A DNA stretch of 64,000 nucleotides from Deltaproteobacteria bacterium (GTDB taxonomy: Bacteria; Desulfobacterota; Syntrophia; Syntrophales; JACQWR01), in the NCBI GenBank assembly GCA_026388415.1, contig JAPLJV010000017.1:1-64000 (forward strand), in the 5' to 3' direction. Of the stretch, positions 1 to 64,000 are shown piece after piece. The notes under the pieces were generated by a model, which did no database searches, was not told where the DNA came from, and saw only the letters and a program-made list of their open reading frames with translations. A program made the position numbers and the translations under genes. Position 1 is the stretch's first letter; each line of letters begins with the position of its first letter.

Positions 1-315
1 GGCCTTGGCAACATCGTCCGGATAGTTGCGGTAGCCGACAAGATTCTGACCACGCAGCAACATGGAGAATGGTGTTTTCTTGATGTAGCGTTTCAGAGTT
101 TTGGGTCTTTCCCAGGGATCCTCGTTGAGAAAGCGGTGCATGGTATCGAACGTGGCCCCGCCCCAAACCTCCATGGCCCAGAAACCGACCTCGTCCATTT
201 GTTCGGCGATGGGAATCATGTCTTCAGTTTTCATCCGGGTGGCGAAGATGGATTGATGCCCATCTCTTAAGGTATTATCCTGTATCTTGAGGGGATTTTT
301 AGTTTCTACTGACAA
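1..315 (-). CDS. Oxaloacetate decarboxylase alpha / pyruvate carboxylase subunit B, N-terminal part
   Basis: The first 105 codons of a carboxyltransferase-domain protein, cut by the left edge of the window. The translation contains RDGHQS, the metal-site motif that opens the HMGL-like carboxyltransferase barrel, followed by EVWGGATFD and RGQNLVGYRNYPDDV, all hallmarks of the pyruvate carboxylase B / oxaloacetate decarboxylase alpha family. These enzymes move a carboxyl group between biotin and pyruvate. The start is a TTG (313-315) six bases after AGGAGG; no ATG gives a better start. Whether it works as pyruvate carboxylase or as a sodium-pumping decarboxylase depends on the C-terminus and partners outside the window. 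Confidence 0.85.
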   Translation of the reverse strand, partial: MSVETKNPLKIQDNTLRDGHQSIFATRMKTEDMIPIAEQMDEVGFWAMEVWGGATFDTMHRFLNEDPWERPKTLKRYIKKTPFSMLLRGQNLVGYRNYPDDVAKA

Positions 316-340
316 TGTTAACCTCCTGTAAAAAAATAGT

Positions 341-418
341 CTGAGTGCTGAGGACTAAGTGCTCCAAATTTGTTGATCGTTGCTTTTTACTCAGCACTCA
401 GTCCTCGGAACTCGTCCT
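341..418. repeat. Inverted array of heptanucleotide repeats (CTGAGTG type)
   Basis: The left arm reads CTGAGTG, CTGAGGA, CTAAGTG in 7-base steps (341-361). The right arm (389-418), read on the other strand, has the same 7-base period with ACTGAGT and GCTGAGT units. CTGAGTGCTGAG (341-352) pairs perfectly with CTCAGCACTCAG (390-401), so the element can fold. It lies between the phosphopantetheinyl transferase stop and the next gene's start. It has no T-run, so a terminator role is not evident. Two similar arrays of another sequence family lie at 23766-23808 and 25376-25438. Confidence 0.7.
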
Positions 419-450
419 AATGCAGACGACAAGTGCCTGTCAAGCTTTAT

Positions 451-1152
451 TTACAATACTTCAAGAAGCGGCGAAACAGCAAAGGCATAAGCGGCAAAGG
501 CGCCTTCATGACTCAAGCTGATGTCTATGTCAGTTGCCTGCCCCCGGAGATAGACTAAGGGAGGGCCTAAGCCGTGCGGCCCTTGAGCGCGCCTGATCTC
601 GACATCCTGCGGGCTGCTGCCGGGCAGGTATTGGGCAAGATGCCTTTGTGCGGCGGCGCGTACATAAGATGATTCATAGGCCGGCGTCGGGTTGTCAAAG
701 GGCATCCGTGCCACCTGCCAGGCAATCCTTGTGCCGGAATCCGAAGCAAAAGAGGTGGCGATGCTGTGTACGTAACTGGCGGTGATCATGGTCTCCAGAT
801 TAATGTTGCCCCTCGGAGTAGCAACAGCCCCGAGGAGACGCCGCTCGCACGGAAGCAGCGCGACCACCGGCTCCCTTGCTTCTATCCGGGCCTCTGTCCG
901 GCCAAATTGCACTTTATAAAGCAGTGGTTTGGAAGTAACATCCCACTGGTCTTTCTGAATGGCTTTATAAGCGGCTTCCTTGCCTGTCCACAGGGCCCAA
1001 AGCATGGCGTCGGGCTCGCTGTCGGCCAGCAGCAGGTGTTCTTCTTCAGGGAGCAATATGCGTTTCCGGAAGCGTGTATTGTTGCTCTTGCCCTGTACAT
1101 GCGGATGCAGCAAATCCACTATGTCGTTGCCGACGCGCCTCAAAATAAGCAT
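451..1152 (-). CDS. 4'-phosphopantetheinyl transferase superfamily protein
   Basis: Predicted to load the 4'-phosphopantetheine arm of CoA onto a serine of an acyl carrier protein; the ACP encoded three genes upstream in the same operon is the obvious substrate. The 233-residue protein has the two family signatures: GNDIVDL at residues 8-14 (Mg-binding aspartate) and WTGKEAAYKA at 55-64 (W..KE). Size fits the Sfp-like class better than the ~120-residue AcpS class. The only ATG that keeps GNDIVDL lies inside the preceding acyltransferase gene, giving an unusually long overlap of 107 bases in another frame. It is the last gene of the lipid operon. Confidence 0.85.
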   Translation of the reverse strand: MLILRRVGNDIVDLLHPHVQGKSNNTRFRKRILLPEEEHLLLADSEPDAMLWALWTGKEAAYKAIQKDQWDVTSKPLLYKVQFGRTEARIEAREPVVALLPCERRLLGAVATPRGNINLETMITASYVHSIATSFASDSGTRIAWQVARMPFDNPTPAYESSYVRAAAQRHLAQYLPGSSPQDVEIRRAQGPHGLGPPLVYLRGQATDIDISLSHEGAFAAYAFAVSPLLEVL

Positions 1153-1867
1153 CCTCCATCCGGGCCAGCCGGGCTATGATTTGTTCTGCATAATGCCGTT
1201 GCGCCCTCAGTCCACTTAGTTCCGTTCTTTCCGGTGTCAGCACGTCCATGGCGATGGTAAAACGTTCACCTAACCTTGGTATTTTGGTGTAGGTTTCCTG
1301 ATGGTCGCCGCGCAGGTAGATGCATAAGACCTTGCCATCTTCTTCGCTACTGACGAAGCGGCCCACGCCATAGGTATGATTTTCCACATTTATTCTGGCC
1401 GTCCGCGAGCGGCCGCCTTCGGGAAAAATTAATAAAGGTTGTTGGCGGCGTAAGAGATAAGTACACTTCTCCATGACGAGCTTCATTTCGTCCCGGTCTC
1501 CGCCCCGACTGACGGGAACACATTTCACAAGATAACACAGCAGCGTGGAAAAGAAGTTGCGCTGAAAATTGGCGCGCTCGGGCAGATTCCAGGGAAGCAG
1601 GCGAAAGTTCAGCATATAGGCATACATGGGGGCGAGGGCGTAGGCCAGAATAACCGAATCAATATTGGTTAAATGGTTGGGGCAAATTATCCAGGGGCCG
1701 CGGTGGTTCTTAAAAAGCTGCGCATATTCGCTGCGTATTTTTTGCAAGTCCCTGATCCTGTAGCCGCATAGCCTGACGCAAAGGTAGACGAACGGCGCCA
1801 TTAAAAACACCGCCAATCTGCCTATTGCGTACTGCAAATGTAGCAAGACTTTTGCGCTGAGATCCAC
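1046..1867 (-). CDS. 1-acyl-sn-glycerol-3-phosphate acyltransferase (PlsC family)
   Basis: An acyltransferase of 273 residues that should transfer an acyl chain from ACP or CoA to a lysophospholipid-type acceptor at the membrane. The catalytic HX4D box is NHLTNID (His65, Asp70), and the acceptor-binding FPEG motif lies at residues 148-151. A hydrophobic stretch at about 16-32 suggests membrane attachment. It starts with GTG, sharing one base with the TAG stop of the ACP gene, so the two are probably translationally coupled. Presence of a private acyltransferase implies that the chain made by this operon is attached to its own acceptor rather than pooled. The exact acceptor cannot be told. Confidence 0.85.
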   Translation of the reverse strand: MDLSAKVLLHLQYAIGRLAVFLMAPFVYLCVRLCGYRIRDLQKIRSEYAQLFKNHRGPWIICPNHLTNIDSVILAYALAPMYAYMLNFRLLPWNLPERANFQRNFFSTLLCYLVKCVPVSRGGDRDEMKLVMEKCTYLLRRQQPLLIFPEGGRSRTARINVENHTYGVGRFVSSEEDGKVLCIYLRGDHQETYTKIPRLGERFTIAMDVLTPERTELSGLRAQRHYAEQIIARLARMEDAYFEARRQRHSGFAASACTGQEQQYTLPETHIAP

Positions 1868-2115
1868 TATGCCGCCTTACTTTTGATAACTTCGATGGCA
1901 TCGCCGATCGTTCTTATCCTGTCTGCATCATCATCATCTATCTCGATGCCGAAGACGTCTTCGCATTTGATAATAATATCCACCAGGCGGGCGGAATTAA
2001 CCTTCAGGTCATTCAGGATATGGGTTTCCTTGGTGGCCTTTTCTACCAGGGCGGTATCTTTGGCGTAGAGCCTGATAATGTTCATAAACTCGTCGTAAAT
2101 CTTTTTTTCATCCAT
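1867..2115 (-). CDS. Acyl carrier protein
   Basis: A small acidic protein of 82 residues with the ACP fold pattern and C-terminal helix (DDDDADRIRTIGDAIEVIK). The phosphopantetheine-accepting serine is Ser41 in LKVNSARLVDI; the usual DSL/DSM box is changed to NSA, so the normally conserved aspartate before serine is asparagine. That fits a specialised ACP dedicated to this operon and its own phosphopantetheinyl transferase rather than the housekeeping AcpP. Preceded by AAGGAG on its strand, 119 bases after the ketosynthase gene. Confidence 0.85.
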   Translation of the reverse strand: MDEKKIYDEFMNIIRLYAKDTALVEKATKETHILNDLKVNSARLVDIIIKCEDVFGIEIDDDDADRIRTIGDAIEVIKSKAA

Positions 2116-2234
2116 TTGTAACTCCTTTTTTGTTTATTTGTGAAACTCCAATTCCGAAAGCGCAGCGCATTGGAATTGGCAAGTTGAACAATCCCGCGCA
2201 GCGGAGGGCATAATACCGCAGTTTGCTTTGGGAT

Positions 2235-3521
2235 TCATACCCGTGATTGTTCCCATCTTTGAAAGATCAAACAGCTATTAACATCGCCAAAACCGAAGCC
2301 GGCCTTGGCGATGACCTTAATATTCGGGTTTTCAATCAGCCGGTGAGGAATCTTGGCGGCGAAGGCCTCCAGGTCCGGATGCAGGTCCTCGCAATTAATC
2401 GAAGGATGTATAAAGCCTTTGTATAATTGCAGAACAACGGCCACGCATTCGATCGCTCCGGCTGCGCCTAAGCAATGGCCGATCATCGCCTTCGTAGAAT
2501 TGATATAGGGAAAATCAGCGGGTCCCCGCCCGAGTGCTGCCGCCCAGTTATGGACCTCATAGGGATCGGCGAAAGTGGCCGTCAGGTGTCCATTAATGGC
2601 ACCGATAGCATCGGGATCAACATTGGCGTCGGCAATGGCGCCTTTAACGCATCTCTTGACGCCTTCCGGGTTGGGCGCCGTCATGGAGCCACCCTGTCTT
2701 TGGCCGCCACAGTTGACATAACCTCCCAGAACTTCTACATAGATGCGCGCCCCACGTGCGAGCGCCGTCTCCAGGTCTTCCAGGATCAGCACTGCCGCCC
2801 CGGAGCCGGGCACAAACCCGTTGGCCGAAGCGCTCATGGGCCGGGAGGCCCGTTCCGGTTGATCGTTATACTTGCGAGCGATCACGCGCATGGAGTCAAA
2901 ACCCGCCCAGATGTAGGGAGAAGAACCCTCGCTGCCGCCCACCAAAACACGTTTGGCCAAACCGGAACGAATCCTCAACATGCCTTCAATGATCGCCTCA
3001 TTGCCCGTGCTGCAGGCCGAGGAGTTGGACGTAACCTGGTTGCCCAGGGCCAGCAGACCGGCTATGCGGGCGCTGGTGGCGCTGTTCATAACCCTCTCCA
3101 CGATGCTGCTTCCCATGCGTTTGACCTTGCCCTCATTGACCATGGGAACCACCGTGTTGGCAATCGTCTCCATACCGCCGATTCCTGATCCGACGATAGT
3201 TCCCGTATCCCAATGCACAGTATCATCATCAGGACCGGGAATGCTGAAGCCGGCGTCGGTCCAGGCGTCTATTGCGGCAACTGATGCATAGCCGATATTG
3301 TCGTTGATGGACACCATCTTTTCCTCATCAAAGTACTGCCGGCAAACGGCATCAAACCCCTGGGGCACGCCGCCCACCTGACAGCCGAAGTTTAGAGTGG
3401 CGAGTTCCTGTATAAAGCGGATACCTGATTGGCCCGCACGCAGGGCGGCCTCATAGTTGTTCAGCCCGTGGCCATTCGGCGCGACGACTCCCATGCCTGT
3501 TACAACAACCCTAGGTCTCAT
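2235..3521 (-). CDS. Beta-ketoacyl-ACP synthase (FabF/FabB-like)
   Basis: A 428-residue condensing enzyme that elongates acyl chains with malonyl-ACP. The nucleophile is the cysteine of SSACSTGNEA; the two catalytic histidines lie in NGHLTATFADPYE and in KAMIGHCLGAAGA, with the conserved lysine just before the latter. The first histidine motif departs from the NAHGT[GS]T consensus of ordinary KAS I/II, which places this protein in a side branch of the family used in accessory lipid clusters. The ATG overlaps the end of the fabZ-like gene by 11 bases. It is a full-length enzyme, not a chain-length factor, because the cysteine is present. Confidence 0.88.
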   Translation of the reverse strand: MRPRVVVTGMGVVAPNGHGLNNYEAALRAGQSGIRFIQELATLNFGCQVGGVPQGFDAVCRQYFDEEKMVSINDNIGYASVAAIDAWTDAGFSIPGPDDDTVHWDTGTIVGSGIGGMETIANTVVPMVNEGKVKRMGSSIVERVMNSATSARIAGLLALGNQVTSNSSACSTGNEAIIEGMLRIRSGLAKRVLVGGSEGSSPYIWAGFDSMRVIARKYNDQPERASRPMSASANGFVPGSGAAVLILEDLETALARGARIYVEVLGGYVNCGGQRQGGSMTAPNPEGVKRCVKGAIADANVDPDAIGAINGHLTATFADPYEVHNWAAALGRGPADFPYINSTKAMIGHCLGAAGAIECVAVVLQLYKGFIHPSINCEDLHPDLEAFAAKIPHRLIENPNIKVIAKAGFGFGDVNSCLIFQRWEQSRV

Positions 3522-3990
3522 TCAGCATCACCCCCGTCCCCGCTAAGATACCGCAGCATACCAACTCACCGTTTTCCCTTTCCATACTTACCTTGGTCTT
3601 CAAACTCCCTCTCCGAAAATAGAGCTTCTCACCCCTGACAATTACCCGTTCGCCCGGAAGTACGATGCCGGAAAACTCAACTGCATCCGCCAGGGTAAAA
3701 AGCGTAATCATTGCTTTTGTTTCCTGGGGTGACTTTTGACCTTGCAACAGCGTAAGATACAGTCCCAAGGCAACCACCCCGGTTTGCGCCATAGTTTCTA
3801 TCAGCAACACTCCCGGTGTAATCGGGCGGTCAGGAAAATGGCCCTTGTAGAAATACTCCTCGGCGCGAAAGCGGTAGGCCCCCACTATATTGCTTTCGTC
3901 CAATTCCAGTACCTCATCAATGAACCGGAACGGATGCTGCTGGGGAACGCTGTGTAAAATCAGATCCCGCATCTCTTGATCAGCCGCCAT
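3511..3990 (-). CDS. 3-hydroxyacyl-ACP dehydratase, FabZ-like
   Basis: A hot-dog-fold dehydratase of 159 residues. It carries HPFRFIDEV near the N-terminus and the active-site segment GHFPDRPITPGVLLIETMAQ, with the catalytic histidine of GHFP and the glutamate of IETMAQ, as in FabZ. It would remove water from 3-hydroxyacyl-ACP to give trans-2-enoyl-ACP. The operon also holds a FabA-like dehydratase (4705-5301), so two different dehydratases serve one pathway. The gene overlaps the reductase gene by 11 bases and the ketosynthase gene by 11 bases, typical of tight coupling. Confidence 0.88.
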   Translation of the reverse strand: MAADQEMRDLILHSVPQQHPFRFIDEVLELDESNIVGAYRFRAEEYFYKGHFPDRPITPGVLLIETMAQTGVVALGLYLTLLQGQKSPQETKAMITLFTLADAVEFSGIVLPGERVIVRGEKLYFRRGSLKTKVSMERENGELVCCGILAGTGVMLNET

Positions 3991-4708
3991 AAAGCCCCCC
4001 GTTCACATGCACGACACTTCCCGTTATATAATTGCCTTTGGTAGCCAGGAAAGCGACTACTTCCGCCACTTCATGGGGCAAGCCCATCCGTTCCAGAGTA
4101 ACATTAGCCAGAATCTGAGCCTTGACTTCTTCCGGCAATACCTTGGTCATTCCCGTATCAATAAAGCCCGGGGCTACCGAATTAACTAAGATATTACGTC
4201 CTTTCAACTCCTTGGAGAGAGATTTGGTAAAGGCGTCCATAGCGGCTTTTTCCATAGCATAGGGGATCTGTCCGGCATTTCCGGTATGCCCCACGACGCT
4301 GGAGATATTAATAATGCGGCCACTGCTTCTTCGCAGCATAAATAAGCGGATTATCCTTTTGGTAAGGTACCAGGTCCCCCGCATCAGAGCCCGCTGTAAG
4401 TCAAATTGTTCCATTTTCATGGAGTTAATGTCGGCATTTACGGACAGGCCAACATTGTTTACGAGTACATCCACACGATTGGTCAGGTCTTTCAAGCTGG
4501 TCAGCATCTTTTCCACCTGATCAGTATCCGCAAGATCCACCGGAAGCAGAAAACCATCGCCAATTTCTGCAAGGGTATGCGCAGCTTCAGCACTGCTGGG
4601 AAGATCGCTTATGCCTATCCGGAACCCCTCCTGTGATAGGGCATGGCAGCAGGCCGCACCTATCCCTCTTGCGCCGCCGGTTACAATGGCTACGGGCTTG
4701 TCTGTCAT
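3980..4708 (-). CDS. 3-oxoacyl-ACP reductase (FabG-like SDR)
   Basis: A short-chain dehydrogenase/reductase of 242 residues. The nucleotide-binding motif is TGGARGIG (residues 10-17), NNVGLS follows strand four, and the catalytic residues are the serine of ISSVVG and the tyrosine/lysine pair of YAMEK. The C-terminus VNGGLYGG matches FabG proteins. It should reduce 3-oxoacyl-ACP with NADPH. Its start overlaps the FabA-like gene by four bases (ATGA). YAMEK instead of the usual YSASK and the operon context suggest a specialised paralogue rather than the housekeeping FabG. Confidence 0.88.
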   Translation of the reverse strand: MTDKPVAIVTGGARGIGAACCHALSQEGFRIGISDLPSSAEAAHTLAEIGDGFLLPVDLADTDQVEKMLTSLKDLTNRVDVLVNNVGLSVNADINSMKMEQFDLQRALMRGTWYLTKRIIRLFMLRRSSGRIINISSVVGHTGNAGQIPYAMEKAAMDAFTKSLSKELKGRNILVNSVAPGFIDTGMTKVLPEEVKAQILANVTLERMGLPHEVAEVVAFLATKGNYITGSVVHVNGGLYGG

Positions 4709-5301
4709 ATTTCTCCTTTCATTTGTCCGCCAATGGCGTTTGGTGAATGCAGAGGATAATCAGGATACACGATGCCCTGAAAAACGCCGCTGCGAGCATC
4801 TTTGACTTCCATAATCTGTTCGCCGTCCACAAAGACTTGGGCATCACCAATAACGACAGAGGCGCCTGATACCTTAAGCTGCGAAAAGCGCTTTACCGAA
4901 ATTTCATATCGCACGCATTTATTAAAGGGACGTATCTGACCACTAAAAAAAACCTCCCCGCACCCTAAAGCTCTACCTGCGCCCAGAGCGCCGCGCCAGA
5001 TACAATAAAATCCCAGCAATTGCCAGACGGCATCTACGCATAAACAACCGGGATGGACGGGGTCGCCGGGCATATGGCATTGAAAATACCAGGCGTCAAA
5101 TTTTACATCCTGCTCCGCGATAATTTTTCCGTGCCGGCCGTCGCTTGTTATCGAGATTACCCTGTCCACCATGAGAAAAGGAGGCGCCGGCAGGCGACCA
5201 TCGAAGCCCTCCGGCCGATCCTGTACCAACTTTCCGTAGGCAAAGGCTATCAACTCTTCCTGACCAAAGTGATCGCTGTCCAGGAATTCCTTATATTTCA
5301 T
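4705..5301 (-). CDS. 3-hydroxyacyl-ACP dehydratase, FabA-like
   Basis: A 198-residue hot-dog protein of the FabA type. Diagnostic segments are PPFLMVDRV, FQCHMPGDPVHPG (catalytic histidine) and CVDAVWQLLGFY (catalytic aspartate), which align with the CHFKGDPVMPG and LDALWQ segments of E. coli FabA. FabA proteins dehydrate C10 3-hydroxyacyl-ACP and can isomerise trans-2 to cis-3 enoyl chains. The chosen ATG follows GGAGGAAG at good spacing; a longer open frame exists upstream (to 5397) but has no family match. It partners the nearby ketosynthase as FabA partners FabB, which hints at unsaturated products; that is inference. Confidence 0.88.
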   Translation of the reverse strand: MKYKEFLDSDHFGQEELIAFAYGKLVQDRPEGFDGRLPAPPFLMVDRVISITSDGRHGKIIAEQDVKFDAWYFQCHMPGDPVHPGCLCVDAVWQLLGFYCIWRGALGAGRALGCGEVFFSGQIRPFNKCVRYEISVKRFSQLKVSGASVVIGDAQVFVDGEQIMEVKDARSGVFQGIVYPDYPLHSPNAIGGQMKGEI

Positions 5302-5417
5302 CCTTCTTCCTCCACGTATGTGTGTCTTCAGTAGTCCCGATATCCAAATCTCCCAGAAACTGGTTGGAAATGACGTTTTCCGGGAAGAAATGTCCAATGC
5401 CGTGGAGATATAACATA

Positions 5418-6617
5418 TTAAATCAATTCCCGTCCCATGATCATGTTTTGCACTTCCCGTGTGCCTTCGTAAATATCAATGATGTGCGCATCTCTGACGA
5501 GTTTGGAAATTTCATATTCCGCCATGAAGCCATAGCCGCCGTGGAGATGGAGTCCTTCGTTGGCGCAGAAAAGGGCTGCTTCGGCGGCGGCGTTCTTGGC
5601 CAGGGAGGCATAGAGGCCCCGGTCGGGCGCCATTTCCTGCACTTTGAAGGCAGCCTTCATCAGGGCCAGTTCTGCCAGTTCAACTTTTTTCCACATCTGG
5701 ACCAGGGTATCGCCGACGATGGGCAGGTCGCAGAGACGCTGACCAAACTGGCGACGTTCTTTGGTATAGGCCAGGGTCACATCCCAGGCGCGTCGGGCCA
5801 GTCCCACGCCGATAGCGGCCACCATGGGGCGGGCAAAATCAAGGACATCCACAACGTAGGTGAAACCCTTTCTTCTGTCGCCGATGATTTGGTGCGGTTC
5901 AATCAGAACGTCTTCAAAGGTCACGCTGGCGGTATTGGAGAGGTGCTGTCCCAGCTTGTCTTCCGGTTTGCCGATGATAATCCTGCCCCCCGTGGGAAGC
6001 AGAATTTCTTTGTTGGCCGGAATAGAATTGTTATCCCCCTGTATCAATACCTGCGGCGCAGGAACTACGACGCAGGCGAGCAATTGGCTGGTCGGCTTGC
6101 CCACTTTGCAGAAAACGGTAAACTGGGAAGCGAGGGACGCATTGGTAATAAAGCATTTGGCACCGTTCAGGACGTAGTTGCCGTCCTCCCGCTTTTGAAT
6201 AAAAGTAGTCATGGCCAGATTATCCGAACCGGCGCCGGGTTCAGTCAGGCAGAATGCCGCCAGCAGCGGCAACTCCATAAAAGGCGCTAAAAAGGCGTTC
6301 TTCTGGGCGTCGGTGCCATGCTGGACAATAACCGTGTTCGCGAGATCATTGCACATGGCCGAGGTTGATATGCCCGTATCTCCATAGGAGAGTTCCTTGA
6401 TAATCAAGGCCGTGGACACGACATCTACTTCATACCCCTTGAGAGCCTCCGGAAAGGATAGATTCAGGATTCCGAGCTCCCAGGCTTTATGGACGAGGCC
6501 TCCGGGGAAGACATGCCCCTTGTCGAGGTTCATAACCTGGGGGAGTATCTCGCTTTTGACGAATCTCCGCACCGTGTCAACGTACATCTGCTGACTTTCC
6601 GTGAGGTTAAAATCCAT
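5418..6617 (-). CDS. Acyl-CoA dehydrogenase family protein
   Basis: A FAD-dependent acyl-CoA dehydrogenase of 399 residues. It shows FCLTEPGAGSDN in the middle beta-domain, the ERRQFGQRLCDLP segment, and GGYGFMAEYEISKLVRDA with the catalytic glutamate of IYEGTREVQ near the C-terminus. The ATG at 6617 follows AGGAGATAAGAAC; the longer frame to 6707 is not needed. It sits between fabD and the FabA-like gene, inside an operon that otherwise lacks any enoyl reductase (FabI, FabK, FabL or FabV). It could therefore act on the ACP-bound chain as an enoyl-ACP reductase or desaturase, or feed in a CoA substrate. Only the family is certain. Confidence 0.88.
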   Translation of the reverse strand: MDFNLTESQQMYVDTVRRFVKSEILPQVMNLDKGHVFPGGLVHKAWELGILNLSFPEALKGYEVDVVSTALIIKELSYGDTGISTSAMCNDLANTVIVQHGTDAQKNAFLAPFMELPLLAAFCLTEPGAGSDNLAMTTFIQKREDGNYVLNGAKCFITNASLASQFTVFCKVGKPTSQLLACVVVPAPQVLIQGDNNSIPANKEILLPTGGRIIIGKPEDKLGQHLSNTASVTFEDVLIEPHQIIGDRRKGFTYVVDVLDFARPMVAAIGVGLARRAWDVTLAYTKERRQFGQRLCDLPIVGDTLVQMWKKVELAELALMKAAFKVQEMAPDRGLYASLAKNAAAEAALFCANEGLHLHGGYGFMAEYEISKLVRDAHIIDIYEGTREVQNMIMGRELI

Positions 6618-6637
6618 GTTCTTATCTCCTTGCCTTC

Positions 6638-7594
6638 TTACGCTGTGCTGCCGTTGCTTTCCCGAAAAGTGCGCTCGGCCGTTGTCAGGCTCGTGATAGA
6701 GGCGCAACTAATATCTACGGTCTTGAAAAAATCACGCAGCGGCCGACTGGGCCCGATCTCATAGATCATATCTGTCCTGGCGGCAAGACATTTCATGTTA
6801 TCAACCCAGCGCACGGTGTTGCTGAGTTGTGATACCAGGCTGAACATAATTGCTTCCGGTGTGGCAGAATGGAATTGACCCGTGAAATTAGATGTAACGT
6901 CAACGGCGTGAGCCGCCAGCATATTATTGCCATGCTCCCGCAGGGTGTCGGCAAATCTTGCTCCGATGGGCTGCATAAAGCGGCTGTGAAAGGGGGCGCT
7001 GACGTTGAGCGGCACAAAGCGAAAACCCTGATCGTAACTGAAAGTCGCACGCAAACGGCTTTCCGCTTCGGGCAGGGCGCTGAGATAGCCGCTGATAACC
7101 ACCTGATGGGCGGAGTTAGCGTTGGCCACATCCAGGGGCAGATCGGCCAGATCGTGACGTACTTTTTCCAGATCAATGTTGCTGGAGATCACGGCCGCCA
7201 TGCCGCCCACACCAACGGGCACGGCCTGCTGCATGAGTTGACCGCGGATATGGACGATTTTTACGGCTTCAGCCAAAGATAGCACTCCCGCCGCCGTAAG
7301 GGCGGTGAACTCTCCGAGACTATGACCGCCGAATATGCTGGGAGCAAAGCCGTAACGAAAATGCAGGCCGCGCAGGGCGGCAATCTCCGTAGTCAGCAGG
7401 CACGGCTGAGTAAACTCCGTCAGGTTTAAGCGTTCATCGTCACGAAAACAAAGCAGGGACACATCCCAACCGAGAGCATCCGACGCCTCTTCATAGGTTT
7501 GTCGGCTGACGGCAAGCTCATCGTTAAAATCCTTTCCCATGCCCGTTCGCTGCGCGCCCTGACCGGGGAATACCGCTGCCACAATCTTTCCCAT
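6638..7594 (-). CDS. fabD: Malonyl-CoA:ACP transacylase
   Basis: First gene of the lipid operon. The 318-residue acyltransferase has FPGQGAQ (residues 9-15), the nucleophile elbow GGHSLGE with Ser92, and the distal SAPFHSRFM histidine segment. It transfers malonyl from CoA to ACP. The C-terminus runs to within 20 bases of the acyl-CoA dehydrogenase start. The start codon is preceded by GGAGTTAAAAGAAGCG, a rather distant ribosome site. A good sigma-70-like promoter lies about 160 bases upstream at 7755-7784. Confidence 0.9.
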   Translation of the reverse strand: MGKIVAAVFPGQGAQRTGMGKDFNDELAVSRQTYEEASDALGWDVSLLCFRDDERLNLTEFTQPCLLTTEIAALRGLHFRYGFAPSIFGGHSLGEFTALTAAGVLSLAEAVKIVHIRGQLMQQAVPVGVGGMAAVISSNIDLEKVRHDLADLPLDVANANSAHQVVISGYLSALPEAESRLRATFSYDQGFRFVPLNVSAPFHSRFMQPIGARFADTLREHGNNMLAAHAVDVTSNFTGQFHSATPEAIMFSLVSQLSNTVRWVDNMKCLAARTDMIYEIGPSRPLRDFFKTVDISCASITSLTTAERTFRESNGSTA

Positions 7595-7754
7595 CGCTTC
7601 TTTTAACTCCAGATCAAAGAAATATCTATTTTGGCATCATGAATATCTCGGCACGGAAATACCTACGCCACCGCCTGCAGCCCGCCTAAATATCTTGCAA
7701 CATACCGGGACATTGAATATTTTATTTTAGAAAGCGGGCTGTTGTTCCGGGGGG

Positions 7755-7784
7755 CTTATATTACAGATGAGAGTGCAGAGTCAA
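7755..7784 (-). promoter_or_regulatory. Sigma-70-like promoter of the lipid operon
   Basis: Read on the minus strand: TTGACT (7779-7784), an 18-base spacer, and TATAAG (7755-7760). It is about 160 bases upstream of fabD and points toward it. The long leader has no obvious terminator. Confidence 0.45.
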
Positions 7785-7868
7785 GTGCAATCGGTCTGCT
7801 TTATTTTACACCTCTGTATCATTCCTATTACCTGTAATCATATCACGTGCATCGGGGTCAGGGTGCAA

Positions 7869-7898
7869 ACGGCAGTGTTTCACGTGAAACACTGCCGT
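7869..7898. other. parS: parS-like centromere site inside a 30-bp perfect palindrome
   Basis: Positions 7876-7891 read TGTTTCACGTGAAACA, identical to the widespread bacterial parS consensus bound by ParB. The symmetry continues seven bases on each side (ACGGCAG before, CTGCCGT after), giving 30 perfectly self-complementary bases. It is 17 bases beyond the stop of the glycosylase gene. As RNA it could fold, but no T-run follows on either strand, so a terminator is unlikely. parS sites cluster near the chromosome origin, so the window is probably origin-proximal; parA/parB are not in the window. Confidence 0.85.
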
Positions 7899-7914
7899 CA
7901 CTTTGCCATATCCG

Positions 7915-8565
7915 TTAGATCCTCAGCGGACAAGCCTCGCAACGCCTTTCCTTCCCGCAGAATGACTTGCCTGCATTTACCAGGAGAGCGTGGTACTGAT
8001 TGTAGAGAGAAACGCTGACGGGAAGGTTGCCCATAAACAAGGCCTGAATCTCTGCATAACGTTCCTTACCTGCTAAAATGCCGTGACGCTCCAGAATTCT
8101 TCTTGTATAGGCGTCAATAACAAAGACCGGTTTTTCACCGGCATAAAGTAAAATACTGTCGGCTGTTTCATCTCCAATGCCTTTAATTTGAAGGAGTTTT
8201 TCCCTGAGTAGCCAGTGATCTTGCGCAAACATCTTGTCCAGTTGGCCATCATATTCATCATGAAGAAATCGGACAAAAGTTGCCAGTCTCCGGGCCTTGA
8301 CGTTATAATACCCTGACGATCTTATCAACGCCGCCAGCGTATCTATGGGGGTTTCATATATGTCTTGCGGATGGAGAATATCCGCCTCTTTTAATTTTGC
8401 AATAGCATACGTAACATTGCGCCAGGCCGTATTCTGCGTTAAAATGGCGCCGACAATGACTTCAAATGGCGAATCAGCAGGCCACCAGCGGAGGTTGCCG
8501 AAATGGCCATCAAGCCTGTCGTACATCGTCAGGAGGCGCTTGGCAATGCCGCGAGCGGTTTCCAT
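7915..8565 (-). CDS. Endonuclease III-like HhH-GPD DNA glycosylase
   Basis: A 216-residue base-excision repair glycosylase. VGAILTQNTAW is the family entry motif, the helix-hairpin-helix is LLQIKGIGDETADSILLYA, and the catalytic aspartate follows in VIDAYTRRIL. Where Nth has a catalytic lysine after the hairpin (GRKTA), this protein has glutamate (GDETA), pointing to a monofunctional glycosylase of the COG2231/MagIII-like group instead of an AP lyase. The C-terminal iron-sulfur loop shows three cysteines (CGKERRCEAC) and then ends at PLRI, so the usual fourth cysteine is missing. Cluster binding is therefore uncertain. Confidence 0.82.
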   Translation of the reverse strand: METARGIAKRLLTMYDRLDGHFGNLRWWPADSPFEVIVGAILTQNTAWRNVTYAIAKLKEADILHPQDIYETPIDTLAALIRSSGYYNVKARRLATFVRFLHDEYDGQLDKMFAQDHWLLREKLLQIKGIGDETADSILLYAGEKPVFVIDAYTRRILERHGILAGKERYAEIQALFMGNLPVSVSLYNQYHALLVNAGKSFCGKERRCEACPLRI

Positions 8566-8590
8566 GGCGTCTCACTTGCAGATGAACCCG

Positions 8591-10069
8591 TCAGGGACGA
8601 ATCGGCACCCAGGTGGTGAACTTCCCCCTTTTTATTAAAAGTGACACGCCTTCTTTGCTGCCGGCCTTGCCAATCTCCCGCTGATAATCCTTCAGGGAAT
8701 TGACTTTTACCTTGTTGACCTGCAGGATGAGATCCTGGGGGCGAATGCCGGCTTCATCGGCGGGACTGCCATCCGTTACCTCGACTACAATAACGCCTGC
8801 CTTTTGTGAAATGCCAAGACGATTGGCAATTTCAGGAGTAAGTTCCTGCACGGCCAGACCGAAATATTCGCCGCCGGCCGCCAGATCAGCTTTGTCAGTA
8901 CGTGCCGCAATCAACACCTGAAAAACCTTTTCCTGACCGTCATGGAGGGCCTTGATTTCCACCTTTTCTCCTACGCGGAAATCAGCCACGATCACCAATA
9001 ATTCGTGAGAGTTCTTAATCGGCCGGCCATTTACCGCCGTGATGACATCCCCGGACTTCAGGCCTGCCTTGGCTGCCGGGTCACCTTCAAACACCTCCGC
9101 GATCAAGGCCCCGGTGGGCTCTTTAAGCTTCAGGTTTTTGGCAATTTCCTCAGTGACATCCTGGATAGAAACACCAAGCCAGCCCCTTGATACTTCTCCC
9201 CTGGTTTTCAGTTCAGGCAGCATACGGTTGGCCATATTGATGGGAATGGCGAAACCAATGCCCTGGCCCTGGGCAACAATCGCCGTATTTATGCCGATCA
9301 CCTTGCCGTCCATACTGAAGAGTGGCCCCCCGCTGTTTCCGGGGTTAATGGAAGCATCCGTTTGAATAAAATTATCATAAGGACCGGCGCCGATGACACG
9401 ACCTTTGGCACTGACGATGCCCGCAGTAACGGTTTGTTCCAGGCCAAAGGGATTACCGATTGCCATCACCCAGTCGCCGACGCGTAATTTATCGGAATCG
9501 CCTATCTCTACGACCGTCAGACTCTTATTGGGCTTGATTTTAATCAGGGCGATGTCTGTTTTTACGTCCTTGCCAATAATCTTGGCTTCATACTCCTTTT
9601 CCCCGTCCGGTAACTTAACCAGGATCTTGTCTGACTGCTCCACAACATGATTATTGGTGAAGATGTAACCATCGGGACTGATGATGAATCCCGACCCCAG
9701 ACTTTTTTGCTTGAACTCGCGTTGCGGGATATCACCAAAAAACTTTTCGAAAAAATCATCACGCCCGAAAAAACGATCGAAAGAGTTGCCGCCGCCAAAG
9801 GGCGCTCTCTGCATGCCACCTTGTTGCCGAAGCGTTTTGGTGGTACTGATGTTTACGACCGCGGGCTTTAATTTTTCCGCCAGATCGGCAAACGAAACGG
9901 GCGCCCGCACCATGTCAACCGGGCCCAATGCAGAAGCCAATTGGACATCAGGCACTTTGGGAGCGAAAGCAGAGCGCAGTACTTCCACCAGAGAAACGAT
10001 GAAAAAGGCGACCAGAAACGCCAGGAAAAACATCATGAATGATTTTCTATTTTTGCTTTCTTTTAACAT
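8591..10069 (-). CDS. HtrA/DegP-family periplasmic serine protease (Do)
   Basis: A 492-residue protease-chaperone for misfolded envelope proteins. An N-terminal hydrophobic segment (residues about 11-30) serves as signal anchor. The trypsin-like domain has His141 in FTNNHVVE, Asp172 in KTDIALIKI and Ser246 in NPGNSGGPL. Two PDZ domains follow: the first around VSRGWLGVSIQDV to the EIKALHDG region, the second from about EYFGLAVQEL to the C-terminus. The full triad indicates an active enzyme. A flexible Gly/Phe/Arg-rich loop at residues 85-115 matches the Q-linker of DegP/DegQ. Monocistronic in appearance. Confidence 0.92.
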   Translation of the reverse strand: MLKESKNRKSFMMFFLAFLVAFFIVSLVEVLRSAFAPKVPDVQLASALGPVDMVRAPVSFADLAEKLKPAVVNISTTKTLRQQGGMQRAPFGGGNSFDRFFGRDDFFEKFFGDIPQREFKQKSLGSGFIISPDGYIFTNNHVVEQSDKILVKLPDGEKEYEAKIIGKDVKTDIALIKIKPNKSLTVVEIGDSDKLRVGDWVMAIGNPFGLEQTVTAGIVSAKGRVIGAGPYDNFIQTDASINPGNSGGPLFSMDGKVIGINTAIVAQGQGIGFAIPINMANRMLPELKTRGEVSRGWLGVSIQDVTEEIAKNLKLKEPTGALIAEVFEGDPAAKAGLKSGDVITAVNGRPIKNSHELLVIVADFRVGEKVEIKALHDGQEKVFQVLIAARTDKADLAAGGEYFGLAVQELTPEIANRLGISQKAGVIVVEVTDGSPADEAGIRPQDLILQVNKVKVNSLKDYQREIGKAGSKEGVSLLIKRGKFTTWVPIRP

Positions 10070-10238
10070 CTAAAACCCCCAGTCGCTCAGAAGACATAAT
10101 CTCTAATGGAATTATCGCCAAAAAATATCGTGGGCATTATAAGCATAATTTTATGATTGTCAATGATTATTGACAACACCGAATTGCCTCAAATAAAATG
10201 TTACCCAAGGAGGGGTTAAAAAGGGATCGTTGACTCAT

Positions 10239-10264
10239 AATTCGATGTTACCGAACATCGAATT
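10239..10264. repeat. Perfect 11-bp hairpin with four-base loop
   Basis: AATTCGATGTT (10239-10249), loop ACCG, AACATCGAATT (10254-10264). It lies 15 bases after the stop of the polyprenyl synthase gene (minus strand). A short T-run occurs about 20 bases further on that strand, too far for a classical intrinsic terminator; it could instead stabilise the mRNA end or bind a protein. Confidence 0.6.
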
Positions 10265-10279
10265 GCAGCTATTTACTGT

Positions 10280-11254
10280 TCAAAACCGACGTTCAATGAT
10301 GTACTGGGAAATTGTCAGAAGAGCGGTTTTCGCGTCGGAATCAGGAAAAACTTGCAGCAAGTTTTCAGCGTTGTCTATGTATGCCCTGGCCTTGGCGAGC
10401 GCATAATTCACGCCGTCATACTTGTGAATCAAGTCCACAATCTCCAGCAATTGATCGGCGCCCTCTGCTTTATGCTGCACCACTTTTTTAATCAGATTCT
10501 TTTCTTTGGCCGAACATTGTTTCAAGACCCAGATAAGCGGAAGGGTAATCTTGCCTTCCGTCAGATCCTTGCCGACCGCCTTCCCAAAATCATCTTCCTT
10601 GGCGACGTAATCCAGCGTATCGTCAGTTATTTGATAGGCGGAACCGAGCCGCATGCCGAATCTGGCCAGCGCCTCAATCTGTGCGTCCGGGGCATTGCCC
10701 AGTATCCCCCCCACGGCGCAGGCAGTTGATATGAGGAGCGAGGTTTTTTTCTCGATGATGGACAGGTATTCCTTCTCCGTAAGGTTGATTTTGCCGCACT
10801 TGACTAACTGAAATATTTCCCCCTCGGACATGGTGTTGGTCGTCTGGGAAACCAGCTTCATGATGGCGAGGTTGCCGTCGGAGGTCATGAGTTTGAAAGC
10901 GGTGGAATAGAGGTAATCGCCCACGAGGACACTGGCGGCATTGCCCCAGATTTTATTGGCTGAAACGCTGCCCCGTCTTATCTCGGCGCTGTCTATAACG
11001 TCGTCATGGAGCAGAGTGGCGGTATGCACGAACTCGATGACGACAGACATGTTGTCGCGCCGTTCCCCCCGGTAGCCGCAGAGATCGGCGGCGGCGAGCA
11101 GGAGCAGCGGCCGAAAGCGCTTGCCCCCGCTGCCGATGATGTGATGGATAACCTGCGGAATGAGGTGGATGTCCGAGCGAAGAGACTCTTCCATGCACTC
11201 CTCCACGCGGTTTAAATCGTCGCTGTAACGCTGAAATACGTCCTGTATCTGCAT
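10280..11254 (-). CDS. ispB: Polyprenyl (octaprenyl-type) diphosphate synthase
   Basis: A trans-prenyltransferase of 324 residues that builds the isoprenoid side chain of quinones from isopentenyl diphosphate. It contains GGKRFRPLL (43-51), the first aspartate-rich motif LLHDDVID (82-89) and the second motif QITDDTLDY. Two bulky-free residues before the first motif and the overall length fit long-chain synthases (IspB class); the exact chain length cannot be read off. It is followed by the hairpin at 10239-10264. Confidence 0.88.
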   Translation of the reverse strand: MQIQDVFQRYSDDLNRVEECMEESLRSDIHLIPQVIHHIIGSGGKRFRPLLLLAAADLCGYRGERRDNMSVVIEFVHTATLLHDDVIDSAEIRRGSVSANKIWGNAASVLVGDYLYSTAFKLMTSDGNLAIMKLVSQTTNTMSEGEIFQLVKCGKINLTEKEYLSIIEKKTSLLISTACAVGGILGNAPDAQIEALARFGMRLGSAYQITDDTLDYVAKEDDFGKAVGKDLTEGKITLPLIWVLKQCSAKEKNLIKKVVQHKAEGADQLLEIVDLIHKYDGVNYALAKARAYIDNAENLLQVFPDSDAKTALLTISQYIIERRF

Positions 11255-11666
11255 GCCGCCTCTGTTCTGGAATGGGCCAAACTGTGGTTTGCACTTTATT
11301 CCAATAACGGAGAGATGTCAAACCTTTCTCGTGCCCAGGCAATACTAGGGACATGAAATACCGTCTTCCTCCTACCATGAATTCGTATAGAATGATGTAT
11401 AATAGGTTTGTGCGGATTTAGGTATTTGTTCATGGGAAGGCAGGAGGACTCATTTCTTCCTGGGCATTAGAGCCCTTATTTCAGTACGTCCCAAGCTTCT
11501 ATGAACCATAATAGGTTGGTTGGATCGATTGAATCCTTGTCACGCTGGAGGATTGGTCTGGAGGCTTTCCGGACAGGTATTATTATGATTCCCTGGGCCT
11601 GTATGAAGTTCCAATCAAGGCTCCTTGGGTACAAAATGTGAAGGCAACCGGATGAAGATAATCGGT

Positions 11667-11760
11667 AAGCCGTATTCGGGAAAACCGAACGTACGGAATT
11701 GACGAGGGGGAGCTGGAGATAGAGCCCTCAGAGCTACTACGCCAGCTCTCTACTCTACTG
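11667..11760 (+). mobile_element. Group II intron 3' remnant (domains V and VI)
   Basis: Positions 11667-11700 have the layout of group II intron domain V: the AGC triad in AAGCCGTA, an upper stem TTCGG/CCGAA closed by a GAAA-type loop, a two-base CG bulge, and TACGG pairing back to CCGTA. The next segment, from GAGGGGGAGCTGG to CCAGCTCTC, folds as a domain VI-like stem and ends in CTACTCTAC, a usual 3' end of bacterial introns. The base of domain V is eroded (GAA instead of the usual GUU partner of AGC) and no reverse-transcriptase frame remains upstream. A GTGCG at about 11410 could be the 5' end but this is unproven. Confidence 0.55.
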
Positions 11761-11867
11761 AAGTGATAATCAAGTCAGGGCTGCTTTTGACGGTGTCTGT
11801 CAAGTCAAATACGGGTCAGGACACTCCATCAGGAGTAGGCAATGCAATATGTTATGGCAAAATCTTC

Positions 11868-11896
11868 TTGACATGCAAGGCCGCTTTTCTTATTGT
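11868..11896 (+). promoter_or_regulatory. Sigma-70 promoter upstream of the diguanylate cyclase
   Basis: TTGACA (11868-11873), exactly 17 bases, TATTGT (11891-11896). It points toward the cyclase gene at 12118, leaving a leader of roughly 215 bases. Confidence 0.55.
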
Positions 11897-12117
11897 CCCA
11901 AATCATTAAGCCCGTGCTTTTCAGTCGCACCGCTCCTGTAGTCGGTGATCATTCTTCGCCTATCGGGCGTGTGCGCTTTTCCATGGACCATATCGGATGT
12001 GCATGCAATGCCCGAAATCACCTGCTACATGACACAAGTTCCACGGCCTGTAGGCTTATTCACTCTGCCTGCGCCGATTTTTCTGCCTAATTTCTGTTTT
12101 CACAAGGTTCACTCATC

Positions 12118-13344
12118 GTGAAGCCAGCACGAATCTCACTTGGCATCGCAGCGCCGGCCGCGGTGCTCGCCGCTACCTGGTTGCTCGTTCCGCTCCTTGC
12201 GGAATTACCATCTTCGCTCGTCGGCATCAGGGTCTATGGCGTGCATTTCGTGCTGGCACTCGGCTTCGTCGTAAGCCTCGCATTCCGGCGCGGACGCGTC
12301 GTGCTGGCACTGCTCACACTCGGCATTGCCTACGCATGTTACGCACTGCTGCTGCAGAAAGGGCTTGCCGGTTTTCAGGCACGCACGGTGTTCATAGCTT
12401 TAAGCGTGTTCATACCATTCAATTTTGCGGCCCTGAGTCTCATCAAAGAGCGCGGCACGTTCAACATTTACGGCGTGCGACGGGTATCAATAATTGCTCT
12501 TGAAGCCGCTTTTACCTGGTGGATCGTGATGGCAGCTAAAACCGAAACCACGGCTGGGGCTTATGCGCCGCTGTGTGATACCAAGTTGTTTGCGGGATCG
12601 CCGATTCCGCAGCTTGGACTTACGATAATCGCGCTGAGCCTCACAACCTGCCTGATCGTGTGGTACATAAAGCGCTCGCCGCTGGATATTGGCTTAGCTG
12701 CAGCAGTGCTTGCCTTCGGCATAGGGATGAACGGCATCGCCACGCCGAATTTATTTCCCGTGTTCATCATGACAGCCGGATTGATACTCATCGTCGCGGT
12801 GCTGCAGACCACGTACCGTATGGCGTTCCGTGACGAACTTACCGGGCTGCCGAGCCGGCGCGATCTGAATGAGAGCATGATGCAACTCGGCCGGCGTTAT
12901 ACGATTGCGATGCTCGATGTCGACCACTTCAAGAATTTCAATGACACCTACGGTCATGATCTCGGCGACCAAGTACTGAAGATTGTTGCAAGGAAAATCG
13001 CGGAAGTGGGTGGCGACAGCAAACCCTACCGTTATGGAGGCGAGGAATTCACCCTGCTTTTTCCGGGCAAAGACATTGACCACGCAATCCCGCATCTTGA
13101 AGCACTGCGCAAGTCCATTGCCGACTACGAGCTGGCGCTGCGCGCATCTGACCGCCCGGAGCAAATAAAGTCATTCCAACGGAAGCGCGGCGCGTTCCAC
13201 ACCGCAAAATCGGTATCAGTCACCATCAGCATCGGCGTCGCTGAACGCACCGAAAAGCTTACCACGCCGATCTCCGTGGTCAAGGCCGCAGACAAGGCGC
13301 TCTATCGCGCTAAGAAACGAGGACGCAATCGATTAAGTAAGTGA
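12118..13344 (+). CDS. Membrane-bound diguanylate cyclase (GGDEF domain)
   Basis: Makes the second messenger cyclic di-GMP from two GTP. The N-terminal ~230 residues are hydrophobic with about seven predicted membrane segments; the C-terminal GGDEF domain has the active-site loop RYGGEEF (residues 305-311) and the substrate aspartate in MLDVDHFKNFND. The RxxD inhibitory site normally five residues before the loop is absent (VGGD), so product inhibition by that site is not expected. Starts with GTG after AAGG. It is on the opposite strand to its neighbours, has GC-rich codon use like gammaproteobacterial genes, and lies next to an intron remnant; acquisition by transfer is likely but inferred. 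Confidence 0.88.
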   Translation: MKPARISLGIAAPAAVLAATWLLVPLLAELPSSLVGIRVYGVHFVLALGFVVSLAFRRGRVVLALLTLGIAYACYALLLQKGLAGFQARTVFIALSVFIPFNFAALSLIKERGTFNIYGVRRVSIIALEAAFTWWIVMAAKTETTAGAYAPLCDTKLFAGSPIPQLGLTIIALSLTTCLIVWYIKRSPLDIGLAAAVLAFGIGMNGIATPNLFPVFIMTAGLILIVAVLQTTYRMAFRDELTGLPSRRDLNESMMQLGRRYTIAMLDVDHFKNFNDTYGHDLGDQVLKIVARKIAEVGGDSKPYRYGGEEFTLLFPGKDIDHAIPHLEALRKSIADYELALRASDRPEQIKSFQRKRGAFHTAKSVSVTISIGVAERTEKLTTPISVVKAADKALYRAKKRGRNRLSK

Positions 13345-13422
13345 GGCCGTCCCGGAAAAACAGGTGGCTTGAATCTTTACGCAAGGGGAAAGACAGGAGA
13401 AGCGCCATCAGCTGGTTGTGTC

Positions 13423-14847
13423 TCAGCGGCGTTCTTCAAAGCAGAGTTTATCCATATTTTCCGGCGGGGCGAGAGGATACCGGCCATCATAACAGGCCAG
13501 ACAGAAGCTGTCGAGAGCCATTCCCGTTGCCTCCAGCATGCCGGGCAGGCTCAGGTAGTGCAGGGAGTCCAGGCCGATGAATTTGGCAATCTCCGCGACA
13601 TTTTCATTTTGAGCGGCCAGTAGTTCGCCTTTTGAGGAAAAATCGATCCCATAGGGGCAGGGATGGGTTGTCGGCGGGCAACTGACCACCATGTGCAACT
13701 CCTTGACGCCTATTTCCCGCAGGTTTTTAACCCGGTTGCGGCTGGTGGTACCCCTGATGATGGAGTCTTCCACGATCATCACCCGCTTGCCCTGCAAGAG
13801 AGGGCGCACCGGATTCAGTTTGACCCGCACGCCGAAATCACGCATGGGCTGGGTGGGCTGGATGAAGGTCCGGCCCACGTAGTGATTGCGGATCATGCCC
13901 AATTCAAAAGGCAGGCCGCTTTCCTCCGCGTAACCGAGCGCCGCATAGATGCCCGAATCGGGAAAGGGCATGACCAGGTCCACGTCGGGCTGATATTCCT
14001 TCGCTAAGTGATGTCCCAGACGCTTGCGGCAGAGATAGACATTCTGACCGAAGATCTGACTGTCGGGCCGGGCAAAGTAGATCAGTTCGAAGATGCAATG
14101 CGCCGGCGGCAGTTTGGGGAAGGCCATGATGCTGTGCAGGCCCTGGTCGTCTATGATGATAATTTCTCCGGGCGCCACATCCCTGATATACGTGGCCCCC
14201 ACTAGGTCAAAGGCGCAGGTTTCCGAGGCAATGACCCAGCCGCCGTTCAACTTCCCGAGCGCCAGGGGCCGAAAGCCGCGGGGATCGCGTGCCGCAATGA
14301 CCTGCGTCCGGGTCAGCATGACAATACTGTAGGCGCCTTCAACCCGGCCCAAGGCATGGATTAACGCCTGTTCCAGGCCGTCCTGGAGATGGGCGGCCAG
14401 CAGGTGGATGATGACTTCCGTGTCCATGGTGGACTGAAAAAGGGAGCCGCGCGCTTCCAGCTCCGCCCGCAGAAGGTAGGCATTGACGAGATTGCCGTTG
14501 TGGGCCAGGGCGTAATATTCATCGCCGTGATGCACGAGGAACGGCTGGGCATTGGAGATGACGGAAGAACCCGTGGTGGAGTACCGCACATGACCGATGG
14601 CCAGATGACCGGGCAGTTTGGACAGGGTATCTTCCTTGAAGACTTCCAGGGCCAGTCCCATACCCTTGCGCTCCAGAACCTGGCAGCCGTCCGCCGTGGC
14701 AATGCCGGCACTTTCCTGCCCCCGGTGCTGGAGGGCAAAGAGGCCAAAAAAGGCCACCCGGGCCGCATCTTCGTGCCCGTAAACGGCAAAGACCCCACAT
14801 TCATGACGCGGGCTTTCTGATGTATCGTCGTCCAAGCTATCCCTCAT
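13423..14847 (-). CDS. purF: Amidophosphoribosyltransferase
   Basis: First committed step of purine synthesis: PRPP plus glutamine to phosphoribosylamine. The class II glutaminase nucleophile is Cys17 (ECGVFAVYG), exposed after removal of a 16-residue propeptide; LQHRGQESAGI follows. The PRPP-binding loop is VMIVEDSIIRGTTSRN. Cysteines in CPPTTHPCPYG and FCLACYDGRYP match the iron-sulfur cluster-binding set of Bacillus-type PurF. At 474 residues it is full length. It lies 46 bases downstream of carB on the same strand, so purine and pyrimidine/arginine genes may share a transcript. Confidence 0.93.
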   Translation of the reverse strand: MRDSLDDDTSESPRHECGVFAVYGHEDAARVAFFGLFALQHRGQESAGIATADGCQVLERKGMGLALEVFKEDTLSKLPGHLAIGHVRYSTTGSSVISNAQPFLVHHGDEYYALAHNGNLVNAYLLRAELEARGSLFQSTMDTEVIIHLLAAHLQDGLEQALIHALGRVEGAYSIVMLTRTQVIAARDPRGFRPLALGKLNGGWVIASETCAFDLVGATYIRDVAPGEIIIIDDQGLHSIMAFPKLPPAHCIFELIYFARPDSQIFGQNVYLCRKRLGHHLAKEYQPDVDLVMPFPDSGIYAALGYAEESGLPFELGMIRNHYVGRTFIQPTQPMRDFGVRVKLNPVRPLLQGKRVMIVEDSIIRGTTSRNRVKNLREIGVKELHMVVSCPPTTHPCPYGIDFSSKGELLAAQNENVAEIAKFIGLDSLHYLSLPGMLEATGMALDSFCLACYDGRYPLAPPENMDKLCFEERR

Positions 14848-14884
14848 CTTTCACCTGAGAATGTATTAACAAATCCCCCTGAAT

Positions 14885-14967
14885 CCCCCTTTGCTAAAGG
14901 GGGACGTTGTTGTCCCTCTCCTTTGGCAAAGGGAATTTGATGATTCCCCTCTTTGGCATAGAGGGGT
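14885..14967. repeat. Three tandem C-rich/G-rich hairpin repeats
   Basis: Three imperfect palindromes in a row: CCCCCTTTGCTAAAGGGGG (14885-14903), the CTCCTTTGGCAAAGGGA unit (about 14918-14934), and CCCCTCTTTGGCATAGAGGGG (14945-14965). Such CCCCTTTgctAAAGGGG units are a common dispersed intergenic repeat type in deltaproteobacterial genomes (established knowledge of the pattern, not a search). Here they overlap the last 24 codons of carB, whose stop is inside the first hairpin. Confidence 0.7.
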
Positions 14968-17900
14968 AGGGGAGATTTGCATGGTATTCCTGAAGCGACA
15001 TCACCTGCCACTCTTCCTGCTGCAGGGCGGCTATCGCCTCGCTCAGCGCCTTGGCTCCGGCAATGGTGGTGGTGTATAGCACATTATAAACCAGGGCGCC
15101 ACGCCGGATATGATAAGCATCCATGCTGGATTTACGTCCAACGCTGGTGTTGATCACGAGCTTGATTTCACCATTTTTGATATAATCCACCGCGTGCGGT
15201 CGCCCCTCGCTTACCTTCAAAATGGTTTCCGCAGTCACGCCGTGTGCGCACAGATGGGATGCCGTCCCCCGGGTGGCCAGAATCTGGAAGCCCTGTTCCT
15301 GAAAGGTGCGGGCGATGGGAATTATTTTATCCTTATGAGAGTCGTGGACGCTGATAAAAACCTTCCCGGCGCGGGGCAGCGTAAATCCGGCCGCCATCTG
15401 CGACTTGGCAAAGGCGAGGCCGAAGGAATGGTCTATACCCATCACCTCGCCCGTGGATTTCATTTCCGGCCCCAGCAGGATATCTACATTGGGAAAGCGG
15501 TTAAAGGGGAAAACCGCTTCTTTCACGGAGATATGCGCCGGCTGCGGGGCGACCGTAAAACCCAGTTCCTTGAGCGTTTTTCCTAGCATCACCTTGGTGG
15601 CCAGCTTGGCCAGCGGGACGCCGATTGCCTTACTGACAAAGGGGACAGTGCGGGAGGCCCGGGGATTCACCTCCAGGACATACAGAACGCCGTTCTTCAC
15701 TGCATATTGAATATTCATGAGGCCCACCACGTGCAATTCCCGGGCAATCATCTTAGTCTGAACAGTAATGGTATCGAGAAGTTCCCGTGAGAAGGTGATT
15801 GCCGGCAGGACGCAGGCGCTGTCTCCCGAATGGATGCCCGCCTCTTCGATATGCTCCATGATGCCGGCGACCACTGTTTCTGTCCCGTCGCTGATGGCGT
15901 CCACGTCCACCTCGATGGCGTCTTCCAGAAACTTGTCAATGAGAATGGGGTGATCGGGCGAGGTGATGATAGCCTTGGCCATGAATTGACTCAAGGTATC
16001 GGCATCATAGACGATTTCCATGGAGCGCCCCCCCAGGACATAGGAAGGGCGGACGAGAACGGGGTAGCCGATCCGCTCGGCGGCGCGGACCGCCCCGGCG
16101 ACGTCGGTGGCCGTGTCGTTATCGGGCTGGTTCAGGTTGAGTACCCGCACAATCTCCTGAAAACGCTCCCTGTTTTCGGCGCGGTCAATGGCATCGGGCG
16201 ATGTGCCGAGGATCTTCGCCCCCGCCGCTTCTAATCCCCGGGCCAGATTGAGGGGCGTCTGCCCTCCGAATTGGACGATGACCCCGTCGGGATTTTCCCG
16301 CTTGATGATATGCAGCACATCCTCAAGGGTCAGGGGCTCGAAGAAGAGTTTGTCCGACGTGTCGTAGTCCGTGCTCACCGTTTCGGGATTGGAATTGACC
16401 ATAATGCTCTCCACGCCCTCTTCCCGCAGGGCAAAGGAGGCATGGACGCAGCAATAATCAAATTCGATGCCCTGGCCGATGCGGTTCGGGCCGCCGCCCA
16501 GGATGACCACCTTCCGCCGCCGGGAGGGATTGGCTTCATCCTCCGTTTCATAGGTCGAGTAATAGTAAGGGGTATAGGCCTCGAATTCGGCGGCGCAGGT
16601 GTCAACGAGCTTGTAGACGGGCAGGATGTTGCGGTCAAAACGCATTTGCCGGATCTCCGCCTCCGTTTTGTGCCACAGTTCGCTCAAGCGGCGATCGGAA
16701 AAGCCCCAACTTTTGGCTTCTGTAATCAATGCGTCGGAGGGCGGCGCCGCGGCAATCAGCCTCTCGGCATCAATAATCTCCCGGAGCTGGTTCAAAAACC
16801 AGGGATCAATCCTCGTCAGCGCGTGGATCTGCTCCATAGCCATACCCTGTTGCAGGGCCGTGGCTACGTAAAAGAGGCGCTCCGAATTGGGCTTCAATAA
16901 TCTGCTCCGCAGAAATTCTTCCGGATTGGGATGATCAGGCAAGATAATGGAAAGTCCGAAATGGCCCGTTTCCAGCGAGCGGACGGCTTTCTGCAGCGCC
17001 TCCTTAAAAGTCCGGCCAATGGCCATGGTTTCACCGACCGATTTCATGGAGGTGGTCAGCACATCTTCCGTTTCGGGAAACTTCTCAAAGGTCCAGCGCG
17101 GGATCTTGACGACGCAATAATCAATCGTCGGTTCAAAAGAGGCCATCGTCTCTTTGGTGATGTCGTTGGGTATCTCATCCAAGGTGTAGCCGATCGCCAG
17201 TTTGGCGGCAATCTTGGCAATCGGGAAACCCGTGGCCTTGGAAGCCAGGGCGGAGGAGCGGGAAACGCGCGGATTCATTTCGATAACCGTCATTTCACCG
17301 GTTTGCGGGTGGACGGCAAACTGGACGTTCGAGCCACCCGTCTCCACGCCGATTTCCCGCATGATGGCGATAGCCGCGTTGCGCATCTGCTGATATTCCC
17401 GATCCGTCAAGGTCTGGGCCGGCGCTACAGTGATGGATTCGCCCGTATGCACGCCCATGGGGTCAAAGTTTTCGATCGAGCAGATGATAACCACATTGTC
17501 CGCCCGGTCGCGCATCACCTCTAGTTCATATTCCTTCCAGCCCAGGATAGATTCTTCGAGCATGATTTCATGGATCATGCTGGCATCCATCCCCGCTTTG
17601 GCCTGTTCCGCCAGTTCTTCGCGGTTATAGGCAACGCCACTGCCCGTGCCCCCCAGGGTAAAGGAGGGTCGGATAATGATGGGAAAACCAATCTCGGCGG
17701 CGACGGGAAAAACCTCTTCCATCGTCCGGGCAAAACCGCTCCGCGGCACCCGGAGGCCGATGTTTTCCATGGCCTGGCGGAATTTTCCACGATCTTCAGC
17801 CTTGTGAATGACCTCAAGCGACGCCCCGATCATTTCCACGCCATAGCGTTCCAGGACGCCACTCTCCGCCACGGCGACCGCCGTATTCAGACCCGTTTGT

Positions 17901-18175
17901 CCGCCCAGCGTGGGCAGCAGGGCGTCGGGCCGTTCCCGCGCGATGATCTTGGTTACCGCTTCCGGTGTAATAGGCTCAATATAGGTCCGGTCGGCCGTCT
18001 CCGGGTCCGTCATGATGGTGGCCGGATTGCTGTTGATGAGAATGACCTGGCAGCCTTCCTCCTTCAGCGCCTTGCAGGCCTGGGTGCCCGAATAGTCAAA
18101 TTCGCAGGCCTGGCTGATAATGATCGGCCCGGATCCGATGATCAGTATTTTGTTTAAATCCTTCCTTTTCGGCAT
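14894..18175 (-). CDS. carB: Carbamoyl-phosphate synthase, large subunit
   Basis: Makes carbamoyl phosphate for pyrimidine and arginine synthesis. The 1093 residues show the duplicated ATP-grasp architecture: first carboxyphosphate half from [17 protein letters not shown] with [12 protein letters not shown], second carbamate half from [17 protein letters not shown] with [12 protein letters not shown], then the allosteric MGS-like domain ([12 protein letters not shown]). The usual length is about 1070-1080; the extra C-terminal residues ([15 protein letters not shown] and following) are encoded by the hairpin repeats at 14885-14967. carA is not in the window. Confidence 0.95.
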
Positions 18176-18310
18176 GATCTTTCCTTATAAGCTATCCCTA
18201 CCACTTTGGAGGCACAGTATCAAGCCAAGTTAATTTAAATAAAGTGGTAAAAATGGGTTCAAAGCAGGGAGGAGTAAGGAAACGTCGTGGTGGCGGAAAA
18301 GAAGTGATGG

Positions 18311-18359
18311 TTCGACAGGCTCACCATGCACGGCGTCCGCCTATCCTGAGCCTGTCGAA
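18311..18359. repeat. Inverted repeat TTCGACAGGCTCA / TGAGCCTGTCGAA
   Basis: A 13-bp perfect stem (18311-18323 with 18347-18359) around a 23-base loop, in the gap between carB and pyrG. The sequence is a known type of dispersed repeat seen in many bacterial genomes (TTCGACAGGCTCA family). It begins 12 bases beyond the pyrG stop. No T-run, so function is unknown; it could be a non-autonomous mobile element or an mRNA 3'-end stabiliser. Confidence 0.65.
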
Positions 18360-18370
18360 GGGTTCACTGA

Positions 18371-23748
<5,378 letters not shown>

Positions 23749-23765
23749 GAATTATCCTAAGTTGA

Positions 23766-23808
23766 GTGAAAGGTGAATAATTTGTTCTTTTCACCTTTCA
23801 CTATTCAC
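23766..23808. repeat. Inverted array of heptanucleotides (GTGAAAG/GTGAATA)
   Basis: Left arm GTGAAAG GTGAATA (23766-23779); right arm on the other strand GTGAATA GTGAAAG GTGAAAA (23808-23788). GTGAAAGGTGAA pairs perfectly with TTCACCTTTCAC. The right arm contains the TAG stop of the upstream gene (23801-23803), so that gene ends inside the array. The same unit set recurs at 25376-25438. Confidence 0.75.
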
Positions 23809-25054
23809 TGTTAAAGAAACGTAAGGAGGGCAGAACTGCGAGCGCCCGGCCGGAAACCTGCTCCACAATCCGTTGCAACCACTGTGTCCCGGCCTGTCTG
23901 GCATCCGCATTCAAGGCCCTGATCACGGCGATATAGTCGTCGCCGGGCGACCCCTGTTTGAGGAACATCTCGAGAAATGTGTCACGATATCGCCGCATCA
24001 CGTCGTCTGCCTCCAGCGGCGCTTGCAAACAGACCTCCAGCTCCGGCCATTTTTCCGCCAGCTCCAGTTGCCGGCGGAGCATATCCACTTCACCGCCGCC
24101 CTTAGACTTACCAAGAGCCGCGGATTTATGCATCTTTTCGGAAAATACTCGCAATTGCTTGATCCGTTCCCCGATGGCCGACTCGATAAGATCAAGGGCG
24201 CCGGCCATGAGCGCCTCGCCCATTTCCCGTTTCCGGAAGAAAGGACTGCGCACGTGCAGATACCATTGCTGCAGGGCCAAGAGGTTCGCGATATAGTTGA
24301 TATTATTATAAACTTTCCCTCTTATATCCCCGTAGAAACCGGCCTGATAATCCTGCCGGAGCGGTCGGCCTTCCCCACCGTGCAGCAACTTGGCGCCTGC
24401 ACTGTCGCGTCGCCAGACCGTACCGGCGGTAATGACCGTACCATAATCAATCCTGAGCGGACCAACCATCCCCCCCTGGCCGCCGAGAAAAATGGGGGCT
24501 TGGTCGAGCATGACTCCCTGCGGAACATCGCCGATCAGGGAAGGGGTGGCCTTATCCTGTTGCGGTGTGTAATTGAAATGCACATAAGAACTGCCGACCT
24601 CGCTATGAGCATCGCGGCCCGTACCTCCGGCCATCAGGCAGTCGCAAAAATTAATCAGGCTGCCCAGGGTGACAAAGGGAAAAAGGATGGTCTGCTTCAG
24701 GCCCACCGTATGCCCGGCTTTGGTTTCCTCCTCCAGGAGCGTCCCCTCGCGCACATGCGCCCCGTCGGCCAGGCTTGCCTTATCTAAAAAAACGGAGGAT
24801 TGAAAAAATCCTCCGTTCAGCTCCACCTGACGCCCCAACCGGCAATCAACGACTGTGGCCGGTCCCTCCGCGCCTATTTTCACGCCGGCAGAAATAAGGG
24901 TTTGGGAACCAAATATTTTCGTTCCGCTGTAAAACACCACCTCCTGGCCGGAAATTCTGTCTACCGATACCTCCGCACCGATTTCCACAGAAAAGGGTGC
25001 GGCCATCCGGACTCCTTTCGCCATTATTTCCCTTACCTTGACCGGTAATGTCAT
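23801..25054 (-). CDS. Left-handed beta-helix protein, UDP-GlcNAc pyrophosphorylase-like
   Basis: A 417-residue protein whose first 260 residues show the irregular hexapeptide periodicity of left-handed beta-helix proteins (for example FYSGTKIFGSQTLISAGVKIGAEG, and GTVITAGTVWRRD), resembling the C-terminal acyltransferase half of GlmU. No N-terminal pyrophosphorylase signature is present, so it is not a complete GlmU. The last ~150 residues look helical. It precedes the giant GlmS-like gene by 52 bases in the same direction, suggesting a joint role in amino-sugar nucleotide metabolism or its control. Its last codons (NSE, stop) are supplied by a heptanucleotide array. Confidence 0.6.
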   Translation of the reverse strand: MTLPVKVREIMAKGVRMAAPFSVEIGAEVSVDRISGQEVVFYSGTKIFGSQTLISAGVKIGAEGPATVVDCRLGRQVELNGGFFQSSVFLDKASLADGAHVREGTLLEEETKAGHTVGLKQTILFPFVTLGSLINFCDCLMAGGTGRDAHSEVGSSYVHFNYTPQQDKATPSLIGDVPQGVMLDQAPIFLGGQGGMVGPLRIDYGTVITAGTVWRRDSAGAKLLHGGEGRPLRQDYQAGFYGDIRGKVYNNINYIANLLALQQWYLHVRSPFFRKREMGEALMAGALDLIESAIGERIKQLRVFSEKMHKSAALGKSKGGGEVDMLRRQLELAEKWPELEVCLQAPLEADDVMRRYRDTFLEMFLKQGSPGDDYIAVIRALNADARQAGTQWLQRIVEQVSGRALAVLPSLRFFNSE

Positions 25055-25066
25055 GAACCTTGTACC

Positions 25067-25360
25067 CTATTCCTGTGAATTGTCTATGCCCAGTTTGACC
25101 ATTTTTTTCTGAAAGGTATTCCTGTTGATCCCCAGATAGGCCGCCGCCGCGCCCTTGGCGTTATTGCTGCGCTGCAAGGCTATCTTGAAAAGACTTCTCT
25201 CCACCATCGCCAGAATATTTTCATGCAACCTGCATTTCCCTCCGTTGAACGAATGCAGCAGGGTAGTTATATCGGCCAGCTTTTGTTCTATCACGTCTTC
25301 GACGACCGAAGCAGTGGCCGCCTTTTCCTTCACCATTCCATTAGCATTCCTGGCCTTCAT
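25067..25360 (-). CDS. Fis-type helix-turn-helix DNA-binding protein
   Basis: A 97-residue protein with a C-terminal Fis/NtrC-type HTH: VERSLFKIALQRSNNAKGAAAAYLGINRNTFQKKMVKLG. The sequence NAKGAAAAYLGINRNTFQKK aligns with the HTH of Fis ([20 protein letters not shown] type). The N-terminal ~50 residues are poorly conserved. It starts the gene group that continues into the beta-helix protein (12-base gap), and may regulate it. Whether it is a nucleoid protein or a local regulator cannot be read from sequence. Confidence 0.8.
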   Translation of the reverse strand: MKARNANGMVKEKAATASVVEDVIEQKLADITTLLHSFNGGKCRLHENILAMVERSLFKIALQRSNNAKGAAAAYLGINRNTFQKKMVKLGIDNSQE

Positions 25361-25375
25361 AAAACCTCCGAAAAA

Positions 25376-25438
25376 GTGAATAGTGAAAGGTAAAAAGTGA
25401 AAAGTGTTACTTTTTTCTTTTCATCTTTTACCTTTCAC
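25376..25438. repeat. Longer inverted heptanucleotide array
   Basis: Left arm in exact 7-base steps: GTGAATA (25376), GTGAAAG (25383), GTAAAAA (25390), GTGAAAA (25397). Right arm on the minus strand: GTGAAAG (25438-25432), GTAAAAG, ATGAAAA (to 25418). It fills the gap between moaC and the Fis-like gene and provides the moaC stop (CAG TGA, in GTGAAAG). Confidence 0.75.
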
Positions 25439-25926
25439 TGTTGTTGAGAGTTCTCACGTATAAAGACGCCGCTCTTACCGCCCCGCTTGGAAAGCAGCCT
25501 GATATCCGTTATGGTCATCAATCTGTCCACGGCCTTGCACATATCGTAGATCGTCAGGGCGGCGACACTGACAGCGGTCAGGGCCTCCATTTCCACGCCC
25601 GTCTGACCCACGTTTTTCACGGTCGCCGTGATAGCAATCTCCCCGACTTCGGCCTGGCTGACAAATTGGATTTCCACGCCCGTCAGGGGAAGGGGATGAC
25701 ACAGCGGGATCAGGTCGCTGGTTTTTTTAGCCGCCATAATGCCGGCCAGTCTGGCCACGGCCAAAACATCCCCTTTGGGCACTCCCCCGCTCTCGATAAG
25801 GGCCAGAGTCGTCGGCATCATTTGCACCTTCCCTGCGGCCACGGCTTCCCGGATGGTCGTTGCCTTCGCCGTCACATCCACAATCCGTGCGCGGCCCTTT
25901 TCATCAATATGTGATAATTTGCCCAT
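25435..25926 (-). CDS. moaC: Cyclic pyranopterin monophosphate synthase
   Basis: Molybdopterin/tungstopterin cofactor synthesis: converts the 3',8-cyclo-GTP product of MoaA to cPMP. The 163-residue protein carries [14 protein letters not shown], the substrate motif [35 protein letters not shown] and the lysines of [10 protein letters not shown]. The ATG at 25926 follows GGAG at good spacing; an ATG four codons upstream is less likely. The cofactor is needed by the AOR enzyme at 45169-47133. The three glutamine codons before the stop border a repeat array. Confidence 0.93.
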
Positions 25927-26027
25927 CCGATTCTCCATAAAAAATTTCTTCTACATCGTGCGATATAAAACCCGCGACAAACTAACACAGCCGATTTTGC
26001 GAGTCAAGGTTGATGAATTCTTAACGT

Positions 26028-26627
26028 TTAAACCTGTCCTCGAAACTCCTGAACGAGGCTCCTGCCTGCCGCGAAAGCATCAGTCAGGGCCTGCGGCTGT
26101 TTGAGGACATCACCCTTCGCATCCACCTGCCGGACGAGCAGCTCTCCTGCATACTGGACATTGAAGGCATCAAAAAAATATTTCACGGTCAGGATTGCTC
26201 CCTCAAACATCTTCGGGCCCTTAGTCCCGCCTGCGGCAATAAAGAATCCCGTCCTTTTCTTGCCTTCCTTGCCCAGAGCAGGATCTTTCAGCACGTATCT
26301 CCGTCCCCAGAGCGCCTGGGCGCGGTCAATCAGGACTTTGGTCCCGCCGGCGACCCCATAAAAAAAAATGGGGGAAGCCAGGACAACGATATCGGCCGCC
26401 AACAACCGGGGATAAATCTGCTCCATGTCATCGGTGATAATGCACCGGCCGTTCTGGAAGCAGGCCTGACATCCACGGCAGGGAGAAATCGCCGTACCGT
26501 GAACATAAAGACGATCCACTGTGACACCCTCGCCTTGAGTACCCTTAAGGAATTCATCCAGCAGCATCTCCGTATTCCCGCCCTGCCGTGGCGATCCGTA
26601 CAAAGCCATGATGTTTAAAGCGGTCAT
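26028..26627 (-). CDS. Flavodoxin-fold NAD(P)H-dependent FMN reductase / iron-sulfur flavoprotein
   Basis: A 199-residue flavoprotein. The N-terminal phosphate-binding loop is GSPRQGGNTE, and SPIFFYGVAGGTKVLIDRA is the flavin-edge segment of the family. A cysteine set CRGCQACFQNGRC (about residues 49-61) resembles the [4Fe-4S] motif of iron-sulfur flavoproteins in anaerobes, with one spacing difference. Likely passes electrons to small oxidants such as quinones or oxygen; the substrate is unknown. Starts after GGAGAAGAAAG. Confidence 0.8.
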   Translation of the reverse strand: MTALNIMALYGSPRQGGNTEMLLDEFLKGTQGEGVTVDRLYVHGTAISPCRGCQACFQNGRCIITDDMEQIYPRLLAADIVVLASPIFFYGVAGGTKVLIDRAQALWGRRYVLKDPALGKEGKKRTGFFIAAGGTKGPKMFEGAILTVKYFFDAFNVQYAGELLVRQVDAKGDVLKQPQALTDAFAAGRSLVQEFRGQV

Positions 26628-26648
26628 CTTTCTTCTCCTGCGAGTATC

Positions 26649-26765
26649 TCACTCATCTGGCAAAGTTGCCGGGCCACTAAGGAGCCAGTCCATGAAGCGG
26701 GCAAACGTGACGCGACCGGCGGCCCTGATCCAGTCAATGATGAAGTTCTTTAAATCGTCCGCCAT
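26649..26765 (-). pseudogene. 5' fragment of a MidA-family SAM-dependent methyltransferase gene
   Basis: A 38-codon open frame beginning MADDLKNFIIDWIRAAGRV and continuing TFARFMDWLL before a stop. The pattern (I..WIR..GRVTFARFMD) matches the N-terminus of the MidA/COG1565 methyltransferase family, which continues with LYHPELGYY and a Rossmann domain in intact members. Here the frame ends after SGPATLPDE, and no matching sequence follows. It is most simply the leftover 5' end of a deleted gene. Confidence 0.5.
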
Positions 26766-26822
26766 GTCTTGATCTCGTAAGCTTCATCTGCGTTCCGAAG
26801 GGTCGCAAACGGACCCTGACCG

Positions 26823-26968
26823 CGATAAACTGGATAAGTGCGTTCTCATGCTGCTCATAACACAACCGCCCGGACATTGTCACGCTGTAACTGCTTAGAA
26901 AGTTAGAAATCATATTCTGCGTATTCTTGCAGAATATGATTTCGTAAACTTACTTATCCCGTTTATCG
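26823..26968. repeat. MITE-like element: 17-bp terminal inverted repeats with internal 14-bp hairpin
   Basis: The ends CGATAAACTGGATAAGT (26823-26839) and ACTTATCCCGTTTATCG (26952-26968) are inverted copies with one mismatch. Inside, AAATCATATTCTGC (26907-26920) pairs perfectly with GCAGAATATGATTT (26929-26942). No open reading frame fits within 146 bases. It lies beside a deleted gene. No clear target duplication is visible. Confidence 0.5.
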
Positions 26969-27085
26969 GGGCCCAGAGAGTTGCAAAGTCTTTATTGAAT
27001 TTTTTCTTATTATCATCTATGGTCATACCCGTTTCTCATTTATTTAATTAATTGCCGTTACTAACTCCGCAAACGGGGGGGGAAA

Positions 27086-29380
27086 ATGTCGGACGAAATC
27101 AAAAGTAAAGAAATCAGCGAGCTGGAAGAGAAGCTGCTGATCCGCAAGGCGCTCCAGGACATCACCAATCGCATCCATGCCGCCCAGAATATCAAGCAGA
27201 TCCTCGTGGACCTGAAAGACGGGATCATGAGTCTCTTCAATGCCTACTCCATCACCATTTATGTCGTTGACAAGCCCCGCAACGAAATCTATTCCATGTT
27301 CCTTGTGGGCACGCAGGTAAGAGAAATACGGGTGCCCGTCAGTAACAGGAGCATTGCCGGCTTTGTGGCCAATTCGCGAAAAATGGTCAATATCGCCGAT
27401 GCATACGATACGAAAGAACTGCAAAACATTGACAAGGAACTGTCCTTTGACTCCAGCTGGGATAAGAAAACCGGGTTTAAAACCACTCAGAACCTGGCGG
27501 CCCCAATCTTTCACAACAACAATCTCATGGGCGTCATCCAGATCATTAATAAAAAAGGGGCGGGCGCTGGCAGGTTTTCCGCCGACGAAGAGGGTTTCCT
27601 CCAGGAGATTGCCGAGGTGCTGGGTGTGGCCTTCTACAATCAGGAGCGCTATGCCCGCAGGCGAAAAACAAGGTTTGACCAACTGATTACCCGTGACCTG
27701 CTCAAGGAGGAAGATCTCGACAACGCCTGGGAGGAGGCGCGCGAGGCAAAAGAATCCGTCGAAACCTTCCTGATGAAGAAATACACGATTTCCCGGGATG
27801 AAATGGGCAAATCCTTTGAGGCGTTCTTCCGCTGCAAGTTCATTGAATTCAATGACAAACTCCCCATCCCGGGAGATCTGCTGAAAAACCTGAAAAGGGA
27901 ATATCTGCTCCGGGAATTATGGGTGCCCATCGGCAAGCCGGACGGCAACATTCAGATTATCGTTGATGACCCCAACAACATCCTGAAAAGGGACATGATT
28001 GAAAGTCTCCTGAAGACGAAGGCGGTCCGCTATGATGTGGCCTTCCCCGAGGATATCCAGAAATATATCACTTACTTTTTCCGGTCGCCGGAAGATGAGT
28101 CGTCAATCAGCGATATTCTGGGCCGTATGGACGTGGAGGAAGAAGCCGGAGAAGAAGATGAGGAGGGAGTCACCGAATCGGACAGCATCATCATGCAATT
28201 AGTCAACAAGATCATCAACGATGCCTATCAACGCCGCGCTTCGGACATCCATGTCGAACCCAACATTGGCAAGAAAAACGTGGAGGTACGCTTTCGCGTG
28301 GATGGCGATTGCGCCATTTACCAAACCCTGCCGTTTAGTTACCGGGGCGCCCTCGTTTCCCGCATCAAGATCATGTCCAATCTGGACATCACGATCCGCA
28401 GGATTCCCCAGGACGGCAAGATAAAGTTCAAGCGGCCGGGAGGCGATGAAATAGAGTTGCGCGTGGCGACCATCCCCACGCAGGGCAATGTGGAGGACGT
28501 GGTCATGCGTATCCTGGCCAAGGGAGCAGCCATGCCCCTCGAAGCGATGGGCATTTTGAAAAGAAACTATACGGAGCTGCTGAAAATACTGGAAAAACCA
28601 TACGGAATGATACTGGTTGTGGGCCCCACAGGTTCCGGTAAAACCACCACCCTGCACGCGGCCCTGCACCACATCAACACGCCGGACCGCAAGATCTGGA
28701 CGGCTGAAGATCCGGTCGAAATCTCGCAATACGGTCTACGGCAGGTACAGGTGCAGCCCAAGATCGGCTTTGACTTTGCCGCCGCCATGCGTGCCTTTCT
28801 GCGCGCTGACCCGGACGTGATCATGGTCGGTGAAATGCGGGATTTTGAAACGGCCAAGACGGGCGTCGAAGCGTCGCTCACGGGCCACCTTGTTTTCAGT
28901 ACCCTTCACACCAACAGCGCCCCGGAAACCATTACCCGTTTATTGGATATGGGTATTGATCCCCTGAACTTTGCCGACGCCCTGCTGTGCATCCTGGCAC
29001 AACGACTGATAAGGACATTATGCAAGAGCTGCAAGGAGGCCTATCATCCGACCCTGGCGGAGTATGAGGAGATGGCGGAGAGTTTCGGCCCGGAATTGTT
29101 CGCCAAGCAAAACATCCCCTACACCGACGATCTGACCCTCTATCGGCCGAAAGGCTGTGACGCATGCGATAAGTCAGGCTACAAAGGCCGGGTAGGCATC
29201 CACGAACTTCTGGTCGGCACCGACGAAGTGAAAAGGCTGATCCAGAAGCATGCCACCGTCGAGGAGATGCGCGATATGGCGATGGCACAGGGCATGACGA
29301 CCCTGCTGCAGGATGGTATCCTTAAGGCCATTCAGGGCATTACAGATTTCAAACAGGTGCGCCGCGTATGTATAAAATAG
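27086..29380 (+). CDS. GspE/PilB-family secretion ATPase with N-terminal GAF domain
   Basis: A 764-residue hexameric ATPase that powers a type II secretion or type IV pilus machine. Residues about 20-190 form a GAF sensor domain (SITIYVVD, AAPIFHNNNLMGVIQIINK), which is unusual for the family. A middle region follows, then the ATPase core: Walker A GPTGSGKTTT, Asp box RADPDVIMVGEMRD, His box TGHLVFSTLHTN. The C-terminus carries the CxxC pairs CKSC and CDAC of the zinc-binding domain, then VGIHELL. The other secretion genes of the window lie 20 kb away at 49658-52632. Start ATG follows a G-run. Confidence 0.9.
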   Translation: MSDEIKSKEISELEEKLLIRKALQDITNRIHAAQNIKQILVDLKDGIMSLFNAYSITIYVVDKPRNEIYSMFLVGTQVREIRVPVSNRSIAGFVANSRKMVNIADAYDTKELQNIDKELSFDSSWDKKTGFKTTQNLAAPIFHNNNLMGVIQIINKKGAGAGRFSADEEGFLQEIAEVLGVAFYNQERYARRRKTRFDQLITRDLLKEEDLDNAWEEAREAKESVETFLMKKYTISRDEMGKSFEAFFRCKFIEFNDKLPIPGDLLKNLKREYLLRELWVPIGKPDGNIQIIVDDPNNILKRDMIESLLKTKAVRYDVAFPEDIQKYITYFFRSPEDESSISDILGRMDVEEEAGEEDEEGVTESDSIIMQLVNKIINDAYQRRASDIHVEPNIGKKNVEVRFRVDGDCAIYQTLPFSYRGALVSRIKIMSNLDITIRRIPQDGKIKFKRPGGDEIELRVATIPTQGNVEDVVMRILAKGAAMPLEAMGILKRNYTELLKILEKPYGMILVVGPTGSGKTTTLHAALHHINTPDRKIWTAEDPVEISQYGLRQVQVQPKIGFDFAAAMRAFLRADPDVIMVGEMRDFETAKTGVEASLTGHLVFSTLHTNSAPETITRLLDMGIDPLNFADALLCILAQRLIRTLCKSCKEAYHPTLAEYEEMAESFGPELFAKQNIPYTDDLTLYRPKGCDACDKSGYKGRVGIHELLVGTDEVKRLIQKHATVEEMRDMAMAQGMTTLLQDGILKAIQGITDFKQVRRVCIK

Positions 29381-29423
29381 CACTCCGGCGCGTCCCCACC
29401 GGGAAAATTAATCAGGCCGATCC

Positions 29424-30218
29424 ATGCAGGTAAGTGCCGGGGCCGGACAGAACCTCGCACGCCTCATGGAGATTGTGAGCAGGTTGAGGTCGCCGTCCGG
29501 GTGCCTCTGGGACCGCGAACAGAACAAACAGGATATTGCCCGCTATCTCCTGGAAGAGGCCTATGAAGTCGTGGACGCCATCGAAAATAGGGCACCGGCG
29601 GAATTGCAGGAAGAATTGGGCGACCTGCTTTTTCACATTATCTTTCTGGCCGACCTGGCCCAGGAGAAGGCCGAATTTGACCTGACCGACGTCATGGCCG
29701 GAATTACAGAAAAAATGATCCGGCGTCACCCCCATGTTTTCAGCGCCAAGTCCGTTGCCAGTGTGGCTGCAATCAAGGAAAACTGGGATATTATCAAAAA
29801 GCAGGAAGGCAAAAACCTCGGTACTTACCAGGAACAATGGAAGGGGATAGCGAAGGACCTCCCGGCCCTGATCAGGGCGCAAAAGATCACGCAGACGGCA
29901 GCCAAGGTGGGTTTCGACTGGGAAAACACTGAAGGTGTTCTCAAAAAGGTGGAAGAGGAGCTGGCAGAGCTTAAGGAAGCCATGCAGACTTGCCGTCAGG
30001 AGCTCATCGCCGAGGAGATGGGCGATCTGCTGTTTTCTCTCGTAAATCTCTGCCGTTTCTTGGATGTTGACGCCGAGGCTTCCCTGCGCGGCGCCTCGCA
30101 CAAATTTGTCCAACGCTTCGCCTATATCGAAGCAGCATTGCTCAAGGTGGGCAAACAACCGGCAACAACGACGCCGGCCGAGATGGACCGTTTGTGGGAG
30201 GAAGCCAAGCTACGATGA
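29424..30218 (+). CDS. mazG: Nucleoside triphosphate pyrophosphohydrolase
   Basis: Hydrolyses NTPs to NMP and pyrophosphate, a house-cleaning enzyme. The 264 residues hold two MazG domains; the N-terminal one shows CLWDREQ, YLLEEAYEVVDAIE and ELGDLLFHIIFLADLA with the EExxE and ExxD metal ligands, and the C-terminal one repeats this in VEEELAELKEA and EEMGDLLFSLVNLCR. Its TGA overlaps the ATG of queA (ATGA), so they are coupled. Confidence 0.92.
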   Translation: MQVSAGAGQNLARLMEIVSRLRSPSGCLWDREQNKQDIARYLLEEAYEVVDAIENRAPAELQEELGDLLFHIIFLADLAQEKAEFDLTDVMAGITEKMIRRHPHVFSAKSVASVAAIKENWDIIKKQEGKNLGTYQEQWKGIAKDLPALIRAQKITQTAAKVGFDWENTEGVLKKVEEELAELKEAMQTCRQELIAEEMGDLLFSLVNLCRFLDVDAEASLRGASHKFVQRFAYIEAALLKVGKQPATTTPAEMDRLWEEAKLR

Positions 30219-31261
30219 AATTAGCCGATTTTGATTATTCCCTGCCGGAGGAACTGATTGCCCAGGAACCGTCGCCGGCACGAGATCAGTCCCGTCTGAT
30301 GATCATTGACCGTCAAAGCGGCAGTATCAGGCACAGCATTTTTAATACCTTGCCCGAATATCTGCAGCCGGGGGATGTCCTCGTCGTCAACAACTCGCGA
30401 GTTATTCCGGCCCGGTTGACAGGTAAAAAAACGACCGGCGGCCGGGTCGAGATACTGCTCCTCTCCCGCCAGAACCAGGGGACGTCCCGACAGCAGTGCT
30501 GGGAGGCGCTGTTAAGACCAGCCAAGAGTATCCGCCCGGGGATGGTATTACGGTTTGCCGAGGGCTGTGAGGCGTGCATCGTCAGCCGGATCAGTGAGAA
30601 AAAATGGCTGCTGGACTTTACGCTGTCCCTCCCCTTTGCAGAATTCCTGGAGCAGCAGGGCGCATCTCCTCTGCCTCCGTACATCAAGCGCCGCGGCGTG
30701 GAAACGGGGAGGCAAGCGCTTACAGACCGGGAGAGATATCAGACGATATACGCCCAGATCCCGGGCTCGGTGGCCGCCCCCACCGCCGGCCTGCATTTTT
30801 CCCCGGAAGTCCTGACGGCCTTGGAGGGCAAGGGGATTCCCGTGGCGCGGGTCACGCTCCATGTGGGTTACGGCACCTTCAGTCCGGTAGCAGAGGAAGA
30901 TGTGGAAGACCACCGCATGGACGAAGAACAGTATGAAATAAGCGCGGTAGCGGCAGCGATAATCAATCATGCCGAACGTGTTGTGGCCGTGGGCACCACC
31001 TCGGCCCGCACCCTGGAAGCGGCGACGGATGAGCAAGGAATAGTGCAAGCAGGTCGGACCGCTACCGACATTTTCATCTATCCGGGTTACCGCTTCCAAA
31101 GGGTTAATGCGTTGCTGACCAATTTTCATCTCCCCAAATCCACCCTCTATCTCTTAGTCTGTACATTCGCCGGCCGGGAGCTCATCCGGGAGGCCTACCG
31201 CCAGGCGATTGCGGAACGTTACCGTTTTTACAGTTATGGAGACTGCATGTTGATTCTCTGA
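30215..31261 (+). CDS. queA: S-adenosylmethionine:tRNA ribosyltransferase-isomerase
   Basis: Transfers and rearranges ribose from SAM onto preQ1 at tRNA position 34 to make epoxyqueuosine. The protein (348 residues from the ATG that overlaps mazG) starts MKLADFDYSLPEELIAQEP, and contains VVNNSRVIPARL, GSVAAPTAGLHF, HVGYGTFSPV and NFHLPKSTLYLLV, all diagnostic for QueA. It is followed by tgt, the enzyme that inserts preQ1, so both steps sit in one operon. Confidence 0.95.
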   Translation: MKLADFDYSLPEELIAQEPSPARDQSRLMIIDRQSGSIRHSIFNTLPEYLQPGDVLVVNNSRVIPARLTGKKTTGGRVEILLLSRQNQGTSRQQCWEALLRPAKSIRPGMVLRFAEGCEACIVSRISEKKWLLDFTLSLPFAEFLEQQGASPLPPYIKRRGVETGRQALTDRERYQTIYAQIPGSVAAPTAGLHFSPEVLTALEGKGIPVARVTLHVGYGTFSPVAEEDVEDHRMDEEQYEISAVAAAIINHAERVVAVGTTSARTLEAATDEQGIVQAGRTATDIFIYPGYRFQRVNALLTNFHLPKSTLYLLVCTFAGRELIREAYRQAIAERYRFYSYGDCMLIL

Positions 31262-31306
31262 CGGATAAAAAAGGGTGGAAAGAGAAAGGTGAAGCGTGAA
31301 ATATAA

Positions 31307-32401
<1,095 letters not shown>

Positions 32402-32417
32402 CAAGGAGGATACAACA

Positions 32418-32741
32418 TTGCTAAGTACAGCTTACGCCATGGGCGGGGGGGGCGGATTTGGGGCGGGGGGCGCGGATCCCAGTTTTTTCGTCATGATGGC
32501 CGTTCTTTTCGCCATTTTCTATTTTCTGATCATCAGACCGCAACAAAAGAAACAGAAAGAACTCAAAGAAATGCTTACCAACCTTACTTATGGTGACGTA
32601 ATACTAACCTCCGGCGGACTGCAGGGGAAGATCACCGGTCTTACCGATACAGTCGTAACCATGGAGATAGCTGATAAGGTACGGGTAAAGGTCTCCAGAA
32701 GCTTCGTCGTCTCAATCCTGCAAAAGGCAGCCAAAGAATAG
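32418..32741 (+). CDS. yajC: Preprotein translocase subunit YajC
   Basis: Single-pass membrane accessory of SecDF. The 107-residue protein has a glycine-rich N-terminus, one membrane segment (FFVMMAVLFAIFYFLIIRPQQ) and the conserved cytoplasmic part KELKEMLTNLTYGDVILTSGG. Translation starts at TTG (32418) seven bases after AAGGAGGA; the next ATG is internal. It precedes secD by nine bases. Confidence 0.93.
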   Translation: MLSTAYAMGGGGGFGAGGADPSFFVMMAVLFAIFYFLIIRPQQKKQKELKEMLTNLTYGDVILTSGGLQGKITGLTDTVVTMEIADKVRVKVSRSFVVSILQKAAKE

Positions 32742-32750
32742 GGGTAATCC

Positions 32751-34349
32751 ATGTTTAAGAGCATAAAATTGAGGTCAGCCTTGGCCGCAGCCATTTGCCT
32801 GGTGGCGATCTTTTACCTGCTGCCTTCCTTGACGGACAACCTTCCCGCCTTCTGGAAAGAACACCTGACCAAGGAAAAGATCCATCTGGGCCTTGACCTG
32901 CAGGGTGGTACGCACTTAGTCCTTGAGGTGGACACGGAAAAAGCCGTGGAAAGCACCCTGGAAAGAACAACGAATAATCTCAAGGAAACGCTGATGGAAA
33001 ATAAGGTCCGTTTCCGGAGCCTGGAGCGCAAGCAAGGCAATATTGTCATCGAGATGCAGGATGGAGCGCCGGGCGGCGCCATGGAGAATATTCTCAAGGA
33101 ACATTTTCCCGATCTGGAGATTGCCGCTTCGCAAACCACGGCCGGCAAAGAAACGGCCACCCTGCGGTTCAGGCCCAGGCGGGTAGCGGAAATCAAGAAG
33201 CTGGCCGTCGAACAAAGCCTCGAGACGATCCGCAACCGGGTTGATCAATTCGGTGTTTCGGAACCGGAGATTATCCCCGAGGGGATGGATCGCATTATCG
33301 TGCAACTGCCGGGCGTCAAGGACACGGCCCGGGCTAAAAACCTGATCGGCAAAACGGCCTTGCTGGAATTCAAAATGGTAAACGACGAACAAAGTCTGGA
33401 TGAAGCCCTGAAGGGAAACATCCCCGAAGGAAGCGCCATTGTTTACGGTCTCAGTCAGGACAGGGAAACGGGCCGCAAGAACAGTGTCCCCTACCTGCTG
33501 AAAACCAAAACCCTGCTGACTGGCGAATCCCTGGAAAGCGCCCAGGTCAAGATCAGCGACCGTTTTGGGGAATCCTATGTAGGAATCAAGTTCAATCCCC
33601 AAGGCGCCACTGACTTTGAACGTATTACGGGAGAAAACGTAAAAAAACGCATGGCCATCGTCCTGGACGGCACGGTGCACTCGGCGCCTGTGATCCAGGA
33701 AAGGATTGCCGGCGGTCAAGCCCAGATTACGGGCTCCTTCACCATTGATGAGGCCAAGGACCTGGCCATCGTGCTGAGGGCCGGCGCGCTGCCTGCCCCC
33801 GTAAATATCCTTGAGGAGAGGACTGTCGGACCTTCCCTCGGGCAGGATTCCATCGAAAAGGGCGTATGGTCTACCATTATCGGCGCGGTTTTGGTCATCA
33901 TCTTCATGGTGGTATATTACAAGCTGTCCGGTCTGGTTGCGAACACCGCCCTGATGATGAACATCATCATTCTCCTGGGCGCCCTGGCGGCCTTTCGCGC
34001 CACCCTGACCATACCCGGCATTGCCGGCATCGTGCTGACCATCGGTATGGCGGTAGACGCCAACGTGCTGATCTTTGAACGCATCCGGGAAGAGCTGCGG
34101 GGGGGGAAGACCGCTCGCGCCGCCATTGAAGCCGGCTACAGCAAGGCCTTTACGACCATCCTGGATTCCAATGTCACCACCCTGATTGCCGCACTGTTCC
34201 TGTTTCAGTTCGGCACGGGACCGGTCAAAGGTTTTGCGGTCACCCTCAGCATCGGTATCGTGGTGAGCATGTTTACCGCTATCTTTGTCACGAGGATCAT
34301 CTTTGATTATTTCATCTGGAACAAAAAAATCCAGACGATCAGCGTATAA
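32751..34349 (+). CDS. secD: Protein translocase subunit SecD
   Basis: Inner-membrane RND-type component that uses proton flux to pull proteins through SecYEG. The 532 residues include LGLDLQGGTHLVLEVD after the first membrane helix, the large periplasmic P1 domain with the IRNRVDQFGVSEPEI segment, GRIDG-type VLDGTVHSAPVI, and the C-terminal six-helix bundle with GMAVDANVLIFERIREEL. Complete. It is followed by secF. Confidence 0.96.
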   Translation: MFKSIKLRSALAAAICLVAIFYLLPSLTDNLPAFWKEHLTKEKIHLGLDLQGGTHLVLEVDTEKAVESTLERTTNNLKETLMENKVRFRSLERKQGNIVIEMQDGAPGGAMENILKEHFPDLEIAASQTTAGKETATLRFRPRRVAEIKKLAVEQSLETIRNRVDQFGVSEPEIIPEGMDRIIVQLPGVKDTARAKNLIGKTALLEFKMVNDEQSLDEALKGNIPEGSAIVYGLSQDRETGRKNSVPYLLKTKTLLTGESLESAQVKISDRFGESYVGIKFNPQGATDFERITGENVKKRMAIVLDGTVHSAPVIQERIAGGQAQITGSFTIDEAKDLAIVLRAGALPAPVNILEERTVGPSLGQDSIEKGVWSTIIGAVLVIIFMVVYYKLSGLVANTALMMNIIILLGALAAFRATLTIPGIAGIVLTIGMAVDANVLIFERIREELRGGKTARAAIEAGYSKAFTTILDSNVTTLIAALFLFQFGTGPVKGFAVTLSIGIVVSMFTAIFVTRIIFDYFIWNKKIQTISV

Positions 34350-34388
34350 ACAAGCTGCCTTTGAGGGGCAGTGCTTGAGGAGACCTGC

Positions 34389-35297
34389 ATGGAAATTATA
34401 AAACAATCTATTAATATCAACTTTGTGGGCAACATGAAGCTTTGGTTTGCCATCTCCATCACCGGAATCGTCATCAGTTTTGCCTCGGTAATCCTGCACG
34501 GCGGTTTGAATTTGGGCATTGACTTTGCGGGCGGCACCCTGGTGCAGGTAAAATTCCAGCAGGCAACGACGACGGAAAAGCTACGGCAAGCACTGGATAC
34601 GATCAAACTGGGAAGCAGTATTATCCAGCAGTTCAGTGACCGGGAAGTGGTGATCCGCACGGCAGAATCGAGTACCGATCTCAAAGGACTATCCACCCGT
34701 ATTGAGGAAGCCCTAAGCAGCGCTTACGGTAAAGGAAGCATTGACATTCGACGGGTGGAAGTCGTGGGACCAAAGGTAGGCAAGGATCTCACCCAGAAGG
34801 CGGTCCTGGCAATCGTCTTTTCCTGGATCGGCATGCTGATTTATATCGCCTGGCGGTTTGAATTCCGTTACGCCGTGGGCGGGATCGTCGCCCTCATCCA
34901 TGATGTCATCCTTACCATTGGCGCGCTTTCCCTGCTGGATAAAGAATTCACTTTAACGATCGTGGCGGCCCTCCTAACTATCATCGGCTATTCCATCAAC
35001 GACACCATCGTCGTTTGCGACCGGATCAGGGAAAATCTCCGGAAAAGCAGCAAAAAAGATTTCGGCGAGATTATCAACGGCAGCATTAACGAAACCTTAA
35101 GCAGAACCATTCTTACTTCCCTCACGGTCTTTATCGTCGTCGTCATTTTATTTTTCCTGGGCGGAGAGGTCATCCACGACTTTGCCTTTGCCATGATGGT
35201 AGGAGTCTTTGTGGGGACCTATTCTTCCATTTTCATAGCGACCCCGATCGTCCTGGCCTGGGAAAAGATAAGCCCTTCCAAGATGAGGAGAAAATAA
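34389..35297 (+). CDS. secF: Protein translocase subunit SecF
   Basis: Partner of SecD. It shows GLNLGIDFAGGTLVQVKF after the first helix, RRVEVVGPKVGKDL, and the membrane-core motif GYSINDTIVVCDRIREN, ending in the sixth helix. I chose the ATG at 34389, preceded by GAGGAGACCTGC, over a GTG six codons upstream; this gives 302 residues. The secDF pair is complete and overlaps nothing. Confidence 0.95.
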   Translation: MEIIKQSININFVGNMKLWFAISITGIVISFASVILHGGLNLGIDFAGGTLVQVKFQQATTTEKLRQALDTIKLGSSIIQQFSDREVVIRTAESSTDLKGLSTRIEEALSSAYGKGSIDIRRVEVVGPKVGKDLTQKAVLAIVFSWIGMLIYIAWRFEFRYAVGGIVALIHDVILTIGALSLLDKEFTLTIVAALLTIIGYSINDTIVVCDRIRENLRKSSKKDFGEIINGSINETLSRTILTSLTVFIVVVILFFLGGEVIHDFAFAMMVGVFVGTYSSIFIATPIVLAWEKISPSKMRRK

Positions 35298-35299
35298 GC

Positions 35300-35812
35300 G
35301 TGCCGCCTCTGGAATTAGCCGGCTTAACCATTTTCATCCTGCTGCTTTTTGCCGGCATTTATGGCGCCGTAATCGGTCTGCCCGGCACAATTCTCATCCT
35401 GGGCAGCGTGTTTTTTTATGCCTTGCTGACGGGCTTTCATACAATTGGCGTGGGGACGATCGTGCTTTTAATACTGCTTTCGATCGTCGCCGAAGGGATA
35501 GGTTTTACCGTAGAATTTAAGAATAAAATCCGCTTCGGACCTTCGTTGTCCGGTATCCTGGCTTCTCTGGCCGGTGGCCTGCTGGGCGCAATGTGTCTGA
35601 CTCCGCTGCTTTGGGGACTCGGAACGCTGCTGGGGATATTTTTAGGCGGTTTTGCCGGCTTTTTCATGGTGGAGCTGATCCGGCAAAGCAAGCGGAAGCC
35701 CGTACACCGTACTTCGGCACGCACAATGCTGACCTCGGCGGCGGCCATATTTGCGAAAGGCTCCTGCGCCTTAGTCATGGCTATCGTTACACTTTTAAGT
35801 ATCTATTCCTGA
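35300..35812 (+). CDS. DUF456 family membrane protein
   Basis: A 170-residue protein with four or five hydrophobic helices and glycine-rich helix contacts (LIFLLLFAGIYGAVIGLPGT type start, GILASLAGGLLGAM, GIFLGGFAGFFMVELI). The pattern matches the DUF456 family of uncharacterised membrane proteins. GTG start two bases after the secF stop, so translationally linked to secDF; it lies just before lepB. Function unknown. Confidence 0.75.
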   Translation: MPPLELAGLTIFILLLFAGIYGAVIGLPGTILILGSVFFYALLTGFHTIGVGTIVLLILLSIVAEGIGFTVEFKNKIRFGPSLSGILASLAGGLLGAMCLTPLLWGLGTLLGIFLGGFAGFFMVELIRQSKRKPVHRTSARTMLTSAAAIFAKGSCALVMAIVTLLSIYS

Positions 35813-35835
35813 TTTCACCAAAGGATTGAAGCAAG

Positions 35836-36444
35836 ATGGATGTAAAATCAAAATTACGTGAATACGTAGAGGCGATTGTCATCGCTGTGGTGATCGCCTT
35901 CTTTATCCGCACGTTTATTATTCAGGCGTTCAAGATTCCCTCCGGCTCCATGAAGCCGACCCTGCAGATTGGCGACCATCTATTGGTAACCAAATTCATC
36001 TACGGAATCAAGATACCCATTATCAGAAAGATGCTGATCCCGATCAGTGACCCGAAGCGCGGGGATATCGTCGTCTTCATCTATCCGGAAGATCGTTCCA
36101 AGGATTTTGTCAAGCGGGTAATCGGCGTGAGCGGCGACACGATAGAGATCAAGGACAAGAAAATCTATCTAAACAGTATGCCTTATAAAGACAGCTATGG
36201 GGTCTATGTGGACGACATGGTCATTCCGGGCGCAGCCCAGCCCCGTGATAACTTTGGTCCCAAGACTGTTCCGCCAGGGAGCCTTTTTGTGATGGGAGAC
36301 AACCGGGACCAGAGTTACGACAGCCGCTTCTGGGGTTTTGTTGAACAGCGCGATGTGCTGGGCAAGGCTTTTATCATATACTGGTCATGGAACAACGAGG
36401 ATATAAGTGTCAGATGGAACCGGTTGGGACGTCTGCTGCAATAA
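35836..36444 (+). CDS. lepB: Signal peptidase I
   Basis: Cleaves signal peptides at the outer face of the inner membrane. The 202-residue protein has one N-terminal helix (IVIAVVIAFFIRTFIIQ), the catalytic serine Ser38 in PSGSMKPTL, and the catalytic lysine Lys93 in FVKRVIGVSGD; GDNRDQSYDSRFWG is the conserved box E. Grouped with secDF as an export cluster. Confidence 0.95.
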   Translation: MDVKSKLREYVEAIVIAVVIAFFIRTFIIQAFKIPSGSMKPTLQIGDHLLVTKFIYGIKIPIIRKMLIPISDPKRGDIVVFIYPEDRSKDFVKRVIGVSGDTIEIKDKKIYLNSMPYKDSYGVYVDDMVIPGAAQPRDNFGPKTVPPGSLFVMGDNRDQSYDSRFWGFVEQRDVLGKAFIIYWSWNNEDISVRWNRLGRLLQ

Positions 36445-36451
36445 TAAACCA

Positions 36452-37840
36452 ATGATCACCCCGGAAATCAAGAAAGAAATCCGCACTATCGTAGGACCGG
36501 TAAATGTTCTCGAGTCCGATGTGGACCGCTTTTCCTATTCTTATGACGCCTCATTTATGCCGCTGCTGCCGGCGCATAGGCCGGACCTCGTTGTGCGGCC
36601 GCTGACGACGGCGGAAGTATCGCAAGTGATGGCCATCGCTTACGAACACGCCCTTCCCGTCACGCCGCGGGGCGCTGCCACTGGCCGCACGGGCGGCAGC
36701 GTACCCCTGAGGGGCGGCATTGCCCTTTCCCTCGACCGCATGACGAAAATCATCGAATTGGATGAAAAAAACATGATGGTCACTGCCGAGGCCGGGGTTC
36801 GCACTTTCGATCTCTACAACTGCTGCGCCGCCCAAGGTCTCTTCTATCCACCTGACCCGGCGAGCTGGAAGGTTTCCACCCTCGGCGGCAACGTAGCGGA
36901 GAACGCCGGCGGTATGCGGGCCGTCAAGTACGGTGTGACCGGCGATTACGTTATGGGCCTCGAAGTAGTTATGGCCGACGGTACGGTACTCCAAACCGGC
37001 GGCAAGGCGATAAAAAACGTTACCGGTTACGATCTGACGAGCCTCTTGACGGGCTCCGAAGGGACCCTCGGCATCATCACCAATGTGTTGCTCAAACTCA
37101 TTGCCATGCCGAAGCGGCGCGGCACGCTCCGGATTATGTTTCAATCCCTCGACGACGGTTGCATGATGATTCATAAGATGCTGCACGCGGGAATCGTGCC
37201 CTCCGCCGCCGAAATCATGGACAAGATTTGTCTCGACGCTGTGGCGCGGCATGGACAAAGCGACTTCGCCCCGGCCGGCGAAGCCTGCATCGTCATCGAA
37301 ATTGACGGCGACGAAGACGATGTTCTCGCCAGGCAGGCCGGACGGATCGAGGCTATAGCCAGAGAGTGCGGATCCCTCGAGTTCCGTTTAGCCCGGTCGC
37401 CACAGGAGGCCGACGAGCTGTGGGCCATCCGGCGGGGATTAAGTTCGGCCGTCGCCGGCCTCGCGCCCAACCGGCTCGGCGAAGACATTTCCGTCCCCCG
37501 CGACGCCTTCCCCGAAGTAGTGCGCCGCATCCGCGCCATCGCCGAAAAATTCAAGCTTATTATCGCTGTTTACGGCCATGCAGGCGACGGCAACCTTCAT
37601 CCGTCGGTCCTCTGCGACCTGAGCAACCAGGAAGAGGCCGAGCGAGTCCACCAGGCAGTGGACGAGATTTTTGCGGCGGCCCTGGCCGTGGGCGGAACAC
37701 TCTCCGGCGAACACGGTATCGGCGTCACCAAGCAGTCGTATCTCTCCCAGGCCCTGGGCGTTGCCGGTGTGCAAACCCTGAAAGCCATCAAGCAGGCACT
37801 CGACCCGAAGGGTATCTTGAACCCCGGAAAAATATGGTGA
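36452..37840 (+). CDS. glcD: FAD-binding oxidoreductase, glycolate/lactate oxidase GlcD type
   Basis: Oxidises a 2-hydroxy acid, passing electrons to the Fe-S partner encoded next. The 462-residue protein (ATG at 36452; a longer in-frame start overlapping lepB is less likely) has the PCMH FAD-binding segment PRGAATGRTGGSVPLRGG, DPASWKVSTLGGNVAENAGGMRAVKYG, and in the cap domain VYGHAGDGNLHPSVL and GGTLSGEHGIGVTK. Substrate (glycolate, D-lactate or 2-hydroxyglutarate) cannot be fixed from sequence. Its stop overlaps the next gene. Confidence 0.9.
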   Translation: MITPEIKKEIRTIVGPVNVLESDVDRFSYSYDASFMPLLPAHRPDLVVRPLTTAEVSQVMAIAYEHALPVTPRGAATGRTGGSVPLRGGIALSLDRMTKIIELDEKNMMVTAEAGVRTFDLYNCCAAQGLFYPPDPASWKVSTLGGNVAENAGGMRAVKYGVTGDYVMGLEVVMADGTVLQTGGKAIKNVTGYDLTSLLTGSEGTLGIITNVLLKLIAMPKRRGTLRIMFQSLDDGCMMIHKMLHAGIVPSAAEIMDKICLDAVARHGQSDFAPAGEACIVIEIDGDEDDVLARQAGRIEAIARECGSLEFRLARSPQEADELWAIRRGLSSAVAGLAPNRLGEDISVPRDAFPEVVRRIRAIAEKFKLIIAVYGHAGDGNLHPSVLCDLSNQEEAERVHQAVDEIFAAALAVGGTLSGEHGIGVTKQSYLSQALGVAGVQTLKAIKQALDPKGILNPGKIW

Positions 37841-39069
37841 TGACGGGAGAGAAAACAGACAACAAATTGCTGCAAAAAGCGCAAATGACGGTCAGCCAGT
37901 GTGATCGCTGTGGTGCCTGTCTGCCTGTCTGCCCCCTCTTCGGAGCACGGGACGTCGAAACCGCGAGTGCGAGGGGCAAGAACGCGCTGACGCGGGCCCT
38001 GGCTGAGGGTGGCGTCGAGCCGACGCCGGAGGTGCTCGCGGTGGTGAATTTCTGCCTGTTGTGTCAGGCCTGCGTTGAATCATGCCCGAACAGGATCAGG
38101 ACTGACGAGGCGATGATCAACCTGCGCCAGTACCTCATGAACCGGGCCGGAGGGAAGAACGTAAAATACAGGGCCTTGGGCGGTATCCTCAAGAATCGCT
38201 CCTTAGTGAAGCTCGCGGCCGGCACGCTTGCGCTCCTGCGCAGGTTTTCCCTCAACAACTTGCTTCCCTACGGCGTTGTGCCGGAAGAGTATACTCGGGT
38301 GCAATTCCTGGCGGCTTTCGCTGGACCGGCCGCCCTCGGATGGCAGGCGCCGCCCACCAGCGTGGCTGTCACGGCAACGACAAAAGTGGCTTATTTCCAG
38401 GGATGCGGCATGCGGATGATGTTCCCCGCGGCTTCCGCCGAGACGCGTAAAATTCTACAGGCCACCACACCATTAATAATAAAGGATAATGTGTGCTGCG
38501 GGCTGCCGCACCTCGCCCACGGTATGCGCAATGAGTTCCTGTCCCTCGCCAAAGAAAACATCCGGCTTTACGAGGACTATGACGTCGTCGTGAGCGACTG
38601 CGCGAGCTGCAGCGGCACGCTCAAGCACATCGGTTCATATCTTGACGACGATCCGGACTGGCAAGAGCGGGCCGCCGCCTTCAGCCGCAAGGCGATGGAC
38701 CTGACGGAATACTTGGACGGCGTCGGCTACCGACCGCGGCAGCACGTGGACGTCACCTTCACTTATCATGACCCCTGCCATCTCGTGAGAGGTCAGGGCA
38801 TCAGGAAGCAGCCGCGCAATCTCCTGCAAGCGGCCGGAACTTTCGTCGAGATGGACGCAGCCGACACCTGCTGCGGCGGGGCAGGATCATTCCATATGGA
38901 TTATCCCGGTATTGCAGCAAACATCCTCGCGAAGAAACAGCAACACATCGAGGCAACGGGCGCCGGCATCGTTGTGACCGCCTGCCCCGGCTGCCTGATC
39001 CAGCTTACCAAGGCAGCGCATAACAGTGGCCACAAATTCAAGGCCATGCATATCAGCCAGATCATCTGA
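37834..39069 (+). CDS. glcF: Iron-sulfur subunit of glycolate/lactate oxidase, GlcF type
   Basis: Electron-transfer partner of GlcD: 411 residues with two N-terminal [4Fe-4S] motifs, CDRCGACLPVCP and CLLCQACVESCP, and two C-terminal CCG domains (YFQGCG...NVCCGLP and DPCHLVRGQG...TCCGGAG), like the HdrD/GlpC family. The start is one of three nearby codons, ATG 37834, GTG 37837 or ATG 37840; the last would form a TGATG overlap with glcD. A much longer open frame upstream is only the antisense-free third frame of glcD. Confidence 0.9.
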   Translation: MVMTGEKTDNKLLQKAQMTVSQCDRCGACLPVCPLFGARDVETASARGKNALTRALAEGGVEPTPEVLAVVNFCLLCQACVESCPNRIRTDEAMINLRQYLMNRAGGKNVKYRALGGILKNRSLVKLAAGTLALLRRFSLNNLLPYGVVPEEYTRVQFLAAFAGPAALGWQAPPTSVAVTATTKVAYFQGCGMRMMFPAASAETRKILQATTPLIIKDNVCCGLPHLAHGMRNEFLSLAKENIRLYEDYDVVVSDCASCSGTLKHIGSYLDDDPDWQERAAAFSRKAMDLTEYLDGVGYRPRQHVDVTFTYHDPCHLVRGQGIRKQPRNLLQAAGTFVEMDAADTCCGGAGSFHMDYPGIAANILAKKQQHIEATGAGIVVTACPGCLIQLTKAAHNSGHKFKAMHISQII

Positions 39070-39415
39070 CCGAGTAACATTACCGGGTCAAGAGAGTATT
39101 CGGAACGGATGCGGGCAAGATCATGCAATTTATGAAATTTTTACCAGGATATGTTGCCGATCCCGAGAAATAATCTCTCTTGATCACTGGTTATTTATTG
39201 AACTCAATAAACGAGGTTGATGCTTTTGTGTCGCAGCTTTCCTTGTGTAATGCTCAGGCAGACTCAAGATCGGTGACGTTTTAAAATATTAAAGATCTAC
39301 ATTGAATCTATTTCCTTTTTTTGTTACTTTCGGCCCTGCTGCATAAACGGCCATCCTATCATGTAACCATGCAGGAAAGGGAACTGGCTTGTTTCCCCCT
39401 GAGAGGTCCAACCCA
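39070..39415. other. Intergenic region, AT-rich
   Basis: No gene seen. A small 7-bp hairpin TTTATTG/CAATAAA lies at 39194-39211. The GC content drops relative to both sides, fitting the left boundary of the acquired restriction-modification patch. A promoter for that patch should be here, but no strong match was found. Confidence 0.4.
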
Positions 39416-41650
39416 ATGAAACTTACCGATACGCTGAACACCGCAAAGGCCTTGTCATCATTAAGTTTATTCAACGTCAAAACGATCAAGGCCGTTGAAG
39501 CCGGCCTGCTGGAGAAGAACGGCAAAAACTATCTCAAATGCCCGGTACGGGGGAAGGAGATCCAGGTCAAGCCGGAGGAAGTTGTCCGGCAATTGTGGAT
39601 TCAACGCCTCCTATTGGACTATGGTTATTCCCTCTCCCGCTTGGCCGTCGAGTATCCCATCACCTTCGGCAGAGATACGTCGAAAAGGGCCGATATAGTG
39701 ATCTTTGACGCCGACCGGCCCACCGTTCCCTATCTGATCATCGAAGTAAAACAGCCCACCGCGAAAGGCGGAAAAGAACAGCTCAAATCCTATACCCATG
39801 CCACGGGCGCCCCCCTTGCCCTTTGGAGCGATGGGGCCCAAATCATCGTCTGGCATCGAAAAAATCCTAATTATTTTATTGAGATTCCTGACATCCCCAC
39901 AAGCTCGCAAATCATTGACGACATCATCGGACAGCCGTGGACCATCCAGACGCTTATCGATAAAGAACAGGCCCGTGAAAAGGATGGGCTGCGCGCCCGA
40001 TCGCTTCGTCAGCTTATCGAAGATATGGAAGATGAAGTTTTGGCCAATGCCGGCGTGGATGTGTTTGAGGAGGTCTTCAAACTCATTTTCACCAAGCTGT
40101 ATGACGAACTGGCCTGTTATCGCGGCCATTACAAATATCTGCGCTTCCGCAACGCCAATACGGCCGCCCAGCTCAAGGCCAACATCCAGAATCTCTTTGA
40201 TGATGCCAGAAAGGAGTGGGAAGGCGTCTTTCCCGATGACGAAAAGATCAAGCTCACACCCGATCATCTTCAGGTCTGCGTCGGTTCCCTGGAAGAATGG
40301 AAGCTCTTCAACTCCAACCTCGATGTCATTGACGACGCCTTTGAGTATCTGGTCACGAAGTCGGCCAAGGGAGAGAAGGGACAATATTTCACACCGCGCT
40401 GGGTTATCGACATGTGTGTGAGGATGCTTAACCCCAAGGAGGACGAAACGCTGATCGATCCTGCCTGCGGCTCTGCCGGCTTCACCGTGCATGGCATCTT
40501 TCATGTCTGGCGGCAAATTATGGTGGATGAAGGGATTGAGGCGTCCCACCTCTTTACGATGGAAGAAAAGCCGCAACGCTGTAAGGATTATGTCCGTGAC
40601 AAGGTCTTTGCCGTAGACTTTGATGAGAAAAGCGTCCGTGTCGCCCGCTGCCTGAACCTCATCGCCGGTGACGGCCAGACCAACGTCCTCCACCTCAACA
40701 CCCTGGATTGGCGCAAGTGGGACGAAACGATCAAGCAGCAGGACTGGGTGGACACCTACAACGAGGGCTGGAAAAAGATCCGCAAGCTGCGCGCGTCAAA
40801 AGATGGTTTCCGGGCCTTCCAGTTTGATATTTTGATGGCGAATCCGCCCTTTGCCGGGGATATTAAACAGACGGACATGCTGTCCTCCTATGAACTTGCC
40901 CACAAGCTCAGTAAGGACGGCTCTCAGGGAAAACTGGAGAACGCCGTTGGTCGCGACCTGCTGTTTATCGAACGTAACCTTGATTTTCTGAGGCCCGGCG
41001 GGCGCATGGCCATTGTTTTGCCGCAAGGCCGGTTCAACAATGCAAGCGACAAGAGGGTGCGTGAGTTCATCGCGGAAAAGTGCCGCATCCTGGCCGTCGT
41101 GGGCCTCCATCCGAGCACTTTCAAACCCCACACAGGCACGAAGACCAGCGTCCTGTTCGTCCAGAAGTGGAATGACGATCCCGCCGCCGGTCCCCTCTGT
41201 CCTCGGGTTCAAGATTACAATATCTTCTTCGCCACCCAGAAGCTGCCTTCCAAGGATTCTTCGGGCGACAAGATCTTTGTCGAAAGGCCAAAGGTTTCCA
41301 TCTTCGAGACGGACGAAACGTCAAACAAAAGCACGTTAAACAAGTATGATCGCCCTGATTTCCTGAAAAAATATGGCACCGTAAAGAGGGCCACCATCTA
41401 CAGGATCAAGGAAGGCGGCCAAAACGCAACGATGAATCTGGAAGGCATTGAAAACGATTTCGGCGGTTTGGATAAAGTTGAAAAATCCCTGAACATGGTC
41501 ATGCCCATCGAGACCAAAGAACGGGTCCGGGACGCCCACGGCCATTGGATCGTCCAACACGACCTGTTCAATCACGACGGCCTGACCCAGGACGGCATCA
41601 CCGAGGCCTTCGCCGAATTTGCCAAGAAAGAGGGCCTAAGTTTTTTTTGA
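39416..41650 (+). CDS. Restriction nuclease-adenine methyltransferase fusion
   Basis: A 744-residue protein combining both activities of a restriction-modification system. Residues about 55-150 match the HsdR N-terminal nuclease fold: RADIVIFD with Asp93, then LIIEVKQPTAKGG with Glu110-Val-Lys112 (PD-(D/E)XK), and LWSDGAQIIVWHR. Residues about 290-620 are an HsdM-type N6-adenine methylase: GQYFTPRWV, SAM motif DPACGSAGF at 348-356, catalytic NPPF at 476-479. No helicase motor is present here or nearby, unlike classical type I systems. ATG follows GAGAGGT. It overlaps the specificity gene. Best described as a type IIB/IIG-like (BcgI-type) arrangement, an inference. Confidence 0.8.
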   Translation: MKLTDTLNTAKALSSLSLFNVKTIKAVEAGLLEKNGKNYLKCPVRGKEIQVKPEEVVRQLWIQRLLLDYGYSLSRLAVEYPITFGRDTSKRADIVIFDADRPTVPYLIIEVKQPTAKGGKEQLKSYTHATGAPLALWSDGAQIIVWHRKNPNYFIEIPDIPTSSQIIDDIIGQPWTIQTLIDKEQAREKDGLRARSLRQLIEDMEDEVLANAGVDVFEEVFKLIFTKLYDELACYRGHYKYLRFRNANTAAQLKANIQNLFDDARKEWEGVFPDDEKIKLTPDHLQVCVGSLEEWKLFNSNLDVIDDAFEYLVTKSAKGEKGQYFTPRWVIDMCVRMLNPKEDETLIDPACGSAGFTVHGIFHVWRQIMVDEGIEASHLFTMEEKPQRCKDYVRDKVFAVDFDEKSVRVARCLNLIAGDGQTNVLHLNTLDWRKWDETIKQQDWVDTYNEGWKKIRKLRASKDGFRAFQFDILMANPPFAGDIKQTDMLSSYELAHKLSKDGSQGKLENAVGRDLLFIERNLDFLRPGGRMAIVLPQGRFNNASDKRVREFIAEKCRILAVVGLHPSTFKPHTGTKTSVLFVQKWNDDPAAGPLCPRVQDYNIFFATQKLPSKDSSGDKIFVERPKVSIFETDETSNKSTLNKYDRPDFLKKYGTVKRATIYRIKEGGQNATMNLEGIENDFGGLDKVEKSLNMVMPIETKERVRDAHGHWIVQHDLFNHDGLTQDGITEAFAEFAKKEGLSFF

Positions 41651-43104
41651 CAAGCCCCTTTGACGAGGCCAAGTACAGGGCTTTGTTGGAGGGGCTGGAA
41701 GTAGCGGAGATACATCTATCGGAACTTGAACGAACTATGAGGATAGATGCGGAGTTCTTTGGCAAATCGTTTCTGGATGTTGCCGGATGCTTAAAACAAA
41801 TACAAACGGAAGCGCTAACGAAAGTGGCCAGCATTTCAGATGGCAATCATTTCAGCATCAGCGATGAATTTCAAGAAGAAGGGATTCCCTACTATCGCGG
41901 TCAGGACGCTACCGGGCACTTCTTTATAGAACAGGCGCAGCCCGTTTATATACCTTATCAGGCATTTGCCTTACCTTATATGAGGCGTTCTCACCTGCGT
42001 AAGGGTGATGCTCTGCTTTCCATAGTCGGTACAATCGGTGAGTTAAGCCTTGTCAGTTCAGAATCCGAGGCAACATGTAGTTGCAAGCTGGCAATTCTTC
42101 GTCCTCAAACTATCAAATCTGGTTATCTATCAGTTTTTCTCAAGTCTCGGTACGGACAATATCAAATACACCGCCTCACGCGGGGCGCTGTGCAAATGGG
42201 CCTTTTACTGGAGGACATGGATCAGATAAATATCCCAAGATTTCCCGTTGAGCTTGAGGAGGCCATAGAAAAGAGTGTCCATGGAGCAAAAATATTTCTT
42301 GATAACAGTATCAGGTACTACCGGCATGCCGAACAAACACTCCTCCGCGCTCTCGGCCTTGAGGATTGGCAGCCGCCGGAAGTTTTGACCTATGAACGCA
42401 AGGCCGGCGATGTCTGTGCCGCCGGACGTTTGGATGCGGAACATTTTCAACCTAAATACGATGAACTAATCCGAAAGCTGTCAATAGTAAATAGCGTGGA
42501 CCTACGGCCAATTAAATATTTTTCCGAACCACTGAAATACGGTACGTCGGAAAAGCTTGTTTATGAGGCTGAGGGTATTCCATTTTTACGTATAGCCGAT
42601 CTTGACAACAAACGTTTCAATCCTCAATCGGTACAATATATTTCAAAGACCCAGGCGTCTAGCATTTCGGATCGAGTATCCCTCGGAGATGTACTCGTTT
42701 CCAGAAGCGGTACCCTTGGCCTTGCCGTACCGATTACAGAACCATTTAATAACGCCGTATTCGGCAGTTATTTTATACGTACACGTCCGGATCGTAAGGT
42801 TATCCATCCAGAATTTATGTCGCTATTCATTAACTCACTTGCCGGTCAGTTGCAGGTGCATCAAAAAAGCACCGGCGGCGTGCAAATGAACCTAACTATA
42901 GAAGCAATCGAAAATATTTGCATTCCGATAGGAAACCTTAGATGGCAGCAATCTTTTGTTGATCTTGTTGAACAAAGCTTAGCCGCCCGCAAACGAGCCC
43001 ACTTCCTCCTGGATCAGGCGAAACGAGCCGTCGAGATCGCGATTGAAAAGAATGAAGAGGCAGCCATGGCATTTTTAAAACAATCGCAGGAGTCATCATT
43101 ATGA
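41647..43104 (+). CDS. Restriction-modification specificity subunit (HsdS-like)
   Basis: DNA-recognition subunit of about 485 residues. Two target-recognition halves are visible: the first from about AKVASISDGNHFSI with KGDALLSIVGTIGE and LTRGAVQMGLLLEDM, the second from about RPIKYFSEPLKYGTS with LGDVLVSRSGTLGL and STGGVQMNLTIEAI. GxxLxSxxGTxG and GxxQ-type motifs are typical of HsdS. The likely start is TTG at 41647, overlapping the stop of the methylase gene (TTGA); the open frame extends further upstream without family match. Stop overlaps the next gene's ATG. Confidence 0.8.
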   Translation: MTSPFDEAKYRALLEGLEVAEIHLSELERTMRIDAEFFGKSFLDVAGCLKQIQTEALTKVASISDGNHFSISDEFQEEGIPYYRGQDATGHFFIEQAQPVYIPYQAFALPYMRRSHLRKGDALLSIVGTIGELSLVSSESEATCSCKLAILRPQTIKSGYLSVFLKSRYGQYQIHRLTRGAVQMGLLLEDMDQINIPRFPVELEEAIEKSVHGAKIFLDNSIRYYRHAEQTLLRALGLEDWQPPEVLTYERKAGDVCAAGRLDAEHFQPKYDELIRKLSIVNSVDLRPIKYFSEPLKYGTSEKLVYEAEGIPFLRIADLDNKRFNPQSVQYISKTQASSISDRVSLGDVLVSRSGTLGLAVPITEPFNNAVFGSYFIRTRPDRKVIHPEFMSLFINSLAGQLQVHQKSTGGVQMNLTIEAIENICIPIGNLRWQQSFVDLVEQSLAARKRAHFLLDQAKRAVEIAIEKNEEAAMAFLKQSQESSL

Positions 43105-43431
43105 GTGATATCAAAATATCCCAACTTAACGGAGATAAGGTCAATGAAATCGTGGGTACCTCCGCCGACATCGAAAAATCTCTACAGACCCTGATTGAAA
43201 ACCATGCTGTTCTATTTTGCCTTCAAGCGGATCAAAAATTTTGCTTGCATCGAGGTACATCCAACCGCTCAGAAACTGCTGGTCTTTGTTAAAGGCGATC
43301 CTGATTCTCTCGAGCTTGAGAATAACAAAGGCTTTCTCCGGGATGTCCGGAAGGGGTTTTATCAGGAAATAATCCAAGAATTGTTTGCTGGGGGATCATC
43401 AGGGAAAAAAGATTGTACCTCAGCGGGATAA
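43101..43431 (+). pseudogene. Collapsed DUF91/NucS-like (DUF5655-type) endonuclease gene
   Basis: The reading frame opens with MSDIKISQLNGDKVNEIVGT and ADIEKSLQTLIENH, the standard N-terminus of a family of predicted PD-(D/E)XK proteins. It should continue with a nuclease core (RIDTLG, IIEYK), but at about 43196-43215 the sequence jumps, in another frame, to FAFKRIKNFACIEVHPTAQK, the family's C-terminal domain, ending GFLRDVRKG. So roughly 200 codons are deleted and the frame is shifted. The ATG overlaps the specificity gene stop, so the intact ancestor was the third gene of the restriction operon. The 3' part is antisense to the GNAT toxin gene. Confidence 0.65.
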
Positions 43432-43897
43432 ATCCGAACTTTTCGTAGAAAGCTGCAACATTCTGATTCTTCGCATTTACGAACAATCCAACAACGCCTG
43501 CGGTATTCCTGATGGCAGCGGCCACCCGTCGCATGGCATCAACCAGGAGAAGTCTGCCATAATTCTTGCCCTGGCAGCTTTTGTCAACGGCCAGTCTGCC
43601 CAGTTTAACTGCGGGGAGATGTAGCCTTGGAAGTTTCTTCCCGTATTTTTCCGGTACTTCTGACAAGTCCACCTCCAAAAAAGAGAGTGTAAAGAATCCC
43701 AGGATTCTCTGAGACTCTGACTGGTTTACCAATACATAGGTATTGGCGATCCCCTTTTTCAAATGCTGGCGTGCCATCTTTTGTAAATACTCGTTGAGGG
43801 CCGGTTCTCCACAGTCGAAGGCATCGCGGTCATGGTGATTGGTATCCAGCAGGCAAATGATTAAATTCGCTGTCATCTCAATCTCGGGATTCGACAA
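43289..43897 (-). CDS. GNAT acetyltransferase toxin (TacT-like)
   Basis: A 202-residue GNAT protein resembling toxins that acetylate aminoacyl-tRNA. The acetyl-CoA motif A is LGRLAVDKSCQGKNYGRLLL, preceded by LPAVKLG and followed by VGLFVNAKNQNVAAFYEKFGFIPL. It opens with the family phrase HDRDAFDCGEPALNEYL. The C-terminal ~25 residues past GLFPD run into sequence antisense to the nuclease relic and are probably not native. It overlaps its antitoxin gene by 20 bases. Confidence 0.82.
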   Translation of the reverse strand: MSNPEIEMTANLIICLLDTNHHDRDAFDCGEPALNEYLQKMARQHLKKGIANTYVLVNQSESQRILGFFTLSFLEVDLSEVPEKYGKKLPRLHLPAVKLGRLAVDKSCQGKNYGRLLLVDAMRRVAAAIRNTAGVVGLFVNAKNQNVAAFYEKFGFIPLRYNLFSLMIPQQTILGLFPDKTPSGHPGESLCYSQARENQDRL

Positions 43898-44180
43898 GGC
43901 GCTTATGGGCGCGAAAAGCTTCCTGCAGTTTTTTGTTCGGCACCGGCGGTCTGGTCAATGAATCAATGAAAATCTGCGCATCCCGTGACGATAGTTTAAC
44001 CATTTCCATACTGTGCAAGACTTCATTTGCCCGCTCCACGGAGGCTTGAACGACAAACTGGCTGATCGTCGCTCCATAAACTGCCGCTGCGCGTTCTATG
44101 ATTCTCCGTGTGGAGTGAGGCACCCTGGCCGTGATCCGATCATCGGCCATCCCATTATTCTTTGCCTGCGCAGTTTCCAT
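43878..44180 (-). CDS. DUF1778 ribbon-helix-helix antitoxin (TacA-like)
   Basis: Antitoxin and operon repressor of the adjacent GNAT toxin. The 100-residue product (ATG at 44180, eight bases after GGAGG) contains DDRITARVPHSTRRIIERAAAVYG and TISQFVVQASVERANEVL, the DUF1778 RHH domain, then a C-terminal toxin-binding tail LSSRDAQIFIDSLTRPPVPN. A longer frame upstream has poorly spaced starts. Promoter-proximal palindrome at 44219-44231 is its likely operator. Confidence 0.85.
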   Translation of the reverse strand: METAQAKNNGMADDRITARVPHSTRRIIERAAAVYGATISQFVVQASVERANEVLHSMEMVKLSSRDAQIFIDSLTRPPVPNKKLQEAFRAHKRLVESRD

Positions 44181-44218
44181 AATCATTTCCTCCCTGACCG
44201 AGCGATATATCATAGTGG

Positions 44219-44231
44219 TGCCAAAGTGGCA
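44219..44231. promoter_or_regulatory. Candidate operator TGCCAAAGTGGCA
   Basis: A 5-bp inverted repeat with three-base centre, 39 bases upstream of the antitoxin start, overlapping a minus-strand promoter candidate TTGCCA, 17 bases, TATATC. Autorepression by an RHH antitoxin at such a site is expected from related systems. Confidence 0.4.
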
Positions 44232-44384
44232 ACAATAATTTGCGGGAATAATCATATACTCGTATCTTATGACGTAGAGAAAAATCCGAAGCTTTACTAC
44301 GTTTCAATCGGAATTCAATCATCTGGCCCGCCTATCGAAACCGATGACTTGTATTTGCACGACTTAAGCGTGTTTAATAAAAAT

Positions 44385-44413
44385 CTGACATTCACCAGAT
44401 ATTGACGTAACAT
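44385..44413 (+). promoter_or_regulatory. Sigma-70-like promoter of the RNA candidate
   Basis: CTGACA (44385-44390), 17 bases, TAACAT (44408-44413), pointing toward the structured region that ends in the strong hairpin at 44575-44618. Confidence 0.35.
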
Positions 44414-44419
44414 CCGTAA

Positions 44420-44628
44420 GCGGTAGCTCAGGTAAACCCAGTTGATTGGTTCGGTAAACAAGGCACAGAGTACATCAAGTCTTAGATGTGCGGCTGGGTT
44501 AAATCGCTGGCCCGGACTGGCCGGTAGAGGAGTAGACGGTAGATCAAAAAAACGGTTTCCCTGATGGTTGGAGTCCCGGCGGTTTATTGCCCAGTCACTT
44601 GGGTAATAAACCGCCGGGATTATTTATT
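44420..44628 (+). ncRNA. Possible structured small RNA of about 200 nt
   Basis: Between a promoter-like site and a strong terminator there is no open frame, but complementary segments: AACCCAG (about 44437-44443) with CTGGGTT (about 44495-44501) enclosing an inner ACATC/GATGT hairpin, then a CGG/CCGG-rich stretch and the terminal hairpin. It does not match any RNA family I can recall. It lies between a toxin-antitoxin pair and the AOR operon (both on the minus strand). Confidence 0.35.
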
Positions 44629-44630
44629 GG
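44575..44630 (+). terminator. Strong hairpin followed by T-rich tract
   Basis: CCCGGCGGTTTATTGCCCA (44575-44593) pairs with TGGGTAATAAACCGCCGGG (44600-44618), 19 pairs with one G-T wobble and a six-base loop, followed by ATTATTTATT on the plus strand. On the minus strand the bases after the hairpin are not T-rich, so it terminates plus-strand transcription best; it may still stall the AOR transcript. Confidence 0.7.
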
Positions 44631-44640
44631 TACTGGCTAA

Positions 44641-45141
44641 TTATCCCTCATACCGTATTGTATCGCCAAGTTTTTTGGCTTCCGATATCTTAAACGCCGC
44701 GTCTCTCTTCTTCACGAGGCTTTCTTTTGCCGGCTCAACGAAATCAACCGCTTTTACATCGCAGAACCTCACGCACTGGGGGTCACCGTCGCAAAGGTCG
44801 CACTTGAAGACCTTTTTATCCCAGGGATTGAAGTTCATGGCGCCGAAGGGACACACAGCCACACAGGAGCGGCAGACGATGCAGAGGTCATGGTCAATGT
44901 GTACCTTGCCCAATTCCTCGTCCCGGGAAATCGCTTTCACGGGGCAGACGTTCAGGCAGGGAGCGTCCACGCACTGCCGGCAGGCCATTGGTATATAGAG
45001 ACCTTCCCATTCCCATTTTTCCACTTTTATACGTGACCTGGCGGGATTTGACACGCCGTCGTGCCACACTGAACATACGAGCTCGCATCTTCTGCAGCCC
45101 GTGCATTTTTCATGATTGATCATGAGAACTTTTGTTTCCAT
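44641..45141 (-). CDS. Polyferredoxin, electron-transfer subunit of the AOR enzyme
   Basis: A 166-residue iron-sulfur protein of the HycB/DMSO-reductase-B class with four [4Fe-4S] motifs: CTGCRRCELVC, CRQCVDAPCLNVC, CIVCRSCVAVC and CDLCDGDPQCVRFC, each followed by a CP- or C-type closing residue. It should accept electrons from, or give electrons to, the tungsten enzyme encoded just upstream (27-base gap). Similar small subunits accompany AOR-type enzymes including BamC of benzoyl-CoA reductase. Last gene of the operon. Confidence 0.88.
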   Translation of the reverse strand: METKVLMINHEKCTGCRRCELVCSVWHDGVSNPARSRIKVEKWEWEGLYIPMACRQCVDAPCLNVCPVKAISRDEELGKVHIDHDLCIVCRSCVAVCPFGAMNFNPWDKKVFKCDLCDGDPQCVRFCDVKAVDFVEPAKESLVKKRDAAFKISEAKKLGDTIRYEG

Positions 45142-45168
45142 TCAATTCCTCCTATATTCTCTGGCCTC

Positions 45169-47133
45169 CTATATTCTTGAGGGCTCCTTGTCAAAGTTGT
45201 CGAGACCAAGCCGCTTGAGCGTCTCAGGTTTGGGTATGCCGTTTTCATCGCATCCCTTATGCTGATAAAACTCCGCTCTCATCTTCAGGAATTTGTCCCT
45301 TTCAATGACTGAGCCTATTACGTCAGGCGCCCCGCGCCGGGCCGGTTCATCGTGATACCGGTCGGCGAGAACGTCGCCCTTGTGGGGATCGTCCTTCTTG
45401 TATCCTTCCCGGATATTGAACAGTTTCTCAATCATATTGCACCGTTCGGCTACATACCAGATATCCGCAGGCGTCATTTCCAGCCCGGTGTTGTAATACA
45501 GCACCTTGGACCAGTCTTCGAAATTCGGCAAGGTCGCACCCAGGAATGTTGTGTGATACTTGCAGATGCCGAGACAATCCACGCCCATATAACAGTTTTC
45601 GTGCCAGAACACCTGCCACGGTTTGCCGATATACTCCCGGTGATCCGAGCTTAATGGTCCGTCGTAGGGAATCGGACTGCCGTATATCTTCCTCATGACG
45701 TCCTGGGGGAGATGGTAAAGGTCAATGGCCGGACGGCTCCGGAGGTGGTCGGAACCCCTGGACGCCGTAGCGATGTTTAATGCCAGCCCCGGTGTTGCCC
45801 TTTCATCGGAATGAAGATTGCTCATGCCCTTGACATGAATAAGGTATTTGAATGAATTCTTGCCGATCTTCTCGGACGCCCTGATGCCGCCTTCGGCCAG
45901 CAGGTCGCCTAACGGGGTGTCTCTCTTGCAGATATGATGAACCATCTCGAGCAGGGCTTCATCGTTGCCGAAGCGCAAGTCAAGCCCGCCGGTGTCCTTG
46001 CTGGTGAGGATACCTTCTTCGTAGAGCTCCATGGCCCAGGAGATGAGGCTGCCAATCTCGAGGTTATCCACGCCGAACTGATCCACCAGGTGGTTACCGA
46101 TCAGAAGCGTTTCGAGTTTCGTGCATCCGGGTTCGCCGCAGAAAGCGCCTTGAGATGTGTATTCCGGACCTTCTTCGTACTTTCCTACCACGCCGAATTT
46201 CTCCGCCAGCGCGCTGTGGGGAATCTTGTATTTTGCCCGGCAATGTACCTGACAACCGAAACAGGCCGTCATGTTGTGCTCGCCGACTGTTTCCTTGGAA
46301 ACCTCATCCACGTGTTCCGGCTCGACATCGTCGGCGTAGAGGAGCTGGTTGTACTGGAAATTATTTGTTCTGATGCCACCCCAGGAGTTTGTCGCCCCCC
46401 AGATGAAAGGCGTTCCCAATGCACCCTGGGTCTGGTTAACTTTCGCACTCGCGATCTGTTCAATGAACCGCTTGTCGAATTCCAGTGCCTCTTTGGGATG
46501 GGCGATCTTGATGTCCATGGTACCACGGGCCGCCACGAGTTTCAGCTTCTTCGAGCCCATTACGCAACCGCCTCCGCCTCGTCCGTTAGCGTTTTTGATG
46601 CCCGTCATGACATTGGCGTATCTGACGAGGTTCTCGCCGGCCACACCGCATACAGCGCACTTGATATCGGGATCGCCTAACTCTTCCCGTACCGCCCACT
46701 GGGCTTCCGTAACCGATTTTCCCCAGAGGTTTTTCGCGTCTTTGATCTCTATCTCACCGTTGTGCACCCATAGATAGACGGGCTTGGCAGCTTTGCCCTT
46801 CACCACGATATGATCAAATCCAGCCCACCGCAGCTCCGGAGCGAAGAAGCCTCCCATATTGCCACTTCCCAGCAGATTGGTGAGGGGGTTTTTACACATG
46901 ACATCCGTTCTGGCAGGCGCCGATGCCAAAGTTCCGCCTAAGACGCCGGCACTGAATATTACCACGTTGTCAGGGCCTAAGGGGTCGCAACCCGGCTTTG
47001 CATATTTATACAGTAAATATGAGGCAAGCCCTCTGCCGCCAAGGAAAGCTTTTCTGACCGCCAGGGGAATAACCTTTTTTTCGATTACACCTGTCGTCAG
47101 GTCTACTACAGCTAATTTTCTGTCTAAAGCCAT
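45169..47133 (-). CDS. Aldehyde ferredoxin oxidoreductase family, tungsten enzyme
   Basis: A 654-residue tungstopterin enzyme. The N-terminus (AVVDLTTGVIEKK, FLGGRGLASYLLY), the ARTDVMCKNPLTNLLGSGNMGG pterin segment, and the [4Fe-4S] ligands Cys291, Cys294, Cys298 (ACFGCQVHC) with the fourth in DCLGIC are standard. The family oxidises aldehydes to acids with ferredoxin, or runs in reverse; BamB uses the same fold for benzoyl-CoA. The start ATG at 47133 lies one base after the zinc-ribbon gene. Its neighbours (LUD/Fe-S, CCG, polyferredoxin) suggest a membrane-independent redox complex; the substrate is not evident. Confidence 0.9.
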   Translation of the reverse strand: MALDRKLAVVDLTTGVIEKKVIPLAVRKAFLGGRGLASYLLYKYAKPGCDPLGPDNVVIFSAGVLGGTLASAPARTDVMCKNPLTNLLGSGNMGGFFAPELRWAGFDHIVVKGKAAKPVYLWVHNGEIEIKDAKNLWGKSVTEAQWAVREELGDPDIKCAVCGVAGENLVRYANVMTGIKNANGRGGGGCVMGSKKLKLVAARGTMDIKIAHPKEALEFDKRFIEQIASAKVNQTQGALGTPFIWGATNSWGGIRTNNFQYNQLLYADDVEPEHVDEVSKETVGEHNMTACFGCQVHCRAKYKIPHSALAEKFGVVGKYEEGPEYTSQGAFCGEPGCTKLETLLIGNHLVDQFGVDNLEIGSLISWAMELYEEGILTSKDTGGLDLRFGNDEALLEMVHHICKRDTPLGDLLAEGGIRASEKIGKNSFKYLIHVKGMSNLHSDERATPGLALNIATASRGSDHLRSRPAIDLYHLPQDVMRKIYGSPIPYDGPLSSDHREYIGKPWQVFWHENCYMGVDCLGICKYHTTFLGATLPNFEDWSKVLYYNTGLEMTPADIWYVAERCNMIEKLFNIREGYKKDDPHKGDVLADRYHDEPARRGAPDVIGSVIERDKFLKMRAEFYQHKGCDENGIPKPETLKRLGLDNFDKEPSRI

Positions 47134-47134
47134 G

Positions 47135-47407
47135 TTATTTTTCCTCCTTCTTCTTCTTTTTAGGTCCCTTTGCCAGGATCTCCTGCGCCAGCTTCTGGCT
47201 CGTCTCCCATACGGGGCCTTGTATGCGGGGCAAACCTGCATTGACCCAGAATATGCGCCACTCAGAACCGCACAGCTCGCACTTGACCACTTTTTGCCCG
47301 GGCGGCGGGGTTATTCTGGCGGTGCAACTCGGATTATGGCACCTTACCTGTCCATATGTCCTTGTTGACCTGAGACTTTCCGCTGTTGACATTTTGTCTT
47401 CTGCCAT
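47135..47407 (-). CDS. Small zinc-ribbon protein of the AOR operon
   Basis: A 90-residue protein with CHNPSC and CELCGSEW, two cysteine pairs 21 residues apart, the layout of a zinc ribbon or rubredoxin-like site, and a lysine-rich tail (KGPKKKKKEEK). It begins seven bases after GGAGG and ends one base before the AOR start. I do not recognise a family; a role in assembly or electron transfer for AOR is inferred only from position. Confidence 0.65.
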   Translation of the reverse strand: MAEDKMSTAESLRSTRTYGQVRCHNPSCTARITPPPGQKVVKCELCGSEWRIFWVNAGLPRIQGPVWETSQKLAQEILAKGPKKKKKEEK

Positions 47408-47433
47408 TCTTTTTCCTCCATTCTTTAGAAGTA

Positions 47434-48162
47434 TTATTTGGATGAACCTTGGTAGGCCCGACTCAAAAGCTCCATGGGATGGACAACCTTCATCCCCGTA
47501 CCAGCCTCAATCTGCAAACCGCAGCCCCCGCATTCCGTCACCGCAATTTCAGCGCCGGAGGCTTTGGCCTCTTCCCAAACCTTGCCCGCGATTGCTGTGG
47601 AACGGGCAAAATTTACCTTCTTCATACCGTATGAACCTCCCATGCCGCAGCAATTGATGTTGGTCTTCACTATGGTCAGGCCGGGTATCAACTGCAAGAG
47701 CCGCACGGGCGCATCAATAATGTTCTGCACTTTCAGATGGCAGGGATTGTGGTAAAAAACCTTTAAAGGCATGGCGTTAAAATCCGTATTCAGCCTTCCC
47801 TCACCGTGCAGCCGCCAGAGATATTCGCCGGCGTCGTAAATATGGTCAGCCACGAAACGCGCCTCTTCGCTGTCAAAAAAAGGCAGGCCTTCTTTACGCA
47901 GCATCATGTTGCAGCTCGGGCAGGTAGTAACGATGTCGGAATCGGGGAATGCAGCCTCCTTGAGGGATTTGACGATGTAATTGTAATTCTTGCTGGCTCC
48001 TGCCAGGTTGCCGTTAGCCATCATCGGCATGCCGCAGCATTTCTGGTCCGGCACGATGACCTCAAAGCCGTTTTTCTCCATAACGTGAACGAGGGCTTTG
48101 CCCATCGCCGGGCTGTAATAATTGGAAAAACATCCCGTAAAGTAGATTATCTTATTGGCCAC
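47434..48162 (-). CDS. CCG-domain Fe-S protein (LutA/HdrB-like)
   Basis: A 242-residue protein with two CX31-39CCGX35-36CXXC-type domains: YFTGCFSNYYSP to KCCGMPMM to TTCPSCN, and FYHNPCHLKVQN to INCCGMGGSYG to VTECGGCG. Such domains bind the non-cubane clusters of heterodisulfide reductase HdrB, or a [4Fe-4S] in LutA. It overlaps the LUD/Fe-S gene by 11 bases, so the two form a unit that could pass electrons between a disulfide- or hydroxyacid-type substrate and the AOR enzyme. Confidence 0.85.
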   Translation of the reverse strand: MANKIIYFTGCFSNYYSPAMGKALVHVMEKNGFEVIVPDQKCCGMPMMANGNLAGASKNYNYIVKSLKEAAFPDSDIVTTCPSCNMMLRKEGLPFFDSEEARFVADHIYDAGEYLWRLHGEGRLNTDFNAMPLKVFYHNPCHLKVQNIIDAPVRLLQLIPGLTIVKTNINCCGMGGSYGMKKVNFARSTAIAGKVWEEAKASGAEIAVTECGGCGLQIEAGTGMKVVHPMELLSRAYQGSSK

Positions 48163-49456
48163 TCCTGCTTCCTTTGAACCAGTCTTTAAATGTTATGCGG
48201 TGAAAAGTCGGTAAATGGGCATCGCGGTGCACCCCGGTGAAAAGCTGCATGAAGAACTTGGTAATGGCCAGGTTCGTCAGCCGGTTCGACAAGGGAGCGG
48301 ACAGTGAACCCAACTTAGCAAGGAGCTCCGGGTCGTCGAGCATCCTTTTCTTTATACTCCGCGCATGTCTGGCGTAATGTTCGAACTGTGACTTCCAGAT
48401 CAGCGTCGGGATGTCAATATCCACCGGGCATTCCACCTCGCATCTACCGCAATGCAGGCATGCATCCACGGCAGGCAGCCACCCATTGAGGAATCCCCAG
48501 AGGTAATTTTTCGGACTGTAAACCATGCCCTCTTCCATGGCCAGTTGCTGCCCAATGGGGCACTGACGGGCACAGGCCCGGCAATCAATGCAGAGGAAGA
48601 GATCCTTGTAAACATTTTCCAGGATCCGACTGCGTCCGTTATCAAAGATAATTACATGCAGCTCCAGATCAGGGTTGTCCGGGAGAACCGGCAGGCTGTC
48701 AAAATCAAATTTTTCCGCCTCCCGGGGCATAAGGTCCAGAAGGATGCTCTCGAGGCCAAAGATGCCCATGCACCGCGTATGAAAAAGCGCCTCCTCGCTA
48801 TCCTTCAGGATCTTCTCCAGACTGACAATCAAGACCACCTTTTGCGCCTGTTCCAGGTCTTTGGAGATATTCGACATGTGCTGCAGGAAGAAAACGGCGC
48901 CATCATCGGCTGAGATGGCATTGACACCGAGGATCGCCAGATAATTACGAGCCGCTCTGGCGTGACCAGTACCGATTGTTTGCTGCGCTGCAAAAGATTC
49001 CACCAGTCCCCGGCCATGCACGCCCGGCAGTGACCAGTAGTCTTGCACCTGTTTCTGAAATGTCCCTGCTTCAAAATGCTGAAACTCTCGGAAATAGCGG
49101 AGGTAGCTCGTGAAACCAGCCTTCTCCAGCTCCGGTCGGAGTTCATTGACCACGACATTCGATTTGTTCAGGGAAACAATATTTATCCCGGCGGCAATAC
49201 TCCTGATGTGAGAGGCGGCTTCCTTGGCATCACCCGCCGTGGTCACCATCACCTTGCCGTATCGGCTCAGGGTCCCTTGCAGGAGAGCCAGCAATTCAGC
49301 ATGGTTATCCCGCGTTGCGCGGCGAATCTCTATCAGGCGTTCTTTGATGGCAGCGATGTCGGGCTGCTTCTCTTTGCGCACGAAGATACCGGCGGCCCGG
49401 TGCTTACTTTGCTCAGCCGCTGGTTCTACCACTATCATCCGGGGAATGTCGGTCAT
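48152..49456 (-). CDS. LUD-domain protein with ferredoxin domain (LutB/C-like)
   Basis: First gene of the AOR operon, about 434 residues. The N-terminal ~270 residues are a LUD domain (KVMVTTAGDAKEAASHIRSIAAG, KSNVVVNELRPELEKAG, GVNAISADDGAVFF), followed by CIDCRACARQCPIGQ and CLHCGRCEVECPVDID, two [4Fe-4S] motifs, and a C-terminal HdrC-like helical part. This resembles LutB of L-lactate utilisation. I favour ATG at 49456 over a TTG four codons upstream, because GAGAG is well spaced from it. The LUD protein and the CCG protein mirror LutAB but are tied to AOR. Confidence 0.85.
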   Translation of the reverse strand: MTDIPRMIVVEPAAEQSKHRAAGIFVRKEKQPDIAAIKERLIEIRRATRDNHAELLALLQGTLSRYGKVMVTTAGDAKEAASHIRSIAAGINIVSLNKSNVVVNELRPELEKAGFTSYLRYFREFQHFEAGTFQKQVQDYWSLPGVHGRGLVESFAAQQTIGTGHARAARNYLAILGVNAISADDGAVFFLQHMSNISKDLEQAQKVVLIVSLEKILKDSEEALFHTRCMGIFGLESILLDLMPREAEKFDFDSLPVLPDNPDLELHVIIFDNGRSRILENVYKDLFLCIDCRACARQCPIGQQLAMEEGMVYSPKNYLWGFLNGWLPAVDACLHCGRCEVECPVDIDIPTLIWKSQFEHYARHARSIKKRMLDDPELLAKLGSLSAPLSNRLTNLAITKFFMQLFTGVHRDAHLPTFHRITFKDWFKGSRSGQ

Positions 49457-49591
49457 AACGTCTCTCAATATATACTTAACTCAAGGCACATTGATTTAGG
49501 GTGCGGCAAACAGCAACAGGGGCAGATACGACTTCTCCCTCCGGGAAGATCAAATGAGCGCGATTTCTCTCTTCCGGCACAATCAAGTAGC

Positions 49592-49620
49592 TACATAATA
49601 GAACTAATCCAATTTGTCAA
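49592..49620 (-). promoter_or_regulatory. Sigma-70 promoter of the AOR operon
   Basis: On the minus strand: TTGACA (49615-49620), 17 bases, TATGTA (49592-49597). The leader to the LUD gene is about 130 bases and contains a small CTTCCCGGAGGGAG-type hairpin, compatible with regulation, but no known riboswitch was recognised. Confidence 0.55.
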
Positions 49621-49657
49621 GAGAAATACAGAAAAGAAATACAGAAAAAGGGCAACT

Positions 49658-50170
49658 TTATTGTTTCTCGTCACCCTCGGGGGTGAATTCGACATATTTC
49701 TCGTATGTCTTGATGGTGGCCAAAAAAGGTGCCAGCACGATGGTAGCGTAACGGTTATCCCTGGCCAGATGAATAACTGTCGGTTGGATGTGGCCTTGTT
49801 TATAGAATTTTACCGTGGCATCGCCATCCGTTTTTTTCCCGAGACCGGGCTGGTCAATATCGGCAATTTTAACGCCCGCAGGTAAATAATAAGCTGACTT
49901 TTTTCTTTCCTGTCGCTTTTCCGGGGTCATATCCAGGCTGTAAGTCCAGAAGGCATTGTTTTGCAAGTCCAATTGCAGGACATAATCAAGTTGTTCCCGC
50001 ACGGCATCAGCCCGCAATCCCCGCACGACGCCGATTGTCCTGCGCACCGAGGTTGAAAGCGCGTCGTTAATCAAACCGTCGCGGACCCTGGGCGCGGCCA
50101 GAAAAAGCATCAACCCCAGCAGGAAAACGACCAAGGCTAATTCTATCAGGGTGTAGCCGTGCCGGTTCAA
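49658..50170 (-). CDS. Type II secretion minor pseudopilin (GspH-like)
   Basis: A 170-residue prepilin-like protein. The class III signal is MNRHG followed by YTLIELALVVFLLGLMLFLAAP, with glutamate at +5 after the cleavage site. The remainder is the beta-rich pseudopilin body. Family letter (H) is inferred from size and its position directly after the GspG gene, which it overlaps by four bases. Pseudopilins form the piston of the secretion machine. Confidence 0.75.
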   Translation of the reverse strand: MNRHGYTLIELALVVFLLGLMLFLAAPRVRDGLINDALSTSVRRTIGVVRGLRADAVREQLDYVLQLDLQNNAFWTYSLDMTPEKRQERKKSAYYLPAGVKIADIDQPGLGKKTDGDATVKFYKQGHIQPTVIHLARDNRYATIVLAPFLATIKTYEKYVEFTPEGDEKQ

Positions 50171-50613
50171 TCTACTTCCCAGTTGTTGATGTCCTTGTTT
50201 TTGCCCTCTCCCCCCGCTTCACTGTCGGCGCCCAGGCAACTGAGATCAAAATCACCATGCACGCCGGGCGAGATATAGACAAAATCGCTATCCCAGGGGT
50301 CTTTGGGAACCTTGCCCTTCTCCAGATAACCGCCCTGCCGCCAGTTTTTGGCCAGCCCGCCTGCGGCCGGCGCCTGTACCAAAGCCTGCAAGCCCTGCTC
50401 GGTGGTGGGATAATTGCCGTTATCGAGCTTATAAAGTTTCAGAGCCGTTTCCAGGCTTTCAATCTGCATCCGGGCCTTGGCGGCGCGCGCCTCATCAGGC
50501 CGCCCCATGATTCTGGGAATGATGAGGCCGGCCAGGATACCCAGGATCACAATGACCACCATCAGCTCAATCAGGGTAAAACCGCGCTCGTTCCTGCTGC
50601 TTTTTGCTGCCAT
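50167..50613 (-). CDS. gspG: Type II secretion major pseudopilin
   Basis: The main pseudopilin. It has RGFTLIELMVVIVILGILAGLIIPRIMGRPDEARAAKA after a 12-residue leader, then LYKLDNGNYPTTEQGLQALV and the GspG calcium-loop region WQGGYLEKGKVPKDPWDSDFVYISPG. The 148 residues match the usual GspG length. It follows gspF by 39 bases. Confidence 0.92.
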   Translation of the reverse strand: MAAKSSRNERGFTLIELMVVIVILGILAGLIIPRIMGRPDEARAAKARMQIESLETALKLYKLDNGNYPTTEQGLQALVQAPAAGGLAKNWRQGGYLEKGKVPKDPWDSDFVYISPGVHGDFDLSCLGADSEAGGEGKNKDINNWEVD

Positions 50614-50652
50614 TTCCCCTCTCCTATGGGTTACAAATATTGCCGGTCATCG

Positions 50653-51879
50653 TTATTTTACCAACTGGTTCATCTCAAAGATAGGCAAAAGCACCGAAAT
50701 TACGATAAAACCAACCATAAATCCCATTACCAGGATCATCAGCGGTTCCAAAAGCGAGGTCATGGTCATGATGCTGGCCGACGTCTCCGTTTCAAAGGCG
50801 TCAGCAATCCGTTGCAGCATTATTTCCACGGTGCCGCTTTGCTCGCCCACAGCGATCATCTCGCTCGCCAGCGGCGGGAAAAGCTTGTTTTTCCTTAAAG
50901 GTAGAGATAAACTCTGCCCCTCCTCCACATCCTTGGCAGCCTGCCTGATGGCATCGGCCATGAGGCGATTGTTTACCACATTAGCCACAATTTCCAATGA
51001 CGTCAAGAGCGGCACACCGCTTTGCAGCAAGGTGCCCAGGGTGCGGCTGAACCTGGCCACCGCAATCTTCTGATTCAGAATCCCAATAACAGGTGCCTTG
51101 AACTTGATTTTATCCCAGAGATACTTACCTTTTTCTGTCCTCAACAGCGTATATTGAACAGTGAAAAAGGCGATCCCGACGAGTCCGGCCAGGAGCCACC
51201 AGAAAGATTTCAGGAAACTGCTGACGGCAATGAGCACTATGGTAACCAGCGGCAGAGTCTGATGCATCTCTTCAAATATCTGGGTAATATTGGGTACGAC
51301 GAATGTGACCAGAAAAAAGATTACCAGGGCGCCGATCAAAAACATGATCAGGGGGTAAGCCAGGGCAGCCCTGATTTTTGATCTTAGCGCCTGCTGACTT
51401 TCATTGAAATCGGCCAATCTTTCGAGGACCAGATTTATCATCCCCGAAGCCTCGCCGGCCTTCACCATGTTGATGTAAAAAGGAGAAAAGATTTGCGGAA
51501 ACAGAGACATGCCGGCAGCAAGGCTATTGCCCTCGTTGACCTCTTCCTTGATCCTGGCCAGGGTTTTTTTCAGTTGGGGATGCGTAGTCTGGGAAACAAG
51601 GGTGGTAAGCGATGGCACGAGGGGCAATCCCGCGCTCAGCAGGGTAGATAATTGGCGGGTCATGATGGAGATATCTTTTAACCGGACCTTGCCAAAAAGC
51701 CCGCTCCTGCCAGATGGGGCAGATTTCCCCCTGCCCTTGCTCTCCGTTTCATTAAGTTCGACCGGGTAAATGCTGCTATCCCGCAATTTCTGCCGGGCGG
51801 CGACTGCGGAGGCAGCATCTACAACGCCTTTTATTTTACTGCCCCCATTATCCAGGGCCAGATATTCGTAAATCGGCAT
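50653..51879 (-). CDS. gspF: Type II secretion inner-membrane protein
   Basis: A 408-residue platform protein that transmits the work of the ATPase. Two repeated cytoplasmic T2SSF domains (FGKVRLKDISIMTRQLSTLLSAGLPL and VARFSRTLGTLLQSGVPLLTSLEIV) each precede hydrophobic helices, and the last helix is LEPLMILVMGFMVGFIVISVLLPIFEMNQLV. Complete. With gspG, gspH-like and the secretion ATPase at 27086 it indicates a functional or recently functional system, but gspD and others are not in the window. Confidence 0.92.
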   Translation of the reverse strand: MPIYEYLALDNGGSKIKGVVDAASAVAARQKLRDSSIYPVELNETESKGRGKSAPSGRSGLFGKVRLKDISIMTRQLSTLLSAGLPLVPSLTTLVSQTTHPQLKKTLARIKEEVNEGNSLAAGMSLFPQIFSPFYINMVKAGEASGMINLVLERLADFNESQQALRSKIRAALAYPLIMFLIGALVIFFLVTFVVPNITQIFEEMHQTLPLVTIVLIAVSSFLKSFWWLLAGLVGIAFFTVQYTLLRTEKGKYLWDKIKFKAPVIGILNQKIAVARFSRTLGTLLQSGVPLLTSLEIVANVVNNRLMADAIRQAAKDVEEGQSLSLPLRKNKLFPPLASEMIAVGEQSGTVEIMLQRIADAFETETSASIMTMTSLLEPLMILVMGFMVGFIVISVLLPIFEMNQLVK

Positions 51880-51918
51880 TCACCCTCCGGGCACCCTGTG
51901 CAGCCACCTCACCTTGAT

Positions 51919-52632
51919 CTACAGCTTTTTGGGCCCTCTATCGGGGTCTTTAATGAGCATGGTTGCCGCATCAAGGAAAAGCGCTGGCGACCCCGTTGCC
52001 TCGGATCTCAGGGGTTTGATGCAGATCTCCCCTTTCTCCGGCTGCAGCTTAAAAATGACATCAAACAGATCCGCCAAGGGCAACAGGCCGGCCGGCATTT
52101 CATCTATGGTCAATTCTTCATACCCATGCACGTGGATGGTGAACCAGAGACGCATCGCATGTCTTTTCGCCATAGCCTGCAGGGCGACAATAGTCTCCCG
52201 CACGTCTTCGTCAAACTTCAAACCATCAATGATGATAATCTGGGGCACAAAAATATTCTGCACCATCAGATCGGTTAATCTTTCTTTCAGCTTCGGGAAG
52301 TTGAAACCCTCCACCTTGAAGGTCATGATGAAGCGGTTGGGCAGGATCGCCTCCCAGGTCTCCGCGCTTTCGGCCACCTGCGCCTGCTGGGCAATGTTAT
52401 TAAATAGCTCATGATACCAGAGGCTTACTTTATTTACCGGATCTTGCAGGCTGATGTGGAGGACCTTCTGGTCTCTCATCATGGCGTTCAGGGCCAATTG
52501 CACCAAAAGGGCCGTTTTCCCTACGCCGACCTGAGCTGCCACGGCGCCCAATCCTCCTTCCGGGATGATGTTCTCGCTATCATATCCCATTACCCGGAAA
52601 GGACTCAAAAGCATCAGATTATTCTTCAGCAT
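51919..52632 (-). CDS. RecA/KaiC-like P-loop ATPase next to gspF
   Basis: A 237-residue P-loop protein. Walker A is AAQVGVGKTALLVQLAL, Walker B is QIIIIDGLKFDED, and the first strand of the ATPase begins with HISLQDP. Resembles RecA-superfamily circadian-clock/DnaB-type ATPases, not AAA+. It starts at an ATG following GGAG, 22 bases from the fusA stop, and is followed by gspF after 39 bases. Its function is unknown; it might help assembly or regulation of secretion. Confidence 0.65.
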   Translation of the reverse strand: MLKNNLMLLSPFRVMGYDSENIIPEGGLGAVAAQVGVGKTALLVQLALNAMMRDQKVLHISLQDPVNKVSLWYHELFNNIAQQAQVAESAETWEAILPNRFIMTFKVEGFNFPKLKERLTDLMVQNIFVPQIIIIDGLKFDEDVRETIVALQAMAKRHAMRLWFTIHVHGYEELTIDEMPAGLLPLADLFDVIFKLQPEKGEICIKPLRSEATGSPALFLDAATMLIKDPDRGPKKL

Positions 52633-52654
52633 ACGGCTACTCCTATGGTTATTG

Positions 52655-54742
52655 TTAAGCGGCGCTTTTCTTCCGGGCCGCAACCTCTTCGGCAATCTTT
52701 TCCGCAATGGACTGGGGAACCAGCCGGTAATGATCAAACTCCATGGTAAACTGGGCCTTACCCTGCGTAGCTGATCTCAAAATGGTGGAAAATCCGAACA
52801 TTTCCGCCAGAGGAATCTGTGCTTCGACGACCGTCATGACGCCTTCGTCCTGGGCGCCCACGATCATCCCGCGCCTTTGATTCAACAGCCCCATGGCAGC
52901 GCCCTGGAACTCCGTCGGCGTTTCCACCACGACCTTCATGATCGGTTCCTGGACAACCGGCTTGGCCTTCATGTAGCCTTCGCGAAAGCCACCGCGCGCC
53001 GCCTGCTGGAAGGCAATATCGGATGAATCAACGGCGTGCGATGCCCCATCGTTAATGACAACCTTGATCCCCGTCACGGGAAATTCGAGTTTCGGCCCCT
53101 TGGCCAGGCACTGCCGGAAGCCCTTCTCACAGGCCGCAATAAACTGGGTGGGAATGGAACCGCCATAAACCTTATTTTCAAAAACGAAATCCGCCTCGGA
53201 GGTAGGTTCGAGGTAGCCGGCCACGCGGCCGTACTGGCCGGAACCGCCGGTTTGTTTCTTGTGCGTATAGTTAAATTCCGCCCGCTGGGTGATGGTTTCC
53301 CGATAGGCCACGCGAGGATTGCCGGTGGTTACCTCGGCCCCGTATTCACGGCGCATGCGCTCCACGTAAACCTCCAGATGCAACTCGCCCATGCCTTCAA
53401 TGATGGTCTCATTCGTTTCCCCGTCTACATAACTGCGAAACGTGGGGTCTTCTTTGGTAAACCGGTTCAAGGCCTTGGACATGTTGGTCTCCGACTTGTT
53501 GTCCTTGGGAACAATGGCGAGCGAAATAACGGGCTTGGGAACAAACATGGAGGTCATGGTATAGTTCACTTCCGGCGAGAGAAAGGTATCTCCGGACGCA
53601 CATTCAATGCCAAAAAGAGCGCCGATGTAACCGGCGGGAATGGCATCAATCTCTTCCATCTGATCGGCATGCATCCGCGCTAAGCGGCCGATCTTGACCT
53701 TCTTGCCGGTGCGGGAGTTGATGATCGTGGCGCCTTTAGCCAGGTGCCCCTGGTAAACGCGGATGTAGGTAAGCTGCCCGTATTGCCCGTCTTCCAGCTT
53801 AAAGGCGAGGGCTACCAGCGGCTTATCGGAGTCACTGGCCAGGACTACCTGCGCTTCATTGTTGTCCCTGTCCAAGGCCACATTCTCCACATCGGAAGGG
53901 CAGGGAAGCAACAGGTTGACCATATCCAATAGCGGCTGCACGCCTTTGTTCTTGTAAGCAGAGCCCAGCAGCACCGGGGTAAGCTTGCGCGCCAGCGTCC
54001 CGTTGCGCACTGCAGTAAGGATCATTGCCACGGTTATTTCTTCCTCCGCCAGGATGGCCTCGGTAAGTTCATCCGAATAAAGGGAGACCGTGTCAATTAA
54101 TTCTTCTCTTTTGGCCTTTGCCTCGGCCATCATGGCCTCCGGGACGGCCTCAATGCGAACCCTCTCACCGTTTTCCCCGTCAAAGTAATAGGCCTTGAGC
54201 GCTACGAGATCAACCACCCCGGTAAAGTCGGTCTCCAGACCAATCGGCAACTGCAAAGCAATGGCATTGTGCCCCAGCTTGGACCGGAGCTGCGCGATGA
54301 CCCGTTCGGGATTGGCCCCGCTGCGGTCGCATTTATTGATGAAAGCGATGCAGGGAACCTTGTACCTCTTCATCTGCTGATCAACGGTAATTGACTGTGA
54401 TTGTACGCCGCCCACTGAACATAAAACCAGGATCGCTCCGTCCAGCACCCGCAGGGACCGCTCCACCTCGATCGTGAAGTCAACGTGACCGGGTGTATCA
54501 ATGATGTTGATTTCATGGCCTAACCATTCACAAAAGGTGGCCGCCGAAGCAATGGTAATGCCACGTTCCTTCTCCAGTTCCATGGAATCCATGGTGGCGC
54601 CGACGCCATCCTTGCCCTTGACATCGTGAATGGCATGGATGCGCTTGGTGTAAAAGAGGATGCGCTCCGTAAGGGTGGTTTTACCCGAATCTATGTGGGC
54701 GCTGATACCGATATTCCTGACTTTTTTCTCATTGCTGTTCAT
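52655..54742 (-). CDS. fusA: Elongation factor G
   Basis: Translocation GTPase of the ribosome. The 695-residue protein starts after AAGGAA and has G1 [11 protein letters not shown]2 [11 protein letters not shown]3 DTPGHVDF, G4 [12 protein letters not shown]; domains II-V follow, with the [33 protein letters not shown]-terminal tail. The P-loop SGKTTL (most bacterial EF-Gs have AGKTT) is the mark of the spdEFG1 / mitochondrial EFG1 branch found in spirochaetes, planctomycetes and deltaproteobacteria. A longer TTG start six codons upstream is less likely. Confidence 0.95.
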
Positions 54743-54789
54743 AATAACTTTTTCCTTCAACCCTTCCTGACTTCTGAACTATTTTGACG

Positions 54790-54797
54790 ATTATAAC
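54790..54797 (-). promoter_or_regulatory. Extended -10 promoter of fusA
   Basis: On the minus strand the sequence reads TGTTATAAT, an extended -10 with perfect TATAAT, and no -35 box at the proper distance. It lies about 50 bases upstream of the fusA ATG. Confidence 0.4.
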
Positions 54798-54838
54798 ATA
54801 AATAACAAAAACGGGTTAGCGTTATCCGTTAACCCGTT
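54798..54838 (-). terminator. Intrinsic terminator of tRNA-Ala
   Basis: A 12-bp stem AACGGGTTAACG / CGCTAACCCGTT (54810-54837, one G-T pair) with a short loop, followed on the minus strand by TTTTTGTTATTT. It lies just after the tRNA-Ala 3' end. Confidence 0.75.
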
Positions 54839-54846
54839 CATTCACT

Positions 54847-54922
<76 letters not shown>

Positions 54923-54990
54923 AGTTCGCTTGTGTTCCGAATTTGTGCGCCCCTTAACACAGAGCTTCCAGCCTTGTCAACAGAATTTTC

Positions 54991-55018
54991 TTGACATTTA
55001 GCGCTCCCTCTATATAAT
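54991..55018 (+). promoter_or_regulatory. Consensus promoter of tRNA-Leu
   Basis: TTGACA (54991-54996), 16-base spacer, TATAAT (55013-55018), ten bases before the tRNA. Both hexamers are perfect. Confidence 0.75.
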
Positions 55019-55027
55019 CCGCCCCGT

Positions 55028-55114
55028 GCCGGAGTGGTGAAACAGGTAGACGCAGGGGACTCAAAATCCCCCGCTCGCACGGGCATCCCGGTTCGATTCC
55101 GGGCTCCGGCACCA
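55028..55114 (+). tRNA. tRNA-Leu, anticodon CAA
   Basis: 87 nt with encoded CCA and a long variable arm, a class II tRNA. Acceptor GCCGGAG/CTCCGGC, anticodon stem GGGGA/TCCCC with loop CTCAAAA (anticodon CAA), T arm CCCGGTTCGATTCCGGG. The 3' end is the left boundary of the mobile element region. A spurious antisense open frame across it is not a gene. Confidence 0.95.
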
Positions 55115-55588
55115 GAAGAAAAACGAATACTTGCGGTTTCACAAGCAGTCTGAAAGCCCCTCCCCTTTTTCTTTTATCGGTCATTTTGTCCCGCTCCTGT
55201 CCCGCTTTTTTAATTTTAGGCCATAAAAAACCCCGGCCATGATAGCCAGGGGATCGCCTTTTTTTAGTTCATCCGTTGATGCGTACCTATCTCTCTTACA
55301 GCACTCCCACGGTCGGACTTGAACCGACAAGTCACACGTTTTACACGGCATACCCCTACGAGTATGGGGTTTTAGGTAACAGAAGAGAGGTGAGAAGAGG
55401 TGCAAGTGTAGAAGCAACGTACGAAACGTAGGCTTATCTATCGGGCCTGTCAAGGAAAATCATGATGCTTTTCCGACCATTAACGGGTAAATGAAAACCG
55501 GGCAGCTTTTCAGTGCTACCCGGTCGTTTCATCTGATGGCGCCGGCGCCTATCCGTGGGGTATTGTTTCCGGCCCCTGGTTGGCGCGT
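55115..55588. other. Element border region without genes
   Basis: Between tRNA-Leu and the first small gene. It holds a tRNA T-arm-like fragment (minus strand, 55302-55330: GTCGG TTCAAGT CCGAC and the acceptor-like CGTGGGAG), a CCCC/GGGG hairpin with TTTT at about 55351-55377, and the terminator at 55497. No open frame here has any support. Confidence 0.5.
55497..55530 (-). terminator. Terminator of the element's minus-strand genes
   Basis: ACCGGGTAGC / GCTGCCCGGT (55497-55524, one mismatch) with eight-base loop, followed on the minus strand by the T-rich TTTTCATTT. It lies about 60 bases beyond the stop of the last small gene. Confidence 0.55.
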
Positions 55589-55819
55589 TTAAATACTACC
55601 CAAAGCTTTAAGGCAAAAAGCGGTTTTTTCCCTGATAATATCTGCCAGGGTTTCAAGTGGATTAGTAACGTCTAATATTATGCTATCGTAATCTCCAGCA
55701 GCCGCTTGTAAAAGGCCCGCAAGCCCATGAAGCTGAAATAATGCTGATTCAAGTTCACCTTTGGTTTCATCCGATATTTCATTAAAAAGCCCCTCGGTTT
55801 TTTCAACTTTCCCGCTCAT
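55589..55819 (-). CDS. Small element protein, paralogue A
   Basis: A 76-residue hypothetical protein. It resembles its neighbour at 55831-56046: HGLAGLLQAAAGDYDSIILDV versus QGVAGLFFAHDDGGKDLSRDEV, then ETLADII versus EQIAGDI. This points to a local duplication. AGGAGGTGATAGC precedes the ATG. Function unknown; last gene of a three-gene run. Confidence 0.65.
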   Translation of the reverse strand: MSGKVEKTEGLFNEISDETKGELESALFQLHGLAGLLQAAAGDYDSIILDVTNPLETLADIIREKTAFCLKALGSI

Positions 55820-55830
55820 GCTATCACCTC

Positions 55831-56046
55831 CTAAAGGTTTTCCGTGTTCGCCAGGATGTCGCCGGCGATCTGTTCGAGAAGGAAAGAAATCCCGTTCACC
55901 TCATCGCGGGATAGATCCTTTCCTCCGTCGTCGTGGGCAAAAAACAACCCGGCCACTCCCTGAAGCTTCCACGCACACCTATTTAGATTGTCCGTGACAT
56001 CGACCTCGACTTTTTCGCTCTGCTCAATTGCTTTTCCCTTTTTCAT
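55831..56046 (-). CDS. Small element protein, paralogue B
   Basis: A 71-residue protein, start after GGAGGTGACGGC, overlapping the stop of the gene at 56043 by four bases (ATGA). Similar to paralogue A as described there. No recognisable domain. Probably made together with A from one transcript. Confidence 0.65.
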   Translation of the reverse strand: MKKGKAIEQSEKVEVDVTDNLNRCAWKLQGVAGLFFAHDDGGKDLSRDEVNGISFLLEQIAGDILANTENL

Positions 56047-56327
56047 GCCGTCACCTCCACCGTCTTTACATTTGATTCAAGGCGCCTAAGCACACCCGAG
56101 AGGGCGTCACTTGCATCTGTACTTTCTTGAAGGATTTCGCCCAGTATCGTATCCACTCCCATTACAAATAATACCGGATATTCAGGTTCATGCCAACCGT
56201 CGCAGCCCGGCGGTATGAAGAAATGATCCTTAATCACGCTTAATTTCCGTCGGTTTTTTTCGATTTTCTCTATTGTATCCAATAAACATTCCATGACATC
56301 ATTAACCATTTCTGTTTCCTTTTTCAT
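56043..56327 (-). CDS. Small element protein, distant relative
   Basis: A 94-residue protein (ATG 56327 after GGAGGTGTGAAG; the frame extends upstream to 56483 through a terminator-like structure). Its C-terminal half, MGVDTILGEILQESTDASDALSGVL, has the same leucine spacing as paralogues A and B, but the relation is weaker. Function unknown. Confidence 0.6.
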   Translation of the reverse strand: MKKETEMVNDVMECLLDTIEKIEKNRRKLSVIKDHFFIPPGCDGWHEPEYPVLFVMGVDTILGEILQESTDASDALSGVLRRLESNVKTVEVTA

Positions 56328-56343
56328 CTTCACACCTCCATAA

Positions 56344-56418
56344 ACAAAAAACCCCTGAGCTTTCTCCCTGGCCATAGGACCAGCTTCCAGCCTCACGGCT
56401 GAAAGAAACTCAAGGGTT
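56344..56418 (-). terminator. Attenuator-like terminator before the small-gene run
   Basis: On the minus strand AACCCTTGAGTTTCT pairs, with G-T pairs, with AGAAAGCTCAGGGGTT, then TTTTTTGTTT. Two inner hairpins (CAGCCGTGAGGCTG and CTGGTCCTATGGCCAG) sit in the loop. It stands immediately before the ribosome site of the gene at 56043-56327, and a short frame starting MKTITAIRTLEFLSAV spans it. Confidence 0.5.
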
Positions 56419-56534
56419 CTTATTGCTGTTATAGTTTTCATGGGCCTATGGTTTCGAAGAGTTGTTTTGTTAGCTGATAGCACTTATGATATACAGTGTC
56501 AAACATTATTTATCATTGCAAAGGACATGCATTT

Positions 56535-56708
56535 ATGAAAAAAAGAAACATGGCAAAAGATGAATATATCGGCTTTCGTACATCGGTAGAAATCAAGCAA
56601 CTCCTTCAAAAACTCGCTGACGAGGGTTATAGGACCCTGTCGCAAGAATGCGAGATGATCATAATTGAATGGCTGAAAGAGCACGGTCATATCAAACCCA
56701 AGAAATAA
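56535..56708 (+). CDS. Arc-like ribbon-helix-helix DNA-binding protein
   Basis: A 57-residue protein with the RHH pattern: YIGFRTSVEIKQLLQKLADE (strand and first helix) and RTLSQECEMIIIEWLKEHG (second helix). Such small proteins repress phage or satellite promoters. The start ATG at 56535 is preferred over one 13 codons upstream because of an upstream AAAGGAC. It is transcribed away from the small-gene run at 55589-56327, and may control both directions. Confidence 0.7.
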   Translation: MKKRNMAKDEYIGFRTSVEIKQLLQKLADEGYRTLSQECEMIIIEWLKEHGHIKPKK

Positions 56709-56771
56709 CCCTTAACTGAGGGCTGCCATGGTCAATTACTGAAAGCCCTTCATCAAAGAAAGGATTGAACT

Positions 56772-56939
56772 ATGTTTGTTGCGTCAAATATCTTTTTCAA
56801 GTTGCGCGATCTTCATCCAAAGGATACAGAACAATACGAGCATTATGAGGCCATGCGCAGGCTCTCAAGCAATGTGGAGGAGCTTCTCCGGAAACTTGAT
56901 GCTGTTGAGAGGGTCGTTAATCAACTTCCCAAGAAGTAA
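56772..56939 (+). CDS. Small acidic/helical protein
   Basis: A 55-residue frame, MFVASNIFFKLRDLHPKD to VVNQLPKK, with AAAGGA before the ATG. The sequence is largely helical with heptad leucines (AMRRLSSNVEELLRKLDAVERV), suggesting a coiled coil. Follows the RHH gene by 63 bases in the same direction. Function unknown. Confidence 0.55.
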   Translation: MFVASNIFFKLRDLHPKDTEQYEHYEAMRRLSSNVEELLRKLDAVERVVNQLPKK

Positions 56940-56980
56940 CAAACTCAATCATTGTTTTTTCCTCCATGAGGGTTCCTCTT

Positions 56981-57262
56981 ATGGGCAACATAGATTTTCC
57001 CAAACTCTCACACGATGACGCAATTAAAAGAACCTACGCTCTCCGCCCCGGGTGCGATGAGTATTGTGACGGCATATGCGACTTAGAGCGCCGCAAAAGA
57101 GAACGTGAAGACGAAATGCTCACAATGACCGAGACGCTGGTAAAAGAAACCGAAACACTTGTAAAACAAACAGACAAGATGCTCATGATCGCCAAATGGT
57201 CGGCGGCGCTGTCTATTATCGCTATCGCCATAACGCTTTGGCAATGGTGGCTAAGATGCTGA
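56981..57262 (+). CDS. Small coiled-coil/membrane protein
   Basis: A 93-residue protein with an N-terminal soluble part, a heptad stretch with an internal repeat (TETLVKETETLVKQTDKML) and one C-terminal membrane helix (SAALSIIAIAITLWQWWL). The ATG at 56981 follows GAGGG; a start five codons upstream has no ribosome site. Could be a holin-like or anchoring protein of the element. The 3' end overlaps a convergent gene by about 40 bases. Confidence 0.6.
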   Translation: MGNIDFPKLSHDDAIKRTYALRPGCDEYCDGICDLERRKREREDEMLTMTETLVKETETLVKQTDKMLMIAKWSAALSIIAIAITLWQWWLRC

Positions 57263-57407
57263 GAACGAGTACCGGAACCGCAAAATATAAAACGGCACCC
57301 CGCACTATCTTCAAGAACAGGTCGATTTCTTTACCCTGCTTCTCAATTTGTTTATGGATTGCCGAGATTCGCTGTTTGATCTCTGAATAACGTTTCTCTG
57401 TATCCAT
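57222..57407 (-). CDS. Small membrane protein, convergent
   Basis: A 61-residue protein: charged N-terminus with helical heptads (EIKQRISAIHKQIEKQGKEID), then one membrane helix VLYFAVPVLVLSILATIAKAL. Preceded by GAGG at good spacing. It mirrors the layout of the protein on the other strand and overlaps its 3' end. One of the two may be spurious, but both look like real small membrane proteins. Confidence 0.5.
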   Translation of the reverse strand: MDTEKRYSEIKQRISAIHKQIEKQGKEIDLFLKIVRGAVLYFAVPVLVLSILATIAKALWR

Positions 57408-57554
57408 GGAAGGCCTCAGATCCCTTCAAATCTCCCCCAGGGCGCGAAATCTTCCCCGGGACCTACCAAACCCTATCCCCAAAGGGGAGATAACAGCGTA
57501 CACTCGGCAAAGCGTAAGCCGTCTGGTGCAATTTCAACGGTCTCCTGCCATTGC

Positions 57555-58214
57555 TCAGAATGCCCACGGCACCCGCTTTTCTTCTTTCTTCTTCGGTTCA
57601 GGCGCCTTCCAAGGATTACAATCAAAATCATCCATGACATAAGCCAGGGCCTTGAGCTCGGGGATCTTCAAAATATCCGTTTCGGGGCCAGCATTCCGGA
57701 CTTTTCCCAATAGCAGCGGGGTCCTGTTGTCACTGTTATTGAAAAAGAGCAGGTTATGATTAGCGATGAAGTTCCTGACGAGCTGAATCAGGAAATTGGT
57801 ATCCTTGCAGCGGTATGACTTCCAGACAGTCGGGATATTCGGGAAATTCTTTCCGTTGTCCTTCAGGTGTTCGCTTAGCATACGGGAGAAGCTAAGCTCC
57901 CCCTCGTCGTCGCCATGGCATATTTCATTAACCCTCTTCCGTCCGCACACCTTTTCAATCTTCTCGAAAAAGGTATGCAGAATTGCAGACTCCCCTTCCT
58001 CAAAGGCAAGGAAACGGGCCCGCTTCATGTTACGGTCCTCCGCTGTCGGTTCAAGCTGAGCAACAAGGACGTAATAACCTGGCTTGTCCGGCTGCGGCCA
58101 GGAGACCCCTATCCGGATACTAACTGTCCTCTCTCTCTTCCCTCTCAGATCCACGCAATAAAGGTGCGGGTGTATCTTGTGTTCATCGAGAAGCATTTCA
58201 TAATTTCCGGCCAT
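57555..58214 (-). CDS. Hypothetical element protein after the terminase
   Basis: A 219-residue protein ten bases after the terminase gene. The start MAGNYEMLLDEHKIH is followed by an RIGVSWPQPDKPGYYVLVAQLEP stretch, and the end is basic and acidic (KAPEPKKKEEKR). No domain recognised. A portal gene would normally stand in this place, but this protein is far too small for one (portals exceed about 350 residues). Confidence 0.6.
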   Translation of the reverse strand: MAGNYEMLLDEHKIHPHLYCVDLRGKRERTVSIRIGVSWPQPDKPGYYVLVAQLEPTAEDRNMKRARFLAFEEGESAILHTFFEKIEKVCGRKRVNEICHGDDEGELSFSRMLSEHLKDNGKNFPNIPTVWKSYRCKDTNFLIQLVRNFIANHNLLFFNNSDNRTPLLLGKVRNAGPETDILKIPELKALAYVMDDFDCNPWKAPEPKKKEEKRVPWAF

Positions 58215-58224
58215 ACAAACCTCC

Positions 58225-59817
58225 TTAGACTAAATTTTCATCCCCGAATTCCGGGAAGAGCATTTTTGAAAGTGTCAACCGCGCCATGGCCTCATAATTA
58301 AAGGCATGCCGGAAATGATCCGGCCCAAGTTTCACGTAAACGTAACGCTTTGACCCGGTTTCTTCGTCCTCTTCCAACCGCTTGGCCACGTTGTGAAGAT
58401 GTCCGGCGAAGGCCCGCGTCACCTCACAGTCCTTTGGCAGCACAACCGCGCTATCCATTATTTCTTTATGGGATGCGTCCAGGGATTCTGTCCGGTTGCA
58501 GGAGACAAGCAGTTTCTTTTCATCCCAGGCATAGGAGCCCCTTTGATGCTCGTTATAGTAGTTCAGAAAAACGCGCCCTTGGTGCCGTTCTGCAAAGGCC
58601 CGGGCATTCCTGGTTTCCGGAAGCGCATCCACGACACACCGGGAGACATGAAAGACCTTCATGAGCCGATCAAGTTCATTCCAGTCCTTGTAAATCCCCA
58701 GGTGAACGATTTTCCCGGCCTTGTCTCCGTTCCTCTTGCCGATCACAACATGAAGATCCTTCCCCTGATCAACCCCCATCGAACAGGGACCGGGATCACT
58801 GCTTGCAATCCCGTCATTTCCGCATAGAGCAAGAACCTCTTCGACTGTGAGCCGGTTTGTGGCTTCTACATAGGCAATCCCTATTTTCAAATTGTAGAAA
58901 TCAGTCAAGTTGTTTGTCGTTCTTAACTGATGGAGGATCTCCCGCGGATCAACGAAATGAGAAAAAAGCTGGCTGTAATGATAGCCGCGCTTGTCGGTTA
59001 TGTTTGGCCGCTTTGCAACCCACTGACCAATTGACGGGTTCAGTTCTGCGGAGCATTTCACACAGGCACGGATCACCCGCCCATTGACTTCCACAAGGCA
59101 AGAAGGGAAAGTTTCTTCCAGGCACGTCCAGGAGCCGCAGGAAGGACACTTCAGGAGCCAATATCTTTGATCCGTCTCCTGGAATGCCTTATCAATACCG
59201 TAGTCCGGCAAGGTAGGGTTTGAGAGCTTGAGCACTTCCTTAAAATCGCTATGCCCCATGCGCTCCATGGCCATATCAATGGCATTCTGAGGCGCTTCGT
59301 CGAGTTCGTCAAACACAATGAAATCCGCCGGCACTGACTTCAGACCGACGCGGGCCTTCATGCCCCGAAGATAAAGGAAACAGTTCCAAATCCTTTTGAC
59401 GCTGGCCGAATCGGTATCGCGGATCCATTGCCCGATCGTGTCCGGATTGTCGTCAATGAGCGGATCAATCCGCCCCTTGGCAAAGTCCGTGACGTCAGAC
59501 TTTGACGGGAATAGATAGAGAATACCCCGATATCCCGCGTAGCGTGCCCTGTATGCCACCCGAAGCATGGCCTTTGACGTGAGACCAAGCTGCGCGGCTT
59601 TCATTTCAACCTGGTGCGGATGGTCGTCCCGGTAGGGATCGATCAGATATTCATGGCGCTCGAATGTGAACGGCCGCCCGTCAAGGATGATGGTCTGAGC
59701 CCATTCGGAAAAAGAAGGAACCGCGCCACTCTCCCCAAACTTCAGGTCAATTGATTGTAACAGACCCGCGAAGAGCCTTTCTTTCTTTGAGTCTGTTGAT
59801 GATACGGTCTCTAACAT
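58225..59817 (-). CDS. Phage terminase large subunit (GpA family)
   Basis: ATP-driven DNA packaging motor and nuclease, about 530 residues. The ATPase half has RHEYLIDPYRD and MKAAQLGLTSKAML in the Walker A position (degenerate), Walker B as FIVFDELDEAP. A zinc ribbon with CPSCGSW and CVKC follows. The nuclease half shows GVDQGKDLHVVIG, CVVDALPETRNARAFAER, and DHFRHAFNYEA. The N-terminus overlaps the small-terminase gene by about 70 bases; ATG at 59817 follows AGGCAGACAAGG, and a TTG at 59835 is possible. Confidence 0.85.
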   Translation of the reverse strand: MLETVSSTDSKKERLFAGLLQSIDLKFGESGAVPSFSEWAQTIILDGRPFTFERHEYLIDPYRDDHPHQVEMKAAQLGLTSKAMLRVAYRARYAGYRGILYLFPSKSDVTDFAKGRIDPLIDDNPDTIGQWIRDTDSASVKRIWNCFLYLRGMKARVGLKSVPADFIVFDELDEAPQNAIDMAMERMGHSDFKEVLKLSNPTLPDYGIDKAFQETDQRYWLLKCPSCGSWTCLEETFPSCLVEVNGRVIRACVKCSAELNPSIGQWVAKRPNITDKRGYHYSQLFSHFVDPREILHQLRTTNNLTDFYNLKIGIAYVEATNRLTVEEVLALCGNDGIASSDPGPCSMGVDQGKDLHVVIGKRNGDKAGKIVHLGIYKDWNELDRLMKVFHVSRCVVDALPETRNARAFAERHQGRVFLNYYNEHQRGSYAWDEKKLLVSCNRTESLDASHKEIMDSAVVLPKDCEVTRAFAGHLHNVAKRLEEDEETGSKRYVYVKLGPDHFRHAFNYEAMARLTLSKMLFPEFGDENLV

Positions 59818-60322
59818 CCTTGTCTGCCTCTCCAATCGCGTTTAACACTTCCCGCTGAAATTCTGCTATGGCCTCAACATCGTAAAGGGTCTTGAAAATA
59901 TCAAGCTGTAACGAGAGTTGGCCTCTGATTTCAGCCATAGCCTTCAGGGCCAGTTCCCGGGGGTCCTTGAATTTGTATTCCTTGACATCCTCTTCAGTCC
60001 CCCGGATCCGGACCTTCTTGACCTGAGATTCCAGGATCTGCAGGGCCTCTTTGTCACCACGATTCCAGCGCATGAGAAGGTCCAGGAGTTCATTTGCATA
60101 GCCGTTGATCTTCTGGAGCTGGTCCACTGCATTCAGGTTCTTCTCAACGACGTGGTGGGCATTTTCAAGGGCCACGGACTTGACAACGGCAATGTTCAGT
60201 TCCTTTCGGGCCTGGCTGATGGCGCCTGCGGTCACGGAAAATAGTTTAGCGCATTCTTTACCCGATTTCCCGGAGCGAAGAAGCTGAGATAATTTGAGTT
60301 TATCGATTTTGCCGTTTGGCAT
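59747..60322 (-). CDS. Putative small terminase subunit
   Basis: A 191-residue protein. The N-terminus has an HTH (SGKECAKLFSVTAGAISQARKEL), and the rest is a long helical region, a layout typical of DNA-recognising small terminases. It is just before and overlapping the large subunit gene, as expected. Sequence identity with known families is not visible by eye, so the call rests on position and layout. Confidence 0.65.
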   Translation of the reverse strand: MPNGKIDKLKLSQLLRSGKSGKECAKLFSVTAGAISQARKELNIAVVKSVALENAHHVVEKNLNAVDQLQKINGYANELLDLLMRWNRGDKEALQILESQVKKVRIRGTEEDVKEYKFKDPRELALKAMAEIRGQLSLQLDIFKTLYDVEAIAEFQREVLNAIGEADKDVRDRIINRLKERKALRGSVTIN

Positions 60323-60354
60323 TTACTAAACCCCCGCTTAACTTTCTAAATACT

Positions 60355-60588
60355 TTAGTTGGCACGATGCCCGTCTTGTCGACCGGCTTCAAGTGCCAGG
60401 ATTGCTGCGAAGTCATCCCGAACATCCGGCCACCAAACTTTCTTTGAAAGGTGCCTTTTCCAGTCTGCAATCTCTGCCGGTGTCCGGCATTCGTTCAGGT
60501 CAATCTCATAATCTCCGCCCGGTGTGTCCAGGATTATGATCCCGCGCTCCCTGGCCAGACGTGCTCGGCCTATTTGGACTTTTTCCAT
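60355..60588 (-). CDS. Small hypothetical element protein
   Basis: A 77-residue protein, eight bases after AGGAGG, located between the primase gene (16-base gap) and the terminase genes. It starts MEKVQIGRARLARERGI and includes LDTPGGDYEIDLNECRTP. No known domain. Possibly a small replication or packaging accessory. Confidence 0.6.
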   Translation of the reverse strand: MEKVQIGRARLARERGIIILDTPGGDYEIDLNECRTPAEIADWKRHLSKKVWWPDVRDDFAAILALEAGRQDGHRAN

Positions 60589-60604
60589 TTTAGAAACCTC
60601 CTTC

Positions 60605-62197
60605 TTAGCTTTCTCGCGTCCATTTCGATTCAGTTATAAACTTACAACCGTCTGCCAGCTTGAAGTTGATGGACTGACCATTGGGGTTGTTTACCCGGTT
60701 TGCCCATGACTTCCCCTTGACGATCTTCAATCGCCCGTTGTCCATTGCGAGGTAAAGGCGAGGCTTTTCAAGGCCGCGGGCACCGCCAAGACCTTCGTCG
60801 CGCCCGCTGTTTTTCTGCAAGGCAATCAGGCAGAATCCATTTTTGAGGCGGTCAGAAATCGCTTTGAGCATCCCCCCAACCTTGAAAAAGTCGTCATGTA
60901 GTTCCAGGTAATCGACAACATTGATTGCATCGGGCCTGATAACGTCGGCAAAGTCGCCAGACCGATCCCATGCTTTGAAGGTCCAATCACTCAGGGGCAG
61001 GTCGAATTTTGATATTCTCATGTTCAACTCTTCCGGGCCGCCTTCGGAGCTAAAAAGATGAACGGCATGATTCTGCTGATTCAGTTTGATGAAATTCAGG
61101 ATGAAGGAGGTTTTACCGGCGTTCGGAGCACCGGCAATGACGGCAATGTTTCCGGGATAGACCGAAACAAGGTGCTCGATCCCGAACGGCCAGCGGAGGG
61201 GAAGAGGGGATATATCGGCGTTTTTCCAGTCCAGAGGTTCAATTTCGTTGTCAAGTCTGCGGAACTGTCCGTTTTTGTTGCCGCTTCTTTCTATTTCGCC
61301 TTCATCGCACATCCGCTTCAGAATGATGGAAACATTCTTCTTTTCGTCCCGTGTGGACAGTTGTAGACACTGGTAAACGTCTGTAGACAAAAAGGTGCCA
61401 CTTGTAGACAGTACCCACTCCCGGACGTCGGTGGAAAGGGTCCGGTCCCTGCGTTCGGCTCTTACCATAGCAGACCGGATTTTCTCTTCCGCCTCACTGG
61501 ATGGAAAGGGGGGCTTACAGTTTGATGCTATAATATCAAGTGCTTGCTTGATTATTTTCTCGGGAAGGTTGCCTCTGACCAGTGCATTTGCAATCGAAAA
61601 AAGGTCTTCGTCACGGCGTCCGACGGTGAAAAAATCGTCACTGTCTACAGAACTGTCTACACCCCCTCTATAATGTACCTTATTATTATTAAGTGCGCTT
61701 GAGAGCGCACCCGGCATGCTCGGCAGTTCAACGTCCAGGGGAAGGCCGTCTTGCCATGCATAGGCCTTGCCCTCGGCATTGGTAGAAGGGGGGGCTATGA
61801 TGTACCCACCTTGCCCTCGAAAATCAACTCCAGGCAGTACACCGGCCCCGACAGTCAGCTTGTAATCTTCCATCCATCGGAAATATAGGTGCCAGCCGCC
61901 CCGTGGCGTCCGGGCCGTGGGCATAAGCAGGCTTTCAGGTAACAGCTTTTGAACGGCTTCATATCCCTCTTGAGTGTCGCAATCGACAACAAATATTCCA
62001 GAGACTTCGCCGGTGCAGATCCCTACCATCGCAGACGGCCATTGACCCCACCACTTTTTGATTTCCTCTGAAGAGGCCCGGCGTGTTTGAAATTCGGTCC
62101 AGGGCAGGAAAGGTTTTTTATCCGGCTTTATGGGAATCACACTGAGGTTGAATTTTTCGGCATAATTTAGGGCAGCACTCAAAAGGTTATTTCCCAT
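60605..62197 (-). CDS. Bifunctional primase-polymerase / ATPase replication protein
   Basis: Initiates replication of the element. The 530-residue protein has an N-terminal archaeo-eukaryotic prim-pol domain: VIPIKPDKKPFLPW, catalytic VVDCDT (Asp72, Asp74), ARTPRGGWHLYF, and GVDFRGQGGYIIAPPS. A winged-helix-like middle (LSTRDEKKNVSIILKRMCDEGEIERS) and a C-terminal RecA-type ATPase with Walker A GAPNAGKT (356-363) follow. This combination is typical of prophages, plasmids and phage satellites. GGAG precedes the ATG by eight bases. Confidence 0.85.
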   Translation of the reverse strand: MGNNLLSAALNYAEKFNLSVIPIKPDKKPFLPWTEFQTRRASSEEIKKWWGQWPSAMVGICTGEVSGIFVVDCDTQEGYEAVQKLLPESLLMPTARTPRGGWHLYFRWMEDYKLTVGAGVLPGVDFRGQGGYIIAPPSTNAEGKAYAWQDGLPLDVELPSMPGALSSALNNNKVHYRGGVDSSVDSDDFFTVGRRDEDLFSIANALVRGNLPEKIIKQALDIIASNCKPPFPSSEAEEKIRSAMVRAERRDRTLSTDVREWVLSTSGTFLSTDVYQCLQLSTRDEKKNVSIILKRMCDEGEIERSGNKNGQFRRLDNEIEPLDWKNADISPLPLRWPFGIEHLVSVYPGNIAVIAGAPNAGKTSFILNFIKLNQQNHAVHLFSSEGGPEELNMRISKFDLPLSDWTFKAWDRSGDFADVIRPDAINVVDYLELHDDFFKVGGMLKAISDRLKNGFCLIALQKNSGRDEGLGGARGLEKPRLYLAMDNGRLKIVKGKSWANRVNNPNGQSINFKLADGCKFITESKWTRES

Positions 62198-62426
62198 GGT
62201 TAACGCTCCGCTGTTGTAGCTCGCAATGTATTATTTTCTCTGCTCGTTCGGGTGTTGATGGTTTTGCATGACAGGATTGACACAAGCAGTAACGGATCAA
62301 GCGCGACTTGCCTTTGATCCCGCCCCATTTCTCAGGTGTATCGGGCATAAAAATCCCTGTCACATCCGGTGCGGCGCCACATATCAAGCAAAAGTCAGAG
62401 GGTAGATGAATTAAGGGTTCAGTCAT
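62187..62426 (-). CDS. Small CxxC/CxxC zinc-binding protein
   Basis: A 79-residue protein with FCLICGAAP and CLCQSCHAKP, two cysteine pairs likely binding zinc. The ATG at 62426 follows GGAGTCCGCAG. It overlaps the primase gene by 11 bases. Function unknown, presumably supports replication. Confidence 0.6.
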   Translation of the reverse strand: MTEPLIHLPSDFCLICGAAPDVTGIFMPDTPEKWGGIKGKSRLIRYCLCQSCHAKPSTPERAEKIIHCELQQRSVNHGK

Positions 62427-62553
62427 CTGCGGACTCCAGGAGATAACGGACGGCATCAATGCGACGTGAAAGGGTAATATCAAAAACCTTTCCTATTTTT
62501 CTTTCCAGACGGCGCAGCATATTTTTTAGGTACATCCAGTCAATGAGATTCAT
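62419..62553 (-). CDS. Tiny element protein (44 residues)
   Basis: A frame of 44 codons, MNLIDWMYLKNMLRRLERKI to LLESADD, with GAGG before the ATG and eight bases overlap with the zinc protein gene and 14 with the gene upstream. Basic helical middle (KNMLRRLERKIG). The unbroken overlap chain supports its being real. Confidence 0.45.
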   Translation of the reverse strand: MNLIDWMYLKNMLRRLERKIGKVFDITLSRRIDAVRYLLESADD

Positions 62554-62677
62554 CAAGCGCCGCCTCTTCCCGTAGTCGTTTCGCTTTGGCTTCGTGGTCT
62601 AAAGCGTCTTGCCGGAGAAGTTCCGCCGCCTGGTCGTGAAGTAAGGCTTTTCTGTGAAGCTCCTCGTTGGGTGTCAT
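62540..62677 (-). CDS. Tiny helical element protein (45 residues)
   Basis: MTPNEELHRKALLHDQAAE and following, a strongly helical, charged sequence (LRQDALDHEAKAKRLREEAA). The ATG overlaps the stop of the AlpA-like gene (ATGA) and is preceded by GGAG. Function unknown. Confidence 0.5.
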   Translation of the reverse strand: MTPNEELHRKALLHDQAAELLRQDALDHEAKAKRLREEAALDESH

Positions 62678-62916
62678 GCTTGAGCTCCTATGGTCCGGGA
62701 TCGATCCGCCATCCATTGGATCAATGAATCGACGGGGTAGCAGATCTTTCGACCGCACCGGAACCGACCTGCCGGACCCATTCCTGACGAATCCAAGTTG
62801 GCCATGTATTTCTCACTCAGTGCGCCGCCCGAAAATTCTCGAATTTCAGTTCTGGCGACTATGGGAGCCCGCCATTTCTCCCCCAGAGCAGCCAGTGGTT
62901 TAGTAATGTCATTCAT
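62674..62916 (-). CDS. AlpA-like / excisionase-type HTH regulator
   Basis: An 80-residue protein with the small MerR-type fold of AlpA/Xis: FSGGALSEKYMANLDSSGMGP, then GRFRCGRKICYPVDSLIQWM, whose end is the characteristic G.kirY.vdsLi.Wl phrase. Such proteins activate integrase genes or drive excision in prophages, P4-like satellites and PICIs. GGGAGG precedes the ATG. It heads the gene chain leading to the primase and terminase genes. Confidence 0.7.
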   Translation of the reverse strand: MNDITKPLAALGEKWRAPIVARTEIREFSGGALSEKYMANLDSSGMGPAGRFRCGRKICYPVDSLIQWMADRSRTIGAQA

Positions 62917-62986
62917 CGTCGTTACCTCCCGTTAGTGTTTAAGGGTTGTTTTGTGTTCCCTTTTGAAGGTTAGTCGGACTTTCAAC

Positions 62987-63037
62987 GGAAGGCATCTTCC
63001 GCTGGATGGAAGAAACATGGAAGATGGACGGAAGATG
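62987..63037. promoter_or_regulatory. Cluster of GGAAGATG direct repeats
   Basis: Two perfect GGAAGATG repeats (63019-63026 and 63030-63037) are spaced by one helical turn (11 bases), and related units (GGAAGGCATCTTCC at 62987-63000, TGGAAGA) precede them. It lies upstream of the AlpA-like gene. It could be an operator or iteron set. Confidence 0.4.
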
Positions 63038-63042
63038 TAAAG

Positions 63043-63079
63043 AAAAAGCCATTACATTCAACATGATGCAATGGCTTTC
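63043..63079 (-). terminator. Terminator of the 63104-63988 gene
   Basis: AAAGCCATT and AATGGCTTT flank a short loop, and the minus strand then runs TTTTTCTTT. It is 25 bases beyond the gene's stop. Confidence 0.65.
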
Positions 63080-63103
63080 AGTAATATTGGAATTTTTTAT
63101 GTT

Positions 63104-63988
63104 TTACTGTGAAATTATCCAGGGTGGCCCGGTGTAGATATAGCCGTATTTCCCATCTGGTTTGATATGGTCATTGAGAAATCGTGAAAGTTCTTTCATG
63201 TTTGCACTATTCATGGCGTCAAAGGCACGGTCAATGGCTCTCGAAATGTTGTTTTGGGCTTTGCCATGAATAGAATCCTGAAATGTTCTCTGTCTCATTT
63301 CTTTTTCTAGGGCGTCCTTTTCTTTTTTAATTTCAGCCTGGATTATGGGGTCAACCCCATCGCGTTCGTTCTCGGCTTGCTCTCCCTGCAGCTTCTGGTA
63401 TCGTGTCCAGAGTGCCGATCGAGCTTTGCTGTCATTGATGCTGCCAGAATTTTTTGTCCGTGTCGGTTTGTTCAATCCTTCTGCTATTGCACGATCTTCT
63501 GACATGGGATTGGCCTCTGCCTTGTTCGCTGCTTGGTAAAGGTTAATGCATGAAATCGACCCCTGGGGCTTTTCAAGCAGAAAGGCGATATACCGAAGCC
63601 CGCTCTTGTGTTTTACCCGTGTGTCCTTGCCTTCAAACCCGATATGCCATACATCGCCCTCTCTAGTGAAGAAATTGCCGGATGTTTCCTTCTTTTGCGG
63701 CAACAGATCTTCCTTTTGGGGATCTTTCTCAACCTCCGGCTCTGTCTCAAATAAAGCCTCTTTCAGATGATCAATAACCCACTGCGCTGATTCTTCATCA
63801 TCAGGAAGTTCATAAGCCGCCCAAGAGTGTATATTCGTGATACTGTCCAAGTCTTCCTTCAGTGTTTCGATCTCCTTCAACAGAAAATCACGACGTGGCC
63901 CCAAGCGTTCTCTTGTTTCGTATGCTCCAAATATTAATGCGGGATTTCTTTTGCGAAGCTGTTCCATCTTTTCGATCGATGAAGGCAA
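63104..63988 (-). CDS. Hypothetical protein with winged-helix-like effector domain, possibly incomplete
   Basis: At least 294 residues. A segment FFTREGDVWHIGFEGKDTRVKHKSGLRYIAFLLEKPQ is a domain seen in various bacterial regulators before or after their ATPase part, where a strand-turn-strand unit and a helix ending in GLRYIA.LL are typical. It ends RAIDRAFDAMNSANMKELSRFL, another part of the same family. The start is a TTG without a good ribosome site and the frame stays open to the right edge, so the true start may be outside the window. Function unknown. Confidence 0.55.
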   Translation of the reverse strand: MPSSIEKMEQLRKRNPALIFGAYETRERLGPRRDFLLKEIETLKEDLDSITNIHSWAAYELPDDEESAQWVIDHLKEALFETEPEVEKDPQKEDLLPQKKETSGNFFTREGDVWHIGFEGKDTRVKHKSGLRYIAFLLEKPQGSISCINLYQAANKAEANPMSEDRAIAEGLNKPTRTKNSGSINDSKARSALWTRYQKLQGEQAENERDGVDPIIQAEIKKEKDALEKEMRQRTFQDSIHGKAQNNISRAIDRAFDAMNSANMKELSRFLNDHIKPDGKYGYIYTGPPWIISQ

Positions 63989-64000
63989 CGCCGGCCATGG

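Follow-up and report, generated by a model that had tools for sequence, protein, structure and literature searches.

A conserved zinc ribbon-AOR-ferredoxin unit joined to an optional LUD-CCG pair in a Syntrophales contig

Introduction

The closest described relatives of the locus reported here are built on an AOR-family large subunit and a ferredoxin. AorABC of Aromatoleum aromaticum (a Class III WOR; PDB 8c0z) combines them with the flavoprotein AorC, its ferredoxin holding four clusters, and Class II WORs (WorLS) consist of WorL and an adjacent WorS with four [4Fe-4S] clusters. A homologous large subunit and ferredoxin are found in the AOR-type enzyme of PDB 9mqx, presumably the electron-bifurcating WOR (Class IV) of Acetomicrobium mobile. 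In Class II benzoyl-CoA reductase, BamBCD(EFGHI), an AOR and a ferredoxin are accompanied by Fer4/CCG-type components. The nearest counterparts of the LUD-Fer4_8 and double-CCG architecture are LutAB of LutABC, LdhH and GlpC, and quinone is the usual acceptor for GlpC/LdhH-like CCG proteins. As given in the main text of PMC13328260, only five of 92 tungsten oxidoreductase clades have a member with a defined physiological role.

We analysed a window of 64,000 nucleotides (contig JAPLJV010000017.1, assembly GCA_026388415.1), in which genes for a LUD protein, a CCG protein, a small zinc-ribbon-like protein, an AOR and a ferredoxin form one operon. By the criteria stated in the main text of PMC13328260 its core would fit Class II, but that text names no zinc ribbon, LUD or heterodisulfide-type module. 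Unlike AorABC, the operon has no flavoprotein, has a zinc ribbon and LUD-CCG in addition, and encodes an AOR in which the active-site Glu and Tyr are replaced; the FAD subunit that marks Class III (WorN) is absent from it and present in some relatives, where an AorC-like flavoprotein is a linked module. It also lacks WorABC genes, which sets it apart from 9mqx. A literature search for a zinc ribbon or a LUD protein with an AOR found no description of such a system, and the five-class scheme, as presented in the main text of PMC13328260, includes no module of LUD, zinc or heterodisulfide type, whereas we regard the present system as a WOR that has interchangeable modules and a zinc-ribbon partner of its own; the supplementary neighbourhood table of that paper may contain these genes unremarked.

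Results

Reading of the open reading frames placed five genes head to tail on the minus strand, from 49456 to 44641, in the order LUD, CCG, zinc ribbon, AOR and ferredoxin. An earlier sequence-only reading had proposed this operon, and both the reading frames and the domain matches bear it out. The LUD gene (48152..49456, minus; 434 aa from ATG, with a TTG at 49468 likewise open) overlaps the CCG gene (47434..48162, minus; 242 aa, GTG start) by 11 bp. After 26 bases comes the small zinc-ribbon gene (47135..47407, minus; 90 aa), whose stop lies, as the same reading had it, a single base from the ATG of the AOR gene (45169..47133, minus; 654 aa), and a further gap of 27 bases leads to the ferredoxin gene (44641..45141, minus; 166 aa). 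The base composition of the operon is that of the window (53%). Just past the ferredoxin stop there is a 20-bp near-perfect inverted repeat (44573..44620), which we rejected as a canonical terminator of the operon, its T-rich tail being on the plus strand.

The LUD protein, which is LutB-like with two [4Fe-4S] sites, matched Fer4_8 above the Pfam cut-off, while the LUD domain itself (PF02589) reached 16 of the 22.6 bits of its gathering threshold and the LutB model TIGR00273 gave 78 bits against a cut-off of 445. Its AlphaFold model (mean pLDDT 54) matched LutB of the LutA-LutB model (9a6l_B, E 3e-13) as well as the LUD structure 2g40; at this low model confidence, the matches support a LutB-like fold in overall outline only. 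Eight ligand Cys of this protein are conserved among its homologues. The CCG protein resembles LutA and the C-terminus of GlpC: its CCG domain scored 93 bits, the GlpC model gave 251 bits against a cut-off of 278, and it contains two complete CCG (noncubane 4Fe-4S) motifs. In the first motif C11, C42, C43, C81 and C84 are conserved (C84 in 92% and the others in 100% of homologues), and in the second C141, C171, C172, C211 and C214 (all in 100%). Thus, the pair scores under the LutB, LdhH and GlpC cut-offs, and the operon encodes no LutC, leaving the three-gene set of LutABC incomplete.

For the small zinc-ribbon-like protein no Pfam or NCBIfam family match exceeded any cut-off, and a resemblance to FpoO was dropped at 16 of 25 bits. 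In agreement with the sequence-only reading, which had described it as a new gene, it is an uncharacterised protein with four conserved Cys (C-x4-C...C-x2-C; C23, C28, C43 and C46), kept in at least 95% of 35 homologues, and it carries a conserved LPRIxGPVW motif. Neither a profile search of the PDB (best E 0.018) nor a fold search (best E 0.11, with a hairpin-like model of low confidence) found a significant relative. The AOR is a WorL-like large subunit with AFOR_N and AFOR_C domains (PF02730 and PF01314, 233 and 313 bits, both over the cut-off). The ferredoxin, of WorS/AorA type, has four 4Fe-4S clusters, whose 16 Cys are kept in at least 98% of 57 homologues, and its best PDB matches were 8c0z_C (A. 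aromaticum AorA) and 9mqx_E (E about 3e-38). Its C-terminal tail is about as long as the AorA helix that builds filaments, making filament building here a candidate function only.

To find out how widely this arrangement occurs, we surveyed 395 genomes of the phylum with profiles of the zinc ribbon, the AOR and the LUD protein. Matches were found in 54 genomes for the zinc ribbon (51 at E<1e-10), in 49 for the AOR at E<1e-190, and in 12 for LUD. Zinc ribbon and AOR clade occurred together in 47 genomes (Fisher p about 1e-53, relatedness ignored), and nine of the 12 LUD genomes had the AOR clade (Fisher p about 6e-7, relatedness again ignored); in one of the other three (G303) the contig edge falls inside LUD. 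The full five-gene order was found at ten distinct loci including the window, duplicates counted once, in families f1, f31, f45 and f74 and in a named Syntrophorhabdaceae MAG that possibly belongs to one of these. In a LUD scan of named genomes, this MAG (L023) and an uncultured one (L025) had the complete order, and L024 had LUD-CCG only. The arrangement is therefore not a chance one and not unique to a strain, as it recurs at ten loci in at least four families. At most core loci the zinc ribbon immediately precedes the AOR and the four-cluster ferredoxin immediately follows it, and it is this zinc ribbon-AOR-ferredoxin unit that is conserved, LUD-CCG being optional. The proposal that a LutAB-like pair is welded to the AOR thus holds in so far as the two are joined at ten loci, but not as a fixed union. 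Where the core is more distantly related (AOR identity 48-53%), a shorter zinc ribbon is found further along.

At least four electron-transfer modules, LUD-CCG among them, occur at the core, and they almost exclude one another. Among 48 core loci we counted LUD at 11 (one locus counted twice), an NrfD-ferredoxin module at eight, an AorC/PadH-like flavoprotein at six and a TmcC/HmcE-like iron-sulfur membrane anchor at four. A single locus (L074) has two modules, and its flavoprotein goes with an additional, divergent AOR. At 20 of the 48, some of them on short contigs, none of the four modules was present; at these loci the modules may lie elsewhere or may not be needed. A genome from the window's own family (G010) provides a natural deletion of LUD and most of CCG: inside a 306-kb contig, LUD is gone and only CCG residues 171-237 are left (L014, 7398-7655), upstream of an intact core of zinc ribbon, AOR (84%) and ferredoxin (83%). 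At L101 (G229; 6700-11408) a distant AOR, with Cys at the Glu313 position and Met at the His448 position, is followed by ferredoxin and a likewise distant LUD-CCG pair with no zinc ribbon, and the set adjoins a GABA-type aminotransferase. The swapping of modules, the loss in G010 and the pairing with another AOR at L101 argue that LUD-CCG is a swappable and losable electron-transfer adaptor. The zinc ribbon, which stays with the core while LUD-CCG is swapped or lost, would rather be the AOR's own partner, probably an obligatory one, as a structural subunit or an assembly factor.

The residues around the active site set this AOR apart. The second-shell set of aldehyde-oxidising WORs is, in Pyrococcus AOR (PfAOR) numbering, Thr243, Glu313, Tyr427 and His448 (PMC12096430; main text of PMC13328260). 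Glu313 is proposed to be the proton acceptor, with His448, and Tyr427 to position the substrate (PMC12096430), and equal roles were proposed for Glu331, His464 and Tyr443 of AorB (PMC10413684). Characterised AORs show only conservative single substitutions at second-shell residues (PMC12096430). In an alignment to Pyrococcus AOR, the window AOR has the cysteines of the [4Fe-4S] cluster (C291, C294, C298 and C524) and two of the four second-shell residues, Thr243 (T241) and His448 (H463). Glu313 is replaced by Thr326 and Tyr427 by Ser442, with further changes of Ala426 to His441, Pro429 to Glu444 and Cys447 to Asp462. These replacements run through the clade: the Tyr427 position is Ser in 48/48 AORs and the Glu313 position Thr in 47/48 (Ala in L094), and all 48 keep Thr243, His448 and the cluster cysteines. 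Since Glu313 and Tyr427 are central to the proposed mechanism, aldehyde chemistry is uncertain here, and the aldehyde/acid interconversion put forward from sequence is not secure.

The window's genome has a Bam-like cluster separate from the operon, on contig C58 (L018), with two AORs, ferredoxins, HdrA-like, CCG-type and NuoE/F-like genes and an AMP ligase. Both C58 AORs, to which the window AOR is about 28% identical, carry in a 'KC' motif a Cys that we took to be the BamB tungsten ligand, Cys322 of G. metallireducens. This Cys is absent from the window clade, and an acidic residue occupies the region in the window AOR, as judged by sequence alignment and not by structure. In a tree built by a quick method, the clade of 48 was split at 100% SH-aLRT from the Pyrococcus, Aromatoleum, Haloferax and 9mqx enzymes and from Bam-type AORs alike; several outgroup branches are long, and only this clade separation was used. 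We considered horizontal transfer without adopting it; the operon matches the window in base composition, and in the tree the window AOR grouped with AORs of other families, apart from those of f13, a different family of the same order. The AOR thus represents a distinct branch of the family. We infer that its metal is probably tungsten; the tungstate transporter WtpA was looked for and not found.

To get clues to the pathway we examined neighbouring genes. No aromatic genes lie beside the operon within the window. In relatives, two enzymes of the benzoyl-CoA pathway that scored above cut-off, 6-oxocyclohex-1-ene-1-carbonyl-CoA hydratase and its matching dehydrogenase, are encoded beside the core (L082, L111, L112 and others). 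Further neighbours are, at L091, UbiX, phenylphosphate carboxylase beta (which also passed its cut-off) and a pair resembling phenylphosphate synthase; at L064, L066, L072 and L081 a PaaK-like ligase; and at L025 an aminotransferase, a TrpB-like gene and an indolepyruvate-oxidoreductase-like gene. The window's genome also encodes a 6-oxocyclohex-1-ene-1-carbonyl-CoA hydratase over the cut-off. The neighbours in relatives and the gene content of the genome support an involvement in aromatic or aryl-amino-acid metabolism and point to no specific substrate. In this genome, which is 98% complete, we found no MqnA/D match and no MenD over the cut-off. A quinone acceptor is accordingly doubtful in this organism, and we dropped quinone as a certain acceptor.

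The flanks of the operon hold type I restriction-modification-like and toxin-antitoxin genes on one side and type II secretion-like genes on the other. The former include a TacA-like antitoxin and GNAT acetyltransferase pair (43289-44255, minus), a probable toxin-antitoxin module, and type I restriction-modification-like reading frames (39389-43104; methylase, specificity-like), named by reading their translations.

Discussion

We consider it moderately probable that the operon encodes a soluble tungsten-type oxidoreductase acting on an aromatic-pathway intermediate, with LUD-CCG as its electron adaptor. In such a complex the AOR would hold one [4Fe-4S] cluster besides its bis-pterin metal site, the four-cluster ferredoxin would take or deliver its electrons as AorA and WorS do, and LUD (two [4Fe-4S] clusters) with CCG (two noncubane sites) would connect the ferredoxin wire to an acceptor or donor, a place that may be taken in relatives by the NrfD-ferredoxin, the TmcC-like anchor or an NAD-type flavoprotein. 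Electrons would pass from the substrate at the pterin-bound metal to the AOR [4Fe-4S] cluster, through the ferredoxin's four clusters and LUD's two to the two noncubane sites of CCG, and on to a further partner; the direction could be oxidative, electrons leaving via LUD-CCG, or reductive. This chain is possible because the cluster ligands are conserved in every protein, and related enzymes are known to form nanowires from their large and small subunits (PMC10413684 and PMC13328260). Against this reading stand the loss of Glu313 and Tyr427, the lack of aromatic genes beside the operon in the window, the doubtful quinone acceptor and the absence of LUD-CCG from most core loci. The likeliest substrate would be a low-potential intermediate, such as an aldehyde or an acid, from the anaerobic breakdown of aromatic compounds or aryl amino acids.

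The altered active site leaves room for an enzyme that does not handle aldehydes at all, a reading that is quite possible even if we do not expect it. The changed second shell (Thr326, Ser442 and the new His441, Glu444 and Asp462) would then serve a different two-electron reaction at low potential, with an intermediate of an aromatic pathway as substrate, much as BamB acts on benzoyl-CoA. Half of the aldehyde-type second-shell set is replaced in 48/48 clade AORs, BamB is without these residues and this was tied to its different reaction (PMC12096430), and benzoyl-CoA and phenol-type genes adjoin the core in relatives; BCR is the sole known non-aldehyde member named in the main text of PMC13328260. 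Yet Thr243 and His448 remain in place, another acid close by (Asp462 or Glu444, for instance) could stand in for Glu313, the BamB-type Cys is absent, and the genome already owns Bam-like genes. Somewhat more tentatively still, the clade could join benzoyl-CoA reductase as another type of tungsten enzyme whose reaction is not on aldehydes; it would have an obligatory zinc-ribbon partner and interchangeable electron modules, and would catalyse a low-potential step in the anaerobic degradation of aromatics across Desulfobacterota-like bacteria. The sequence-only reading had likened the operon to BamBCD, and as an analogy this stands: Fer4_8 and a double CCG, divided between LUD and CCG, recall BamD, and AOR with ferredoxin recalls BamBC. 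That it is an atypical complex of BamBCD type that reduces aromatic rings is very improbable and already strongly disfavoured by the Cys missing at the BamB ligand position, which the Bam-type AORs of the separate C58 cluster do have, by the low identity to these AORs and their separation in the tree, and by the absence of BamE-I-like genes from the operon.

It is rather unlikely that the AOR is an ordinary one for aldehyde detoxification, sharing its operon with a separate LutAB-like pair that oxidises a hydroxyacid. Lactate use is known to involve LutAB-like genes (PMC3924224), LUD-CCG and the core part company in G010 and L024, and GlcD-like and CCG genes are located near IclR in L025/L064, L072 and L100. 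However, the five-gene order is retained in at least four families, LUD-CCG is joined to a second, distant AOR at L101 and swaps with other electron-transfer modules, LutC is absent, and the LutB score is far under its cut-off.

With Glu313 and Tyr427 lost, a zinc-ribbon partner and swapped modules, the clade can be recognised by sequence, and its pathway context is plausible. It makes it possible to test concretely if aldehyde chemistry requires the glutamate that is proposed to be catalytic. It also connects LutB/LutA-like proteins with an enzyme that has no part in lactate oxidation, and may thereby shed light on the role of LUD-CCG pairs as electron carriers.

Several other genes accompany the core. 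Near 30 of the 48 core loci there is a gene for an IclR regulator, in many cases upstream and in divergent orientation. A MoaD-like protein is encoded near 20 of them; a link between MoaD genes and AORs was described as early as 2006 (PMC1779556). EutA-like genes were observed directly after or near the ferredoxin in L067, L071, L086 and L113; L067 has a MetF-like gene in addition, upstream of its zinc ribbon. Near the core in 11 loci (for example L065:11304-12623, L087:8620-9945 and L022:9841-11277) lies a radical-SAM-like protein family whose members have about 440 residues (Pfam 24.9 of 29.5 bits) and which is possibly a maturation factor; a protein resembling it is encoded beside another AOR in the window's own genome.
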